From Hydrogenophaga sp. (lineage in GTDB: Bacteria; Pseudomonadota; Gammaproteobacteria; Burkholderiales; Burkholderiaceae_C): a DNA stretch of 64,000 nucleotides. Position 1 is the first letter of the stretch. The number at the start of each line of letters is the position of its first letter. The stretch covers positions 62,001-126,000 of the forward strand of contig NZ_JAHBZK010000014.1 of NCBI RefSeq assembly GCF_019635465.1. Reading direction: 5' to 3'. This document shows, piece after piece, positions 1-64,000 of this stretch. Below the pieces are notes generated by a model. That model worked only from the letters and a program-made list of their open reading frames with translations. It made no database searches and was not told the DNA's origin. The translations under genes were made by a program, and so were the position numbers.

Positions 1-1544
1 ACCACGGTGAGGTAAATCACCTTGGGAACGGCATACAGAAACACATGCAGCAAGCTCCAGAGGTCGCCCCCCAATCCTTGTCCGAGGCGGCGCAGGCTCA
101 GAATCAGGGATTCCTTCGCCGATGCAGGGGTCAGCGGCGCCGACTGCACGCCCGCCGTGACGAAGCCATCGATCGTCATGCCGACCAGTACGGGCACTGG
201 CGAAACCCACAAGTCGCTTTGGTGCAGCGCGTATGCGGCAATCGCCACGCCGCCGATGGCGGCCATCGCGAGCCCCAGCGTGAGAGCAACCAGTGCCAGC
301 CAGGCGTTGTGTGACTTCAGAGGAATGAGCCCGATCAGGTTGCCCTGGTCACGACGCGCGTCGAACCAGACGTGCCAGCAGTGATGTGCCAGCGCACCGA
401 AGAGCACGCCAAACAGCACATCCATCAGGAAGCTGACCAAAGAGTTCTCGTTGACGGGCGCTGCGGACGCGGCCATGGCATGCACTTCGGCACCGCTGCG
501 CACCCCCAATGGGGTGATGAACTGATCGGCTGGGTCGGAGCCGCTGCCGAACACTACGGATGTATTGCGCCAATCGATCTCCTGACCGACATCCTCCTGG
601 CTGGCGCAGTCGAGGCGAATCCTGGGCGCCGGGACTTGCGTGGGCAAGGTGTCGGGGCACCAGTGCGCGACGCGCGTCAGGTGCAGCGACTTGTGGAACG
701 GCAGGATGCGCGCTTGCGTGTCTGGGCAAGGCGAGGACACGCATTTGCCGTTGGGCCGGTACCGTTTCGTGACCTGCTCTCCAAGCTGATCGAGTGTGGT
801 CGACCCGCTATCGGGGTTCACCAGGGCCCGAGCAAGCTCTTCGCTGCCGCCGATCGACGGGCAAAGATTGCCCAGATCTCCCCTCGCACCCGCACCGGCG
901 CGCAGGCCGACGCCAACGGTCAATGCGTCGTAGGCCATCGACCGGGTGACCATGCCCAAGGTGGGGTGCAGCCTCGGGTCAGCGATGGCAACACCGGCCC
1001 GACACATCTCGATCAACCACGCCGCGCGCCTGGATTGCAGCTCGGGGTTGGTCACCGTCCGCGGGGCGATGAGCGTCAACGAAGTGGCGTTGCGTTTCAG
1101 CAGCGCGTGCAACGCCTTCTCCTCCGTGTCGAAAGCCTTGTCAACGTGCGCGCGTGCCGAAGGCGAAACGTCCAGGTCAAGCACGATGTGTTTCACGCCC
1201 GGCCTGGAGAGCAGGTAGCCCAAGTCTTCGCTCAGCGCCTGTCTGGGCAGCGGACTCGTGCCGGCGTATTTCGTTTCGTACCTGGACCGATCGATGAGGA
1301 CCGCTACGACCGACACCGGGTCTTGCAAAGAGGCGCTCGGGCGCGCAAGGTGGCTCGCCAGATTGAAGGTCGCAAGCGTCGGGACCTCAAGCGGTGTCAA
1401 CAGCCACTTCACCGTGGAGAGGTGCAGCAGGCTTGCCATGAAGATCGCGGCCACCAACAGGTGCCACCACGAGAACCCATGGCTGTGGGCATCGTCCTCA
1501 CCATCGCCGTCCTCGTCGTCGACGTTGTTGGTCGCGTGCGTCAC
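1..1544 (-). CDS. CHASE2-domain membrane protein (3' end outside window)
   Basis: The frame starts at a GTG (1544-1542) preceded by a strong GGAGGAG ribosome site and stays open to the window edge, giving at least 514 residues with the C-terminus missing. An N-terminal membrane segment (about residues 20-40) is followed by an extracytoplasmic block. Its start, with VAVLID, a PLPR motif and then KHIVLDLDV, matches the CHASE2 sensory domain. After a cysteine-containing region come two to three hydrophobic segments (about residues 355-450), the usual CHASE2 layout. CHASE2 normally feeds an adenylate cyclase, kinase or GGDEF output. No output domain is visible before the edge, and the tail still looks membrane-associated, so this may be an output-less CHASE2 protein. 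The start is well supported; the function is not known. Confidence 0.65.
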   Translation of the reverse strand, partial: MTHATNNVDDEDGDGEDDAHSHGFSWWHLLVAAIFMASLLHLSTVKWLLTPLEVPTLATFNLASHLARPSASLQDPVSVVAVLIDRSRYETKYAGTSPLPRQALSEDLGYLLSRPGVKHIVLDLDVSPSARAHVDKAFDTEEKALHALLKRNATSLTLIAPRTVTNPELQSRRAAWLIEMCRAGVAIADPRLHPTLGMVTRSMAYDALTVGVGLRAGAGARGDLGNLCPSIGGSEELARALVNPDSGSTTLDQLGEQVTKRYRPNGKCVSSPCPDTQARILPFHKSLHLTRVAHWCPDTLPTQVPAPRIRLDCASQEDVGQEIDWRNTSVVFGSGSDPADQFITPLGVRSGAEVHAMAASAAPVNENSLVSFLMDVLFGVLFGALAHHCWHVWFDARRDQGNLIGLIPLKSHNAWLALVALTLGLAMAAIGGVAIAAYALHQSDLWVSPVPVLVGMTIDGFVTAGVQSAPLTPASAKESLILSLRRLGQGLGGDLWSLLHVFLYAVPKVIYLTV

Positions 1545-1704
1545 GATCGATCTCCTCCCCGGAGGATCAATGGTCGTCAAGTGCTGGGTGTGGCCGCCTG
1601 ATCGGGCGGGATGCTCTTGAGGGCAATCGCCTGCGACGGTGCTCGCATTGCAGCATTGCGGGCCGCGTCCGTCAATCGTGTGACGATGTCATCCGCAAAG
1701 GCCC

Positions 1705-1728
1705 GCCCCCGCGCGGGCTCTCGGGGGC
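1705..1728 (-). terminator. Possible terminator hairpin after the P450 gene
   Basis: GCCCCC and GGGGGC arms face each other around a short GC-rich loop, 12 nt beyond the P450 stop codon on the minus strand. There is no clear T-run, so it may only be a stabilising hairpin. The rest of 1545-1739 shows no supportable gene. Confidence 0.35.
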
Positions 1729-1739
1729 CTTGGCGCCGC

Positions 1740-3017
1740 TCACCGGGCGGCGAACGGCGCCGCCAGAAAGCCGCGAAAGCGCGCTCGCCCCCCACGCGTG
1801 GGCGCTTCGGTCAGCCGGAACGCCGGGAAGCGCCGCAGAAAGCGGCCGATCGCGATGCGGCCTTCGAGCCGCGCCAGGCTGAGGCCGGCGCACTGGTGGA
1901 TGCCGAAACCAAAGGCCAGGTGCTTGTTGGGTTCGCGGGCAATGTCCAAGGTTTCGGCGTCGGCAAACTGAGCGGCGTCGCGGTTGGCGGCACCGATGCA
2001 CAGGGTGACCAGCGTGCCCGCTGGCAGCGTCTCGCCGGCAATCACCACGTCCTTGACCGCGCGCCGGTTGCCCAGCTGATTGGATGATTCGAAGCGCAAG
2101 AACTCGTCGACCGCGCGGTCGAGCACTGCCACTTCGTCACCGTTGTCCATGCGCTGCAGCAAGGACCGGCGAACGTCGGGAAACTCGCACAAGGCCACCA
2201 GCGCGTTGCCGATGAGGTTGGTGGTGGTCTCGTGCCCCGCGTTGAGCAGGAAGATGCAGTTCTGCAGCAGCTCCACCTCGCTGAGCTGTTCGCCGTCGGC
2301 CTCGCCCTGAATCAGTCGGGTGAGCACGTCGCGCTCCGGGTCGCCGGGCGCAAGGCGCCGTGCGGCCACCAGGGTGCGCAGGTAGTCGCACATCTCGGTC
2401 ACGGCCTGGTGGCCACGCGTGGCTTGCGCCGGTGCGACCACGGGCTCCAGTGCGCCCAGAATGGCCAGCGACCATTCGCGCAGCGGGCCCCGTTCGGCGT
2501 GCGGCACGCCCAACAGGTTGCCGATGATTTCCACCGGAATGGCGGCGGCGAAGTCCTCGATCAGGTCACCGCCTTCGCGCGCGGCGATGTCGTCGAGCAG
2601 GCCGTCGACCAGCTCGATCAGGCCGGCTTCCATGTCGGCGATGGCGCGGCGCGTCAACGCGCCCATGATCAATCGGCGCACGCGGGTGTGCAGCGGCGGG
2701 TCGTTGAACACCAGGCTGGTGGTGTGGTGCTCGAACAGCGGCGTTCCCTCACCGTATTTGGGCGCGAACTCCACGTGCTTGTCGGAGCTGAAGGCCTGCG
2801 CATCGCGGTACACCGCCACCAGGTCGGCCCAGCGCGTGAGGAAGACCGAGCCGTCGGGCATGCGCCGCACCGGGTCCTGCTCGCGAAGGGCGCGGTACAC
2901 CGGGTAAGGGTTGCTGAAGAAATCCGGCGGGAGGGCGCGCAGGTCGAAGGCGGCGGCGATGGCCTGGGCACGCTCGGCGCTCATGGCGGGCGTGATCTGG
3001 TCGGCGGTGATGCTCAT
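1740..3017 (-). CDS. Cytochrome P450
   Basis: A 425-residue soluble bacterial P450 with all the hallmark motifs: the I-helix oxygen-activation motif AGHETT (near residue 262), the ExxR of helix K (EFLR, near 308) and the heme-thiolate loop FGFGIHQCAG (axial cysteine near 376). Length and lack of a membrane anchor fit the class I bacterial type that takes electrons from ferredoxin. No ferredoxin or reductase gene lies nearby. Its ATG overlaps the stop of the upstream hydrolase gene (ATGA, 3014-3017), so the two are translationally coupled, with metY further upstream. The substrate cannot be told from sequence. Confidence 0.93.
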   Translation of the reverse strand: MSITADQITPAMSAERAQAIAAAFDLRALPPDFFSNPYPVYRALREQDPVRRMPDGSVFLTRWADLVAVYRDAQAFSSDKHVEFAPKYGEGTPLFEHHTTSLVFNDPPLHTRVRRLIMGALTRRAIADMEAGLIELVDGLLDDIAAREGGDLIEDFAAAIPVEIIGNLLGVPHAERGPLREWSLAILGALEPVVAPAQATRGHQAVTEMCDYLRTLVAARRLAPGDPERDVLTRLIQGEADGEQLSEVELLQNCIFLLNAGHETTTNLIGNALVALCEFPDVRRSLLQRMDNGDEVAVLDRAVDEFLRFESSNQLGNRRAVKDVVIAGETLPAGTLVTLCIGAANRDAAQFADAETLDIAREPNKHLAFGFGIHQCAGLSLARLEGRIAIGRFLRRFPAFRLTEAPTRGGRARFRGFLAAPFAAR

Positions 3018-3832
3018 GCTTGCAGGAAGTCGCGGATGGCGAACAGCGTGTCGTCCGGGGTCTCGGTCATCTGGTGGTGGCCCACCGGCAGGGTGACCAC
3101 GCGCACGGCCTTGCCGGCGGCCTTCGCGGTGTCGATGAGTGGCCTGGCCGACTTGGCTTGCGTCATCTGATCGAGCGCACCCAGCACGAAGAGCACGGGG
3201 CAGGTCAAGGACTTCATGGCGGCTTCGCCCCCCGCGTAGCTGTCGCAGGCCACGAAGCCCCGGTGGAACACATTGACCTTGGGGTTGCTGCGCAGCACGC
3301 GGCGCCCGAGCGCCATGCTGCCGCCGTAAATCCAGGTCCCGGGGCCGAAGGCCGAGGGCGGGGCGGCCAGCGTGCTGCGGCTGAAGACGTTGATCATCTT
3401 CAGGGCCTTCTCGGGCTCGTTGAGCGAGGCCTCGATCAGTGCGGGCGAAACTTTCATCGGGTAGGCCGTGCCCACCAGCACCGCGTGCGTGATGCGGTCC
3501 TTGAGTCGCGCCGCGGCTTCCAGTGCAATCAACGATCCCCAGCTGTGCCCCACCAGGGCGGCGCGTTGCACGCCTGCGGCATCGAGCAGCGCGGCGATGA
3601 AGTCGGCCGCGGCTTCGACGGTGGCCGGCGCCTCGCCCTGGCTGCGTGCGTGGCCGGGCAGATCAACCGCCAGCACGTTGAAGCCGTGGTTCGCGAGGTA
3701 GCGGCTTTGCAGGATCCACACGCTGTGGTCGTTGAGCACGCCGTGGATGAACACCACGGTGGGCTTGGCGGCGTCAAAAGCCTTGCCGCCGGTGTAGCAG
3801 TAGGTGCGGGCACCGTTGACGAGCAGTTCCAT
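3014..3832 (-). CDS. Alpha/beta hydrolase
   Basis: This 272-residue protein has the alpha/beta-hydrolase order: oxyanion region VVFIHG (near residue 30), nucleophile elbow GHSWGS (serine near 100), an acid in the LGALDQ strand and a late histidine in PVGHHQM. It is cytoplasmic, with no signal peptide. The ATG at 3832 shares its A with the metY stop (TGATG), and its own stop overlaps the P450 start, so three genes lie in one coupled operon. Likely an esterase or lipase-like enzyme of unknown substrate. Pairing with a P450 suggests joint processing of an ester or lactone, which is inference only. Confidence 0.85.
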   Translation of the reverse strand: MELLVNGARTYCYTGGKAFDAAKPTVVFIHGVLNDHSVWILQSRYLANHGFNVLAVDLPGHARSQGEAPATVEAAADFIAALLDAAGVQRAALVGHSWGSLIALEAAARLKDRITHAVLVGTAYPMKVSPALIEASLNEPEKALKMINVFSRSTLAAPPSAFGPGTWIYGGSMALGRRVLRSNPKVNVFHRGFVACDSYAGGEAAMKSLTCPVLFVLGALDQMTQAKSARPLIDTAKAAGKAVRVVTLPVGHHQMTETPDDTLFAIRDFLQA

Positions 3833-5142
3833 CACGCACCCGCCTTTTCTGCGGCTTTGAGCGCGCGCTTCAAGTCGTCGATCAGGTCGTCCGCGTCTTC
3901 CAGACCAATGGACAGGCGGATGGTGCCCGGGCCAATGCCGGCGCCGGCCAGTGCCTCGTCGCTCATGCGGAAGTGGGTGGTGCTGGCCGGGTGAATCACC
4001 AGTGAGCGGCAGTCGCCCACGTTGGCCAGGTGGCTGAAGATCTTGAGCGCCTCGATGAAGGCCCGCCCCTGCGCGCGGCTGCCATTGATGTCGAAGCTGA
4101 ACACCGAGCCCGCGCCGCGCGCGCCAAAGCGCAGCAGCTTGTTGGCCAGCGCGTGGCTGGGGTGCGATTCGATCAGCGGGTGGCCGACGCGGCCCACCAG
4201 CGGGTGGCTGGCCAGGAACTGCACCACCTTTTCGGTGTTGCTCATGTGACGTTCCATGCGCAGCGAGAGCGTCTCGATGCCTTGCAGGATGAGCCACGCG
4301 GTGTGCGGGCTCATGCAGGCGCCGAAGTCGCGCAGCCCTTCGCGCCGCGCCCGCAGCAAGAAGGCGCCCACCGTCGACTCCTCGGTGAACACCATGTTGT
4401 GAAAGCCTTCGTAGGGCTCGCTGAACTCGGGGTAGTGGCCCGCCGCATCCCAGTCGAAGCTGCCCCCGTCGATCAGTACGCCACCGATGACCGTGCCGTG
4501 GCCACTGAGGAATTTGGTCGCCGAGTGGTAGACGATGTCCGCACCCAGCTCCAGCGGCTTGACCAGGTAGGGCGTGGTCAGGGTCGAGTCCACCAGCAGC
4601 GGCACCTTGGCCTCGTGCGCGATCTGCGCCACGGTGGGCATGTCCAGCACGTCCAGCCCCGGGTTGCCCACGGTCTCGCCGAAGAACAGTTTCGTGTTGG
4701 GCCGCACCGCGGCGCGCCAGCCGTCGATGTCGCCGGGGCGCACAAAGGTGGTTTCGATGCCGAAGCGGCGCATCGTGTAGTGCAGCAGGTTCTGGCTGCC
4801 GCCGTACAGCGCCGTGCTGGCCACGATGTGCGAGCCCGCCCCCATCAGGGTGGCCACCGCCAGGTGCAGTGCCGCCTGGCCGCTCGCAGTGGCGATGGCG
4901 CCGATGCCGCCTTCCAGCGCAGCCATGCGCTGCTCGAACACCGCGTTGGTCGGGTTGCTGATGCGGCTGTAGACGTGACCGGCGCGCTCGAGGTTGAACA
5001 GCGCCGCGGCGTGATCGCTCGACTCGAAGACGAACGAGGTGGTGAGATGGATGGGCACGGCGCGTGCGCCGGTGGTGGGGTCGGGCGATGCGCCCGCGTG
5101 CAGCGCGAGCGTGTCAAAGCCGGGGTCGGCGTGGCCTGCCAT
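3832..5142 (-). CDS. metY: O-acetylhomoserine sulfhydrylase / aminocarboxypropyltransferase
   Basis: A 436-residue member of the Cys/Met-metabolism PLP enzymes. It makes homocysteine from O-acetylhomoserine and sulfide in methionine synthesis. Visible landmarks are YSRISNPTN near residue 58, the phosphate-binding and cofactor region TASGQAAL, the aspartate in LLVDSTLTTPYL, and the PLP lysine in SATKFLSGHG (near residue 210). Length and the N-terminal FDTLALHAG are typical of MetY rather than MetB or MetC. It is the first gene of an overlapping operon with a hydrolase and a P450, an odd partnership. The 270 bp upstream carries two copies of a dispersed repeat. Confidence 0.92.
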   Translation of the reverse strand: MAGHADPGFDTLALHAGASPDPTTGARAVPIHLTTSFVFESSDHAAALFNLERAGHVYSRISNPTNAVFEQRMAALEGGIGAIATASGQAALHLAVATLMGAGSHIVASTALYGGSQNLLHYTMRRFGIETTFVRPGDIDGWRAAVRPNTKLFFGETVGNPGLDVLDMPTVAQIAHEAKVPLLVDSTLTTPYLVKPLELGADIVYHSATKFLSGHGTVIGGVLIDGGSFDWDAAGHYPEFSEPYEGFHNMVFTEESTVGAFLLRARREGLRDFGACMSPHTAWLILQGIETLSLRMERHMSNTEKVVQFLASHPLVGRVGHPLIESHPSHALANKLLRFGARGAGSVFSFDINGSRAQGRAFIEALKIFSHLANVGDCRSLVIHPASTTHFRMSDEALAGAGIGPGTIRLSIGLEDADDLIDDLKRALKAAEKAGA

Positions 5143-5182
5143 AGGGACCAGTCTCCAAATGAAGTTGTACGTGAACCGATCC

Positions 5183-5254
5183 GCCGCCGGGCCGCCCCAA
5201 GGCGGATCAGCCCCCTCTGGGGGCAGCGACCCGCGCAGCGGCGGAGCGTGGGGG
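5183..5254. repeat. Dispersed GC-rich repeat, copy 1 of a 72-bp direct pair
   Basis: This 72-bp stretch is repeated base for base at 5268-5339, with a spacing of 85 bp. It contains a CCCCCTCTGGGGG-type hairpin core. Related, diverged copies lie at about 22525-22600 and 28970-29040. The family looks like the extragenic GC-rich repeats scattered in Comamonadaceae genomes. Confidence 0.85.
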
Positions 5255-5267
5255 CTATTGTGCTTGC

Positions 5268-5339
5268 GCCGCCGGGCCGCCCCAAGGCGGATCAGCCCCC
5301 TCTGGGGGCAGCGACCCGCGCAGCGGCGGAGCGTGGGGG
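5268..5339. repeat. Dispersed GC-rich repeat, copy 2 of the 72-bp direct pair
   Basis: Identical to 5183-5254. The two copies fill most of the 270-bp gap between divergent metY and the CBS-domain gene, so the promoters of both genes must lie inside or beside the repeats. Confidence 0.85.
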
Positions 5340-5412
5340 AACGGGAATTGTGGGCTATATTGGCTCACCCGCCGGGAGCGCGGGCGACAGCACGAACCCG
5401 AGGAGCACAACC

Positions 5413-5892
5413 ATGAAGGTCAGCGACATCCTGCGCGTCAAGGGCGGCACGCTCTACACCGTTTCACCCGACGAATCGCTCGATCGCGCGGTCGAGACCA
5501 TGGCCCAGTACGACATCGGCTCGCTCGCCGTCATGGAGCATGGCGAACTGGTGGGCATGCTGACCTTTCGCGAGCTGATCGACACCCTGGCCCGAAACGG
5601 CGGCAAGCTGCAGGGCAAGGTGGTGCGCACCGTGATGGACGACCACCCCATGACCTGCACGCCCGAGACCGAACTCGAGCAAGTGCGGCCCATGATGCTG
5701 GAGAAGCACACGCGCTACATGCCGGTCATGGACAACCGCATGCTCATGGGCGTGATCAGCTTCTACGACGTGGCCAAGGCGGTGGTCGACAGCCAGAACT
5801 TCGAAAACAAGATGCTCAAGGCCTACATTCGCGACTGGCCCGAGGAAGACACGCCGGCCGACCCGCCGCCGCAGCTCAAAGCCGCGCGCTGA
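5413..5892 (+). CDS. CBS-domain protein
   Basis: The protein has 159 residues and consists almost wholly of two CBS motifs in tandem (residues about 1-65 and 70-135), forming one Bateman module. Such stand-alone modules bind adenosyl nucleotides and act as energy or redox sensors for partner proteins. Typical signatures are MAQYDIGSLAVMEHGELVG and the second-repeat RYMPVMDNRMLMGVIS. The ATG at 5413 is preceded by AGGAG. A bidirectional terminator follows. No partner enzyme is encoded next to it. Confidence 0.88.
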   Translation: MKVSDILRVKGGTLYTVSPDESLDRAVETMAQYDIGSLAVMEHGELVGMLTFRELIDTLARNGGKLQGKVVRTVMDDHPMTCTPETELEQVRPMMLEKHTRYMPVMDNRMLMGVISFYDVAKAVVDSQNFENKMLKAYIRDWPEEDTPADPPPQLKAAR

Positions 5893-5909
5893 GCGCCTGA
5901 TTGCCCACG

Positions 5910-5940
5910 CGAACGCCCCTGTCCAGGGGCGTTCGGCTTT
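5910..5940. terminator. Bidirectional terminator between CBS gene and phaZ
   Basis: Perfect 10-bp arms CGAACGCCCC and GGGGCGTTCG enclose a 6-nt loop, followed by GCTTT. It lies between two convergent genes and ends at the phaZ stop codon, so it can serve both. Confidence 0.75.
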
Positions 5941-7151
5941 CAGCCCACCGAGGCGTGGATGTGTTCCCGCACCCGCGGGTAGATCTGCTGGTTCCAGCGG
6001 CGGCCGCTGAAAACACCGTAGTGGCCCACCCCGGTCTGGATGTGGTGGGTCTTGCGGTAGGGGCGCACGTTGGCGCACAGGTCCTGCGCCGCCACCGTCT
6101 GGCCGACGGCGCAGATGTCGTCGCGCTCGCCTTCGACGGTCATGAGCGCCGTGCGGCGGATCGCCTTGGTGTCGACCTTGCGCCCGCGCACCATGAGCTC
6201 GCCACGTGCGAGGTCGAAGGTCTGGAACACCTTTTCCACGGTCTCCAGATAGAACTCGGCCGGCAGGTCGTTGACCGCGAGGTACTCCTCGTAGAAGTCC
6301 TGGATGGTGCGCGCCTCCTCGACCCGCCCTTCAACCAGGTGCTCGGCCATGCTGCGAAATGACTGCTGGTGCCGCTCGGGGTTCATGCTCATGAAGGCGG
6401 TGAGCTGAACAAAGCCGGGGTAGACGCGGCGCATGTGGCCGGCGTGCGGCAGCGGCACATGGCTGATCAGGTTCTTCTCGAACCAGTCGATCGGGCGGCT
6501 GGTCGCCAGGCGGTTCACCTCGGTGGGGTTGACGCGGCAATCCACCGGGCCGGCCATGAGTGTCAGGCTCAAGGGGGTGGCCGGGTGGTCGTCCTCGGCC
6601 ATGAGGGCAGTGGCCGCCAGGGCCGCCACGCAGGGTTGGCAGACGCCCACCATGTGGCTGCCGGGCCCCACCGCGGCGGTGAAGCGGACCATGTAGTCGA
6701 CATAGTCGTCCAGCCCGAAGCCGCCGTGGCGCAGGTGCACGTCGCGCGCGTTGTGCCAGTCGGTGATGTAGACGTCGTGGTCCTGCAGCAGCGTGCGTGC
6801 CGTCTCGCGCAGCAAGGTGGCGAAGTGGCCCGACAGCGGTGCCACCAACAGCACCGGCGGGCCGGGGTCCTTCATCTGCTTGCGAAAGTGCAACAGGCTG
6901 CCAAAGGGCAGCTTGAGCTTGACCACCTCGTCGACGGGCACGGACTCACCGTTGATCTGCACGTCGCCAATGCCGTAGGGCGGGCGGCTGTGGGTCAGTC
7001 GCAGGCGGGCGAACACATCGCAGGCGGCGGCAATCTGGCGCAGCCAGGTGCGGTCGGTGCGGGGCACCCAGAGCACGGAGGCCAGGGTCTGAGCGGCCAG
7101 CCGCCAGGGTGAGAGCAGGTCGGACTGGGTCTGATAGGCCTGATAAAGCAT
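5940..7151 (-). CDS. phaZ: Intracellular polyhydroxybutyrate depolymerase
   Basis: A 403-residue protein of the PhaZ1 type, which mobilises stored PHB granules in the cytoplasm. Instead of a lipase-box serine it carries VCQPC near residue 171. The family uses a cysteine nucleophile here, with the aspartate in GERDDIC and the histidine in GVGHYG completing the triad. No signal peptide, as expected for an intracellular depolymerase. The ATG at 7151 has AAGAGG 8 nt upstream and gives the usual family length (about 400-420). It implies the organism accumulates PHB; no PHB synthase is in the window. Confidence 0.9.
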   Translation of the reverse strand: MLYQAYQTQSDLLSPWRLAAQTLASVLWVPRTDRTWLRQIAAACDVFARLRLTHSRPPYGIGDVQINGESVPVDEVVKLKLPFGSLLHFRKQMKDPGPPVLLVAPLSGHFATLLRETARTLLQDHDVYITDWHNARDVHLRHGGFGLDDYVDYMVRFTAAVGPGSHMVGVCQPCVAALAATALMAEDDHPATPLSLTLMAGPVDCRVNPTEVNRLATSRPIDWFEKNLISHVPLPHAGHMRRVYPGFVQLTAFMSMNPERHQQSFRSMAEHLVEGRVEEARTIQDFYEEYLAVNDLPAEFYLETVEKVFQTFDLARGELMVRGRKVDTKAIRRTALMTVEGERDDICAVGQTVAAQDLCANVRPYRKTHHIQTGVGHYGVFSGRRWNQQIYPRVREHIHASVG

Positions 7152-7308
7152 GGGTGTGCCTCTTGTGGAGGAATGATCCCGGTGCAGGCAATTAGCGCGC
7201 CAACTGGGTTTGCACCAGACAGGTGCCCGGCGCGCCCCGACCGGTGGCACAGGCTTTGCTGTGCGCTTTGGGCCAGCAATTCCCTGCCAGCCTCTTCCGG
7301 AGACGCCC

Positions 7309-7965
7309 ATGGCCACCGCCGAACTCACCATCAGCAGCAAGAACTACGGTGCCTGGGCGCTGCGCGGCTGGCTCATGTGCAAATTGGCTGGGCTGAAGTT
7401 CACCGAAAAGGTGATTCCGCCCGACGACCCGTCCATGCGCGCCGAGATCCTGCTGCTGTCGGCGTCCATGCGGGTGCCCTCGCTGGCGCACGATGGTGTG
7501 CACGTCTGGGACGTGCTGGCCATTGCCGAGTACCTCAACGAGATCAAACCCGGGGCGGGTTTGCTGCCCGCCAACCGCGCCGCGCGTGCGCACTGCCGGG
7601 CCATCTGTGGCGAGATGCACTCGGGGTTTTCGGCCCTGCGTTCCTCGCTGCCGATGAACATCAAGGCACATTTCCCGGGCTTCAAGATCTGGAGCCGGGC
7701 GCAGCTCGACATCGACCGCATCGAGGCGATCTGGAGCGAATGCCTGGCCACCTATGGTGGCCCCTACCTGTTCGGCAGCAAGCCCTGCATGGCCGACGCC
7801 ATGTTTGCGCCGGTGGTCACGCGCTTCATCACCTACGAAGTCGCGCTCGATCCGGCGTGCGTGGCGTATTGCGACACCATCATGGACATGCCGGCCATGA
7901 AGGAGTGGGTGGCCGCCGCCGAAGAGGAGCCGGTCGAGATCGACGAGCTGGACGCGGAGTTCTGA
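7309..7965 (+). CDS. Glutathione S-transferase family protein
   Basis: The protein has 218 residues and a thioredoxin-like N-terminal half. SSKNYGAWALRGWLM supplies the Ser/Tyr region of GST site 1, and MRVPSLAHDGVHVWDVLAIAEYLNE holds the cis-proline and the glutathione-binding (W/E)D-S-type loop. An all-helical C-terminal half follows. The ATG at 7309 is preceded by GGAG. The YGAWALR motif is common in YfcF-like GSTs of proteobacteria. It is divergent from phaZ. The physiological substrate cannot be inferred. Confidence 0.85.
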   Translation: MATAELTISSKNYGAWALRGWLMCKLAGLKFTEKVIPPDDPSMRAEILLLSASMRVPSLAHDGVHVWDVLAIAEYLNEIKPGAGLLPANRAARAHCRAICGEMHSGFSALRSSLPMNIKAHFPGFKIWSRAQLDIDRIEAIWSECLATYGGPYLFGSKPCMADAMFAPVVTRFITYEVALDPACVAYCDTIMDMPAMKEWVAAAEEEPVEIDELDAEF

Positions 7966-7993
7966 GCCGCGTACCCAACGCGCCGGGCGGCGA

Positions 7994-8416
7994 TCACTTC
8001 CAGGGCGTCGATGGGGGGATGTCGCACACCGGGTCGACGTCGATCGACTTGAAGTCGGCGGGGGAGACGATCTCCAGGTACTCCATGTCCGGCGAGTAGT
8101 CGAACAGGTAGTGCCGAATGCCGGGGCGCTGGTGCACGCAGTCGCCGGCTTCCACCAGGGTCACCTGGTCCTCGTACATGAACTTCGCCCAGCCCTTGAG
8201 CATGATCACGATCTGGAAGTCCGCCTCATGGCGGTGCCACCCCGTGCCTCCCTCGGGCGGCAGATTGGCTTTGACCAGGTGGGCGATCACCTTGCCGTGG
8301 GTGGCCTTGGCGATGCCGAGGTCGCGGTAGAGGAAGAAATCGCGCAGACCACCGCCCACATAGGCCGTGTCTGCGGGTTTGACGTGCGAGAACAGGGTTC
8401 CGGTCTTGTCCAGCAT
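7994..8416 (-). CDS. Cupin-domain protein
   Basis: The protein has 140 residues forming a single cupin barrel. Cupin motif 1 is seen as GTGWHRHEADFQIVIMLKG, with two histidines and a glutamate-like ligand set. Motif 2 is GDCVHQRPGIRHYL. The metal site is therefore probably intact. AAGGAG precedes the ATG at 8416. Single-domain cupins of this size are dioxygenase-like, isomerase-like or ligand-binding; nothing here picks one. It is transcribed in the same direction as the chaperone-like gene upstream, with a 75-nt gap. Confidence 0.8.
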   Translation of the reverse strand: MLDKTGTLFSHVKPADTAYVGGGLRDFFLYRDLGIAKATHGKVIAHLVKANLPPEGGTGWHRHEADFQIVIMLKGWAKFMYEDQVTLVEAGDCVHQRPGIRHYLFDYSPDMEYLEIVSPADFKSIDVDPVCDIPPSTPWK

Positions 8417-8491
8417 GGCGTGCTCCTTTCTGGGGCATCACAGCGGCGAAATTGCTGCTGTGCAGCAAGAAGCAGGAACCGTTCCGGCGGA

Positions 8492-8965
8492 TCAAGCGAT
8501 CGGCATCAATGCCGGGGCGTCTTCGCGCAAGGCCTTGCAGGTCAGTACGCACCCCTGCAGGAATGCCAGAAAGCTCGGGTCGTCGTCTTCGTCGCGAGGC
8601 AGCGGCGTGTGACCGCAGATCAGCAGGCATTGGGTGTCGGGGTGAACGCCCGGTACGACGCTGTGAGGCGCCGGCATGGTCGGGATTTGCATCAGCAGGT
8701 AGCGGTACAGATCGCCTTCTGTGTGTGGTGCCGGACGACCCACTTCGATCCAGACCTTGACGAAGGCGGACCAGGTTTCCAGTTGCAACTGCACTACCAC
8801 ACCATCAATGATCAGCAGCTCGTTGTCGACGATGAAGAGCTGGTCGCTTGCGTCGGCACCGCTGAGGCGGGCCACGCTTCGCAGCGCGTCGACATAGCGG
8901 GCTCGCAGCGCGTCTTCATCTCCGGTGGCGTGGGCGTCCATTGGCACGGTCTGTTCATTCGCCAT
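8492..8965 (-). CDS. Candidate type III secretion chaperone (CesT/Tir-chaperone-like)
   Basis: The protein has 157 residues and is acidic and small. The order of elements follows the CesT family: a hydrophobic strand with LLIIDGVVVQLQL, a helix with DLYRYLLMQ (family: L..LL..N), then a strand pair with GVHPDTQCLLICGHTPLP (family: G.DP.TG.l.L...lpL) and a last helix. The ATG at 8965 lies inside the upstream gene, with an 11-nt overlap (8955-8965), so the two are translationally coupled. That is the arrangement expected of an effector and its cognate chaperone. Family assignment is by pattern only. No other secretion gene is in the window. Alternative: an unrelated small acidic protein. Confidence 0.5.
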   Translation of the reverse strand: MANEQTVPMDAHATGDEDALRARYVDALRSVARLSGADASDQLFIVDNELLIIDGVVVQLQLETWSAFVKVWIEVGRPAPHTEGDLYRYLLMQIPTMPAPHSVVPGVHPDTQCLLICGHTPLPRDEDDDPSFLAFLQGCVLTCKALREDAPALMPIA

Positions 8966-9887
8966 TTGGTGTTTCCTTTGCCGCAGCGGCAATCGACGCT
9001 ACCGCCGCGTCGATCAAATCGGGCGACGTCGGCAGTTGCTCAACGTCGGGCCATTGCGCCCGGTTGTCAGTTGTTGAATCTGCAGGCTGGCTCATGGCCA
9101 CTGCGCTGGTGGCAACTGCAGCGCCAATCAGCAGCGTGGTGACAACGGCTGTTCTGGCCACAGGAGGCAAGCCAGACCATCCAGGCACCAGCGTTGCCAT
9201 GTGGGGGCTGGCCACCAATGCCGGGATGGAAAACAGCGCGGCCCCGGACAGGCAGGCGAGTGCTTTGATATCGGGGTTGGGCAGGGCACTGTGGGTGGGC
9301 GCCGCGTTGCGCACGGGCGTGGCCTGTTGTGCCTGCGTCAGATAGGCGTGTGAAAGGACGCTGCCCAGGGCCGCAGCGCCCATCTGTGCGGACGCTCGTG
9401 CCAACAACTGGTTGATCGGGTAGTTGCGCAGCGCGCTGGCCACGCTTGCGGGCAAACGATCGGCGAGGCCCGCCCAGACTTGTTGAATGAGCCGGCCCAC
9501 CTTCAAGTCGCTCTGGGCGAAATGCGTTTGCAGGCTGAGCAGCGGCAGAAACGGGGACAGGCCCAGCGCCGTGGCGGCCAGTGCGTTCGGTCGCGACGGC
9601 CTGGGCTGAAATCCGATGGCCTGAGGGCTGGTGCGCAAGTGGGCATAGGTCACCCCCGCCGGCACGTACACCATTGAGCGCAAGTGCGGCGGCAGCACAC
9701 CGGAAGCCAGCGTCGGCAGCACGAAGGCCAGCGTGGTGTTGCGCACCGCCTGCGCCGAGTACGCCGGCAGCCCAACGGTCGGGTCAGCCGGCTTGCCATT
9801 GGCGCCACGAGGTGATTGCGGCTGCGGACTTTGCGCTTCGCCAGAGATGTTGTTGGCAGGGGGGGCTTGGTGGGTCGATCGGATCAT
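8955..9887 (-). CDS. Candidate secreted effector-like protein with hydrophobic hairpin
   Basis: The protein has 310 residues (ATG 9887; a GTG at 9899 would add four) and resembles no enzyme I know. The first 45 residues are rich in Ser, Pro, Gln, Asn and Gly with little charge, as in type III secretion signals. The middle is amphipathic and Ala/Leu-rich. Residues about 215-275 hold two hydrophobic segments split by a short loop ([16 protein letters not shown] and [18 protein letters not shown]), like membrane-inserting translocators or effectors. The C-terminal tail is acidic. It overlaps the CesT-like gene. Codon use appears less GC-rich than in neighbours. A plain membrane protein with its own partner cannot be excluded. 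Confidence 0.45.
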
Positions 9888-9944
9888 GGGGACTCGCACG
9901 GGGAATGGATGGGCCGCTTTGTGTCTCCCGTGGGCGGGTTGGAG

Positions 9945-9965
9945 TTCCAGACGGGCCCTCTGGAA
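9945..9965. promoter_or_regulatory. Inverted repeat TTCCAGA-N7-TCTGGAA between divergent genes
   Basis: A perfect 7-bp inverted repeat with a 7-nt GC spacer lies between the divergent effector-like gene and aroC, 11 nt before the aroC ATG. It could be an operator or a hairpin in the short aroC leader. No regulator is assigned. Confidence 0.35.
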
Positions 9966-9976
9966 TAATTCGCCCC

Positions 9977-11080
9977 ATGAGCGGCAACACCATCGGCACC
10001 CTGTTCCGGGTGACCAACTTCGGCGAATCCCACGGTCCGGCCATCGGCTGCGTCATCGACGGCTGCCCGCCCGGCATGGCGCTGAGCGAGGCCGACATCC
10101 AGGGCGAGCTCGACCGGCGCCGCCCGGGCACCAGCAAGTTCGTGACCCAGCGCAACGAGCCCGACGCGGTCGAGATCCTGAGCGGCGTCTACGAAGGCAA
10201 GACCACCGGCACACCCATCGCGCTGCTGATCCGAAACACCGACCAGCGCAGCAAGGACTACGGCGACATCGCGCGCACGTTTCGCCCAGGGCACGCGGAC
10301 TACACCTATTGGCAAAAGTACGGCGTACGCGACCCGCGCGGTGGCGGGCGCTCGTCGGCGCGCCTGACGGCACCCACGGTGGCCGCCGGTGCGGTGGCGC
10401 GCAAATGGTTGCGTGAGCGCTTTGGCACCACCTTTCGTGGCTGCATGGTGCAGATCGGTGAGGTCGCCATTCCCTTCGAAAGCTGGGGCCACGTGCCCCA
10501 CAACCCCTTCTTTGCGCCGGTGGCCGATGTGTCTGCGCTCGAGGACTACATGAACGCGCTGCGCAAGCGCGGTGACTCCTGTGGCGCGCGCTTGCGGGTC
10601 ACGGCCAGCGGTGTGCCCGTGGGCCTGGGCGAGCCGCTGTACGACCGGCTCGACGCCGACATCGCGCACGCCATGATGGGGCTCAACGCGGTCAAGGGCG
10701 TGGAGATTGGCGCCGGTTTTGCCAGCGTGGCCGACTTTGGCAGCACGCACGGCGACAGCCTCACGCCCGAGGGCTTTGCCGCCAACAAGGCCGGCGGCGT
10801 GCTCGGCGGCATCAGCACCGGGCAGGACCTGGAGGTGCAGATCGCCATCAAGCCCACCAGCTCCATCCTGGTGCCGCGCGAGAGCATCGACATCACCGGT
10901 GCGCCCACCGAAGTCATCACCAAGGGGCGCCACGACCCCTGCGTGGGCATTCGTGCCACGCCGATTGCCGAGGCCCTGCTGGCGCTGGTGGTGATGGACC
11001 ACGCCTTGCGCCACCGCGCCCAGTGTGGTGATGTGCAGACCACCACGCCCGACATCGCCGAGAAGTCGCGCCCGACATGA
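9977..11080 (+). CDS. aroC: Chorismate synthase
   Basis: The protein has 367 residues and catalyses the last step of the shikimate pathway, from EPSP to chorismate, using reduced FMN. Signatures are [18 protein letters not shown] at the N-terminus, [30 protein letters not shown], and the [15 protein letters not shown] loop near residue 120. The catalytic HGDSLTPEG and GRHDPC blocks are also present. Length is standard. The ATG at 9977 matches the family N-terminus, and an AATAAT-like -10 sits just upstream. aroQ and aroE of the same pathway lie 2-4 kb downstream on the other strand, a loose clustering. Confidence 0.97.
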
Positions 11081-11116
11081 CAGGGCGGACCGACGCGGGC
11101 CTTCGCCTGTGCCCGC

Positions 11117-11140
11117 AGGGGTCTGACCGGGTCAGCCCCT
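11117..11140. terminator. Hairpin in the aroC-MFS gap
   Basis: CTGACC-G-GGTCAG flanked by AGGGG and CCCCT forms a long stem. No T-run follows, so it could be a weak terminator or an mRNA processing or stability element before the MFS gene. Confidence 0.4.
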
Positions 11141-11153
11141 ACCGGAGGTCCGG

Positions 11154-12317
11154 TTGAGCCCACGTCGCCAGCTGTTGCCTTTTGCCGCCCTGTCGGCGAG
11201 CTACTTCGCGCACATCGGCTTTTTCAACCCCTACCTGCCGCTGTGGCTCAAGGACCTGGGGTTCGGCCTGCTGACCATCAGCATCCTGACGTCCGTGCAG
11301 TCGGCCACCCGTGTATTCGCGCCTTACGGCTGGGGCTGGCTGAGCGACCACACCGGCGAGCGTGTGCGCCTGCTGCGCTACGGCGCCACGGCCGCGCTGG
11401 CGATTTCGGCCGCGCTGTGGCTCGAGCTGGGCGCGGTGGCGCTGTTTGTGGTGCTGCTGGTGATGTTTGCGCACACCAGCGGCATGATGCCGATGAGCGA
11501 GGCGGTGCTGGCCCAGCACGTCAGCCGCGAAGGCGCTTTCGACGCGCGTCGCTACGGCCGTGTGAGGGTGTGGGGCTCGCTGGGATTTCTGGTGACCGTG
11601 TTGCTGGCTGGGGCGTGGTTCGACGGCTTCGGCATGGCGAGCTTTCCGGCGTGGACGGCTGTCACCCTGGGCGCCGTGGCGCTGAGCACCTGGTGGCTGC
11701 CCGACCGGCGCGAGGCGCCGGGTCAGCCCGCACCCCACGAGCGCGTCTGGCCGGTGCTGCGCCAAGCTCGCATGCGCTGGTTCTTTGCCGCAGCGGGCAT
11801 GCATGTGCTGGCCCATGTGTTCGTCTACATCTTCCTGTCGCTGCACCTGGATGCGCTGGGTTACCCCAAGACGGTCATCGGCCTGATGTGGGCCGTGTCG
11901 GTGCTGATCGAGATCGGCTGGTTCGTCACCCAGGGACGCTGGTTGCCGCGCTTCAGTCTAGCTGGCTGGCTGGTGCTGGCCGCCGCGCTCATGGCCGTTC
12001 GCATGGCCATGACGGCTGGCGTGGCGCAAGTGTGGCCATTGCTTGCCCTGGCGCAGGCGCTGCACGCCATCACCTTCGCGGCGCACCACACGGTGTGCAT
12101 TGCCTGGATCACCGAGCACTTCCCCGGGCGCCTGCGCGGGCGCGGCCAGGCGCTGTACAGCGTGCTCGGCTACGGCGTGCCTGGCGTGGTGGGTGGTTTG
12201 GTTGGTGGTGCCTTGTCCAGCCGCTTCGGCTTGGCCAGCGTGTTCTGGCTGGCCAGTGCCTGCGCGCTGCTGGCGCTGGGTTGCGCGCTGCGGGTGCGCA
12301 GCCTCTCGAAGCGTTGA
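11154..12317 (+). CDS. MFS transporter (3-phenylpropionate permease-like)
   Basis: The protein has 387 residues with about 12 membrane segments. The N-terminal SASYFAHIGFFNPYLPLWLKDLGF and the loop SVQSATRVFAPYGWGWLSDHTGERVRLL resemble the HcaT/MFS_1-like group (family: phenylpropionate and nucleoside-type carriers). The start is TTG at 11154, with GGAGG 7 nt upstream. The ligand is not predictable. It lies 73 nt after aroC, possibly co-transcribed and separated by a hairpin. Confidence 0.82.
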   Translation: MSPRRQLLPFAALSASYFAHIGFFNPYLPLWLKDLGFGLLTISILTSVQSATRVFAPYGWGWLSDHTGERVRLLRYGATAALAISAALWLELGAVALFVVLLVMFAHTSGMMPMSEAVLAQHVSREGAFDARRYGRVRVWGSLGFLVTVLLAGAWFDGFGMASFPAWTAVTLGAVALSTWWLPDRREAPGQPAPHERVWPVLRQARMRWFFAAAGMHVLAHVFVYIFLSLHLDALGYPKTVIGLMWAVSVLIEIGWFVTQGRWLPRFSLAGWLVLAAALMAVRMAMTAGVAQVWPLLALAQALHAITFAAHHTVCIAWITEHFPGRLRGRGQALYSVLGYGVPGVVGGLVGGALSSRFGLASVFWLASACALLALGCALRVRSLSKR

Positions 12318-12320
12318 GCT

Positions 12321-13211
12321 TCAGGGCGCCGGCGACGCGGCCAGCCAGCGTTTGAATGGGTTGAAGCCGGTCACCAGACCGGTGGCCACCAGCACCAGCG
12401 CGCCGCCGATGAACAGCCCGCTTGAGAGTTCTTCGCCCAGAAAGAGGTGGCCCCAGGTCACACCGAAGATCGGAATCATGAAGGCCGGGCTGATGGCCGC
12501 CACGGGCGACACGTGGCGAATGATGCGCAGGTGCACCCAGTAGGCCAGGCCCGAGGTGATCAGTCCCAGCACGCCCACGGCCAGCAGCGCCGGCGCGGTG
12601 AAGGTGGCTTTGGGCCAGGCCCAGACCGCACCGGGCGCCAGGATCAGGATGGCCGCGGCGTGGATGCCGGCGGCAATGGCCAGCGGCTCCATGCGGGTGG
12701 TGGCGCGCTTCATCAGTGGCGTCGAGCAGCCGTAACACGCCGAGGCCAGGATGCAGGCCAGCACCGCGACGATGGTGGGGCCGTCAAGCTGCACCGGCCC
12801 GAGCTGCACGATCAGCCCCACGCCGACAAAGCCCAGCGCGCAGCCCACCAGCTTGTGGGGGGTCAGCGTGTCTTCCTTGAGCCAGGCTGCCGCCAGGGTG
12901 CCGAACAGCACCGCCGTTGTGTTGAGCAGCGCGCTGTAGCCGGCCGGCAGGTAGATGGACGCCCAAGCATACAGCAAGAAGGGGACGGTGACCGTGAGCG
13001 CACCCAGCACCAGCAGTTCGCGCCAGTGGCGCCACGGCCAGGCCTGGCGCATGGCCCGCATGATGATCACCAGCGTGACCATGGCCAGTGCCACGCGGAT
13101 GCCGGCCAGCGGCAAAGGCGTGAGCGCCGGGCTGGCGATGCGCAGAAAGAGGAAGGACGAACCCCAGAGCGCCGACAAGGCAACCAGCTGGGCGAAATGA
13201 CGGGTTCTCAC
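12321..13211 (-). CDS. EamA/DMT-family exporter
   Basis: The protein has 296 residues with ten predicted membrane segments in two EamA repeats (residues about 5-135 and 147-285). Typical sequences are ALWGSSFLFLRIASPALTPL near the start and the conserved PLLxxx-type helix ends. The GTG start (13211) has only a weak ribosome site, so an in-frame later start is possible. The family exports amino acids and other small metabolites. It ends only 3 bp from the convergent MFS gene. Confidence 0.85.
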   Translation of the reverse strand: MRTRHFAQLVALSALWGSSFLFLRIASPALTPLPLAGIRVALAMVTLVIIMRAMRQAWPWRHWRELLVLGALTVTVPFLLYAWASIYLPAGYSALLNTTAVLFGTLAAAWLKEDTLTPHKLVGCALGFVGVGLIVQLGPVQLDGPTIVAVLACILASACYGCSTPLMKRATTRMEPLAIAAGIHAAAILILAPGAVWAWPKATFTAPALLAVGVLGLITSGLAYWVHLRIIRHVSPVAAISPAFMIPIFGVTWGHLFLGEELSSGLFIGGALVLVATGLVTGFNPFKRWLAASPAP

Positions 13212-13281
13212 CGGCGGATTGTGTGGGGTGGCCAGTAACGGCCGTGTGAACGCCCTGTCGCGCGCAGGACTGGGCGTGCGC

Positions 13282-13737
13282 TCAGCGCGACGCTTTGCGC
13301 AGCAGGCCGTCGATGGCCAGGGCGTAACCGTCCACGCCGAAGCCCACCACGATGCCCGCCGCCACCGGCGAGATGTGCGACTGGTGGCGAAAGGCCTCGC
13401 GCGCGTGCACGTTGGAGATGTGCACCTCGATCACGGGCAGCGGCGCGGTGCCGGCGATGGCGTCGCGCAGGCCGATCGAGGTGTGCGTGTAGGCGCCGGG
13501 GTTGAAGACCACGCCGATCAGCTCGCCCGCCTTGTGCCGCAGTGCGGCGCCCTGGATGGCGTCGATCAGCACGCCTTCGTGGTTGCTCTGCAGGGCCTCC
13601 AGCGTGTGGCCGGCGCGCTCGGCCTGGGCACGGCAGGCGGCCTCGACGTCGGCCAGGGTGGTGGCGCCATAGGTGCCCGGCTCGCGCGTGCCGAGCAGGT
13701 TCAGGTTGGGGCCGTTGAGCAACAGGATGGCGGGCAT
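13282..13737 (-). CDS. aroQ: 3-dehydroquinate dehydratase, type II
   Basis: The protein has 151 residues and dehydrates 3-dehydroquinate in the shikimate pathway. Landmarks are [19 protein letters not shown] at the N-terminus (containing the catalytic tyrosine loop), [22 protein letters not shown], and [17 protein letters not shown] with the catalytic histidine. Length is exactly that of the dodecameric type II enzymes. GAGG lies before the ATG. It is just downstream of aroE on the same strand, with a 25-nt gap, so probably one transcript. Confidence 0.96.
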
Positions 13738-13762
13738 GGTGGGTCCTCGGGCTGCGGCGACT

Positions 13763-14584
13763 TTAAACCAGGGGCACGCTCAAGCGGGCGATCACGTCGC
13801 GGGTATCGGGTCGCACGCCGCGCCACCACGCAAAGGCCTCGGCGGCTTGCTCCACCAGCATGCCCACGCCGTCGGCCAGGGCGCTCACGCCGGCCGCGCG
13901 CGCCTGGCGCAGAAAGGGCGTCAGGCCCTTGCCATAAACCATGTCGTAGGCCAGCGCGCCGGGGGCAAACAGCCCGTCGGGCAGTGGCAAGGCCTCGCCG
14001 CTGAGGCCGGCCGAGGTGGCGTTGATCACGACGTCAAAGGCCTCGCCGGCGAGGTCGGCGTACCCGCCACTGTTCAGCGTCACATGGGCCGCAAAGTCGG
14101 TGCGCAGGCCGTGCGCCTTGTCGGCCGTGCGATTGGCCACGGCCAGCGTCGCCGGGCCTTGCTGGGCGATCGGCAGCAGCGCACCGCGCGTGGCGCCGCC
14201 CGCGCCGAGCAACAGCACGCGACGCCCACGCAGTGCGTGGCCGAGGTTGCGCTGGATGTCGTTGACCAGGCCGATGCCGTCGAAGTTGTCGGCGACGATG
14301 CGTTCGCCCTCGAACTTCAGCGCGTTGGCCGCGCCGGCCAGTCGCGCGGCCTCGCTCGGGTCGTTGGCGAGCTGGCAGGCCTGCAGCTTGAAAGGCAGGG
14401 TGACGTTGACACCCCGCCCGCCCCCGGCCCGAAAGGCCTGCACCGTGGCCGCGAAGCCGTCCAGCGGCGCTTCGATGGCGACGTAGCTGAGGTCTTGAGC
14501 CGTGGCCTGGGCAAAGGCGGCGTGGATGCGCGGCGACTGGCTGTGGGCGATGGGGTGGCCGATGACGGCGTAGCGGTCGGTCAT
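13763..14584 (-). CDS. aroE: Shikimate dehydrogenase
   Basis: The protein has 273 residues and reduces 3-dehydroshikimate with NADPH. Seen are the substrate motif [14 protein letters not shown] at residues 7-20, VNVTLPFK with the catalytic lysine near 65, DNFDGIGL with the catalytic aspartate near 102, and the nucleotide-binding GAGGATRG near 130. VVNRT-type ANRTADKA follows, with INATSAGL and [12 protein letters not shown] near the C-terminus. The ATG at 14584 gives the family length. It heads the aroE-aroQ pair. Confidence 0.96.
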
Positions 14585-14658
14585 GAAGGCGTGCACGGAG
14601 CAGGGTCTTGGGCTGGGGCGTGGATTGTCTCGCACGGCGCGGTCGGACAATCGCGCCC

Positions 14659-15321
14659 ATGAATACCCCACGCCTCAAGATCGATTTCGTCTCGGATGTG
14701 TCCTGCCCCTGGTGCGCCATTGGCCTGGGCGGACTGGAGCAGGCTCTGCAGCGGCTCGACGGCCAGGTAGCCGTCGACATCACCTTCCAGCCCTTCGAGC
14801 TGAACCCGCGCATGGCCGTTGAAGGTCAGGACGTGACCGAGCACCTGACCGAGAAGTACGGCAGCACGCCCGAGCAGCAGGCGCAGATTCGCGACACCAT
14901 CCGCGCGCGGGGTGCCGAGGTCGGTTTCGACTTCAACCCCGCCGGGCGCGGCCGCGTGTGGAACACCTTCGATGCGCACCGGCTGTTGCACTGGGCGGCC
15001 GAAGAAGGCGCGCCGGGTCAGCAGGTGGCGCTCAAGAAGGCGTTGCTGGCCGCCTGCCACACGCGCAGTGAGGCCATGGGCCACCACGATGTGTTGCTGG
15101 CCTGCGTGCGCGAGGTGGGCCTTGATGAAACCCGCGCCCAAGCCATCCTGACCAGCGATGAATTCGCGCAGGCCGTGCGCGAGCGCGAGCAGTTCTACCT
15201 GTCGCACGGCATCCACTCGGTGCCTGCGGTGATCGTCAACGACCGCCACCTGATCTCGGGCGGTCAGCCCGCGGCCGTGTTCGAGCAGGCGCTGCGCCAG
15301 ATTGCTGCCGGTCAGGCCTGA
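14659..15321 (+). CDS. DsbA-family oxidoreductase (FrnE-like)
   Basis: The protein has 220 residues, a thioredoxin fold with a helical insert. The redox site is SCPWC near residue 16, close to the N-terminus, and there is no signal peptide. That places it with cytoplasmic FrnE/2-hydroxychromene-isomerase-like DsbA proteins rather than periplasmic DsbA. The cis-proline is in HSVPAVIVNDRHLISGGQP. Divergent from aroE. Its last 10 bp overlap the end of the convergent MscS gene. Confidence 0.88.
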   Translation: MNTPRLKIDFVSDVSCPWCAIGLGGLEQALQRLDGQVAVDITFQPFELNPRMAVEGQDVTEHLTEKYGSTPEQQAQIRDTIRARGAEVGFDFNPAGRGRVWNTFDAHRLLHWAAEEGAPGQQVALKKALLAACHTRSEAMGHHDVLLACVREVGLDETRAQAILTSDEFAQAVREREQFYLSHGIHSVPAVIVNDRHLISGGQPAAVFEQALRQIAAGQA

Positions 15322-16391
15322 TCGATCGGCGACTGCGCGCCGGGCAGCAGTTCGGCGCGCTGGCGCGGCAGGTACTGCGGGTATTCGCGCTGCATGAAGG
15401 CCAGCAGCTGCTCACGCACCTCGCAGCGCAGGTCCCAGCCCGCGGGCGCCGACGCCGAGGTGACCAGGCAGCGCAGCTGCATGGCGCTCGGGCCGGCCTC
15501 GGTCACCTGCAGCAGGCTGAAGCGTTTGTCCCAGTGCTCGGAGGCCGCGCAGATGCGCTGCAGCTCTTCGCGCAGCGGCGCCAGCGGCATGCGGTAGTCC
15601 ACCCACAGAAACACGGTGCCGATGAGCTCGGCGGTGCTGCGCGTCCAGTTCTGGAACGGCTTTTCGACCCAGTACTGCAGCGGCACGATCAGGCGGCGCT
15701 GGTCCCAGATGCGCACCACCACGTAGGTGCCGGTGATCTCTTCGATCACGCCCCATTCGTTCTCGACGATCACCACGTCGTCGAGGCGGATCGGCTGGCT
15801 CAGGCCGATCTGCAGGCCGGCGATCAGATTGCCCAGCACCGGACGCGCGGCAAAACCCGCCACCAGACCCACCAGGCCGGCCGAGGCGAGCAGGCTGGTG
15901 CCCAGCTGGCGCACGTGCGGAAAGGTCATCAGCATCAGCGACACGCCGATCAGCACCACCAGGCCTTGCAGCGTGCGCGCCAGCACGCGGGTCTGGGTCT
16001 GGATGCGGCGCGCCTGCAGGTTGTCGGCCACCGAGGTCGGGTTGGCGTCGATCACGCCGCTGGCCACGCCGCACACCGCGTTGGAGGCCAGCCAGGTGAG
16101 GCAGCCGATCACCAGCAGCGTGCTCAGGCGCAGCAAGCCGGCGTGCCAGAGCGCGTCGTCGGGGGCGCCTTGCAAGGTCAGGTTGATGGCCAGTAGCGGC
16201 AGACCCCATTCGGCCGGCGCCCGGATGGCCGCCGCCACGCTGGCGCCGATGGGTGAATCGCGGGTGGCCCGGCGCACCAGGCGCTGGCCGACGAAGAAAA
16301 TCGCCATGGCCACCGCCACGGCGAGCAGCATGCTGCCCAGGGTGGGGAGCCAGGCGACCAGGGCGGCGGGAATCCAGGTGGGCGTGTCCAT
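15312..16391 (-). CDS. MscS-family mechanosensitive channel
   Basis: The protein has 359 residues. Four hydrophobic segments precede the pore helix and beta domain (SLLASAGLVGLVAGFAARPVLGNLIAGLQIGLSQPI near residues 185-220). After these come the conserved QPIRLDDVVIV..EWGVIEEITGTYVVVRIWDQRRLIVP and the C-terminal alpha/beta cap. It opens on hypo-osmotic shock in the inner membrane. The 3' end overlaps the DsbA-family gene by 10 bp. Confidence 0.9.
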   Translation of the reverse strand: MDTPTWIPAALVAWLPTLGSMLLAVAVAMAIFFVGQRLVRRATRDSPIGASVAAAIRAPAEWGLPLLAINLTLQGAPDDALWHAGLLRLSTLLVIGCLTWLASNAVCGVASGVIDANPTSVADNLQARRIQTQTRVLARTLQGLVVLIGVSLMLMTFPHVRQLGTSLLASAGLVGLVAGFAARPVLGNLIAGLQIGLSQPIRLDDVVIVENEWGVIEEITGTYVVVRIWDQRRLIVPLQYWVEKPFQNWTRSTAELIGTVFLWVDYRMPLAPLREELQRICAASEHWDKRFSLLQVTEAGPSAMQLRCLVTSASAPAGWDLRCEVREQLLAFMQREYPQYLPRQRAELLPGAQSPIDQA

Positions 16392-16525
16392 GCGGCAGGT
16401 TAACCACGCATGGCCTTGGCGGGCAAGCCCCCGCAGCTACGAATTCGGCAGCACGTCGGGTTAGGGCCGGCGGCCACACAATCCCGGCTGCGGAACCGCG
16501 TCCGGCGCCACCACTCAGAACCCCC

Positions 16526-16978
16526 ATGACCACCGTGCTCATCACCTGCGCCTGCCTCGTGGCGCTCACCGGCTTTCTGCACTACGAGGTGCTGCGCGGG
16601 CTCTACAGCGGCCTGCCGCGCCTGCACATGCCCGATCGCGCCAAGCTGCTGGTGGTGATTGCGACCGCGTTCGTTGCCCACGCGGTGGAGATCCTGCTGT
16701 ACGGCGGTGCCTTGTATGGCCTGGTGACCTGGGCCGGCGCGGGGCAGCTGGCCGGGGCGACGGGCTCGCTGGTGACGGCCAGCCTGTACTTCTCGGCCGA
16801 GACCTACACCTCGCTGGGCTTTGGCGACGTCACGCCGCTGGGGCCGGTGCGCCTGCTGGCAGGCGTCGAGGCGCTCAACGGCCTGCTGCTGATCGGCTGG
16901 ACGGCCTCGTTCACCTACATCTCGATGGAGCGCTTCTGGACGGCCGACGGCGTCCGGCGCCCGCCGCGCCGCGACTGA
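16526..16978 (+). CDS. Two-helix K+-channel-like protein
   Basis: The protein has 150 residues, with an N-terminal membrane helix, a second helix near residues 48-70, a pore loop TSLGFGDVTPLG (near residue 92) and a final helix (LLAGVEALNGLLLIGWTASF). The GFGD filter is a known variant of the K+-selective T-x-G-Y-G sequence. No regulatory RCK domain is present. Such single-pore proteins are frequent beside osmotic channels. Divergent from the MscS gene. Confidence 0.8.
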   Translation: MTTVLITCACLVALTGFLHYEVLRGLYSGLPRLHMPDRAKLLVVIATAFVAHAVEILLYGGALYGLVTWAGAGQLAGATGSLVTASLYFSAETYTSLGFGDVTPLGPVRLLAGVEALNGLLLIGWTASFTYISMERFWTADGVRRPPRRD

Positions 16979-16993
16979 TCGCGGCCCCTGGCG

Positions 16994-17236
16994 TCAGCGA
17001 CCAAGCTGCGTCAGTGCCGCCTGCAGGCCGCTCAGGCCACCCACGCGCTGGTCGTTGATGAAGATCTGCGGCATCTGCCGCACCGAGGGGCCGCACTTGG
17101 CGTAGAAGGCCAGCCGCTCGGCCTCGTCGTCGATCTTCACCTCCTCGAAGTCCAGCGAGCGGGCCTTGAGCAACTGCTTGGCGGAGTCGCACTGCGGGCA
17201 GGCGGACTTGGAATAGACGGTGATCTTGAGGGTCAT
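16994..17236 (-). CDS. Glutaredoxin-like protein
   Basis: The protein has 80 residues. The active site is CPQC at residues 14-17, the cis-proline is in QMPQIFIND and GG is in RVGGLSGL, the glutaredoxin order. The CPQC site and size are close to NrdH/Grx3-type reductants. It lies 22 nt downstream of the DUF2789 gene on the same strand. Confidence 0.88.
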   Translation of the reverse strand: MTLKITVYSKSACPQCDSAKQLLKARSLDFEEVKIDDEAERLAFYAKCGPSVRQMPQIFINDQRVGGLSGLQAALTQLGR

Positions 17237-17258
17237 GGTGAGGTGAGGAGGTTGAAGG

Positions 17259-17516
17259 TTACAGCCCGGAGCGCGCCTTCACGGCGTCTTCGTGCAGGGA
17301 TTCGTTGAGCTGATCGACGACTGTGGTCCACACGGCGTCGGCCTTGATCTGCTCGCACAGGAACTGGCGCTGCGCGTCGTTCCAGAACGGCGCGTCGGCC
17401 AGGTCCACACCCGCAGGCAACTGGTGGGCCCGGATGAAGCCGGCGATGGCGGCATCGCTGGCGTCGAGGCCGAGCTGCAGAAAGAGGTTGCTCATGCGGG
17501 GGGAGGCACGGTCCAT
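17259..17516 (-). CDS. DUF2789 family protein
   Basis: The protein has 85 residues. It matches the DUF2789 pattern: a short N-terminus ending in LF.QLGL, then FIRAHQLP, and a C-terminal WNDAQRQFLCEQIKADAVWTTVVDQLN. The ATG at 17516 was preferred over 17495 because the family begins about seven residues before the LFLQLGL block and AGGA lies at the right distance. Function unknown. Confidence 0.8.
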   Translation of the reverse strand: MDRASPRMSNLFLQLGLDASDAAIAGFIRAHQLPAGVDLADAPFWNDAQRQFLCEQIKADAVWTTVVDQLNESLHEDAVKARSGL

Positions 17517-17563
17517 GGGGTGTCCTGTTCGGTTCGTCGGCAAGGGGCATTGTCCACCGGCAC

Positions 17564-19495
17564 TCAGGCCAGTGTGCTCAGCGCCCGCTCGATGAAGCGT
17601 CGTTTCACGGTCGGCCTGGGCACCGGGTGGGGCAGGTGCTCGAACCAGGCGCGCACGTCTTCGTCGAGCCCGATGCCGTGCATGAAGTTGTAGAGCGCTT
17701 TGCGCAAGCCGATGCCGAGCGCGTCGTGGTCGACGCCCGTGGGGTCGGTGAAGCCGATGTCGTTCTTGGCGAATGTGACCGGTGGCAGGGGAATGAGGTC
17801 GATGCCGTAGGCCGCGGGGTCCAGCCCCACGGGCGAGTGCACGGTGCACGAAAAGCGGTGGAAGAAGCCGCTCTGGATGCAGCCGTGCTGGAACAGCTGG
17901 CGCACGTACTCCAGCGCGTCCACCGTGTCCTGCACGGTCTGGGTGGGGAAGCCATACATCAGGTAGGCGTGTACCAGGATGCCGGCGTCGCTGAAGCCCT
18001 TGGTGACGCGCGCCACCTGTTCCACCGTCACGCCCTTTTTCATGAGCGCGAGCAGGCGGTCGCTCGCCACCTCCAGGCCGCCGCTCATGGCGATGCAGCC
18101 GCTGTCGGCCAGCAGCTGCGCCAGCTCGGGCGTGAAGGTCTTCTCGAAGCGGATGTTGCCCCACCAGCTGATCGCCAGGTCGCGCCGCAGCAGCTCTTCG
18201 GCCAGGGCCTTGAGTGCCTTGGGGGGTGCGGCTTCGTCGACGAAGTGAAAGCCGGTCTGGCCGGTCTCATCGACGATGCGTTCGATGCGGTCCACCAGCG
18301 TGCTCGCGGTGGCGGTCTCGTAGCGGCCGATGTAGTCCAGCCCCACGTCGCAAAAGCTGCACTTCTTCCAGTAGCAGCCGTGCGCCACGGTGAGCTTGTT
18401 CCAGCGGCCGTCGCTCCAGAGCCGGTGCATGGGGTTGAGCATGTCGAGCAGGCTCAGGTACTGGTGCAGCGGCAGGCCGTCCCAGGTGGGGGTACCCACG
18501 TCTGCGAAGGGCACGTCGGGCTCAGCCAGGTTCACGTACTTCACTGTGCCCGACGGTTCGCGCACAAAGGTGCGCACCAGGCGCTGCGGTCCACGCTGAC
18601 CCTGCAGGTGCTCGATCAGCGCCAGCAGCGGTCGCTCGCCGGCATCCAGCGTCACGTAGTCGACCAGGTCGAACAGCCGCGCTTCCTTCAGCTCGCGCAA
18701 CTCGGTGTTGACGTAGCCGCCGCCCAGCGCAATGGGCAGTTGCGGCCAGCGCGCCTTCACCGCCTGTGCGATGCGCAGCGCGCCGTACACCGCGCCGGGG
18801 AAGGGCACCGAAAGCAACAGCAGTTGCGGCGACGCGCGCTCGAGCGCCTCGATCGCCAGCCGCTGCAACACCTCGTCCACCAGCGTGGGTGCGGCGACCA
18901 GCGCTTGCGCCAGGGGCTCGAAGGTGGGCTGGCTGCTGGCCAGCGATTCGGCGTAGCGCACGAAGGCGAAGCGCTGATCCACCGCGTCGCGGATCACGTC
19001 GGCGAGGTCGTCCAGGTAGAGGGTGGCGATGTGGCGCGCGCGGTCGTGCGTGCCCAGTGCACCAAACGCCCAGCCCAGCGGGTCGTCGCCGTCCTCTTCG
19101 GTGATATGGCCGTACTGGTCAAGGGCGGCGAAGCGGGGGCCCTCCGGCAGCAGCTCGCGCGCAGCGATGCGGTGCGCCAGCGTGCTGTCGCGTCCCTGCA
19201 GGAAGGCGATGGTAGGCGCGATGCTGCGGCGATACCGCGCAAATTCGTCGAGGAAGGCGTGCACGCTGGCGCTGCGTTGCGCCTCGGGCAGGGCCAGGGC
19301 GCGTTCGCGCACGGCGTCCAGGCCGCCTGGGGTGAACAATTCGAGCACCAGCGCCAGCGCCAGATCGGTCTGCACCGCGTCGATGCCGCGCGAGCGCAGA
19401 AAGCCGGTGAGGTAGGCGGTGGAGGGGTAGGGCGTGTTGAGCTGCGTCATCGGTGGGATGACGCTGAGCACGCGAAATGAAGGCGCGGCGGTCAT
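17564..19495 (-). CDS. B12-binding-domain radical SAM protein
   Basis: The protein has 643 residues. The N-terminal third resembles a cobalamin-binding domain (LSVIPPMTQLNTPYPSTAYLTGFLRSRGIDA, then LLLLSVPFPG and LGGGYVNTELRE near residues 235-265). A radical SAM domain with HGCYWKKCSFCDVGLDYIG follows (CxxxCxxC near residues 375-383). Later blocks SGGLEVASDRLLALMKKGVT and AYLMYGFPTQT fit the radical SAM barrel. The C-terminal part is specific to this subgroup. The reaction is not known. Related proteins are often lipid or cofactor methyltransferases or cyclases. It follows gcvP on the same strand with a hairpin between. Confidence 0.88.
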   Translation of the reverse strand: MTAAPSFRVLSVIPPMTQLNTPYPSTAYLTGFLRSRGIDAVQTDLALALVLELFTPGGLDAVRERALALPEAQRSASVHAFLDEFARYRRSIAPTIAFLQGRDSTLAHRIAARELLPEGPRFAALDQYGHITEEDGDDPLGWAFGALGTHDRARHIATLYLDDLADVIRDAVDQRFAFVRYAESLASSQPTFEPLAQALVAAPTLVDEVLQRLAIEALERASPQLLLLSVPFPGAVYGALRIAQAVKARWPQLPIALGGGYVNTELRELKEARLFDLVDYVTLDAGERPLLALIEHLQGQRGPQRLVRTFVREPSGTVKYVNLAEPDVPFADVGTPTWDGLPLHQYLSLLDMLNPMHRLWSDGRWNKLTVAHGCYWKKCSFCDVGLDYIGRYETATASTLVDRIERIVDETGQTGFHFVDEAAPPKALKALAEELLRRDLAISWWGNIRFEKTFTPELAQLLADSGCIAMSGGLEVASDRLLALMKKGVTVEQVARVTKGFSDAGILVHAYLMYGFPTQTVQDTVDALEYVRQLFQHGCIQSGFFHRFSCTVHSPVGLDPAAYGIDLIPLPPVTFAKNDIGFTDPTGVDHDALGIGLRKALYNFMHGIGLDEDVRAWFEHLPHPVPRPTVKRRFIERALSTLA

Positions 19496-19506
19496 GGCAG
19501 GCGGGG

Positions 19507-19535
19507 CAAGGGCGGCAGTGTACGGCCGCCCCCTT
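19507..19535 (-). terminator. Hairpin downstream of gcvP
   Basis: GCAAGGGCGGC and GCCGCCCCCTTG arms face each other in the 59-bp gap after gcvP. A T-run is lacking, so termination is uncertain. Confidence 0.35.
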
Positions 19536-19554
19536 GTGTCCCGCGCCGGCGTGG

Positions 19555-22452
<2,898 letters not shown>

Positions 22453-22524
22453 GGCTTGCTTCTAAAGATTTGGACCTGCTGCTTGAATGCGATTCGCCAC
22501 GTTCGACGCAACGTGGCCAAGTGG

Positions 22525-22600
22525 CACCACGGAACCGGCTTCGCCGGGCCGTCGGTGCCGCCCCCTTGAGGGGGTCGCGCGCAGCGCGGCGGGGGTGTTC
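22525..22600. repeat. Dispersed GC-rich repeat between gcvH and gcvP
   Basis: On the minus strand this segment has the same order of blocks as the repeat at 28970-29040: a CCCCC-hairpin, then GGCCCGGC(G/A)AAGCCGGTTCCG. It is diverged from the 72-bp pair at 5.2 kb. It separates gcvH from gcvP and could cause partial termination or mRNA processing in the operon. Confidence 0.6.
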
Positions 22601-22970
22601 ATGAATTCGCCGCGAAGGCGTCGTAGGCGGTCTGGTCGAGCAGGGCATCGATCTGCGCGGGTTCGGACAGCTTGACCTTGAAGAACCAGCCCGCGCCCAG
22701 CGGATCGCTGTTGGCCAGCGAGGGGTCGTTGCGCAAGTCCTCGTTGACTTCGGTCACGGTGCCGCTCACCGGCATGTACACATCGGCCGCGGCCTTGACG
22801 GACTCGACCACACCGGCCACGTCCTTCTGCGCGAAAGTCTTACCCACCTCGGGCAATTCGACGAAGACCACGTCGCCCAGCGCGTCCTGCGCGTGATGCG
22901 TGATGCCGACGGTGGCAACGCCGCCGTCGACGGTGATCCATTCGTGGTCTTCGGTGTACTTGGTGGTCAT
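22599..22970 (-). CDS. gcvH: Glycine cleavage system H protein
   Basis: The protein has 123 residues and is the lipoyl carrier that shuttles the aminomethyl group between P- and T-proteins. The lipoylation lysine is in [14 protein letters not shown] (near residue 63), with the N-terminal YTEDHEWI and [19 protein letters not shown] typical of GcvH. Located between gcvT (47 nt upstream) and gcvP. Confidence 0.96.
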
Positions 22971-23017
22971 TCGGGAAGCTCCTGTGGGATGGAAGGGGTT
23001 GATCGGGAAGGCTGTGC

Positions 23018-24139
23018 TCAGCCGCGGTAATACCGGTTGGGCACGAACGGCATGGGGGCCACCACCATGGGCACGGGCTTGCCGCGCACCAGGGCGTTCA
23101 CGCGGGTGCCCGCCGCGGCCAGCGCAGGGGGCAGGTAGCCCATGGCAATGGGCTGGTTGATGCTGGGGCCGAGCAGGCCGCTGGTGACTTCGCCCATGCG
23201 TTCACCGGCTTCGCTGTGCAACTCGGTGTGGTCGCGCACCGGCACGCGCTCCTGCGCGATCAGGCCCACGCGCACGCGTTGCGCCGGCCGGGTGCCATCC
23301 AGCTGCGCCAGCACGCGATCGGCGCCGGGGAAGCCGCCGGCGCGCGCACCGCCGGTGCGGCGCACCTTCTGCATGGCCCAGTTGAGCGCGGCCTCTACCG
23401 GCGTGGTGGTGGTGTCGATGTCGTTGCCGTACAGGCACAGACCGGCTTCCAGCCGCAGCGAGTTGCGCGCGCCCAGGCCCACGGGCTTGACCTCGGGTTG
23501 CGCCAGCAGCGCACGCGCAAAGGCCTCGGTGTCGGCCGCGGCCAGCGAAAGCTCGAAGCCGTCTTCGCCGGTGTAGCCGCTGCGGGTGGCGAACACCGGC
23601 TTGCCTTTCCACTCGAAGGCGCCGCCGGTCATGAAGACCAGTTTCTCGACGCCGGGCAGCAGGCGCTGCAGCGCAGTGACGGCCTGCGGGCCCTGCAAGG
23701 CCAGCAGGCCACGGTCGAATTGGGGCTCGACCGCGCAGCGTGAGCCAATGCGATCGACGATGTGCTTCAGGTCCCCGTGTTTGCAGGCGCCATTGACGAT
23801 CACGAAGAGGTGGTCGTCGCGGTTGACGAACATCAGGTCGTCGATGATCGTGCCCTCGTCGGTGAGCAGCAGGCCGTAGCGCTGCTTGCCCGGCGCCAAG
23901 CCGATCACGTCCACCGGCATCAGGCGCTCGAAGGCGGTCGCCGCGTCCGGACCGATCAAGCGCAGCTGCCCCATGTGGGAGACGTCGAACAGGCCGGCCG
24001 CACTGCGGGTGTGCAGGTGCTCGGCCATCAGGCCCGCCGGGTACTGCACCGGCATGCTGTAGCCGGCAAAAGGCACCATGCGCGCACCCAGTTCGAGGTG
24101 CAGGGCGTGCAGCGGGGTTTGAAGCAAGGGATCGGTCAA
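23018..24139 (-). CDS. gcvT: Aminomethyltransferase, glycine cleavage T protein
   Basis: The protein has 373 residues and releases ammonia from the GcvH-bound intermediate and forms methylene-tetrahydrofolate. Landmarks are [22 protein letters not shown], the folate-site [19 protein letters not shown] near residue 95, and [13 protein letters not shown] near 190. [13 protein letters not shown] and the C-terminal GEVTSG block follow. The frame is open further upstream, but TTG at 24139 is chosen: it gives the family N-terminus ([24 protein letters not shown]) and has an AGAGAG ribosome site. Upstream of this codon begins the riboswitch expression platform. Confidence 0.94.
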
Positions 24140-24200
24140 GGCGGACTCTCTGGCTGGGGCAGGCCCCCGATGGGGCGAAGCACGGCGCGTGCCGTGTGCT

Positions 24201-24675
24201 GCCCCACTGTCCGCTTTACCTGAGAGATTCGCGCGGGCGATGCCGCGTTTGCTCCTTCGGTGGACCCGTTGCCGGGCCTCTCTCCAGGGGGGATCGCCCG
24301 CCTCGCGGCGCGCGTTTGCCAGTCCTTTTGCCTGAGCGTTCGGGGCTGGCATCAGCCCCTGCGCCTTCGGCGGTTCCACAAGGGGTGCTCTGCAAAACCC
24401 GCGCCGTGCGCGCCGCGATCTGGCGGGATGAGCCGCAAGGCGCGAATGCCAGGGCAAGCCCGGACGGCTTGCCCGCATTCGCAACGCAGCGGATCGCCCG
24501 CCAGATCGCGGCCCTTCGGGTTCGGCCCACAACGGGCGTCTGGCGCACCTGTTGGCTTGTGTGTGCCACCGGCACACACGGCGCCAAGCAGGCACGCCAT
24601 CCATCCCGTTGTGGACCCGAACGCGCATGGCGGGGGTTTTGCAGAGCATCCCTAGGGAACACTCTCCTGAACAAT
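24201..24675 (-). ncRNA. Tandem glycine riboswitch (gcvT leader), aptamer I split by an insertion
   Basis: On the minus strand both glycine aptamers are recognisable. Aptamer II (about 24201-24288) has CTGGAGAG, CCACCGAAGGAGCAAA, AATCTCTCAGGTAAA and GGACAG, with CUG/CAG and CCCC/GGGG forming P1. Aptamer I has its 3' part at about 24310-24378 (GCCGAAGG, GAACGCTCAGGC, AAAAGGACTGG). Its 5' part lies at 24656-24675 (UUGUUCAGGAGAGUGUUCC) on the far side of a 269-bp insert. UUG/CAA with UCAG/CUGG rebuilds P1, GGAGAG meets CGCUC for P2, and GUUCC/GGAAC forms P3. A -10 TAGAAT lies at 24688-24683 and predicts a start near 24675. GGGGCAG can alternatively pair with CTGCCCC just before the gcvT start. 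Confidence 0.88.
24383..24651. mobile_element. MITE-like inverted-repeat element (269 bp) inserted in the glycine riboswitch
   Basis: The ends are 30-bp terminal inverted repeats with 27 matches: 24383-24412 against 24622-24651, outer sequence GG(G/A)TGCTCTGCAAAACCC. Flanks are CAAG (24379-24382) and CTAG (24652-24655), a probable 4-bp target duplication with one change. The interior has two large nested hairpins. The first is a perfect 16-bp stem (24412-24427 with 24497-24512) enclosing GCGAATGC and GGGCAAGCC stems. The second is a stem 24520-24536 with 24605-24622 enclosing a 26-bp stem around 24568. No coding capacity. The 4-bp target and end type recall IS5-like elements, but the parent family is not identified. 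Confidence 0.75.
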
Positions 24676-24682
24676 GCGGCGG

Positions 24683-24688
24683 ATTCTA
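24683..24688 (-). promoter_or_regulatory. -10 element of the gcvT leader promoter
   Basis: TAGAAT on the minus strand lies 7 nt before an A at 24675, where the riboswitch P1 stem would begin. The -35 region is poor. Confidence 0.5.
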
Positions 24689-24746
24689 GCCGGGAACCTC
24701 CGTGCACTCCTTCGATCGCAAGCCGGTCGTCACCTTGATCCTTCAC

Positions 24747-25628
24747 ATGAACCGCCGTCGTTTGCTCAGTTCCTTGTCCGCGCTTGCGGCCGTCACACCG
24801 CTGGTGGAAGCAGCCACCGGTGGAGCTGCCCCGCGACAGCGCATGCCGGTGATCTTCATCGGCCACGGCAGCCCGATGAACGCCATCTCGGACAACGCCT
24901 TCACCCAGACACTGGCGGCCTGGGGTCAGCGCCTGCCACGCCCGGCGGCCATCCTGTCGGTGTCGGCGCACTGGCTGACGCCTGGCGCCACCCTGGTGGA
25001 CGTGCAGGCCCGCCCGCGCACCATTCACGACTTCGGTGGCTTTCCGCAGGCGCTGCACGACATGCAGTACCCCGCGCCGGGCGCGCCCGAAACCGCGCAG
25101 ATCGTGCGCGCGCTGGTCAAGTCGCGCAAGGTGGCCGAGAGCGACGACTGGGGGCTGGACCATGGCACCTGGACGGTGCTCCATCACCTGATTCCGAAGG
25201 CGGAGGTGCCGACCTTCCAGTTGTCGATCGACTACTCGGCCCCCGGGGCGGTGCACCACGCGCTGGGGCGCGAGCTGGCCGCCCTGCGCGATCGGGGTGT
25301 GCTGATCGTGGGCAGCGGCAACATCGTGCACAACCTCCGTGCCACGGTGCGCAATGCGCCGCCTTCGGCTGCGGGGGCGACGCCCTGGGCGCGAGACTTC
25401 GATGCCGCCGTGCGCGATGCCTTGGCAGACCGAAGCTTTCAGAACGAACAGCGCCTCATGCAGTACGAACGCCTGGGTGCGGGCGCGGCCATGGCCGTGC
25501 CCACGCCCGATCACTACTGGCCGTTCCTGTATGCGCTGGGCGCCAGCGATCCGCGCGAGAAGCTGACCACTACCTACGAGGGCTTTCACGCCGGCACGCT
25601 GTCGATGCGCTGCCTGCAGTGGGGGTGA
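24747..25628 (+). CDS. LigB-family extradiol dioxygenase (DODA/YgiD-like)
   Basis: The protein has 293 residues. The body matches the class III extradiol dioxygenase superfamily: IFIGHGSPMNA with an iron-ligand histidine, SVSAHWLTPG with a second histidine, the DWGLDHGTWTVLHHLIP block, and a C-terminal HYWPFLYALGA and TTYEGFHAGTLSMR. Family members open catechol rings such as DOPA. A twin-arginine-like leader, NRRRLLSSLSALAAVTPLVEA, precedes it, so the enzyme may be exported folded. A GTG at 24702 is an alternative start. It is divergent from the gcv leader and their promoters share about 70 bp. Confidence 0.85.
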   Translation: MNRRRLLSSLSALAAVTPLVEAATGGAAPRQRMPVIFIGHGSPMNAISDNAFTQTLAAWGQRLPRPAAILSVSAHWLTPGATLVDVQARPRTIHDFGGFPQALHDMQYPAPGAPETAQIVRALVKSRKVAESDDWGLDHGTWTVLHHLIPKAEVPTFQLSIDYSAPGAVHHALGRELAALRDRGVLIVGSGNIVHNLRATVRNAPPSAAGATPWARDFDAAVRDALADRSFQNEQRLMQYERLGAGAAMAVPTPDHYWPFLYALGASDPREKLTTTYEGFHAGTLSMRCLQWG

Positions 25629-25664
25629 GTCGGACGCGCGCGGTCCTCAGGCGGCCCAAGCGGC

Positions 25665-26174
25665 CTAAGCGGCCTCGGCGGTCGCGCTGGGCAGCACCTT
25701 GAACAATCGCTCGGCCACTGATTGCGCACGATCGGCGCCGGCGTGTTGTTCGATGTCCGAGAGCATCTCGCGCGCGACCGCCAGCATGGCGTCGGCGTCG
25801 CGCGCCTCGCGCAGTGCGTTGCGGTAGCGATCGGCCAGCGCCCGGTCGCGCGGCGCGAACATGCGGTCCGACAGGTCGAACAGGAACATGCGCGCACTGG
25901 CCAGGGAGCGCGGGCCGCTGAAGGTGTCCACAGAGCCGCGAAGGGTGGGTGCAGCGGCGGCTGGCGTGGCGACTGTCGCTGTCGATTCCTCTGCCAGGTA
26001 GCCGCCCGCCACCAGCGCCTCGACGATGGCCCGGCCGTCGCCGTGAAACAGTGCATGCAAGGAGGCGGTGGCCTTGCGCCCGTCGGCAACCAGCAGGATG
26101 GCGCGCTCGCGCTGGCCGAGGGTGCGCTGGCCGGGCAGCAGCTCCTGTCGGCCCTTGTCGGTCTTGTTCAGCAT
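25665..26174 (-). CDS. Hypothetical protein
   Basis: The protein has 169 residues and is not a family I can name. The N-terminal 60 residues (GRQELLPGQRTLGQRERAILLVADGRKATASL, then IVEALVAGGYL) look like a winged-helix-type fold used in many proteobacterial proteins of unknown role. An Ala/Thr/Pro-rich linker follows (residues 63-78). The C-terminal half is helical and charged (FDLSDRMFAPRDRALADRYRNALREARDADAML). The stop codon sits in a short 9-bp GGCC-rich tandem repeat (25652-25678). Confidence 0.7.
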   Translation of the reverse strand: MLNKTDKGRQELLPGQRTLGQRERAILLVADGRKATASLHALFHGDGRAIVEALVAGGYLAEESTATVATPAAAAPTLRGSVDTFSGPRSLASARMFLFDLSDRMFAPRDRALADRYRNALREARDADAMLAVAREMLSDIEQHAGADRAQSVAERLFKVLPSATAEAA

Positions 26175-26247
26175 GGGTGCGGTGGGTGCTTCATTGGTGG
26201 AAGCACTCTGCGCAGGCCGGGTGACGCTTGCGTGTCATCGGCACATG

Positions 26248-26272
26248 AAAAAGCCGCCCGGAGGCGGCTTTT
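26248..26272. terminator. Bidirectional terminator after the ETF-QO gene
   Basis: A perfect 10-bp stem, AAAAGCCGCC-CGGA-GGCGGCTTTT, has A- and T-runs on each side. It lies 65 bp beyond the ETF-QO stop. Confidence 0.85.
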
Positions 26273-26337
26273 GGCGGGCGGCGTGAGGGATCACACGGTG
26301 CGCGTCACATCCCCGCGGACATTCGCAGCGCCGCGCG

Positions 26338-28023
26338 TCACATCCCGGCGTAGTTCGGCCCGCCGCCCCCCTCGGGCGTGACCCAGACGATGTTCTGGGT
26401 GGGGTCCTTGATGTCGCAGGTCTTGCAGTGCACGCAGTTCTGGGCGTTGATCTGCAGGCGGTCGCTGCCGTCGTCGCTCTTGACGAACTCGTACACGCCA
26501 GCGGGGCAGTAGCGGCTCTCGGGGCCGGCGTATTGGGCCAGGTTGATCTGCACCGGCACCGTGCTGTTCTTGAGCGTGAGGTGCGCTGGCTGGTTCTCTT
26601 CGTGGTTGGTGTTGGAGACGAAGACGCTGGAGAGGCGGTCGAAGCTGATGACGCCGTCCGGCTTGGGGTAGGCGATCTTCGGCATCTGGTCGGCCGGCTT
26701 GAGCTTGGTGTGATCGGGTGTGGTGTTGTGCAGCGTCCAGGGCGGCGCGCTCACGCCCACCTTGGGCAGGAACCATTGCTCGATACCGGTCATGAGCTTG
26801 CCCATGAGCGGGCCCTTCTTGAACCAGGCCTTGAAGTTGCGGGTCTGCCAGAGTTCTTCGTGCAGCCAGCTCTTTTCGAAGGCGGCTGGGTAGGCGTCCA
26901 GTTCGTCGCTGCTGCGCCCGGCCGTGACGGCGTCGTAGGCGGCCTCGGCGCACAGCATGCCGCTCTTGATGGCCGCATGGCTGCCCTTGATGCGCGCGGC
27001 GTTGAGGTAGCCAGCGTCGCAGCCCACCAGGGCACCACCCGGGAACACCGTCTTGGGCAGGGCCTGCGGCGTGCCGTTGTTGATGGCGCGCGCGCCGTAG
27101 CCCAGGCGCTTGCCGCCTTCGATGTGGGCCTTGATGGCCGGATGCGTTTTCCAGCGCTGCATTTCCTCGAAGGGCGACATCCAGGGGTTCTGGTAGTCCA
27201 GCCCGATGACGAAGCCCAGCGTGACCTTGTTGCCTTCGAGGTGGTAGAGGAAGCCGCCGCCAAAGGTGTCGTCGGCCATGGGCCAGCCGGCGGTGTGCAC
27301 CACCAGGCCGGGTTTGGCCTTGTCGGCGGGGATCTCCCACAGCTCCTTGATGCCGATCGCGAAAGTCTGGGTGTCCTTGCCTTCGTCAAGCTTGAACTTT
27401 GCGATGAGCTGCTTGCCCAGGTGGCCGCGCGCACCCTCGGCGAACACCGTGTACTTGGCGTGCAGCTCCATGCCGAGCTGGAAGGCGTCGGTGGGCTCGC
27501 CGTCCTTGCCCACGCCCTGGTTGCCGGTGGCCACACCCTTGACCGAGCCGTCGTCGTTGTAGAGCACTTCGGCGGCGGTGAAGCCGGGGAAGATTTCCAC
27601 GCCCAGCGCCTCGGCCTGCTCGGCCAGCCATTTGGTCACGTTGCCCAGGCTGATCACATAGCAGCCGTGGTTGTGGAAGTTGCGTGGCACCAGGAAGTCG
27701 GGCGTTCGGCTGGCGCTGCTTTCGCTGAGCACCAGCAGGTCATCGCCGGTGACGGGCTGGTTCAGCGGGGCACCGCGTTCTTTCCAGTCGGGGAAGAGCT
27801 CGGTGATGGCGCGCGGGTCCATCACCGCACCCGACAGGATGTGGGCGCCCGGCTCGGACCCTTTCTCCAGCACGCAGACGTTGATCTCGGTGCCTTTGTC
27901 GGCGGCGATCTGCTTGAGGCGGATGGCGGTGGACAGGCCGGCCGGGCCGGCACCGACCACGACCACGTCGTACTCCATGGCTTCGCGGGGACCGAACTGG
28001 GCCAGGATCTCGTCATGCGTCAT
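26338..28023 (-). CDS. Electron transfer flavoprotein-ubiquinone oxidoreductase
   Basis: The protein has 561 residues and passes electrons from ETF (acyl-CoA and other dehydrogenases) to ubiquinone at the inner membrane. The FAD Rossmann motif is VVVVGAGPAGLSTAIRL near residue 20. The family-specific SEPGAHILSGAVMDP follows, with the amphipathic membrane-insertion region GGALVGCDAGYLNAARIKGSHAAIKSGMLCAEAA. The 4Fe-4S cysteines are NCVHCKTCDIKDPTQNIVW near the C-terminus. The ATG at 28023 matches the family start. Divergent from a short-chain dehydrogenase gene with a TetR-type palindrome between. Confidence 0.95.
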   Translation of the reverse strand: MTHDEILAQFGPREAMEYDVVVVGAGPAGLSTAIRLKQIAADKGTEINVCVLEKGSEPGAHILSGAVMDPRAITELFPDWKERGAPLNQPVTGDDLLVLSESSASRTPDFLVPRNFHNHGCYVISLGNVTKWLAEQAEALGVEIFPGFTAAEVLYNDDGSVKGVATGNQGVGKDGEPTDAFQLGMELHAKYTVFAEGARGHLGKQLIAKFKLDEGKDTQTFAIGIKELWEIPADKAKPGLVVHTAGWPMADDTFGGGFLYHLEGNKVTLGFVIGLDYQNPWMSPFEEMQRWKTHPAIKAHIEGGKRLGYGARAINNGTPQALPKTVFPGGALVGCDAGYLNAARIKGSHAAIKSGMLCAEAAYDAVTAGRSSDELDAYPAAFEKSWLHEELWQTRNFKAWFKKGPLMGKLMTGIEQWFLPKVGVSAPPWTLHNTTPDHTKLKPADQMPKIAYPKPDGVISFDRLSSVFVSNTNHEENQPAHLTLKNSTVPVQINLAQYAGPESRYCPAGVYEFVKSDDGSDRLQINAQNCVHCKTCDIKDPTQNIVWVTPEGGGGPNYAGM

Positions 28024-28125
28024 GGGGGGTCTCACTGATAATGGTTGTCGATCTCCGGGGGGCCACCCTTGCGGTGGGCCTGTGTCCCGGAGCGGACCGC
28101 ATTTTATGCGGCGCATGCACAAAAT

Positions 28126-28139
28126 CGAACGATCGTTCG
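28126..28139. promoter_or_regulatory. TetR-type palindromic operator
   Basis: CGAACGATCGTTCG is a perfect 14-bp palindrome between divergent ETF-QO and SDR genes, 22 bp before the SDR start. Sites of this type are bound by TetR regulators of fatty-acid and acyl-CoA genes in beta-proteobacteria. The regulator is not in the window. Confidence 0.6.
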
Positions 28140-28160
28140 TAAATCTGGAACTCAGGAGAC

Positions 28161-28949
28161 ATGGCCATGGCCTACACCCTCGATCTGTCGGGCCGCGTGG
28201 CCCTTGTGACCGGCGCCTCCAGCGGCCTGGGTGCGCAGTTTGCCAAAACGCTGGCCAAGGCCGGCGCTGCGGTGGTGCTGGCCAGCCGACGTACCGACCG
28301 GCTCATGAACCTTCGCGCGCACATCGAGGCTGAAGGCGGCGAGGCCTATGTGGTGGCGCTGGACGTGACCGACCTGGCTTCGATCAAGGCCGCGATCGCC
28401 CACGCCGAGACCGAGGTCGGCCCGATCGACATCCTGATCAACAACTCCGGTGTGAGCACCACGCAGCGCCTGCAGGACGTGACCGAGGCCGACTACGACT
28501 TCGTGCTTGACACCAACACCAAGGGCGCCTTCTTCGTGGCGCAAGAGGTGGGCAAGCGCATGATCGCGCGCGCCAAGGGCGCGGCCCCCGGCACCTGGGT
28601 GGGCGGGCGCATCGTCAACATCGCGTCCATGGCGGGCCTGAAGGTGTTGCCGCAGATCGGCGTGTACTGCATGAGCAAGGCGGCCGTGGTGCAGATGACC
28701 AAGGCCATGGCGGTGGAGTGGGGCCGATTCGGCATCAACGTCAATGCCATCTGCCCGGGCTACATCGACACCGAAATCAACCACGAACACTGGCAGACCG
28801 AGCAAGGGCAGAAGCTGGTCCAGATGCTGCCGCGAAAGCGCGTGGGCCAGCCGGCCGATTTGGACGCGCTGCTCGTGATGCTGTGCGCCAACGAGAGCCA
28901 CTTCATCAACGGCGCGGTGATCGCGGCCGACGACGGCTTCGGGGTGTAA
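28161..28949 (+). CDS. Short-chain dehydrogenase/reductase
   Basis: The protein has 262 residues, a classical SDR: cofactor motif TGASSGLG near residue 18, NNSG near 97, catalytic serine in NIASMAG near 155 and YCMSK (Tyr/Lys) near 172. It ends in the oligomer segment INGAVIAADDGFGV. AGGAGAC precedes the ATG. It may be a 3-hydroxyacyl-CoA or 3-oxoacyl reductase, given its position opposite ETF-QO. Substrate unproven. Confidence 0.92.
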   Translation: MAMAYTLDLSGRVALVTGASSGLGAQFAKTLAKAGAAVVLASRRTDRLMNLRAHIEAEGGEAYVVALDVTDLASIKAAIAHAETEVGPIDILINNSGVSTTQRLQDVTEADYDFVLDTNTKGAFFVAQEVGKRMIARAKGAAPGTWVGGRIVNIASMAGLKVLPQIGVYCMSKAAVVQMTKAMAVEWGRFGINVNAICPGYIDTEINHEHWQTEQGQKLVQMLPRKRVGQPADLDALLVMLCANESHFINGAVIAADDGFGV

Positions 28950-28953
28950 GGCC

Positions 28954-29934
28954 TTGGACACCCCCCGCGCCGCCTTCGGCCTCACCCCCCTGAGGGGGGC
29001 AACACCGGCGGCCCGGCAAAGCCGGTTCCGCGGTGTTCCCGGTCTGGGCATCCTCGCCGGCCTGGGCGCGGGGGCCTTCTGGGGCACCACCTTTGTGGCG
29101 CCACTGATCGTTCCCGAGTTCAGCACGGTCGATCTCACCGTGGGGCGCTACCTGGCCAGTGCGTTGCTGTCGGTGCTGTTGCTGGCCTGGGCTGCGCTGC
29201 GCGGCGAATGGCGTCGACCGACCTTGCCCCAGGTCTGCGCCGCGCTGGGCCTGAGCGTGCTCGGCTACACCGGGTACTACCTGCTGCTGGTGCTGGCCAT
29301 CCAGGCCGCGGGCGCGGGCCTGCCGGTGCTGATCATCGGCACCATTCCGCTGTGGCTCATGCTGCTGGGCAAACCCGCCGGCCTGCGTTGGGGCAGCCTG
29401 CTGCCCGGTTTGCTGCTCACGGCCGCCGGTATCGCGCTCATGATGCGATCCACTGCGCACGGCGACGCCGGCACCGGCACCAACCTGTGGCTGGGCGTTT
29501 GCCTCGCCGCGCTGGCGGCGGCATCGTGGACGGCGTTCGGTTTGCTCAATGCGCGCTGGCTGGCGCGCCATCCGGAGGTCAACTCCACGCTGTGGGCCAA
29601 CTGGCTGGGCGTGGCTGCGGGCCTGGGCGCATTGGCCATCTGGGTCGTGGCGGGCAGCGCGCCCGCGCAGCTGGTCGAGCAGCCGCGCTTCGGCTTGTTC
29701 GTGGTGGTGTGCGTGGTCACTGGCGTGGGGGCCGCGTGGATCGCGTCGGTCCTGTGGAACATGGCCAGCCGCCGCCTGAGTGCCAGCCTCGCCGGTCAGC
29801 TCATCGTGAGCGAGACCGTGTTCGGCCTGCTCTTCACCTTTGTCTGGACCGCGCAATGGCCGGCCGCCCTGCAGTGGCTGGCCTGCCTGCTGTTCGTGCT
29901 GGGCATCCTGTTTTCCATCCGCGCCCACCGCTGA
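28954..29934 (+). CDS. EamA/DMT-family transporter with repeat-derived N-terminus
   Basis: A ten-helix EamA protein (326 residues counted from TTG 28954, four bases after the SDR stop). Membrane segments begin only at about residue 30 (PGLGILAGLGAGAFWGTTFV). The 28 residues before it are encoded by a dispersed GC-rich repeat (28970-29040). No ATG, GTG or TTG other than 28954 lies in frame between the repeat and the first helix. Either translation begins in the repeat or is reinitiated from the SDR gene. Export of small metabolites is likely. Confidence 0.8.
   Translation: MDTPRAAFGLTPLRGATPAARQSRFRGVPGLGILAGLGAGAFWGTTFVAPLIVPEFSTVDLTVGRYLASALLSVLLLAWAALRGEWRRPTLPQVCAALGLSVLGYTGYYLLLVLAIQAAGAGLPVLIIGTIPLWLMLLGKPAGLRWGSLLPGLLLTAAGIALMMRSTAHGDAGTGTNLWLGVCLAALAAASWTAFGLLNARWLARHPEVNSTLWANWLGVAAGLGALAIWVVAGSAPAQLVEQPRFGLFVVVCVVTGVGAAWIASVLWNMASRRLSASLAGQLIVSETVFGLLFTFVWTAQWPAALQWLACLLFVLGILFSIRAHR
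28970..29040. repeat. Dispersed GC-rich repeat at the start of the EamA gene
   Basis: It shares block order with the copy at 22525-22600 (other orientation), including a CCCCCCTGAGGGGGG hairpin and GGCCCGGCAAAGCCGGTTCCG. It lies inside the open frame of the transporter gene. Confidence 0.65.
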
Positions 29935-29947
29935 GGCGTCCGCACCC

Positions 29948-30370
29948 ATGAAATTCGAACTGCCTGAAAAGAAGAAGCAAGTCCATCGCATGACCATTCC
30001 CATTCGCTGGGGCGACATGGATGCGATGGGCCACGTGAACAACACGGTGTACTTCCGCTACCTGGAGACGATCCGCATCGAATGGATGCGCTCCATCGGC
30101 TGTCAGCCCGACCCGCTGGGTGAAGGGCCGGTGATCATCAACGCGTTCTGCACCTTTCACAAACAGCTCGAATTCCCCGGCGAGGTGATCGCCACCATGT
30201 ACGTGAGCGACACCGGTCGCACCAGCTTCGAGAGCTGGTGCACGCTCACGCGCAGCGATGACCCGGACACGGTGTATGCCTCGGGCGGGGCCACCACGGT
30301 GTGGGTGAACTTTCCGGCGCAGAAGTCGGCGCCGATCCCTGATCTGCTGCGCCGTCATCTCGAAGACTGA
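29948..30370 (+). CDS. Acyl-CoA thioesterase, 4-hydroxybenzoyl-CoA thioesterase type
   Basis: The protein has 140 residues, a single hot-dog fold. RWGDMDAMGHVNNTVYFRYLE (residues about 20-40) contains the catalytic aspartate and the signature HVNN. The remainder fits the beta-sheet of the family. It is 13 nt after the EamA gene and so probably shares its transcript. Substrate chain unknown. Confidence 0.9.
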   Translation: MKFELPEKKKQVHRMTIPIRWGDMDAMGHVNNTVYFRYLETIRIEWMRSIGCQPDPLGEGPVIINAFCTFHKQLEFPGEVIATMYVSDTGRTSFESWCTLTRSDDPDTVYASGGATTVWVNFPAQKSAPIPDLLRRHLED

Positions 30371-30433
30371 AGCACCCGCGTCCGGTCACAAATGCTTGCA
30401 GCCATCGGGGGGCGTGGTGCCTAGCATGCCCCG

Positions 30434-31669
30434 ATGGCTGGTTTGACCCCCAACAGGATTTCGCGCCGAACCGCGGTCGTGGCGCTTGCCGCGCCCCTGG
30501 TCTCGTGTGGCGGTGGCGGCGACAGTGCCGCGTCGTCCACGCCACCGGGCAGCACCAACACGGCGGCCTTCATCCCCACCACCACCGTGGTGACGGCCAC
30601 CGAACTGGCCAACGGGCTCACCAGCCCCTGGGGCATGGCCTTCCTGCCCGATGGGCGCATGCTGGTCACCGGGCGGTTGGGGCAGTTGTGGTTGCTGTCG
30701 GCCGATGCCTCCAGCCGGCAATCGATCAGCGGCTTGCCCGCGGTGACCGCCACCAGTGGACAGGGCGGTCTGCTCGACATCGCACTCGACCCCGCCTATG
30801 CCACCAACCGGCGCATCTACCTGAGTTTCTCGGAGGCCGACACGGGCAACCCGTCGTTAAACGGCACCGCCGTGGCGCGCGCCGAGCTCGACCTGGGTTC
30901 CAGCAACCTCGTAGGTCTGACCATCATCTACCGCCAGTTGCCCAAGGTGGCGGGCACCGCGCATTTCGGCTCGCGACTGGTGTTCGACACGCAGGGGCGG
31001 TTGTTCGTGACGCTGGGTGACCGGCAGAGCAACGACCAGCGCGTGTACGCACAGGACTTGTCGCGCGGCAACGGCAAGGTCGCGCGCATCACCACCGACG
31101 GCGTGGCCGCGCCCGGCAACCCCTTCCTGGGCACCGCGGGTGCGCAGGCCGAACTCTGGAGCTACGGGCACCGCAACCCGCAGGGCGCCGCACTGCACCC
31201 GGACACCGGCGAGCTGTGGACCAGCGAGCACGGTCCGCAAGGCGGCGACGAGGTCAACCGCACCCTGGCCGGACTCAACTACGGCTGGCCGGTCATCAGC
31301 TATGGGCAGGAGTACGGCACCACGACCCAGGTCGGCATCGGCACGTCCAACTTCGGCATGGAGCAGCCGGCGTCGGTGTGGGAAACCATCGACGGCTCGG
31401 CGTGGACGGGTGGCGCCAAGAGTTCGACGGCGCCTTGCGGCATGTGTTTCTTCACCGGGATTGGGCCGGCGCACTGGCTACGCAGCCTGTTTGTCGGCGC
31501 GTTGGCGGGCCAGGCCTTGTGGCGACTGCAGCTCGACGGTGCCACCGTGGTGGGGCGCGAGCGCTTGCTGACGTCGCTGGGCGAACGTCTGCGGCATGTG
31601 GTGCAGGGGCCGGACGGCCGCCTGCGCCTGCTCACCGACAGCGGGCGGTTGCTGCGCGTGAACGCCTGA
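30434..31669 (+). CDS. PQQ-type glucose/sorbosone dehydrogenase family lipoprotein
   Basis: The protein has 411 residues. The N-terminus carries a twin-arginine-like SRRTAVVALAAPLVSC ending in a lipobox cysteine (LVSC), so it is probably a lipoprotein. The body is a six-blade propeller of the soluble aldose dehydrogenase (Asd/GDH-B) type: LTSPWGMAFLPDGRMLVTGR, GQGGLLDIALDP, YGHRNPQGAALHPDTGELWTSEHGPQGGDEVN, LNYGWPVISYG and a C-terminal LLTDSGRLLRV. It oxidises sugars with PQQ in the periplasm. The catalytic histidine and PQQ arginine regions (HRNPQG, SEHGPQGGDE) are intact. A short Ser/Thr/Pro linker joins anchor to domain. Confidence 0.88.
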   Translation: MAGLTPNRISRRTAVVALAAPLVSCGGGGDSAASSTPPGSTNTAAFIPTTTVVTATELANGLTSPWGMAFLPDGRMLVTGRLGQLWLLSADASSRQSISGLPAVTATSGQGGLLDIALDPAYATNRRIYLSFSEADTGNPSLNGTAVARAELDLGSSNLVGLTIIYRQLPKVAGTAHFGSRLVFDTQGRLFVTLGDRQSNDQRVYAQDLSRGNGKVARITTDGVAAPGNPFLGTAGAQAELWSYGHRNPQGAALHPDTGELWTSEHGPQGGDEVNRTLAGLNYGWPVISYGQEYGTTTQVGIGTSNFGMEQPASVWETIDGSAWTGGAKSSTAPCGMCFFTGIGPAHWLRSLFVGALAGQALWRLQLDGATVVGRERLLTSLGERLRHVVQGPDGRLRLLTDSGRLLRVNA

Positions 31670-31685
31670 GCCGGCGCCAGGTGCC

Positions 31686-32279
31686 TCAGGCGGCTGCCGG
31701 CTTGGCCTTGGGCACGCGGCCCAGCAAATAGAACTCCGGGTTGGGTGCCATGCCGGTGACGTTGGCCATGCGGTTGGACAGGCCGAAGAAGGCCGTGATG
31801 GCGGTGATGTCCCAGATGTCCTCGTCGTCGAAGCCGTGCGCGTGCAGGGCGGCGAAGTCGTCGTCGCCAACCTCGTTGGAGTGCAGGCAGACCTTCATCG
31901 CAAAGTCGAGCATGGCGCGCTGGCGCGGTGAGATGTCGGCCTTGCGGTGGTTGATGGCCACCTGGTCGGCCACCAGCGGCTTCTTCTCGTAGATGCGCAG
32001 GATGGCGCCGTGCGCCACCACGCAGTACAGGCAGTGGTTGGCGGCGCTGGTGGCGGTGACGATCATCTCGCGGTCGCCCTTGCTCAGGCTGCCGCCCTCC
32101 TTGAGCATCAGAGCGTCGTGGTAGGCGAAGAAGGCACGCCATTCGGCCGGGCGACGGGCGAGTGCCAGAAAAACATTGGGGATGAAGCCGGACTTTTCCT
32201 GCACCTCCACGATGCGGGCCCGGATGTCCTCGGGCAGGGTGTTGAGGTCGGGCAGGGGGTAGCGGGCCGTCTGGGTCAT
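31686..32279 (-). CDS. AhpD-like peroxidase-related protein (CMD superfamily)
   Basis: The protein has 197 residues. The redox motif NHCLYCVVAHGA (C-x-x-C ... H, near residues 82-90) is the AhpD active site. This longer form, with the C-terminal half DDEDIWDITAITAFFGLSNRMANV, is the uncharacterised peroxidase-related subgroup. Alkylhydroperoxidase activity is likely but not certain. Divergent from a second CMD gene, with a 7-bp tandem repeat between. Confidence 0.87.
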   Translation of the reverse strand: MTQTARYPLPDLNTLPEDIRARIVEVQEKSGFIPNVFLALARRPAEWRAFFAYHDALMLKEGGSLSKGDREMIVTATSAANHCLYCVVAHGAILRIYEKKPLVADQVAINHRKADISPRQRAMLDFAMKVCLHSNEVGDDDFAALHAHGFDDEDIWDITAITAFFGLSNRMANVTGMAPNPEFYLLGRVPKAKPAAA

Positions 32280-32408
32280 CGGGTTGTCTCCGTGTGCGGT
32301 GTGGGAATGTCGGCCCCGAGTATCGACCACGACTGCGCTATCGTTGTGCCCCCTTCCGGTGTTCGTTGGGGGTTGAGCGTTCTGCGTTGAGCGCACATCC
32401 CCCAAGCC

Positions 32409-32440
32409 AACGCCCAACGCCCAACGCCCAACGCCCAACC
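32409..32440. repeat. Heptanucleotide tandem repeat before the CMD gene
   Basis: Four head-to-tail copies of AACGCCC run up to 4 bp before the ATG at 32444. No ribosome binding site is visible in front of that ATG. The copy number sets promoter-to-start spacing and might vary between strains. Upstream, TTGGGGG and CCCCCAA arms at about 32366 and 32398 form a further hairpin. Confidence 0.75.
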
Positions 32441-32443
32441 ACC

Positions 32444-32830
32444 ATGTCCCTCCCCGACGATCCCGACTTCCAGCGTGGCCTGGCCACCCGCACCCAGGTC
32501 ATGGGTGAGGACTTCGTGGCCCGTGCCTTCGGCACCATGACGCCGTTCACCGAACCCATGCAACACCACATCACGCGCCGTGCCTGGGGCGATGTGTGGC
32601 AGCGCGGGGTGCTCGACCTCAAGACGCGCAGCCTCATCACCGTGGCCATGCTGGCCGCCATGGGCAAACAGCACGAGCTCAAGGGGCACGTGCGCGGTGC
32701 GCTCAACAACGGCGCCTCGGCCCAGGAATTGCAAGAGGTGTTGCTGCACCTGGCGGCGTACTGCGGCATTCCCGCCGCCGTCGAGGCCTTTCGCACCGCG
32801 GCCAGCGTGGTCGACGGCGAAGGCAACTGA
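32444..32830 (+). CDS. Carboxymuconolactone decarboxylase family protein
   Basis: The protein has 128 residues and resembles PcaC-type 4-carboxymuconolactone decarboxylase: FTEPMQHHITRRAWGDVWQRGVLDLKTRSLITVAMLAAMGKQHELKGHVRGALNNGASAQELQEVLLH is the family core. No CxxC redox pair, so decarboxylase-type rather than AhpD. The protocatechuate branch genes are absent nearby, and the role may differ. It is followed at 28 bp by a Bug-type solute-binding protein, so aromatic or dicarboxylate use is plausible. Confidence 0.85.
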   Translation: MSLPDDPDFQRGLATRTQVMGEDFVARAFGTMTPFTEPMQHHITRRAWGDVWQRGVLDLKTRSLITVAMLAAMGKQHELKGHVRGALNNGASAQELQEVLLHLAAYCGIPAAVEAFRTAASVVDGEGN

Positions 32831-32858
32831 ATTTCCCTTTCCTCTCTGGAGATTGTTG

Positions 32859-33821
32859 ATGTCCCTGTTTGTGTCCCGTCGCGTGGTCATCGCGGCGTCC
32901 CTGGCGCTGGCCGCCGGCCTGGCTCAGGCCCAGACCACCACCCGCATCCTGGTGGGCTTTCCGCCCGGTGGCGGCAGCGACGCCATCGCCCGCATCCTGG
33001 CCGAGAAACTGCCGGCCGAACTCGGCCATGCGGTGGTGGTCGAGAACAAGCCCGGCGCAGGTGGCCAGCTGGCCGCGCAGGCCCTGAAGGCCGCCACGCC
33101 TGACGGCAGCACGGTGTTTCTGAGCCACGACCACAGCGTCACCATCCTGCCGATGACCATGAAGGCGCCGGGCTTCGAGCCCGCGAAGGACTTCGTGCCG
33201 GTGGCTGGCTTCGCCACTTTCGTGAACGCGATTGCGCTGTCGGGTGGCACCCCGGCCAAAGACTTCAAGGGCTGGGTGGACAGCGTCAAGGCGGCTGGCG
33301 GCAAGAGCGCGGTGGGCATCCCGGCGCCGGCGTCCACGCCGCAGTTCGCGGTGCAGATGATCGCGCGCCACTATGGGCTCGACCTCGTGGCCGCACCGTA
33401 CCGGGGCAGCGCGCCGATGATGGGCGACATGCTGGGCAACCAGATTCCCGCCGGTGTGGGCTCGGTGCCTGACTTCATCGAAAACCACAAGGCCGGCAAG
33501 TTGCGGGTGGTGGCCGTCATGGGCACGCAGCGCCAGGCGGCCATGCCCGATGTGCCCACCTTCGCCGAGCTGGGCATCAAGGGCTTTGAGGAGGTGCCTT
33601 ACTACGGCATCTTCGCGCCGGCCGGCACGCCGCCAGCCACCCTGGAGCGCCTGGCCGCGGCGGTGCAGAAGGTGATCGCCATGCCCGACGTCAACGGCAA
33701 GCTGGTGGGCATGGGCCTGACGGTCGGCTTCATGAGCGGTGCCGAACTCGGCAAGCGCGAAGCCGCCTACCGTGAGGTTTGGGCGAAGATCATCAAGGAC
33801 AGCGGCTACCAGCCGCAGTGA
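32859..33821 (+). CDS. Tripartite tricarboxylate transporter (Bug/TctC) solute-binding protein
   Basis: The protein has 320 residues. The signal peptide is VVIAASLALAAGLAQAQ (cleavage near 25). The TctC fold follows: ILVGFPPGGGSDAIARILAEKL, VVVENKPGAGGQLAAQAL, LVAAPYRGSAPMMGDMLGNQIPAGVGS. CTCTGGAGA serves as ribosome site. Such Bug proteins are abundant in Burkholderiales and are often orphan; no tctA or tctB gene is near. Ligands are usually organic acids or aromatics. Confidence 0.92.
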   Translation: MSLFVSRRVVIAASLALAAGLAQAQTTTRILVGFPPGGGSDAIARILAEKLPAELGHAVVVENKPGAGGQLAAQALKAATPDGSTVFLSHDHSVTILPMTMKAPGFEPAKDFVPVAGFATFVNAIALSGGTPAKDFKGWVDSVKAAGGKSAVGIPAPASTPQFAVQMIARHYGLDLVAAPYRGSAPMMGDMLGNQIPAGVGSVPDFIENHKAGKLRVVAVMGTQRQAAMPDVPTFAELGIKGFEEVPYYGIFAPAGTPPATLERLAAAVQKVIAMPDVNGKLVGMGLTVGFMSGAELGKREAAYREVWAKIIKDSGYQPQ

Positions 33822-33833
33822 GGCGCGACCGGC

Positions 33834-34571
33834 TCAGAGCCGGTCGACCAGGCGCGCCAGGGCGGCGCGCCGGTGCACGCCCAGCTTGTCGAACACGCGC
33901 TGCAGGTAGGTGCGAACGCTGGGCAGGCCGATGCCCAGCTCGCGCGCGATTTCCTTGTCGGTGAGGCCGCGTGCAACACAGCGTGCCACCGCCGACTCGC
34001 GTGGACTCAATGCGGTCGACCCATCGGGCAGCAGTGCCGTCTCGGGTCTGCGCGCGTCGCGGGCCCGCCGCAGGGCCGACACGAAGGCCGGTTCGATGAA
34101 CTGCAGCAGCTCGCGCTCGTGGTCGGCAAACTCGCGGCCCTTGCGTCCACGCCAGATGCGCAGGTCGCCCAGCGCCTGAGGGCCGTCGAAGGCGTGCAGG
34201 TTGATGCCCCAATGCAGGCCGTCGCGCGCCAGAAAGTCGTTGAAGAACTCGCAGCGCAGCAGCTCGTTGCGCGGCAACACCTCGCTGACCAACGTGGCGC
34301 GGCGGTGTTGCTGCAGGCGAAAGGTGATCGGGTCGCGGAACTGGTACCAGGCGTCGTAGCGCTGCAGATTGCCCGGGTCCATGTTGATCGCCACCCCATG
34401 GTCGAACCGGCCCGCCGCATCGTCCCAGACGTAGGACGCAAAGTGTTCGGCACGGAACAGCCGCAACAGCTGCTCGCCCAACCGCGCCCGGATGTCGTGC
34501 GCGTTGAGGTCTTGCGCCAGCAGGGCAAAGCACGCGGAGAGCTGCGTTTGTTCGGTGGGCGAGAGGTGCAT
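33834..34571 (-). CDS. LuxR-family transcriptional regulator
   Basis: The protein has 245 residues. The C-terminal HTH (residues about 180-240) is SPRESAVARCVARGLTDKEIARELGIGLPSVRTYLQRVFDKLGVHRRAALARL, a standard LuxR DNA-binding domain (the sequence is interspersed here for identification only). The N-terminal 170 residues resemble no named autoinducer domain. Divergent from the amidase gene (173-bp gap), which may be a target. Confidence 0.88.
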   Translation of the reverse strand: MHLSPTEQTQLSACFALLAQDLNAHDIRARLGEQLLRLFRAEHFASYVWDDAAGRFDHGVAINMDPGNLQRYDAWYQFRDPITFRLQQHRRATLVSEVLPRNELLRCEFFNDFLARDGLHWGINLHAFDGPQALGDLRIWRGRKGREFADHERELLQFIEPAFVSALRRARDARRPETALLPDGSTALSPRESAVARCVARGLTDKEIARELGIGLPSVRTYLQRVFDKLGVHRRAALARLVDRL

Positions 34572-34744
34572 GGCGGCAGGCTAGCGGCGAGGGCGGGGCG
34601 GGTCAATCCGGGCATGTGAGGGGGCGCAGCGACCGGTGTGCAAGGGCCATGCCGTGGTGGCGCATGTCATCAATCCTCAGGACAGACGGCGGGCGACCTG
34701 CGGCGCACAGTGGGCGCTGCCACCAACACCCTGGAGGGATCGCC

Positions 34745-36250
34745 ATGCTTCGCCTTGTTTTCACCGTATCGACGCTGGCGCTGGTCACAGCGCTGGCCGG
34801 TTGCGCCAACACCATGGGCCCTGCGCCCGACATCACGGCGCTGAGTGCCAGCGACGCGGCCGCCGCCATCTGCAGTGGCCGCATCAGCAGCGAGGCCCTG
34901 ACCCGTGCCTACCTTGAGCGGGCCAAGGCGCGCACCGGGCTGAACGCCTTCGTCACGCTTGACGAGGCCGGTGCGCTGGCCGCCGCCCGAGCGGCCGATG
35001 CCCGCCGCGCCAGCGGTGCCGCCTGCCTGCCGTTGCAGGGCGTGCCCATCGTGGTGAAGGACAACATCGAGGCGGGCGGCCTGCCCACCACGGGCGGCAC
35101 CCCGGCACTCAAGGGCTTTGTGCCCAAGGGCGATGCCCCGGTGCTGGCGAAGTTGCGCTCAGCCGGCGCAGTGCTGCTTGGCAAGACCAACATGCACGAG
35201 CTGGCCTTCGGCATCTCTGGCTACAACCCGGCCTACAACACCGGCCCGCAGGTCGGCGTGCGCAATGCCTACGACCCGACGAAGATGTCCGGTGGGTCGT
35301 CATCCGGCACTGCGGTGGCGATCGGTGCGCGCATGGCGCCGGCCGGTCTGGGCACCGACACCGGCGGCTCGGTGCGCCTGCCCTGCGCGCTCAACGGCTG
35401 CGCGTCGCTGCGCCCCACGGTGGGCCGCTATCCCCAGACCGGCATCGTGCCGATCTCGCACACCCGCGACACGGCTGGCCCCATGGCCGTGTCCGCCCGC
35501 GATCTGGCCTTGCTCGACAGCGTCATCGCTGGTGGCGCGCCTACAGCTCCCGCGTCCTTGCAGGGCGTTCGGGTGGGCCTGGCATCGGCCTTCATGGCCA
35601 ACCTGGATGCCGACACGCGCACCGCGTTTGACCAAGCCTTGCAGCGGCTGCGCGGTGCCGGCGTGACCGTGGTGCCGGTGGAGATGCCCACCCTCATGCA
35701 ACTCAATGGCATGGTGGGCTTTCCCGTGGCGCTGTACGAGGCGCACGACGACATGGTGCGCTACCTGCGCGAGCGCGGCACCGGCATCACGCTGTCGCAG
35801 CTGGTGGCGGGCATCGCCAGCCCCGATGTGAAGGGCACCTACGACGCCTTGGTGGTGCCGCGCAAACTGCCGGCGCCCGGCGGCCTGGTGGACGCGGCGC
35901 CGCTGTACCGCGCCGCCATGGACACGCACCGCCCGGCATTGATCAAGCTGTACGCCGATACCTTCGCCCAGCACAAGCTGGATGCGCTGGTGTTTCCGAC
36001 CGTACCCCGCGTGGCGCCCGACGCCGGCCCGCAGACCAGCAGCGTGGAGACCTTCGGGCTGTTCATCCAGAACACCGACCCTGGCAGCAACGCCGGCCTG
36101 CCGGGCCTGCAGGTGCCGATCGGTCTGGGTGCTGCGTCGGGCCTGCCGGTGGGCCTGGAGCTGGACGGCCCGGCGGGCAGCGATCGGCGCCTGATCGCCA
36201 TTGGCATGGCCATCGAGCAGCTGCTGGGCCGGGTGCCGCCGGGCCGTTGA
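34745..36250 (+). CDS. Amidase-signature lipoprotein
   Basis: The protein has 501 residues. A signal peptide with lipobox (LVTALAGC, cysteine near 20) precedes the amidase domain. The Ser-cisSer-Lys triad is visible: lysine in PIVVKDN near residue 103, GGSSSGTA near 183, and TDTGGSVRLPC near 205. It is likely an envelope amidase of the IaaH/mandelamide or AmiE signature group. Substrate not clear. GGAGGGA is the ribosome site. Confidence 0.88.
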   Translation: MLRLVFTVSTLALVTALAGCANTMGPAPDITALSASDAAAAICSGRISSEALTRAYLERAKARTGLNAFVTLDEAGALAAARAADARRASGAACLPLQGVPIVVKDNIEAGGLPTTGGTPALKGFVPKGDAPVLAKLRSAGAVLLGKTNMHELAFGISGYNPAYNTGPQVGVRNAYDPTKMSGGSSSGTAVAIGARMAPAGLGTDTGGSVRLPCALNGCASLRPTVGRYPQTGIVPISHTRDTAGPMAVSARDLALLDSVIAGGAPTAPASLQGVRVGLASAFMANLDADTRTAFDQALQRLRGAGVTVVPVEMPTLMQLNGMVGFPVALYEAHDDMVRYLRERGTGITLSQLVAGIASPDVKGTYDALVVPRKLPAPGGLVDAAPLYRAAMDTHRPALIKLYADTFAQHKLDALVFPTVPRVAPDAGPQTSSVETFGLFIQNTDPGSNAGLPGLQVPIGLGAASGLPVGLELDGPAGSDRRLIAIGMAIEQLLGRVPPGR

Positions 36251-36269
36251 AGGCACCCGCGCCTGCTCA

Positions 36270-36827
36270 TCAGCCGCTCATCAGGCGGTGCACCAGATCC
36301 GGCGTGCTGTGCGCGCCGTACTTGCGCATCAGGCGGGCGCGGTGCACCTCCACCGTGCGGTGGCTGATGGCCAGCAGCTTACCGATCTGCTTGCTGGTCA
36401 GGCCGTCCATGATGAGCGCCGCCACCTCGCGCTCGCGGGCGGTCAGCTCGGCGCGCACCGGGCGCGTCGAGCTCAGGTCCTCGAAGCTCCAGATACCGGC
36501 CGCATGCGGCTGGCTGCGATCGACGGCACGACCGGTCACGTGGCACCAGAAGATCTCTCCCGCCTGGCGGCCACCGACGCGCTTCATGATGCGGTTGTCG
36601 GCGTAGGTGCCGCTTCGCCCTAGCAGTGGCGTCATGCGGGCGCCCAGGCGCTCGTACTCGTCGGCGCTGGGGTAGAGGATCTGGAAGCTTTGCCCCACCA
36701 TCTGTTCGCGCGTGAAACCGAACATGTCGCACAAGGCCTGGTTGCAGTCCACCATGGTGCGCTCGCGCGACAAGGCCAGCCCCACGGGCGCCAGATCGAA
36801 AGCCAGTCGGTAGTCGATGTCCATCAT
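36270..36827 (-). CDS. PAS-LuxR transcriptional regulator
   Basis: The protein has 185 residues: an N-terminal PAS domain (residues about 5-115; FDLAPVGLALSRERTMVDCNQALCDMFGF, ILYPSADEYERLG) and a C-terminal LuxR HTH (about 125-180; LTAREREVAALIMDGLTSKQIGKLLAISHRTVEVHRARLMRKYGA). No receiver domain, so it senses a signal through PAS directly. Divergent from scoAB, with a palindromic operator in the 93-bp gap. Likely an activator of the scoAB genes and possibly of itself. Confidence 0.88.
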   Translation of the reverse strand: MMDIDYRLAFDLAPVGLALSRERTMVDCNQALCDMFGFTREQMVGQSFQILYPSADEYERLGARMTPLLGRSGTYADNRIMKRVGGRQAGEIFWCHVTGRAVDRSQPHAAGIWSFEDLSSTRPVRAELTAREREVAALIMDGLTSKQIGKLLAISHRTVEVHRARLMRKYGAHSTPDLVHRLMSG

Positions 36828-36843
36828 GGTTGCTCTTTACGAA

Positions 36844-36869
36844 ATACTACGTAGTCCGCTACGTAGTAT
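36844..36869. promoter_or_regulatory. Operator between PAS-LuxR gene and scoAB
   Basis: ATACTACGTAG-TCCG-CTACGTAGTAT is a perfect 11-bp inverted repeat with 4-nt spacer, lying in the 93-bp divergent gap. Each arm contains CTACGTAG. Fits a dimer site for the adjacent regulator. Confidence 0.7.
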
Positions 36870-36920
36870 CGTTGCGACTTCCCCGATTCCTCACAACGTG
36901 TTCCACCGGAGGCAAACCCC

Positions 36921-37625
36921 GTGAACAAGATCTACCCCAGCGCGGCCGCCGCGCTGCAAGGCGTGGTCGCTGATGGCCAGCTCATGGCTGTTGGTGGCTT
37001 TGGCCTGTGCGGCATTCCCGAGGCCCTGATCGACGCGCTGCGCGACAGCGGCGTCAAGAATCTGACGGTCATCTCCAACAACGCGGGCGTTGATGGGTTC
37101 GGGCTGGGCAAGCTGCTCGACACGCGCCAGATCAAGAAGATGATCAGCAGCTACGTGGGCGAGAACAAGGAGTTCGAACGCCAGTACCTGGCCGGCGAAC
37201 TCGAGCTCGAATTCACACCGCAGGGCACGCTGGCGGAGAAGCTGCGCGCCGGTGGCGCGGGCATCCCGGCCTTCTTCACCAAGACCGGCGTCGGCACCCT
37301 GGTGGCCGAGGGCAAGGAGCTGCGCGATTTCGATGGCGAGACCTACGTGATGGAGCGTTCGCTGGTGCCCGAGGTGGCGTTGGTCAAAGCCGACGTGGCC
37401 GACCGCAGCGGCAACCTGCGTTTCAACCTGACCGCGCGCAACTTCAACCCGGCCGCTGCCATGGCCGGCAAGGTCTGCATCGTCGAGGTCGAGCGCATCG
37501 TGGCCACGGGTGAACTGGCCCCCGACGACATCCACCTGCCCGGCATCTACGTGCACCGCATCGTGCACAACCCGACGCCCGAGAAGCGCATCGAAAAGCG
37601 CACCACCCGCGACAAGAAAGTTTGA
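36921..37625 (+). CDS. scoA: 3-oxoacid CoA-transferase subunit A
   Basis: The protein has 234 residues, subunit A of succinyl-CoA:3-oxoacid CoA-transferase, which activates acetoacetate or other 3-oxoacids with succinyl-CoA. Characteristic [16 protein letters not shown] (residues about 24-40), [15 protein letters not shown] and [23 protein letters not shown] start with GGAGGC. First gene of scoAB. With PHB storage and ETF-QO it fits ketone-body and short-chain acid use. Confidence 0.95.
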
Positions 37626-37635
37626 GGAGAGCACC

Positions 37636-38271
37636 ATGCCCTGGACCCAAGACCAGATGGCCGCGCGTGCGGCGCAGGAACTCGAGGACGGCTTCTACGT
37701 CAACCTCGGCATCGGCATTCCCACGCTGGTGGCCAACCACACCGGCACCAAGGAGGTGTGGCTGCAGAGCGAGAACGGCATGCTCGGCATTGGCCCGTTC
37801 CCCTACGAAGACGAGGTCGACGCCGACCTCATCAACGCCGGCAAGCAGACGGTGACCACCATCAAGGGCTCGTCGATCTTCGGCAGCCACGACAGCTTCG
37901 CCATGATCCGCGGCGGCAAGATCAACCTGTCCATCCTGGGCGCCATGCAGGTCAGCGAACACGGCGACCTGGCCAACTGGATGATCCCCGGCAAGATGGT
38001 CAAGGGCATGGGTGGTGCCATGGACCTGGTGGCCGGCGTGCCACGCGTCATCGTGCTGATGGAGCACGTGGCCAAGAAGAAGGACGGCACCGAAGACCTG
38101 AAGATCCTGTCCAAGTGCACGCTGCCGCTCACCGGCGTGGGCGTGGTGGACCGCGTCATCACCGACCTGGGCGTGATGGACGTGACGCCGCAGGGCCTCA
38201 AGCTCGTTGAGCTGGCGCCCGAGGTCACGCGCGAGTTCATCCAGTCGAAGACTGGCGTTACCCTGCTCTGA
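37636..38271 (+). CDS. scoB: 3-oxoacid CoA-transferase subunit B
   Basis: The protein has 211 residues, subunit B. The catalytic glutamate is in [12 protein letters not shown] near residue 50, preceded by [17 protein letters not shown] and followed by [27 protein letters not shown]. It is 10 bp after scoA and coupled to it. Confidence 0.95.
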
Positions 38272-38292
38272 CCCTGTCGAAGGTGGGGTGGG

Positions 38293-38298
38293 TATACT
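38293..38298 (+). promoter_or_regulatory. -10 element of the yybP-ykoY leader
   Basis: TATACT lies a few bases before the predicted riboswitch; no good -35 is seen at the right spacing. Confidence 0.5.
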
Positions 38299-38309
38299 CC
38301 CGCCTCATC

Positions 38310-38424
38310 CCGTCATTGGGGAGTAGCCGCCCGGTGCCCAGCGCATCGGGGCTCGCGTCAACAGACTTGGCCCGCAGGCCATGGCGCGCGCAGCTTCCAG
38401 CCTGGCAAGACCTTTGACCGTACC
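38310..38424 (+). ncRNA. yybP-ykoY (Mn2+) riboswitch
   Basis: The aptamer is recognisable from the conserved GGGGAGTAGCCGCCCGGTGCC at its 5' side, the internal TCAACA and the 3' part GCCTGGCAAGACCTTTGACC. It lies upstream of a UPF0016 manganese-exporter gene, the classical partner in beta- and gamma-proteobacteria. Family members sense Mn2+ and raise expression. A terminator with T-run follows directly, giving a transcriptional ON switch. Confidence 0.9.
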
Positions 38425-38466
38425 GCCTCCGCACGCGCCGGGGAGGCGTTGCGGTCTTTGGTTTTT
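38416..38466 (+). terminator. Riboswitch-controlled terminator
   Basis: GACCG and CGCCTCC pair with GGAGGCG and CGGTC, with a small internal loop, followed by TTTGGTTTTT. The 5' arm overlaps the P1 strand of the aptamer, the usual mutually exclusive design. Confidence 0.75.
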
Positions 38467-38488
38467 CTGCCGGCCGTTGGAGTTTTCC

Positions 38489-39046
38489 TTGGAAGCCTTT
38501 CTCCTGTCCACCGGCATCGTCGCCCTCGCCGAAATGGGCGACAAGACACAGTTGCTGTCTCTGGTGCTGGCCGCACGCTTCAAGCGCCCCTGGCCCATCG
38601 TGGCTGGCATCCTCGTTGCCACCTTGCTCAACCACGCGCTGGCTGGCGCTGCGGGTGCCTGGATCATGGCCGCTGTGGGGCCAACGGTGATGCGCTGGGT
38701 GTTGGGTGTGTCGTTCATCGCCATGGCCGTGTGGATGCTCATCCCCGACAAGCTCGACGACGACGACGTCAAACCCGGTCGCCAGTTGGGTGTGTTCGCT
38801 GCGACCACCTGGGCCTTCTTTCTGGCCGAGATGGGCGACAAGACGCAGATCGCCACCATCGCGCTGGGCGCGCAATACGAACCTTTGTATGCAGTCGTGA
38901 TCGGCACCACGCTGGGCATGATGCTGGCCAACGCGCCGGTGGTGTTCTTCGGCGATGCGCTCACGCGGCGCGTGCCGATCCGGGTGGTGCACCTGGTGGC
39001 GGCGCTGATCTTTGCGGTGTTAGGTGTGGTGGCCCTGGTGGCTTGA
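38489..39046 (+). CDS. UPF0016/GDT1-family Mn2+ exporter
   Basis: The protein has 185 residues with six membrane segments in two repeats, each with the E-x-GDKTQ cation motif (ALAEMGDKTQ near residue 15 and LAEMGDKTQ near residue 107). It exports manganese (and possibly calcium) in this family. The start is TTG 38489, with TTGGAG upstream, after the riboswitch. Residues about 80-95 hold an acidic stretch KLDDDDV in the linker. Confidence 0.92.
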   Translation: MEAFLLSTGIVALAEMGDKTQLLSLVLAARFKRPWPIVAGILVATLLNHALAGAAGAWIMAAVGPTVMRWVLGVSFIAMAVWMLIPDKLDDDDVKPGRQLGVFAATTWAFFLAEMGDKTQIATIALGAQYEPLYAVVIGTTLGMMLANAPVVFFGDALTRRVPIRVVHLVAALIFAVLGVVALVA

Positions 39047-39181
39047 GTTGGGCTGGCGCGGCGACCTGCTGCCGCTCAGTGCCGAATGTCACAGGCGACC
39101 GTCCCAGAGACGTTCCACTTGTCGCGAGCAGGGAAAACTGCATAGCTGTGCCTTGCGCACGCCCCTACCATCGCGCCGATC

Positions 39182-41416
39182 ATGAAATTGCAACGCAAAG
39201 CGCTCCTCCTGGTGGCCATCACCATTGGCGTGCTGACGCTGTCCTCCGCGTTCGTCTCCAGGCTATCGATTTCGGCATCCTTTTTGGATCTCGAACGCAA
39301 GCAGGCGACGGTGGAGGCCGCCCGTGCCGGGCGCATCCTGAATCAGCAACTGGTCGATCTGGCGGCCACGCTGATGGACTACGCCTACTGGGACGACACC
39401 GTCAGCTTCGTAAGCGGGGACATGCCCGAGTACATGGCGGACAACTTCGCTGCCGACAACATGAAGTACCTGCGCATCTCCAAGGTGCTGGTGCTCGATG
39501 GCAAAGGGCAGCCACTGAAGGGGGCGCAAATCACGCCGGACGAAACGCTGGAGGCGGTCGATCCAGCGATGGTGCGCACCGTACAGCGTCTGGCGTCTTC
39601 CGTGCTGGCCGACGCCACCAGCGAAACCGTGGTCCGCACCTATCACCGCGCGGGCGACACGCTCTACCTGGTGGCCATATCCGCCATTCGCAGTCAGTTC
39701 TCGGCCGGGACACCGCCAAAGGGCGCCATGGTCATGGTGCGCAACTTCGACACCACCGAACTGGCCCGCTTCAGCGAGATCGTGATGCACCCGGTGAACC
39801 TGACGCTGCCGGCCGCTGGTGCGTCCCTGCCGCCAGAAATCTCTGAAGACGCCGACGCTCAGCATCTGCTGGCGCGCGCGCCCATCGCCGACCAGAGTGG
39901 GCGGGTCATCGCGCAACTCACGCTGAGCCTGCCGCGTGACCTCAAGGAACAGGGGCGGGCGCTGGCCATCGCCGCAGCCGTGCAAGTGGCCACGGCTGGC
40001 CTGATCGTTGGCGCGCTGTTTCTGTTCCTTCTGAATTACCTCTTTCTGCGCCGTCTGGCGCGCATGCACCGCGAGCTCGCCGCCATTTCCGATCAAGGGC
40101 TGGAAGGCAGTGCCCGCCTGAACGTCTCAGACGACAACGACGAACTGTCCGGTCTGGGCGAAGGGGTCAATGGCTTGCTCGATCGCGTGCGCGCGGATTC
40201 CGCCCGGCAGGTCGAATCGCATGCCCGTCAGGAGGCGCTGCAGTTGCAACTGCTGCACAGCCAGAAGACCGAAGCGCTCGGCCGTTTCGCGGGAGGCATC
40301 GCCCACGACTTCAACAACTCGCTGGCGGCGGTGACAGGGTGGGTGCTGCTGGCCAAGGAAGATTTGTCGCCTGAGCACCCGAGCAAGTCTTCGCTCGACA
40401 AGGCGCTGGAATCGTTGCGCTACGGCAAGGGACTGATGCGGCAGCTGCTGTAGTTTGGCCGGCAGGCGGCGCCGCGCACCGAGCGCTTGCGCCTGGGTGC
40501 CCTGGTGACCGAGACCTGCGAGCTGGTGTCCCTGGGCCTGCTGAGGAGTTGCCGCGTTCAGATGAACCTGCAGACCACCGACGACTGGGTGCAGGCGGAC
40601 CCGACGCAACTCAAGCAGGTGGTCATCAATCTGCTCATCAACGCGTGTGATGCCATGGACGGCAAGGGCGCGATCACGCTCACCGTGGGGCTGCGGCAGG
40701 TGCCTGCGGCCAATGGAGAGCCGTCGCCGGTGAACCTGCCGCCCGGGCACTACCTGTCCCTGAGTGTTCTGGACGATGGCCCGGGCATTCCCGAGGACGA
40801 CCTGCCTCGCGTGTTCGAGCCCTTCTTCACCACCAAGCCGCAGGAGAAAGGCACGGGGCTGGGTCTGTCCGTCGTGCAGGGCATCGTTTCGCGCCACCAT
40901 GGCGCGATCACGGTACGCAATCAACCCGGCGCCGGTGCCTGTTTCGAGGTGTTGCTGCCGTCGTCGGGCACGGTGGGGGCATTGCTGGCGCCGACGCCCA
41001 CGCCGGCCCGCAAGGGCGCTCGTCACCTGCTGTACGCCGAGGACGACGAACGCGTGCGCGACGCCTGGAGCATCTTGCTGCAGCGGCAGGGCTGGGTGGT
41101 CACGCCGGTGTGCGACGGTGAAGAAGCCTGGGACCGCTTCCAGGTCAACCCGGACCTGTGGGATCTGGTGCTGACGGATTTTTCGATGCCGCGGCTCAAC
41201 GGTCTTCAACTGGCCCAGCGCATCCGCAGCACGAGTGCGCCACCGCCCATGGTGCTGATCAGTGCCCACGTGTCGGACACGGATGCGCTCAAGCTCGACG
41301 CGGTGGGGTTTGCCGCGGTGGTTCAGAAGCCGGTCGAGAGCGAGGACCTGCTCAAGGTGCTGAACGAAGCGGTGGAGAGCCACGCTGCCGACGGGCCGAA
41401 TGGCCGTGGCCGGTGA
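39182..41416 (+). pseudogene. Hybrid histidine kinase split by an in-frame amber codon
   Basis: One continuous reading frame of 744 codons is broken by TAG at 40451-40453. The first part (423 residues from ATG 39182) has a membrane helix at 6-28, an extracytoplasmic CHASE4-like domain (about 40-250), a second helix near 265-287 and a HAMP-like linker. It ends in a histidine box GRFAGGIAHDFNN (His near 380). The second part carries, in order, the HATPase domain (NLLINACDAMDGKG, LDDGPGIP, GTGLGLSVVQG) and a receiver domain (LLYAEDDERVRDAW, phospho-Asp in VLTDFSMPRLNG, Lys in VVQKPVES). Apart from the TAG, the sequence is intact. A TTG at 40487 could start the second part. It may be a pseudogene, readthrough or sequencing error. 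Confidence 0.7.
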
Positions 41417-41423
41417 AGGTGCG

Positions 41424-41497
41424 TGGAGCGGGTGAAGGGAATCGAACCCTCGTATGAAGCTTGGGAAGCTGCCGTTCTGCCATTGAACTACACCCGC
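41424..41497 (-). tRNA. tRNA-Gly (anticodon CCC)
   Basis: On the minus strand the acceptor stem GCGGGTG pairs with CACCCGC. The anticodon loop is TTCCCAA (anticodon CCC), the T-arm is GAGGGTTCGATTCCCTTC, and the end is the discriminator T plus encoded CCA. It resembles the E. coli tRNA-Gly(CCC). It reads GGG codons. Confidence 0.92.
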
Positions 41498-41529
41498 GCA
41501 GGGCGGCATTCTAGCCGCCCCCGCACCGC

Positions 41530-43143
41530 CTAGAAGCCGACCGCCTGCCCGTCGCGTCGCGAATCGCTGGCGGCCACGTAGCCGTCTTCGATGTCGTCGC
41601 TCAAGCGCGCGATGAACTGGCCACTGCCGAAGTCGAGGTAGGTGTCGGCAGTGGGCTCGAAGCGGTGGCCTTTGGCCTTGAGGCCGGCCAGCAGCGCCGG
41701 GTCCATGGTGGCCTCGAAGTCCACGTCCAGGCCCTTGCCCCATTTCCAGCGCGGCGCGTCGCTGGCGGCCTGCGGTTGCTGGCCATGCACCAGCATGCGC
41801 ACGAGGGTCTGTACATGGCCTTGCGGCTGCATGTTGGCGCCCATGACGCCGAAGCCCATCACGGGCTGCCCTTCGCGGGTGAGGAAGCCCGGGATGATGG
41901 TGTGGAACGGCCGCTTGCCCGGCGCCACCTGGTTGGGGTGGCCGTCCTGCAGCGTGAAGCCGTGGCCGCGGTTGTGCAGGCTGATGCCCCAGCCGGGCAC
42001 CACCACGCCGCTGCCAAAGCCCAGGTAGTTGCTCTGGATGAAGCTCACCATGCGGCCTTGCGCGTCGGCGGTGGTGAGGTAGACCGTGCCACCCATGGGG
42101 GGCTTGCCCGGGCCTGGGTCGATGGCGCGTACCGGGTCGATCAATCGCGCGCGCTCACGCAGGTAGTCGGGGTTGAGCAGGTCGGCCGCGCGCACCTCGG
42201 TCATGAAGCGTGGGTCCGCCACCCAGCGGTAGGTGTCGGCAAACGCCAGCTTGATCGCCTCGATCTGCAGGTGCTGGCCTTCAACACTGTCGACGTCGTA
42301 TTGGCCGATGTCCAGGGCCTGCAGCATGCCCAGGGCCATCAGGGCCGCGATACCCTGGCCATTGGGTGGCAGCTCGTGCACCGCGTGACCGGCAAACGGC
42401 ACGCTGATGGTGTCGACCCACTCGACGGCATGGGCCGCCAGGTCGCTGGCGCGCAGCTGGGCACCGTGTTCGCGCGCATAGGCCTCGATGGCGGCAGCGA
42501 TGTCGCCGCGGTAGAAGGCTTCGCCACGGGTTTCGGCAATGGCGCGCAGGGCGCGGCCGGCGGCGCCGAAGACGAAGCGTTCGCCTGCGACCGGTGTGCG
42601 ACCCCTGGGCAGAAAAGCCTCGGCAAAGCCGGGTTGGTCGTGCAGCAGCGGCATGGCCTGCGACCACTTCTTCGCGATCACGGGCGCCACCGCGTGGCCG
42701 CGTTCGGCCAGCTCGATGGCGGGCTCAAGCAGATCGGCAAACGGCAACGAACCGAAGCGCTCGGACAACGCCACCCAGCCGGCCACGGCGCCTGGCACCG
42801 TCACCGCGTCAAAACCGCGCAGCGGAATCTGGCCGTGCTTGTCGCGAAAGTACGCCGGGTTCCAGCCCGCAGGCGCCGCGCCCGACGAGTTCATGCCCTG
42901 CAGGCGTTTGCCATCCCACACGATGGCGAAGTTGTCGCTGCCCAGGCCGTTGGAGCAGGGCTCGACCACGGTGAGTGCGGCGGCCGTCGCAATGGCGGCG
43001 TCGATCGCGTTGCCACCCTTGAGCAGCATGCGCAGCCCGGCCTGGGCGGCCAGCGGCTGCGTGGTGGCGACCACGTTGCGCGCCATCACCGGCGCGCGCG
43101 AGACAGGGTAGGGGTTGTGCCAGTTCGTGAACATCGATGACAT
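41530..43143 (-). CDS. Gamma-glutamyltransferase family protein
   Basis: The protein has 537 residues. The N-terminal nucleophile hydrolase fold is seen: VVATTQPLAAQAGLRMLLKGGNAIDAAIATAAALTVVEP, the SGAAP block, and the catalytic threonine in PPMGGTVYLTTADAQG (near residue 355), where autoprocessing occurs. The C-terminal small-subunit motif NRGHGFTL is present. No signal peptide is obvious, so it could be cytoplasmic; members of this family also process gamma-glutamyl amines and cephalosporins. Its start overlaps the gabD stop (TGATG), so it is translated with gabD. Confidence 0.88.
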   Translation of the reverse strand: MSSMFTNWHNPYPVSRAPVMARNVVATTQPLAAQAGLRMLLKGGNAIDAAIATAAALTVVEPCSNGLGSDNFAIVWDGKRLQGMNSSGAAPAGWNPAYFRDKHGQIPLRGFDAVTVPGAVAGWVALSERFGSLPFADLLEPAIELAERGHAVAPVIAKKWSQAMPLLHDQPGFAEAFLPRGRTPVAGERFVFGAAGRALRAIAETRGEAFYRGDIAAAIEAYAREHGAQLRASDLAAHAVEWVDTISVPFAGHAVHELPPNGQGIAALMALGMLQALDIGQYDVDSVEGQHLQIEAIKLAFADTYRWVADPRFMTEVRAADLLNPDYLRERARLIDPVRAIDPGPGKPPMGGTVYLTTADAQGRMVSFIQSNYLGFGSGVVVPGWGISLHNRGHGFTLQDGHPNQVAPGKRPFHTIIPGFLTREGQPVMGFGVMGANMQPQGHVQTLVRMLVHGQQPQAASDAPRWKWGKGLDVDFEATMDPALLAGLKAKGHRFEPTADTYLDFGSGQFIARLSDDIEDGYVAASDSRRDGQAVGF

Positions 43144-44621
43144 CACTTGAGGATGTCACCCATGCACAGGTACTTGATCTCGACGTAGTCGTCCATGCCG
43201 TGGTGTGAGCCCTCGCGGCCCAGGCCCGACTGCTTGACGCCGCCGAAGGGCACGTGCTCGGTGGCCAGGATGCCCACGTTGATGCCGACCATGCCGTACT
43301 CCAGCGCCTCGCTCACGCGGAAGACGCGGCCCATGTCGCGGCTGTAGAAATAGCTCGCCAGGCCGAACTCGGTGTTGTTGGCGGCGTCCACGGCCTCTTG
43401 CTCGGTCTTGAACTTGAAGACCGGCGCGAACGGGCCGAAGGTTTCTTCGCGCGCGCACACCATGTCGGCGGTGGCGTCGGCCACCACGGTGGGCTCGAAG
43501 AACTGGCCGCTCAGGCGCTTGCCGCCGGCCACCACGCGTGCGCCCTTGGCCACCGCGTCGTCGACGTGACGTTGCACCTTCTCCAGCGCCGCTTCTTCGA
43601 TCAGCGGACCCTGGTTGACGCCGTCCTCGAAGCCGTTGCCGACCTTGGCTGTCTTGACCTTGGCGGCGAACTTGCTGACGAACTCGTCGTACACGCCTTC
43701 CTGCACGTAGAGTCGGTTGGAGCACACGCAGGTCTGGCCGGCGTTGCGGTATTTGCTGGCAAACGCGCCCTCGACGGCGGAGTCGATGTCGGCGTCGTCG
43801 AACACGATGAAAGGCGCGTTGCCGCCCAGCTCCAGGCTGAGTTTCTTGACGGTGGGGGCGCACTGCGCCATGAGGATGCGGCCGACCTCGGTGGAGCCGG
43901 TGAAGCTCAGGTGGCGCACCACGTCGCTGGCGCACAGCACCTTGCCCACGGCAATGCTTTGCTGCGAATCGGCCGACAGCACGTTGAGCACGCCAGCCGG
44001 GATGCCGGCGCGCAGCGCCAGCTCGGCCGCGGCCAGCGCGGTCAGCGGCGTGAGCTCGGCGGGCTTGATGACCACCGGGCAACCGGCGGCCAGTGCTGGC
44101 GCCACCTTGCGCGTGATCATGGCCAGCGGGAAGTTCCAGGGCGTGATGGCTGCGCACACGCCGATGGGCTGCTTGAGCACCAGCAGGCGGCGGTTGTTGT
44201 CGAAGTGGGGCAGGGTCTCGCCGTTGACGCGCTTGGCTTCCTCGGCAAACCACTCCACGAAGCTCGCACCGTAGGCGATCTCGCCCTTGGCTTCGGCAAA
44301 GGGCTTGCCTTGCTCGGCGGTCAGGATGCGGCCCAGGTCCTCCTGGTTGGCCATCAGCAGGTCGTACCACTTGCGAAGGATGTTGCTGCGCTCCTTGGCG
44401 GTCTTGTTGCGCCAGGCCGGCCAGGCGGCGTTGGCGGCCGCGATGGCGGCTTCGGCGTCGGCCGGACCCAGGTTGGCCACGTCGGCCAGCTTCTGGCCGG
44501 TGGCCGGATCGTGCACATCAAAGCGGGCGGCGCCCTTGATCCACTGGCCATTGATCAGGCCGTCGATCTTGAGCAGGCTGGGGTCGTTGAGCAGGGCCAG
44601 GGGCGAGGTTTTCATGTCCAT
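43143..44621 (-). CDS. gabD: Succinate-semialdehyde dehydrogenase
   Basis: The protein has 492 residues and oxidises succinate semialdehyde to succinate with NAD(P)+. Signatures: [22 protein letters not shown], the catalytic glutamate in LELGGNAPF near residue 264, the catalytic cysteine in GQTCVCSNR near 298, and the C-terminal [20 protein letters not shown] typical of GabD. GGAGACGCAAG precedes the ATG at 44621; ATG 44615 is another option. The gene pair with a gamma-glutamyltransferase suggests breakdown of gamma-glutamylated amines, GABA or peptides to succinate. A 32-bp palindrome lies upstream. Confidence 0.9.
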
Positions 44622-44659
44622 CTTGCGTCTCCATCGGTGGGGCGGGCGGCCGGCGAAGC

Positions 44660-44691
44660 GGCCAAATATTTAACTTGTTAAATATTTGGCC
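44660..44691. promoter_or_regulatory. 32-bp palindromic operator upstream of gabD
   Basis: GGCCAAATATTTAAC, spacer TT, then its exact complement: 15-bp arms with no mismatch, AT-rich inside a GC-rich genome. It lies 39-70 bp before the gabD start, opposite alaS. It resembles GntR or MarR sites. No regulator adjacent. Confidence 0.75.
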
Positions 44692-44872
44692 CGGATTGTG
44701 CGCCCGAAACGGCATCGAGCATAGCGGTGAGCGCGCCAGCGTGGGGTGCCACAGGCGACCACCCGGTTGGGGCCGCGGTTTTCCCCGCATGGCCGGTGGG
44801 TGCCGGCTTGTTGGAAAATACCGGGTTCGCGTGGGTTCGCCCGCGCACCCCGACCGACACCACAAGGCCCCC

Positions 44873-47494
<2,622 letters not shown>

Positions 47495-47560
47495 CGATCG
47501 CATGACGCCACCGGGCTCGCCGCACCGGCGGGCTTTGTTGGCCTATGCTGCCGCCCTTCG

Positions 47561-48025
47561 ATGGACGATGTCGGGAGCAAGGCGGTGCGGATCAGGTGGT
47601 CTCGGGTTGCGCGTTGGGGCGCCTGGGTGGCGGTGGGTGCGCTGGTGCTGGCCTGGGGGCTGTGGCTGGCCCTGGGCCGTTTGATGGACGCCGGCTGCAC
47701 CAACCGCGTGCTCGATAACCAGCCTTCGCCCGACGGGCATTGGCGCGCTGTGGTGTTCGAGCGCAACTGCGGTGCCAGCACCGGCTTCTCGACGCAGGTC
47801 TCCGTGCTCGCCGTGCGGGCCGAGTTGCGCAACCGGGCCGGCAACCTCTTCATCGCCGACACCGATCACGGCGCCGCGCCCTCGGGGCGGGGTGGCGGCC
47901 CGGCCGTCACCGTGCAATGGCGCTCGGCCCGGCAACTGGTGGTGCGCCATCACCCCGCAGCGCGGGTGTTCAAGGCCATGCCCTCGGTCAACGGCGTTGC
48001 GGTGAGCTACCGCGTCGAGCCTTGA
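47561..48025 (+). CDS. Small membrane-anchored protein
   Basis: The protein has 154 residues: an N-terminal membrane helix (WGAWVAVGALVLAWGLWLAL, near 18-38), then a mostly polar domain. It contains CTNRVLDNQPSPDGHWRAVVFERNCGASTGFSTQVSVLA, in which SPDG.W.AVVFERNCG is a recurrent sequence in short proteobacterial proteins resembling the DUF5412 group (recognition by pattern only). Follows alaS with a 66-bp gap. Function unknown. Confidence 0.65.
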   Translation: MDDVGSKAVRIRWSRVARWGAWVAVGALVLAWGLWLALGRLMDAGCTNRVLDNQPSPDGHWRAVVFERNCGASTGFSTQVSVLAVRAELRNRAGNLFIADTDHGAAPSGRGGGPAVTVQWRSARQLVVRHHPAARVFKAMPSVNGVAVSYRVEP

Positions 48026-48032
48026 CGGTGGA

Positions 48033-49247
48033 CTACGCCGCCTCGGCCACAACGCCCTCAGCGACCAGCATATCGATCTGATCGTCCGCATAGCCTGCCT
48101 CGCGCAGCAGCTCGCGCGTGTGCTGGCCCAGCAAGGGCGCGGGGGTGCTGGTGGGTGTCGGGGTCGCGCTGAAGTGGATGGGGCAGCCCACGCCGCGCGT
48201 GGGCCCGGCTTGCGGGTGCACGGTCTCGACCACCATGCCTCGCGCCAGGGTTTGCGGGTGGCTCAGGGCCTCGCCGATGGTGTGTACGGGGCCGGCGGGC
48301 ACGCCAGCTACGTCGAAGGCCGCTTGCCAGTCGGCGCGGGTTCGGGTGCGCACCACGGTGTTCATCAGCGCGACCAGTTCTTCCAGGTGCGCCATGCGGT
48401 CGCTGTTGGCGGCAAAGCGCGGATCGGCGCGCCATTCGGGGTGGCCGAGCACCTCGCAGATTCGTTCCCAGTTGGCCTGGTTGGCGCCGCCGATGTTGAT
48501 CCAGCCGTCGCTGGCCTCGAAGGCCTGGTAGGGCGCGGTCAGCAGGTGCGCCGAGCCGGTGGGCTGCGGTGAACGCTGGGTGGCGAACCACACGGCCGCG
48601 TGCCAGTAGGTTTGCTGCAGGGCCGCGTCGGCCAGCGAGGTGTCGACGATCTGGCCTTGCCCGGTCTTGAGGCGGTGGATGTAGGCGGCCAGCACGCCCA
48701 CCGTGGCCAGGATGCCGGCGTTCATGTCCGACACCGCGCTGCCGCTCTTGACCGGTGGCCGACCGGGCTCGCCGGTGACCGACATCAGGCCAGCAAAGCC
48801 CTGCGCGATGAGGTCGAAGCCGCCCTTGTCGGCATAAGGGCCGGTGCGGCCGTAGCCGGTGATGGCGCAGTAGATCAGGCCAGGGTTGATGGCCGACAAG
48901 GTGTCGTAGCCCAGGCCGAGCTTGTCCATGGTGCCGAGGCGGAAGTTTTCGATCAGCACGTCGGCGTTCTTCACCAGCTGCTTGAGCACCTCGCGCCCCT
49001 GGTCGAGCTTGAGGTTGAGCGCCATGCCGCGCTTGTGGCGGTTGAGCATCATGAACGGCGCCGACACGCCATTGACCTGCGGGTCGCGGTAGCCGCGCGA
49101 GTCGTCGCCGCCGGGCAGCTTCTCGATCTTGATCACCTCGGCGCCGAGGTCGGCCAGCAGCAGGCCGCAGGTGGGGCCCGACATGATCTGGCTGAGTTCG
49201 AGCACGCGCAGGCCCGCAAGTGGGCCGGCGGCAACGGGGCTGGGCAT
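48033..49247 (-). CDS. CaiB/BaiF family CoA-transferase (class III)
   Basis: The protein has 404 residues and moves CoA between acyl carriers. Seen are LRVLELSQIMSGPTCGLLLADLGAEVIKIE (residues about 12-40), NRHKRGMALNLK, ENFRLGTMDKLGLGYD, ITGYGRTGPYADKGGFD and the catalytic Asp in SAVSDMNAG (near residue 170). It starts at ATG 49247, 3 nt after the enoyl-CoA hydratase stop. Part of the GntR-type catabolic cluster with TRAP transporter genes. Likely activates the imported organic acid; substrate unproven. Confidence 0.92.
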   Translation of the reverse strand: MPSPVAAGPLAGLRVLELSQIMSGPTCGLLLADLGAEVIKIEKLPGGDDSRGYRDPQVNGVSAPFMMLNRHKRGMALNLKLDQGREVLKQLVKNADVLIENFRLGTMDKLGLGYDTLSAINPGLIYCAITGYGRTGPYADKGGFDLIAQGFAGLMSVTGEPGRPPVKSGSAVSDMNAGILATVGVLAAYIHRLKTGQGQIVDTSLADAALQQTYWHAAVWFATQRSPQPTGSAHLLTAPYQAFEASDGWINIGGANQANWERICEVLGHPEWRADPRFAANSDRMAHLEELVALMNTVVRTRTRADWQAAFDVAGVPAGPVHTIGEALSHPQTLARGMVVETVHPQAGPTRGVGCPIHFSATPTPTSTPAPLLGQHTRELLREAGYADDQIDMLVAEGVVAEAA

Positions 49248-49249
49248 GC

Positions 49250-50035
49250 TCACTGTCCTTTCCACACCGGTGGGCGTTTGGCCACGAAGGCACTCACGCC
49301 CTCGTGGAAGTCGTCGCTGCCATACACGGTAAGAATCAGGTCGTCGCCCGGTGGCAGCTCGTGCACGGTCAGCCGTTGCAGCGCGGTCTTGCTCACGCGC
49401 TGGGTCACCGGCGCCAGCGCGGCCAGCTTGTGGGCGAGGGCCAGGCCTTGCTCACCGAGCGCCTCGGCGTCGGGCGCAATGCCATGCAGATAGCCGCAGG
49501 CCATAGCCTCGTCGGCGCCCACCATCTCGGCCAGCAGCAGCATGCGCTTGATTCGCTCGTGCCCCCAGGCCGCGCGCAGCCGCGCGATGTTGGCCACCGA
49601 CAGGCCGTTGCCCAGCGTGCGCGCGATCGGCACGCCGAACTTCGTGCCCGGCGTGGCCAGGCGAAAGTCGCAGGCGGTGGCAATCGCCAGGCCACCGCCC
49701 ACGGCCCAGCCTTCGACCAGGGCAATGGTCGGCATGGGCAGGCTGGCCAGCCGCGTGATGCCGGCGTCGATCTGGCGTTCGTAGGCGATGCCGTCCTCGC
49801 CGTTCTTGAAGTGCGCGAACTGCGCGATGTCGGTGCCGGCCACGAAGGCCTGCCCACCGGCGCCACGCATCAGCACCGCGCGCACCGAGCTGTCCTGTGC
49901 GAGTTGCTCGCAGGCGGCGCCCAGTTGCTGGTACATGGTCCAGGTCATGGCGTTGCGCGCCGCGGGGCGGTCGAACACCAGATGCGCCAGGCCTTCCTCG
50001 ATGCGCAGGCTCACCTGCCCGTTGTCCTCGCTCAT
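49250..50035 (-). CDS. Enoyl-CoA hydratase/isomerase family protein
   Basis: The protein has 261 residues, a crotonase fold. FDRPAARNAMTWTMYQQL near residue 24, the oxyanion loop GGQAFVAGTDIAQF near 65, and WAVGGGLAIATACDFRLATPGTKFGVPIARTLGN near 115-145 are typical. The second catalytic position is not the usual E-x-G-E pair, so hydratase activity is likely but could be another crotonase reaction. Its ATG overlaps the DctM stop (ATGA). Confidence 0.88.
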   Translation of the reverse strand: MSEDNGQVSLRIEEGLAHLVFDRPAARNAMTWTMYQQLGAACEQLAQDSSVRAVLMRGAGGQAFVAGTDIAQFAHFKNGEDGIAYERQIDAGITRLASLPMPTIALVEGWAVGGGLAIATACDFRLATPGTKFGVPIARTLGNGLSVANIARLRAAWGHERIKRMLLLAEMVGADEAMACGYLHGIAPDAEALGEQGLALAHKLAALAPVTQRVSKTALQRLTVHELPPGDDLILTVYGSDDFHEGVSAFVAKRPPVWKGQ

Positions 50036-51315
50036 CGGTAGAACACGTCCACCAGGAACATCGGCACCGCCGGCACATAGGTCACCAGCAGCAGCAGCGC
50101 CATGAGCACGCCGATGAAGGGCAGGTTCACGCGCGTGACCTTCCACATGTCGGCCTTGGCGATCGAGCAGGCCGTGGCCAGCACGCTGGCCACCGGCGGC
50201 GTCTGCTGGCCGATGCCCAGGTTGAGCGTGACGATCAGGCCGAAGTGCACCGGATCGATGCCCACCGCCTTGACCAGCGGCATCACGATCGGCACCACCA
50301 GGATGATGGCCGCCGCCGAGTGCAGGAACAGCCCCGCCAGCAGGAAGAAGATGTTGAGGATGGCCAGCACCGCCCACTTGTTGTCGGTCAGCGAGGCGAT
50401 CCACGCCGCCAGTTGCTGCGGCATCTGCTGCTCGGTGAGCAAATGGCCGAGCAGGGCGGAGGCGGCCACCAGCAGCATCACCACCGCGGTCTGCACGCTG
50501 CCCTCGACCATCGACTCCATCAGGTGCTTGAGGTTGAGCTCGCGGTAGATCACGGCGCCGATGAACAGCGCGGCCACCACGGCCAGTGCCGCGCCTTCGG
50601 TGGCGGTGACGACGCCGCCGAAGATGCCGCCCAGAATGATCATGGGCAGCAGGAAGGCCCAGGCCGCGTCCTTGAAGGTGCTCTTGACGCGCTGCCAGCT
50701 GAACACTTCTTCAACCGGGTAGTTGTAGCGTTTGGCGTACCAGTAGGCCAGGCCCATCATGGCGCCGCCGCCGAGGATGCCGGGCACGATGCCTGCCACG
50801 AACAGCTGCACCACCGAGGTCTCGGCCATCACCGCGTACAGGATCATCGGGATCGACGGCGGAATGATGATGGCCAGCGTCGCTGACGACGACGTCACCG
50901 CCGCGGCGAATTCCTTGGGGTAGCCCTTCTTCTTCATCGCCGGCACCAGGATCGAACCCATGGCGGCCACGTCGGCCACGGCCGAGCCGGAGATCTCGGC
51001 GAAGAACAGCGAGGTGCCGATGTTGACCATCGCCAGCCCGCCCTTGACGAAGCCGAACAGGGCAGAGGCAAAGGCGATGAGCCGGCGCGACAGGCTCGAC
51101 GAATTCATGATGGCGCCGGCCAGCACGAACAGCGGAATGGCCAGCAGCGGGAAGCTGGTGGCGCCATTGAACATGGTGATGGCCGCGCTCAGCAGCGACT
51201 CCATGCCGCCGAACCACACCATGGCCGTCATGGCCACCACGCCGAGCGCGATGGCGATCGGCACATTGATCAGGATCAGGGCCAGCAGGCCCAGGAACAT
51301 CAGCGCGGCCATCAT
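50032..51315 (-). CDS. TRAP transporter large permease (DctM)
   Basis: The protein has 427 residues with about 12 membrane segments, the DctM subunit that couples sodium or proton flow to uptake of organic acids. Signature stretches are FPLLAIPLFVLAGAIMNSS, FAEISGSAVADVAAMGSILVPAMKKKGYPKEFAAAVTSSSATLAIIIPPSIPMILYAVMA and NLGIGQQTPPVASVL. It overlaps the DctQ gene by ATGA. Confidence 0.93.
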   Translation of the reverse strand: MMAALMFLGLLALILINVPIAIALGVVAMTAMVWFGGMESLLSAAITMFNGATSFPLLAIPLFVLAGAIMNSSSLSRRLIAFASALFGFVKGGLAMVNIGTSLFFAEISGSAVADVAAMGSILVPAMKKKGYPKEFAAAVTSSSATLAIIIPPSIPMILYAVMAETSVVQLFVAGIVPGILGGGAMMGLAYWYAKRYNYPVEEVFSWQRVKSTFKDAAWAFLLPMIILGGIFGGVVTATEGAALAVVAALFIGAVIYRELNLKHLMESMVEGSVQTAVVMLLVAASALLGHLLTEQQMPQQLAAWIASLTDNKWAVLAILNIFFLLAGLFLHSAAAIILVVPIVMPLVKAVGIDPVHFGLIVTLNLGIGQQTPPVASVLATACSIAKADMWKVTRVNLPFIGVLMALLLLVTYVPAVPMFLVDVFYR

Positions 51316-51848
51316 GATTGCATCGCCTTTTCGATTTCGCGTTGCATTTCCTGCTTCTCGGCGTCGATCACGCCGTCGCCGCGCGCCTGGCGCAGCAGCT
51401 CGGGCAGCGTGAGCAGTTGCGCCACGATGAAGATCAGCGAGCCGATCGGGATGACCGATTGCGTCAGCCGCGTGGGCACCCAGGGCAGGCTCACCATGGC
51501 GTCACCTTCCAGGATCACCAGCACCTGGTAGCCGTACCAGCCCAGCAGCGCGAAGAACAGGATCACGATGCCTTCGCCCAGCAGCACCAGCGGCACGCGC
51601 AGGCTGGGTGGCATGGCATTGACCAGCCCCGGAAAGCCAATGTGCGAGCGCTTGAGCGCAGCCAGCCCGGCGCCGTAGTAGGTCAGCCAGGCCAGCGCGA
51701 TCGAGGCCACCTCGTCGTACCAGACCATGGGGATGCCGAGCTTTCGGTAGGTCACGCCCATGAGGACGATGACCGCCAGCGAGCCCAGCAGCAGGATGAC
51801 GAACGCGGTGAGCGCGCGTTCGAACGCGAGTCGAAGGGAGTGCAGCAC
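51312..51848 (-). CDS. TRAP transporter small permease (DctQ)
   Basis: The protein has 178 residues with four hydrophobic segments (residues about 14-33, 43-62, 85-107 and 125-150), the DctQ arrangement. The conserved RKLGIPMVWYDEVASIALAWLTYYGAGLA lies between segments 1 and 2. GTG start. It couples with DctM by gene overlap. Confidence 0.9.
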   Translation of the reverse strand: MLHSLRLAFERALTAFVILLLGSLAVIVLMGVTYRKLGIPMVWYDEVASIALAWLTYYGAGLAALKRSHIGFPGLVNAMPPSLRVPLVLLGEGIVILFFALLGWYGYQVLVILEGDAMVSLPWVPTRLTQSVIPIGSLIFIVAQLLTLPELLRQARGDGVIDAEKQEMQREIEKAMQS

Positions 51849-51919
51849 GATGAACCCGAAGGGAAAGGGAGGGCGCGAAGGCCCCGCCTCAGTGGCGGGG
51901 CCGTTCGCAGGCGATGGCG

Positions 51920-52936
51920 TCAGAACTTCGCGCCGAGCTCGACTGCCTTGTCAACCAGCTTGGCGCCGTCGGGCACTTCCTTGCCGAACTCGGCGTACAC
52001 GGCTTTGCTGGCGGCGATGAAGGCGTTCTTGTCCGGGTCGTTGACCTTCACGCCGGCGGCAGCGATCTTGTCGACCAGTTCCTTGTCGAGCTCGGCCGCG
52101 GTCTTGTAGACAAAGGGCTGAACGTCCTTGGCGGCCTTCTCGAGGATCTCGCGCACATCGGCGGGCAGCGAGGCGAACTTGCGCGAGCCGGCGGTGAGGT
52201 AGGCCGGCGTGTACACGTGGCCGGTCATCGAGAGGTACTTCTGCACCTCCTGGAACTTGGACGAGTAGATCTGCGTGAGCGGGTTCTCCTGCCCGTCCAT
52301 CACACCGGTCTGCAGCGCCACGAACACCTCGGACAGCGCCATCGGCGACGGGTTGGCGCCATAGGCCTGGAACATCTTCACGCGCCACACGCCTTGCGGC
52401 ACGCGCAGCTTCATGCCCTTGAGGTCGTCGGGCTTGACGATCGGGCGCAGGTTGTTGGTCACGTTGCGAAAGCCGTTCTCCCACACGCCCAGGATCTTGT
52501 AGCCCTTCTCGTCGGCCATGGGCGCCAGCGCCGGCCACACCACCGCCTGCTCGATGGCTTTCATGTGCTCGCGGTTCTTGACGAGGTAGGGCATCTCGAA
52601 CATGCCGAAGGCAGGCACGGTGGAGGACATCACCGACGAGGGCAGCGACAGGTCCAGCGTGCCCAGGCGCAGCTTCTGCATCATCTCGGCGTCGCCGCCG
52701 AGCTGGCTGGAGCCGAACACCACCACCTTGGCCTTGTTGCCCAGGCGTTCGTTGGCCACGCGCGCAAACTCGTTGGCCGAGCGCTCAAAGAGCGAGCCGG
52801 GCCCGCCCACGTGGCCGAGCTTGATCTCCAGTTGCGCGTGTGCGGCGGTGCTGGCCAGCATCAGCGCCGTGGCGCCCAGCGCTGCGGTGACGGCCCGTCG
52901 GGTGAAGGCCGCGAGGGTACGGTGGCGATTCGGCAT
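51920..52936 (-). CDS. TRAP transporter solute-binding protein (DctP)
   Basis: The protein has 338 residues. The signal peptide (TRRAVTAALGATALMLASTAAHAQ) carries a twin-arginine-like RR. The DctP core EIKLGHVGGPGSLFERSANEFARVANERLG is followed by FGSSQLGGDAEMMQKLRLGTLDLSLPSSV, LRVPQGVWRVKMFQAYGANPSPMALSEVFVALQTGVMDGQENPLTQIYSSKFQEVQKYLSMTGHVY (the family's substrate-binding region, with the conserved arginine). GGAGACAAGC is the ribosome site. Typical ligands are C4-dicarboxylates, keto acids or aromatic acids. Confidence 0.93.
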   Translation of the reverse strand: MPNRHRTLAAFTRRAVTAALGATALMLASTAAHAQLEIKLGHVGGPGSLFERSANEFARVANERLGNKAKVVVFGSSQLGGDAEMMQKLRLGTLDLSLPSSVMSSTVPAFGMFEMPYLVKNREHMKAIEQAVVWPALAPMADEKGYKILGVWENGFRNVTNNLRPIVKPDDLKGMKLRVPQGVWRVKMFQAYGANPSPMALSEVFVALQTGVMDGQENPLTQIYSSKFQEVQKYLSMTGHVYTPAYLTAGSRKFASLPADVREILEKAAKDVQPFVYKTAAELDKELVDKIAAAGVKVNDPDKNAFIAASKAVYAEFGKEVPDGAKLVDKAVELGAKF

Positions 52937-53017
52937 GCTTGTCTCCTGTGTGGTTTGTCGTCCGCTGAAAACTCCGAGCCCCGTCCACGGACGCAACGGG
53001 GCACCTGTCATCCGGTC

Positions 53018-54268
53018 TCAGGCCATGGCGGGCTGGGGCTTGCTCTTTGGGGCGGGCGCGCCTTGCAGCAGGCCGCCCGGGTGGGCCGAGAAGTGGTCCA
53101 TGACGGCCTGCACGCCCGAGCCAGCCAGCTTGACGCCGGCGAGCTTGAGGCCCATTTCGCAGCCGGCCACGGTGGCCACCAGCGTGAGGTCGTTGCTGTC
53201 GCCCAGGTGGCCGATGCGGAACATGCGACCCTTGATCTTGCCCAGGCCGGTACCCAGCGAGCAGTCGAAGCGCTCGTAGATAAGCTTGCGCACCGCGTCG
53301 GCGTCCACGCCCTCGGGCGTCATGACGCCGGTGAGGATGGGTGAGTACACCGCGGGGTCGGCGCACTGGATCGGCAGGCCCCAGGCGGTGACGGCGGCGC
53401 GCACGCCCGCGGCCCAGCGTTGGTGGCGTGCAAACACGCGGTCCAGCCCGTCTGCCAGCAGCATGTCGCAGGCCTCGCTCAGGCCGTAGAGCAGGTTGGT
53501 GTTGGGGGTCGATGGCCAGTAGCCGTTCTTGTTCATCTCCAGCATCTCGCCCCAGCCCCAGTAGGCGCGCGGCATGGTGGCCTTCTTGCTGGCTTCGATG
53601 GCCTTGGGCGACAGCGCGTTGAAGCCGATGCCGGGCGGCAGCATCAGGCCTTTCTGCGAGCCGCTGATGGCCACGTCCACGCCCCATTCGTCGTGGCGGT
53701 AGTCGGCACCGGCCAGGCCCGAGATGGTGTCGACCAGCAGCAGAGCAGGGTGCTTCGCGGCGTCGATGGCGCGGCGCACGGCGGCGATGTCGCTCGTGAC
53801 GCCGGTGGAGGTTTCGTTGTGCACCACGCAGACCGCCTTGATGGCGTGGCCGCTGTCGGCCCTGAGGCGCTGCTCGATCAGATCGGCCTGCACGCCGCGG
53901 CGCCAGCCTTCGGTGCCGGGCAGGCCCAGCACCTCGGTTTTGAGGCCCAGGCGCGTGGCGAGCTGGTTCCACAGGAAGGCGAAGTGCCCGGTCTCGTACA
54001 TCAGCACCTGGTCGCCCGGGTTGAGCACGTTGACCAGCGCGGCCTCCCAGGCGCCGGTGCCCGAGCCGGGGTAGATCATGACCGGGTGGCGGGTCTTGAA
54101 GATGGTCTGCATGTCGGCCAGTACCTTCAGGCCCAGGCGGCCGAACTCGGGGCCGCGGTGGTCGATGGTGGGTAGGCTCATGGCGCGCAGGATGCGATCC
54201 GGCACGGGCGAGGGCCCCGGAATCTGCAGGAAATGGCGGCCGGTGGGGTGGGCGTCGGTGGTCAGCAT
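53018..54268 (-). CDS. Class V aminotransferase, serine-glyoxylate/alanine-glyoxylate type
   Basis: The protein has 416 residues, fold type I PLP enzyme. Landmarks: PGPSPVPDRILRAM near residue 17, the pyridine-stacking SGTGAWEAALVN, LLVDTISGLAGADYRHDEWGVDV, the PLP lysine in SGSQKGLMLPPG near residue 200, and AYWGWGEMLEMN. Family members act on glyoxylate with serine or alanine. It is divergent from gntR and heads the run of minus-strand catabolic genes. Confidence 0.92.
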   Translation of the reverse strand: MLTTDAHPTGRHFLQIPGPSPVPDRILRAMSLPTIDHRGPEFGRLGLKVLADMQTIFKTRHPVMIYPGSGTGAWEAALVNVLNPGDQVLMYETGHFAFLWNQLATRLGLKTEVLGLPGTEGWRRGVQADLIEQRLRADSGHAIKAVCVVHNETSTGVTSDIAAVRRAIDAAKHPALLLVDTISGLAGADYRHDEWGVDVAISGSQKGLMLPPGIGFNALSPKAIEASKKATMPRAYWGWGEMLEMNKNGYWPSTPNTNLLYGLSEACDMLLADGLDRVFARHQRWAAGVRAAVTAWGLPIQCADPAVYSPILTGVMTPEGVDADAVRKLIYERFDCSLGTGLGKIKGRMFRIGHLGDSNDLTLVATVAGCEMGLKLAGVKLAGSGVQAVMDHFSAHPGGLLQGAPAPKSKPQPAMA

Positions 54269-54300
54269 GGTCGGTTCTGGTTGCAGGTTGGCGGCCATTT

Positions 54301-54312
54301 TTTGTATGCAAA
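54301..54312. promoter_or_regulatory. GntR operator half-site A
   Basis: TTTGTATGCAAA on the plus strand, an exact reverse complement of 54365-54376. It overlaps the promoter of the aminotransferase gene: a minus-strand TTGACA at 54325-54320 is the likely -35. Confidence 0.75.
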
Positions 54313-54364
54313 ATGCAAATGTCAAGGGTATTCACCCCGGTATGATCCCGTTGACCCCGGATTT

Positions 54365-54376
54365 TTTGCATACAAA
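54365..54376. promoter_or_regulatory. GntR operator half-site B
   Basis: TTTGCATACAAA, an exact reverse complement of site A and 64 bp away centre to centre, about six helical turns. A plus-strand TTGACC at 54351-54356 could be the gntR -35. Confidence 0.75.
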
Positions 54377-54387
54377 AATGGAGGCCC

Positions 54388-55062
54388 ATGAGCGCCCAAG
54401 TGCCCAGCATTCCGCGTCCCGTCCTGCATGAGCAGGTGGCGAGCCGTTTGCGCCAGATGCTGGTGGAGGGCGTGATCGCGCCCGGCGCCAAGCTCAACGA
54501 GCGCGAGCTCTGCGAGGTGTTGCACATCTCGCGCACCCCGCTGCGAGAGGCCATCAAGATGCTGGCCGCCGAAGGCTTGGTCGAACTGCTGCCCAACCGC
54601 GGCTCGGTGGCCGTGGCGCTGGACGAAGAAGACGTGCGCCACACCTTCGAGGTGATGGCGGGGCTGGAGGCGCAGTCCGGCCAGCTGGCCGCGGCGCGCG
54701 TGACCGACGCCGAGGTGGCCGAGATCGAGGCCATGCACTTCGAGATGATGGCCGCCTACACCCGGCGCGACCTCTCGGCCTACTACCGGCTCAACGCCGC
54801 CATTCACCGCGCCATCAACGCCGCGGCCAAGAACCCGGTGCTCACGGCCACCTACAACCAGGTCAACGCGCGTCTGCAGGCGCTGCGCTTTCGCTCCAAC
54901 CAGGACGGCGAGAAGTGGCAGCGCGCCGTGCAGGAGCACGAGGCCATGGTGAACGCCCTCAAGACACGCGACGGCGCCGCGCTGGCGCGTGTGCTGACCC
55001 AGCACTTGCACCACAAACGCGACGTTGTCATCGAGCAGATGCACGCCGCCGAGAGCGACTGA
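54388..55062 (+). CDS. GntR-family regulator (FadR/FCD subfamily)
   Basis: The protein has 224 residues. The winged-helix HTH (residues about 12-75) has GAKLNERELCEVLHISRTPLREAIKMLAAEGLVELLPNRGSVA. The FCD domain (about 85-215) has AGLEAQSGQLAAARVTDAEV, NAAIHRAINAAAKNPVL with its metal-ligand Asp/His positions, and the QEHEAMVNALKTRDGAAL helix. GGAGG lies before the ATG. Divergent from the aminotransferase/TRAP genes and 2 bp upstream of the FAD/Fe-S dehydrogenase. It is likely the repressor released by the pathway substrate. Confidence 0.93.
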   Translation: MSAQVPSIPRPVLHEQVASRLRQMLVEGVIAPGAKLNERELCEVLHISRTPLREAIKMLAAEGLVELLPNRGSVAVALDEEDVRHTFEVMAGLEAQSGQLAAARVTDAEVAEIEAMHFEMMAAYTRRDLSAYYRLNAAIHRAINAAAKNPVLTATYNQVNARLQALRFRSNQDGEKWQRAVQEHEAMVNALKTRDGAALARVLTQHLHHKRDVVIEQMHAAESD

Positions 55063-55064
55063 CC

Positions 55065-58000
55065 ATGAACGCACCCTTGCCCATTCACCTGCGCCAGGAA
55101 TCCCCCGACAGCAGCTACGAGCGCGCCGCGCGCATCGGGGCCGAGGTGGCGGGGCGGCTCGCGCGCGAGCTGCGCCAGCACACGCAGGGCGAGGTACTCT
55201 TTTCGGCCGGCGACCGCGGCCGCTACGCGACCGACGCGTCGATCTACCAGCAGATGCCGGTGGGCGTCTTCGTGCCCACCAACGCCGAGGACGTGGCCAC
55301 CGCGCTGCGCATTTGCCGCCAGCTGGGCGTGCCGGTGGTGCCGCGCGGCGGGGGCACCAGCCAGTGCGGGCAGACGGTGGGCACCGGCCTGGTGATCGAC
55401 CACAGCAAGCACATGCGGCGCGTGCTGGCGGTGGACGCCGACGCGCGCACCGCCACGGTCGAGCCGGGCATCGTGCTCGACCACCTGAACGCGCAGCTCA
55501 AGGCGCACGGCCTGTGGTACCCGGTGGACGTGTCCACCAGCGCGCAGGCCACGCTCGGTGGCATGGCGGGCAACAACTCCTGCGGCAGCCGCTCCATCGC
55601 CTACGGCAACATGGTGCACAACGTGCTGGGCGCGCAGGCCTGGCTGGCCGACGGGCAGTTGCTCGACTTCGGCGCCTACGCCGACGCCGGTGGCGAGGCG
55701 CGCGCCATCGGCGACTTCGTGCGCGACCTGGCCGCGCAGCACGCCGGCGACATCGACGCGCACTGGCCCAAGGTGCTGCGCCGCGTGGCGGGCTACAACC
55801 TCGACGTCTTTCGCAACCAGAACCCGCGCCCCTACACGGCCGACGGGTCGGTGAACCTGGCGCACCTGCTGATCGGCAGCGAGGGCACGCTGGCGCTGAC
55901 GCGCTCGCTCACGCTGCGCCTGAGCGAGCTGCCGCGCGCCAAGGTGCTCGGGGTGGTGAACTTCCCGACCTTCTACAAGGCCATGGACAGCGCCCAGCAC
56001 ATCGTCAAGCTGGGCGAAGGCATGCCGGTGGGCCAGCTCACGGCGGTGGAGCTGGTCGATCGCACCATGATCGAGCTCGCGCTCAAGAACCCGGCGTTTG
56101 CGCCCACCATCCGTACCGCGCTGTCGCCGCACATCAACGGCGGCCAGCCCGACGCGGTGCTGCTGGTCGAGTTCAGCGGGCCGAGCAAGGCCGACATCCA
56201 GCACAAGCTGCGCGAGCTGGTCGAACTGATGGGCGACCTGGGCCTGCCGGGCAGCGTGGTCGAGATGCTCGACGACGCGCCGCAGAAGAACCTTTGGGAG
56301 GTGCGCAAGGCCGGGCTCAACATCATGATGAGCCTGCGCGGCGACGGCAAACCGGTGAGCTTCATCGAAGACTGTGCGGTACCGCTGGAATACCTGGCCG
56401 AATACACCGACGCGCTCACGCAGGTGTTTCGCAAGCACGGCACGCGCGGCACCTGGTATGCGCATGCGTCGGTAGGTACCTTGCATGTGCGGCCCATCCT
56501 GGACATGCGCACTGGCGGTCCCGACGGTGGCGCCGCGAAGATGCGCGCCATCGGCGAAGAGGCCAGCGCGCTGGTGCGGCGCTACAAGGGCGCGTACAGC
56601 GGCGAGCACGGCGATGGCCTGTGCCGCGGCGAGTGGATCGAATGGCAGTTCGGCCCGCGTTTGAACGAGGCCTTCCGGGCCATCAAGCAGCGTTTCGACC
56701 CGGACGGGCTGTTGTGCCCGCAGCGCATGATCGATCCGCCGAAGATGGACGACACGCGGCTGATGCGCTTTCCGCCCAGCTACCGCGTGGTGCCGATCCG
56801 CACGGCGCTCGACTGGAGCGGCTGGGATGTGCAGAACGACGCCGTGACCGAGCAGACCAGCGCGCCCGGCACCGGCGGCGACCCCGCGCACGGCCTGGCC
56901 AAGGCGGTGGAGATGTGCAACAACAACGGGCACTGCCGCAAGTTCGACGCCGGCACCATGTGCCCGAGCTACCGCGTCACGCGCGACGAGCAGCACCTCA
57001 CGCGCGGGCGCGCCAACACGCTGCGCCTGGCCCTGAGCGGACAGCTCGACGGCATGGCACCGGGCGATGCCTTCACCAGCGACGCGGTGCGCGAAGCCAT
57101 GGACCTGTGCGTGGGCTGCAAGGGCTGCAAGCGCGACTGCCCCACCGGCGTGGACATGGCGCGCATGAAGGTGGAGTGGCTGCACCACCACCACGCCAGG
57201 CATGGGCGCTCGGTCAAGGACCGCCTGATTGCCCACCTGCCCGATTACGCCCGCTGGGCCGCACGGCTGGCGCCGCTGCTCAACCTGCGCAACCGCCTGC
57301 CGTGGATGGCGGCGCTGGGCGAACGCTGGCTGGGCCTGAGCGCGCAGCGCAGTCTGCCCGAATGGCGCACGCGCCACTTCTTCAACGACGCGCCGCGCAC
57401 CGCCACGCGCGACGAGGTGATGGCGGCAGAACGCGGCGTGGTGCTGTTCGTCGACACCTTCAACGGGCATTTCGAAGACGACAACGCGCGCGATGCGGTC
57501 ACGGTGCTGCAGACCGCAGGCTACGTGGTGCACGTGGCCACCAAGCAGGGCGGCGACGGCCATTTGTGCTGCGGCCGCACCTACCTGGCCGCCGGCATGG
57601 TGGACGCTGCGCGCGACAAGGCGCGCGAGCTGGTGGCCAGCCTGCTGCCGCTGGCCGAGCGCGGCCTGGCCATCGTCGGCCTGGAGCCCTCGTGCCTGCT
57701 CACTCTGCGCGACGAGCTGCTGGTGATGGGCCTGGGTTCGGGTGCGCAAGCGGTGGCCGAACAGGCCTTGCTGTTTGAAGAGTTTCTGGCGCAGGAGGCG
57801 CGCGCGGGTCGCATGGACGGGCTCAAGGCGCAGCTGCAACCGGTGGCGCAGCCGGTGCTGGTGCACGGCCATTGCCACCAGAAGGCCTTCGACGCCGTCT
57901 CACCCGTGATGGAGGTGCTGCGCTGGGTGCCGGGCGCGCAGCCCAGGCTGATCGAGAGCAGTTGCTGCGGCATGGCTGGCAGCTTTGGCTACGAGGCATC

Positions 58001-58178
58001 GCACCACGCGGTGTCGATGCAGATGGCCGAGCTGAGCCTGTTGCCCGCGGTGCGGGCCCAACCCGATGCCATCGTTGTGGCCGATGGCACCAGTTGCCGC
58101 CACCAGATTCACGACGGCGCGCAGCGCGAGGCGATCCATGTGAGCCGCTTGCTGGCACGCCAGCTGGGCGCAGCCTGA
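55065..58178 (+). CDS. FAD-linked oxidase / Fe-S fusion dehydrogenase (YdiJ-like)
   Basis: The protein has 1037 residues. The N-terminal half is the FAD-linked oxidase domain (VGVFVPTNAEDVATALRICRQLGVPVVPRGGGTSQCGQTVG, then GGMAGNNSCGSRSIAYGN near residue 165, and the FAD-linked C-terminal GEHGDGLCRGEWIEWQFGP). The C-terminal part has ferredoxin cysteines (CNNNGHCRKFDAGTMCP and CVGCKGCKRDCPTGV) and two CCG domains (LCCGRTYLAAG, SSCCGMAGSFGYE) near 850 and 970. Layout and size match D-2-hydroxyglutarate dehydrogenase-like YdiJ and glycolate-oxidase fusions. It probably oxidises a 2-hydroxy acid with electrons to the respiratory chain. Third gene regulated by gntR. Confidence 0.92.
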   Translation: MNAPLPIHLRQESPDSSYERAARIGAEVAGRLARELRQHTQGEVLFSAGDRGRYATDASIYQQMPVGVFVPTNAEDVATALRICRQLGVPVVPRGGGTSQCGQTVGTGLVIDHSKHMRRVLAVDADARTATVEPGIVLDHLNAQLKAHGLWYPVDVSTSAQATLGGMAGNNSCGSRSIAYGNMVHNVLGAQAWLADGQLLDFGAYADAGGEARAIGDFVRDLAAQHAGDIDAHWPKVLRRVAGYNLDVFRNQNPRPYTADGSVNLAHLLIGSEGTLALTRSLTLRLSELPRAKVLGVVNFPTFYKAMDSAQHIVKLGEGMPVGQLTAVELVDRTMIELALKNPAFAPTIRTALSPHINGGQPDAVLLVEFSGPSKADIQHKLRELVELMGDLGLPGSVVEMLDDAPQKNLWEVRKAGLNIMMSLRGDGKPVSFIEDCAVPLEYLAEYTDALTQVFRKHGTRGTWYAHASVGTLHVRPILDMRTGGPDGGAAKMRAIGEEASALVRRYKGAYSGEHGDGLCRGEWIEWQFGPRLNEAFRAIKQRFDPDGLLCPQRMIDPPKMDDTRLMRFPPSYRVVPIRTALDWSGWDVQNDAVTEQTSAPGTGGDPAHGLAKAVEMCNNNGHCRKFDAGTMCPSYRVTRDEQHLTRGRANTLRLALSGQLDGMAPGDAFTSDAVREAMDLCVGCKGCKRDCPTGVDMARMKVEWLHHHHARHGRSVKDRLIAHLPDYARWAARLAPLLNLRNRLPWMAALGERWLGLSAQRSLPEWRTRHFFNDAPRTATRDEVMAAERGVVLFVDTFNGHFEDDNARDAVTVLQTAGYVVHVATKQGGDGHLCCGRTYLAAGMVDAARDKARELVASLLPLAERGLAIVGLEPSCLLTLRDELLVMGLGSGAQAVAEQALLFEEFLAQEARAGRMDGLKAQLQPVAQPVLVHGHCHQKAFDAVSPVMEVLRWVPGAQPRLIESSCCGMAGSFGYEASHHAVSMQMAELSLLPAVRAQPDAIVVADGTSCRHQIHDGAQREAIHVSRLLARQLGAA

Positions 58179-58185
58179 TGGCGGA

Positions 58186-59091
58186 TCAGTAGGCGACTGC
58201 GCGGTCGCTGAGTTCGGCCGGGCCGGAGGGCGCAAAACCCAGGCGCCCGACCAGGTACAGCGTGTGCTGCAGCAGGCGCGCCATCTGCGTGCGTGCCTCG
58301 CGCGAGGTGTTGGCCGCCATCAGCGCGATGGTGGGCACGCAGGTTTCGCCGAAATCGTCTTCGTCGCGCACGTAGCGCGTCAGCAGGTGGTCCTTGCCCA
58401 TGTCAAGGCGCGCATCGACCAGTTCGGCCGCGCGTTCGAGCCGGCTCATGGCCTCGAAGCCCACGACCCAGCAGACGTGGCGGCCTTCCTGCCGTTCGGT
58501 CACGGTGCAGCCCAGGGGCAACTGCCAGGTGCGGGTCTCCTCGCGGCCTGAAATCAGTCGCAGCGCGTTGCGCCACAGTGGGTGCGCATCGGCGACAAAG
58601 GCCTGCAAGGAGCGCCGGATCTCGACCGCCACATCGCCTTGTGAGCCAGGGCCGTGGACCATGACCACGCCTTGCTCCTGCACTTGCGAGCCGTCGATGG
58701 TCACGCGCTCGGGCTCCAGGCTGGATGAAAGCGAGTGCACCACGCCGCGCACGTCCTCGCGCGCGGCCCAGGGCGCCAGCAACAGGGTGATGCCGCCGGA
58801 CTGCAGCACGCGCAAGGAAACCGGCTCACTGCGGATGGCGCCCTGGCCATCGCCGAGCAGGCGCTCGAACGCGGAGGCGACCTCGCGCTGGTCGTGGCGC
58901 GATGCGCCCATGAGCACCACCACGACGCTCGGGTCCTGTTTGCGCATGGCGGGCGAATTGCACACCAGGCACTGGACCTTGGCCGCGGGTTTGGAGAGCA
59001 CGTCGCAGCGCGACGCGGGGGGCAGGAGCGCACCGTCGTCGTTGAGCACCTTGGCGACGGCAGCGGGGGTATCGATGACTTGGCGGGACAT
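58186..59091 (-). CDS. Protein of unknown function
   Basis: The protein has 301 residues (start uncertain; ATG 59091 is taken, 59130 and 59154 are alternatives). No family recognised. It is mostly soluble alpha/beta. The N-terminus has CDVLSKPAAKVQCLVCNSPAM with a possible CxxC. Then comes VVVVLMGASRHDQREVASAFERLLGDGQG and LRVLQSGGITLLLAPWA. The C-terminal half has WRNALRLISGREETRTW, VCWVVGFEAMSRLERAAELVDARLDMGKDHLLTRYVRDEDDFGE and VPTIALMAANTSREARTQMARLL. It may be a small regulatory or partner protein of the gntR cluster; the sequence does not say. Confidence 0.55.
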   Translation of the reverse strand: MSRQVIDTPAAVAKVLNDDGALLPPASRCDVLSKPAAKVQCLVCNSPAMRKQDPSVVVVLMGASRHDQREVASAFERLLGDGQGAIRSEPVSLRVLQSGGITLLLAPWAAREDVRGVVHSLSSSLEPERVTIDGSQVQEQGVVMVHGPGSQGDVAVEIRRSLQAFVADAHPLWRNALRLISGREETRTWQLPLGCTVTERQEGRHVCWVVGFEAMSRLERAAELVDARLDMGKDHLLTRYVRDEDDFGETCVPTIALMAANTSREARTQMARLLQHTLYLVGRLGFAPSGPAELSDRAVAY

Positions 59092-59196
59092 GTGAAGGCA
59101 GGGACCAGCGATGTGTCGTTGGTTCGGCATCTTCGTGGCGGAAGTGAGGCGCATCCGACCCGAGCCGGATCACCTGCACGTCTGGCCGACCATCGG

Positions 59197-60129
59197 TCAA
59201 AAGGCTGGCCAGGCGAGTGACCGGCGGCTCTGGAACTGGCGCGGATGGCCCGTGACCGGATCGTCAAAAGCAATCTGCTGCGCGAGCAGTTGCAGCGGCG
59301 ATGTGTGGTCTTCCGTATGCATCGGGCCGTCGCGCACTGTCGGATAGAAGCGGTCGCCCGCGATGGGCGCGCCCAGCGCGTTCAGGTGCACCCGCAACTG
59401 GTGCCGTTTGCCTGTGATCGGTTCGAGCCGGTAGCGTGCCCATTCACCGTGGCGCTCGATCAGATCGATGCGGGTTTCGCTGTTGGGCTCGCCCTCGGTT
59501 TCGACCATGCGGAAGAAGGCTTCCACGTCTTCTTCGATGCGGCTGCGGCGCACGAGGGGCCAGGTCTGGTCGGCGCACAGCGGCGCGATGGCTTCGTAGA
59601 CCTTGTGCACCGCCCGGTCGCGAAACAGCGCGTGGTAAGCGTTGCGCTCCTTCGGTCGCAGGTTGAATACCACCAGGCCAGCGGTTTCGCGGTCGATGCG
59701 GTGCACCGGGTTGAGCGTGTGAATGCCGGTGTGCCGCTTGAGCCAGACCATGAGGCTGTGCTGCACATAGCGTCCGGTGGGCGTGACCGGCATGAAGGGC
59801 GGCTTGTCGGCCACCAGCAGGTGGTCGTCCTGAAACAGCACATCGGGCTCGAAGGGAAACGCTGGCTCGTGATCGAGCTGGCGCCAGTAGTACAGGCGCG
59901 CACCCGGCACACAGGCGGCATCGGCCGCTACTGGCCGCGCATCGTCGTCGAGCACGTCGCCCTGAGCCAGTCGTCGTGCCCAGCCGGCCGCGTCGATCAC
60001 CGGCAGCCGCTCGCTCAGGAACTGCAGCACCGAGGCCCAGGGCAGGGGCTTGAGCGTGGGCACGGCCACGCAACTGGGCGACACGCCGTCGCGCGTGGGA
60101 ATGAGCGGGTTCTTGGGGCGGTGGGCCAC
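59197..60129 (-). CDS. RluA-family pseudouridine synthase
   Basis: The protein has 310 residues. The RluA core is clear: FEPDVLFQDDHLLVADKPPFMPVTPTGR, with the catalytic aspartate in HRIDRETAGLVVFN (near residue 135), then KVYEAIAPL and the C-terminal LEPITGKRHQLRVHLNALGAPIAGDRFYP. GTG start at 60129, 17 nt after the trmB stop. Target RNA (rRNA or tRNA) not determined. Order trmB-rluA suggests an RNA-modification transcript. Confidence 0.9.
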   Translation of the reverse strand: MAHRPKNPLIPTRDGVSPSCVAVPTLKPLPWASVLQFLSERLPVIDAAGWARRLAQGDVLDDDARPVAADAACVPGARLYYWRQLDHEPAFPFEPDVLFQDDHLLVADKPPFMPVTPTGRYVQHSLMVWLKRHTGIHTLNPVHRIDRETAGLVVFNLRPKERNAYHALFRDRAVHKVYEAIAPLCADQTWPLVRRSRIEEDVEAFFRMVETEGEPNSETRIDLIERHGEWARYRLEPITGKRHQLRVHLNALGAPIAGDRFYPTVRDGPMHTEDHTSPLQLLAQQIAFDDPVTGHPRQFQSRRSLAWPAF

Positions 60130-60145
60130 CGGCGCCCTTTGCCGT

Positions 60146-60865
60146 TCAGACGCGGGTGAACACCAGATCCCACACACCGTGGCCGAGCTTGAGGCCACGG
60201 TTCTCGAACTTGGTGAGCGGGCGGTAGTCGGGCTTGGGCGCGTAGGCCTCGGCGGTGTTGCGCAGCAGCGGCTCGGCGTTGAGCACCTCAAGCATCTGCT
60301 CGGCATAGGGCTGCCAGTCGGTGGCCAGGTGCAGGTAGCCACCGGGTTTGAGCTTTTGCGCCAGGCGGTGCACGAAGGGCGACTGGATCAGGCGGCGCTT
60401 GTGGTGGCGCGTCTTGTGCCAGGGGTCGGGGAAGAAGATGTGCGCGCCGTCCACGCTGGCGTCGGCCAGCATGTGTTCCATCACCTCGACCGCGTCGTGG
60501 CGCAGGATGCGGATGTTGTTCAGGCCGGCGTCGCCCGCGAGCTTGAGCAGCGAGCCCACGCCGGGCTCGTGAACCTCGCAGCACAGGAAGTCGTCCTGCG
60601 GGCGCACCTGCGCAATGTGCGCGGTGGCGGTGCCCATGCCGAAACCGATCTCCAGCACCAGGGGCGCTTCGCGGCCGAACGCGGTGCGCGCGTCGAAGGC
60701 CTGGTCGGCGCTGTAGGGCACCAGCAGGCGCGGACCGTGCACCTCGTAGGCCCGGGCCTGGCCGGCGGTGGTGCGACCGGCGCGCAGCACGTAGCTTTTC
60801 ACCACGCGCAGATAGGGCACGTCGTCGGGTGGGGTGCGCGGCTGCGCGTGGCGTGGGTCGGTCAT
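60146..60865 (-). CDS. trmB: tRNA (guanine-N7-)-methyltransferase
   Basis: The protein has 239 residues, a SAM-dependent methylase for m7G46. SAM motif [15 protein letters not shown] near residue 70, then [11 protein letters not shown], the [20 protein letters not shown] signature with the catalytic Asp, and the C-terminal [22 protein letters not shown] 60865. Confidence 0.96.
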
Positions 60866-60888
60866 GGGGGCCTCGAAGGGCCGGGATT

Positions 60889-61773
60889 TTAGGCCGGCCA
60901 GCGTTCGGCCCAGGCGCCGATCCAATGCCCAAGGGCACTGCCGAGGTCGTCGCTGGCGCTGGCGGGCAGTCCCAGGGCTTGCGCCGCCACGTTCAGTGCG
61001 GCCAGTGGATTGCCCAGGTCCAAGGCATGCGCGCCGTTTTGCTTGCTGAGCTTCTCGCCGTTGGCGCCCATCACCAACGGGGTGTGCAGGTAGCGGGGTG
61101 TGGGCAGACCCAGGGCCTGTTGCAGCAGGATCTGGCGCGGCGTGTTGTCGGCCAGGTCTTCGCCGCGCACCACGTGGGTGATGCCTTGCTCGGCGTCGTC
61201 GACCACCACCGCGAGCTGGTAGGCCCAGAGGCCGTCGGCGCGGCGCACGATGAAGTCGCCCACTGCGGAGGCCACGTCCTGCGACTGTGCGCCGAGCCGG
61301 CGATCCCGCCACTCAACGTGGCCCAGGCCCGCCACCCGAAAGCGCCAGGCCCGCGCGGGGCGCCCCAGAAGGCCGCCGCGCTCGGGCCGGCAGGTGCCGG
61401 GGTAGGTGGCGGCCTGGTGGCGTTCGCGCGGCGTGCCGGCGGCCAGCAGGGCGAGCTCGATGTCCTGGCGCGAGCAGGCGCAGGGGTAGGCGTCGCCTTG
61501 TTGCAGCAGCCGCTCCAGCGCCGCCTGGTAGGTGCTGCCGCGGCTGGACTGGCGAATCACCGGTGCGTCGCTGTGCAGCCCGCAGGCGGCGAGCTGATCG
61601 ATGATCTGGCGCTCGGCGCCGGGTACACAGCGCGGGCCGTCCACGTCTTCGATGCGAACGAGCCATTGGCCGCCATGGGCACGCGCGTCCAGCCAGCTGG
61701 CCAGCGCTGCGACCAGCGAGCCGGCGTGCAGCGGGCCGGTGGGCGAAGGGGCGAATCGACCGCGATAGCTCAC
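60889..61773 (-). CDS. gluQ: Glutamyl-Q tRNA(Asp) synthetase
   Basis: The protein has 294 residues and glutamylates queuosine of tRNA-Asp. The class I HIGH equivalent [22 protein letters not shown] (residues about 7-28), [17 protein letters not shown] and [13 protein letters not shown] are seen. The KMSKS equivalent is [13 protein letters not shown] near residue 240. Zinc cysteines CAC..C and the missing anticodon domain fit the truncated GluQ size. GTG start at 61773. Confidence 0.95.
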
Positions 61774-61790
61774 GCGCGGTTCACAGCGGC

Positions 61791-62885
61791 TCAGGCCAGC
61801 GCGAGCGCGAGCTCCAGGCCCGAGACGAAGGCGTCTTCGACGCGGTGGCCCAGGCACCAGTCGCCGCACAGGCCAACGCCCAGCGTTGCATCGAGCAGGT
61901 GGCTCTGTCCCAGCGGCGTCTGCGTCTGCGCAAAGCGCCAGCGGTGCACCTCGGCGTGCGGCGGCGTGGCGCGGATGCCGGTGATCTCGGCAAAGCCCTT
62001 GAGCAGCTTGGCCTTGACGCGTTCGGCGTCGTCTTCGAGGTGTTTGGTCGACCAGGCCGGGCTGGCCTGCACCGTCCAGCGTTCGATGGGCTCGCGCGCG
62101 GGCTTGCTGGACTCTCGCGCCAGCCAGCTGATGCGGTGGTGCGTGCTGCGCGCCGCGCTCCATTGCGGCCCCAGGTGGGCCAGGCCGGGCTGCATGGCCT
62201 GCGGAAAGGCCACCATCAGCGTCCAGCACGGTGCCACGTGCACCCGCGTGAGCGCCTGACGCAAGCCGGGGGCCAGGCCCGATGCCAGCAGCAGATCGTG
62301 CGCTTGCGGGTGGGGGATGGCCAGCACCACGCGGTCGAAGCCGCCGAGTACCTGCTGGCCGCCATCGTTGTCGTCGCAGCGCAGCTGCCATTGCGCCGGG
62401 TGCAGCGCGTCGCGCTCGATGTGGCTGACGTGGGTCTGCAGCAGCACCCGTGCGGGCAGTTGGCCATGCTGCGCCGGCTGCAGCATGGGCTCGGCCCACA
62501 GGCGGACCAGGGCGTTCATGCCGGGCGCTGCCACGAAGTGAGGCTCGGTCGGCGGTGGTGCGCTGGCCAGCACGTGACCGAATTCGTCGAGTACCCGAAC
62601 CGTGCTTGCGCTCCAGGCGCGCACGGCACTGGTGGCGGTGGCGCGCAACACCTGTTCGAAGCGGGCATCGCGCACGGTGAAGTACTGCACGCCGTGGTCA
62701 AAGCCGCCGAATTCGGTGCGCCGCGTAGCCATGCGACCGCCGACGCCACGGCTCTTTTCGAACAGGGTGACCCGGTGGCCGGCCTGCAGCAGGGTGCGCG
62801 CACAGGTGACGCCGGCCATGCCGGCACCCACGATGGCGAAGTGCAGGGGAGCGCGGTTGGCGGCGGTCTTCGATGGGCGATTCAT
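61791..62885 (-). CDS. FAD-dependent amine-oxidase-like protein
   Basis: The protein has 364 residues. Rossmann GxGxxG in [40 protein letters not shown] (near residue 18), then [13 protein letters not shown], and a C-terminal [23 protein letters not shown] typical of the flavin amine oxidase/RenA type. Substrate unknown. It may be an NAD(P)H-oxidising or renalase-like enzyme. The stop codon is 18 bp before the GluQ start and both are on one strand. Confidence 0.85.
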
Positions 62886-62962
62886 GGGGCGCAGCGTGGT
62901 GATCGTGCGGCGAATGTAGCAGCGCGGCGCCGGTACCGGGTGTCGCGTTCTCCCGGGTTGCG

Positions 62963-62990
62963 TGTGCGTGCGTGGGTGTGCGTGCGTGGG
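62963..62990. repeat. 14-bp direct repeat, two copies
   Basis: TGTGCGTGCGTGGG occurs twice head to tail in the 114-bp gap between the amine-oxidase-like and LysR genes. Nothing else of note in that gap. Confidence 0.6.
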
Positions 62991-62999
62991 TATGCAGCC

Positions 63000-63950
63000 T
63001 CAGTGTTGCGGGTGGTGGTGCAGCAGCGCGTCGCGTGTGGCGGCGGGCTTGAGCCGCTCCAGCCACCATTGCAGGGCACGGCCACTGTCGCGGCCCACAC
63101 GCGTGGTGTGCCAGCCGTACATCAAACGGATCTGTCGGTCGGTCTGCTGCACCGTCTTGACCACCAGGCGGCCCGCCGAGATGTAGGGCTGCGCCATGGG
63201 CAGGGGCAGAAATCCCACGCCCAGCCCTCGCAGCTGGGCCTCGAGCTTGTGCTGCATGGTCGGCACTGTGAGCACGTCCTGCCCGGGTAGCAGGTTGTAG
63301 CTCACGCCTCGGCCCCGCTGGGTGGTGTCGGCCACCGCCACAGCGCGGTGCTGGCGGATGTCTTCCTCGCAAAGGTTGCCGGCAAAGTCGGCCAAGGGGT
63401 GGTGCGGTGCGACGGCGTACACGAAGGGCACGGAGCCCAGCGGCGCCGTCTGCAGGCCAGGGCCCGACACCTCACCGGTGATGCCCAGCGCCAGGTCGGC
63501 GATGCCGCCCTGCAGCGATTCGAGCGTGCCGGAGAGGTTCTCGGAGCGCAGCCGCAAACGGGTGGGTGCGCCGGTGGCATAGAAGTCCTCGCACAGCTCG
63601 AACAGCGTGGTGCGCGAAATCAGCGCGTCGGCCACGATGGTGAGCTGCGGCTCCCAGCCGGTGGCCACGCGTTTGACACGCTGGGCGACGGCGTCGAATT
63701 CGCCCAGCAGGAACTCGCCCGCGCGCAGCAGCTCGGCCCCCGCGGGGGTGAGTACCGCGCGGCGTGCGCTGCGGTCGAACAGCAGCACGTCCAGGGCGTC
63801 CTCGATCTGGCGCACGCGGTAGGTGAGGGCGCTGGGCACCATGCCCAGCTCGCGCGCCGCAGCGGCCATGCTGCCCAGGCGCGCCACGGCGTCGACCAGG
63901 GCCAGGTTTTCGGCCGACAGCGCGCTTCGCGCCTGCGAGGTGTGGGGCAT
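63000..63950 (-). CDS. LysR-family transcriptional regulator
   Basis: The protein has 316 residues. HTH near residues 15-75 with VDAVARLGSMAAAARELGMVPSALTYRVRQIEDALDVLLFDRSARRAVLTPAG, followed by the LysR substrate domain (LTIVADALISRTTLFELCEDFY, LQGGIADLALG). ATG 63950 is set by GGAGCCGCC upstream. A divergent target gene would lie beyond the window. Confidence 0.92.
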   Translation of the reverse strand: MPHTSQARSALSAENLALVDAVARLGSMAAAARELGMVPSALTYRVRQIEDALDVLLFDRSARRAVLTPAGAELLRAGEFLLGEFDAVAQRVKRVATGWEPQLTIVADALISRTTLFELCEDFYATGAPTRLRLRSENLSGTLESLQGGIADLALGITGEVSGPGLQTAPLGSVPFVYAVAPHHPLADFAGNLCEEDIRQHRAVAVADTTQRGRGVSYNLLPGQDVLTVPTMQHKLEAQLRGLGVGFLPLPMAQPYISAGRLVVKTVQQTDRQIRLMYGWHTTRVGRDSGRALQWWLERLKPAATRDALLHHHPQH

Positions 63951-63961
63951 GGCGGCTCCTT

Positions 63962-63980
63962 CATTCAAACGATTTGAATG
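63962..63980. promoter_or_regulatory. LysR-type operator upstream of the LysR gene
   Basis: CATTCAAA-CGA-TTTGAATG is a perfect 8-bp inverted repeat containing a T-N11-A LysR box, 12-30 bp before the start codon, near the window edge. Confidence 0.65.
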
Positions 63981-64000
63981 ATGCCATCAAATCCATGCGC

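Follow-up and report, generated by a model that had tools for sequence, protein, structure and literature searches.

A putative IS5-type miniature element within the first aptamer of the gcvT glycine riboswitch of a Hydrogenophaga species

In the genome of a Hydrogenophaga species, the tandem glycine riboswitch upstream of gcvT has a first aptamer that is split by 269 bp of additional sequence. This locus raises the question of what the insert is and whether an aptamer interrupted in this way could still form and answer glycine. Our analysis of the window, by which we mean the whole stretch of 64,000 nucleotides, points with a probability of roughly two in three to an IS5-type miniature element (MITE) lodged in the P2 loop of aptamer I, with an aptamer core that would still be able to form and a glycine response about as it was before. 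The publications cited below by PMC number are drawn on in the form of excerpts.

Layout of the interrupted riboswitch

The riboswitch lies on the minus strand and consists of the interrupted aptamer I and an uninterrupted aptamer II. Its parts, together with two other features of the window, are as follows:

24667..24674, minus strand: 5' strand of aptamer I P1 (UUG-U-UCAG, one unpaired U), from the sequence, in canonical pairing with 24316-24322
24662..24667, minus strand: GGAGAG box of aptamer I, the first G of which also closes P1; CAGGAGAG in the window and in 28 of 28 congener leaders
24656..24660, minus strand: 5' strand of aptamer I P2 (GUUCC), from the sequence
24652..24655, minus strand: 5' flank CTAG, one copy of the putative target-site duplication
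24383..24651, minus strand: putative IS5-type MITE of 269 bp with terminal inverted repeats and two long hairpin arms, from its copies, fold and ends
24379..24382, minus strand: 3' flank CTTG, imperfect second copy of the putative target-site duplication
24373..24377, minus strand: 3' strand of aptamer I P2 (GGAAC), from the sequence
24330..24371, minus strand: aptamer I P3 with P3b, from the Rfam structure, canonical pairs and conserved blocks
24316..24322, minus strand: 3' strand of aptamer I P1 (CUGGCAA), from the sequence and canonical pairs
24197..24297, minus strand: aptamer II, uninterrupted (RF00504, 60.4 bits)
23018..24139, minus strand: gcvT coding region; the TTG start at 24139 is our own reading of the open frame
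38306-38485, plus strand: manganese riboswitch (yybP-ykoY, RF00080), 96.3 bits
41427-41497, minus strand: tRNA gene (Rfam, 64.6 bits), anticodon CCC (glycine) by eye

Read along the minus strand, aptamer I runs CAGGAGAG-T-GTTCC-CTAG-(24651..24383, 269 bp)-CTTG-T-GGAAC-CGCCGAAGG. As it stands it scores 28.2 bits against RF00504, in an alignment that misuses the 3' end of the insert as P1; this is below the 32-bit cut-off, so a tandem riboswitch of this kind can be miscounted as a singleton in an RNA-family scan. The sequence confirmed the boundaries of the insert given in a preliminary description of this DNA, as well as its claim that removal of 24383-24651 with one flank copy rebuilds the aptamer. 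In the joined aptamer I, the P2 segment measures 16 nt and closes as a 5-bp stem with a 5-nt loop, the P3 segment measures 26 nt, and all of the 25 designated pairs are canonical (P1 7, P2 5, P3 6, P3b 7). Both segment lengths are those of the two nearest congeners, L076 and L082, and the unpaired U of P1 has a counterpart in L076, where an unpaired C occupies the same place.

The preliminary description had assigned the insert to the loop of P3. This label was wrong, since the interrupted hairpin directly follows GGAGAG and is therefore P2 by the helix order of the Rfam structure; the P3b pseudoknot of PMC13104608 fits this naming. In the excerpt of a cryo-EM preprint (PMC12060979), P1 and P3 of both aptamers belong to a well-resolved torso and P2 and P4 of aptamer I to a poorly resolved leg, which implies that the insert extends a helix outside the torso. 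Against the idea that P2 is unimportant, the P2 and P3 stems of aptamer 1 are described as highly conserved in the gcv riboswitches of Bacilli (PMC6944388).

Two further observations concern this locus. An open frame of 543 codons (window 23018-24649, minus strand) starts at an ATG in the element and continues through both aptamers into gcvT, so automatic annotation could put the gcvT start inside the element. The gcvT riboswitch was also the only tandem glycine riboswitch found in this genome; many congeners (G001 among them) have a second tandem elsewhere.

Copies, ends and relatives of the insert

The genome carrying the window (29 contigs, 88% complete) contains four full copies of the insert, with 100, 96, 93 and 92% identity, and one lone end. 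Full copies measure 269-271 bp and carry no transposase gene, and the three outside the riboswitch lie, by our own reading, between open frames. IS5 elements make YTAR target duplications. In the orientation of the window, the flanks of the four copies fit YTAR or come near to it; they are CTAG/CTAG (L002, the only perfect pair), TTAG/CTAG (L003), CTAA/TTAG (L004) and CTAG/CTTG (the window). The preliminary description had spoken of a duplicated 4-bp flank; the flanks are indeed present, and the putative duplication is imperfect because those of the window copy differ at one base. Its view of the insert as resembling a mobile element was borne out by a multicopy family with insertion sequence ends and by the precise insertion in the loop.

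A pattern search with the ends revealed inverted pairs of element-like ends about 1 kb apart in the congeners G001 and G003. Open frames of 331 residues lie between inverted ends (GGGAAGGTCTGCACAACC and GGGATGGTGTTCAAAACC) in G001 (L118) and G008 (L125); the corresponding frame in G003 has only 218 residues. The two frames match the IS5-family model NF033581 at 355 and 342 bits, as well as Pfam DDE_Tnp_1 and DUF772. Three of their four ends are preceded by CTA and one by CCA, and the ends are close, not identical, to those of the element. A search of the window's own genome, run without a positive control on an assembly that is 88% complete, returned no match to the L125 protein. Given the four copies, the CTAG-like 4-bp flanks and the occurrence in congeners of autonomous IS5-family elements whose ends closely resemble its own, the insert is best read from its sequence as a non-autonomous IS5-type MITE, which would presumably be moved by an IS5-family transposase acting in trans.

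The two ends of each copy resemble one another more than they resemble those of other copies. This was seen over the outer 22 pairs of six full copies (L001-L004, L011 and L107) from three sources, namely the window's own genome, G007 and PHCQ01000033.1, with the degenerate L012 and L020 left out: a mean of 21.0 pairs match within a copy versus 18.2 between copies, and the true matching of arms was the only one of 720 permutations to reach its score. Eight of the 22 outer pairs had changed on both sides. Such paired changes would fit palindrome correction in replication or a transposase that needs two matching ends, and as either process would produce the same pattern, we rejected the idea that the covariation proves a function at the RNA level. 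The ends of L011, for their part, resemble those of the L125 IS5-family element.

Outside its own genome, the element was matched at E <= 0.001 in 9 of 59 other relatives, comprising eight congeners and one more distant genome; the matches were strong in G004, G005, G007 and G032, and weak or marginal in the rest. In the family sample, only two of the 120 genomes, the window's own included, had a match at E <= 1e-6. A full copy is also present in PHCQ01000033.1, a metagenome-assembled genome of the Betaproteobacteria. The element was rejected as a known RNA family or a plasmid-borne sequence, as four of its loci gave 0 Rfam matches and no plasmid match was found. In G007, a short GGTGTTCTGCAAGAGCACCCC stretch resembling the element ends was noted downstream of aptamer II (L065); it is absent from the leader of G005.

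Effect of the insert on aptamer I

A gcvT-type aptamer pair was present in 28 of the 35 congeners, each represented by one genome per species, and none was listed for the other seven; the 28 leaders were compared with the window. Insert-free relatives, which the preliminary description had proposed to look for, made up the whole set: aptamer I is uninterrupted in 28/28, its P2 segment (16-27 nt) closes in every case, and each leader aligns over at least 520 bases, from P3 of aptamer I into gcvT. Within this sample, the species of the window is therefore the only one to carry the insertion. By identity from aptamer I P3 to the gcvT start, the nearest congeners are G022 (L076, 87.5%) and G028 (L082, 83.9%).

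Three blocks found in all 28 leaders, CAGGAGAG, CGCCGAAGGCGCAG and GAACGCTCAGGCAAAAGGACTG, are intact in the window. Outside P2, its aptamer I is 0.889 identical to L082 and 0.870 to L076, values similar to those of aptamer II (0.882 and 0.892, respectively); between L076 and L082 themselves, the identities are 0.962 and 0.976. When the 29 sequences are ordered by mean identity to the rest, the window's aptamer I, P2 set aside, comes fifth from the bottom. From these comparisons aptamer I appears to be free of clear decay, as a young insertion would be in any case.

The insert is strongly self-complementary (-207.7 kcal/mol, z = -13.6, 0 of 200 shuffles as low). When aptamer I was folded alone, enforcing its 25 pairs cost 2.3 kcal/mol with the insert and 2.9 without it, against a mean of 7.3 when the insert was shuffled (100 controls) and of 7.8 when random pieces of the window took its place (100 controls); one control in each set of 100 had a cost as low. 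The pair probability of P2 was 0.97 with the real insert, 0.20 in the joined aptamer, 0.07 with shuffled and 0.03 with random inserts. The effect on P3 is weak, as 15 of 100 controls per set reached the real value. In the RNA with both aptamers, the core score of the real insert was reached by 0/100 controls of either set. The pair probability of P1 was 0.08 with the insert and 0.02 without it in aptamer I alone, and near 0 in the two-aptamer RNA, where the scored helices of aptamer II were weak as well. Since P1 is weak in every model and the energy model leaves out ligand and tertiary contacts, the scope of these folds is limited to P2 and P3 of aptamer I. Within that scope, they agree with the suggestion of the preliminary description that the complementary ends of the insert extend the hairpin, as the predicted fold lets the designated aptamer pairs form.

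The three other copies and the reverse complements of all four also cost 2.3 kcal/mol when modelled in the P2 loop in place of the window copy, so that tolerance looks generic to a self-closed element in either orientation. When the element was moved along aptamer I of the two-aptamer model in steps of three positions, P2 and P3 jointly fared best with the P2 loop as the site (0.99 and 0.85). We do not claim it as the sole tolerated site, as a few other positions kept both helices above 0.7, among them one between P2 and P3 (0.71, 0.75) and one in the 3' strand of P1 (0.71, 0.81).

Taken as a MITE insertion with a conserved response, the locus would have arisen when a non-autonomous IS5-type element inserted at a CTAG-like site within the loop that closes P2 of aptamer I. 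The ends of the element would pair with each other, extending P2, and its interior would close as two hairpin arms; with the ends paired and the interior self-closed, the element would take no pairing partners from the aptamer, so that P2 and P3 could form. The sequences of the ligand pocket would have been left untouched. The outcome would be a riboswitch with a giant P2, perhaps later to fold because 269 nt separate its two strands, and from the modelled folds we infer that it would have retained its answer to glycine.

The main rival, unlikely in our judgement, is that the insert damages aptamer I through slow or wrong folding, RNase III cleavage or early termination, and that the switch works on aptamer II alone, in an early stage of the decay from tandem to singleton that is proposed in the excerpt of PMC6944388. 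The predicted weakness of P1, the low rank of aptamer I in mean identity and the long helices of the insert, which may plausibly be RNase III targets, are consistent with it. As first-aptamer mutations are reported to have the largest effect in vivo in B. subtilis (PMC5666159), one would expect regulation to suffer from an insert that did damage. Against damage stand the intact core blocks, the similar identities of aptamers I and II to the nearest congeners, and a core that costs no more to enforce than without the insert; moreover, a consensus scan of 24100-24800 returned 0 terminator-like as well as 0 promoter-like sites.

It is also conceivable, if quite improbable, that the element was retained because it retuned the gcv operon to advantage. 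Its position in a regulatory leader permits this; however, the element occupies the leader of one species only, and any copy in either orientation has the same predicted fold cost, which reveals no special fit of the window copy. We therefore rejected its adaptation to the riboswitch as unnecessary. The preliminary description had also proposed retention because the folding of the element keeps the riboswitch working; as the other copies cost the same in the models, no selection on the window copy would be needed. That a repeat copy was misjoined into the leader, conceivable in a draft of 29 contigs, 88% complete, with a repeated element, is hardly credible given that the window copy differs by 4-8% from the others, is embedded in a contig of 134 kb and, bordered by target-like flanks, occupies precisely the P2 loop of an aptamer that closes without it.

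Other leaders and related systems

Glycine aptamers were found in 135 of 150 genomes of the family, and 11 of the 135, the window's own included, had an odd count. Among the other ten we inspected the lone aptamers of nine, leaving out G163 (at a contig edge) as well as the genomes with even counts. At 8/9 loci both aptamers were visible by eye and there was no large insert; at the ninth (L138, G129) the second aptamer was not visible in the stretch, where deletion and insertion are indistinguishable. Widespread insertion into glycine aptamers is therefore not supported by the family survey.

Among 12 order-level leaders, three inserts were spotted by eye. Two of them, from two other families, lie in the P3 loop of aptamer II: a palindrome in G059 (L090) that occurs, this place included, at nine genomic places with at most 2 mismatches, and a stretch in G039 (L097) with three other partial matches. 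Repeats in glycine-aptamer loops thus occur elsewhere. In G051 (L094), P2 of aptamer I is longer by about 100 nt with internal repeats; this stretch is single-copy in its genome, which leaves it at most a candidate mobile element. Longer P2 segments were seen in L096 and L099 as well.

The terminal inverted repeats shared with congener IS5-family elements, the CTAG-like 4-bp flanks and the lack of its own transposase liken the element to IS5-family MITEs; it differs from them in outer ends that vary between copies yet match within a copy, and in its place inside a riboswitch aptamer. Rickettsia palindromic elements (RPEs), which sit in tmRNA and RNase P (M1) RNA, are likewise small mobile repeats in functional structured RNA and are thought to be neutral (PMC2229807), although they belong to another element family and host and occupy RNA genes instead of a riboswitch aptamer. 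Intervening sequences (IVS) of 23S rRNA are also inserts in a hairpin of a structured RNA; unlike the window insert, which offers long predicted helices only, they are excised by RNase III, and that of Coxiella holds an ORF (PMC4990558). By analogy with the Coxiella IVS, the long helices of the insert are plausible RNase III substrates. An unlikely reading is a two-piece riboswitch, in which RNase III trims the extended P2 in the manner of an rRNA IVS and aptamer I binds glycine as a two-strand duplex. In its general form, self-closed MITEs would be insulated cassettes able to slip into the hairpin loops of regulatory RNAs and leave them intact, and family searches would overlook such RNAs.

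A BOX element is likewise a structured repeat in a riboswitch leader, located between two T-box riboswitches (PMC3049150) instead of inside an aptamer helix. The Betaproteobacterial repeat element (BRE), compared here by its description and not by its sequence, is also a dispersed repeat, of Comamonadaceae and other Betaproteobacteria, but measures 75-91 bp and is often in tandem (PMC3110155). The excerpt of a MITE review (PMC10969869) merely conjectures about riboswitches, and our search of the open-access literature, subscription papers aside, brought up no riboswitch aptamer described as containing a mobile element. Repeats inside functional RNAs as such are already known from RPEs, IVS and the BOX element.

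In summary, this locus may be regarded as a natural insertion experiment on a riboswitch, the prediction from it being that a folded domain of 269 nt can be accommodated in the P2 loop of a glycine aptamer. Furthermore, it suggests a route by which a transposon with inverted repeats may approach neutrality in a structured RNA, that is, by closing on itself.
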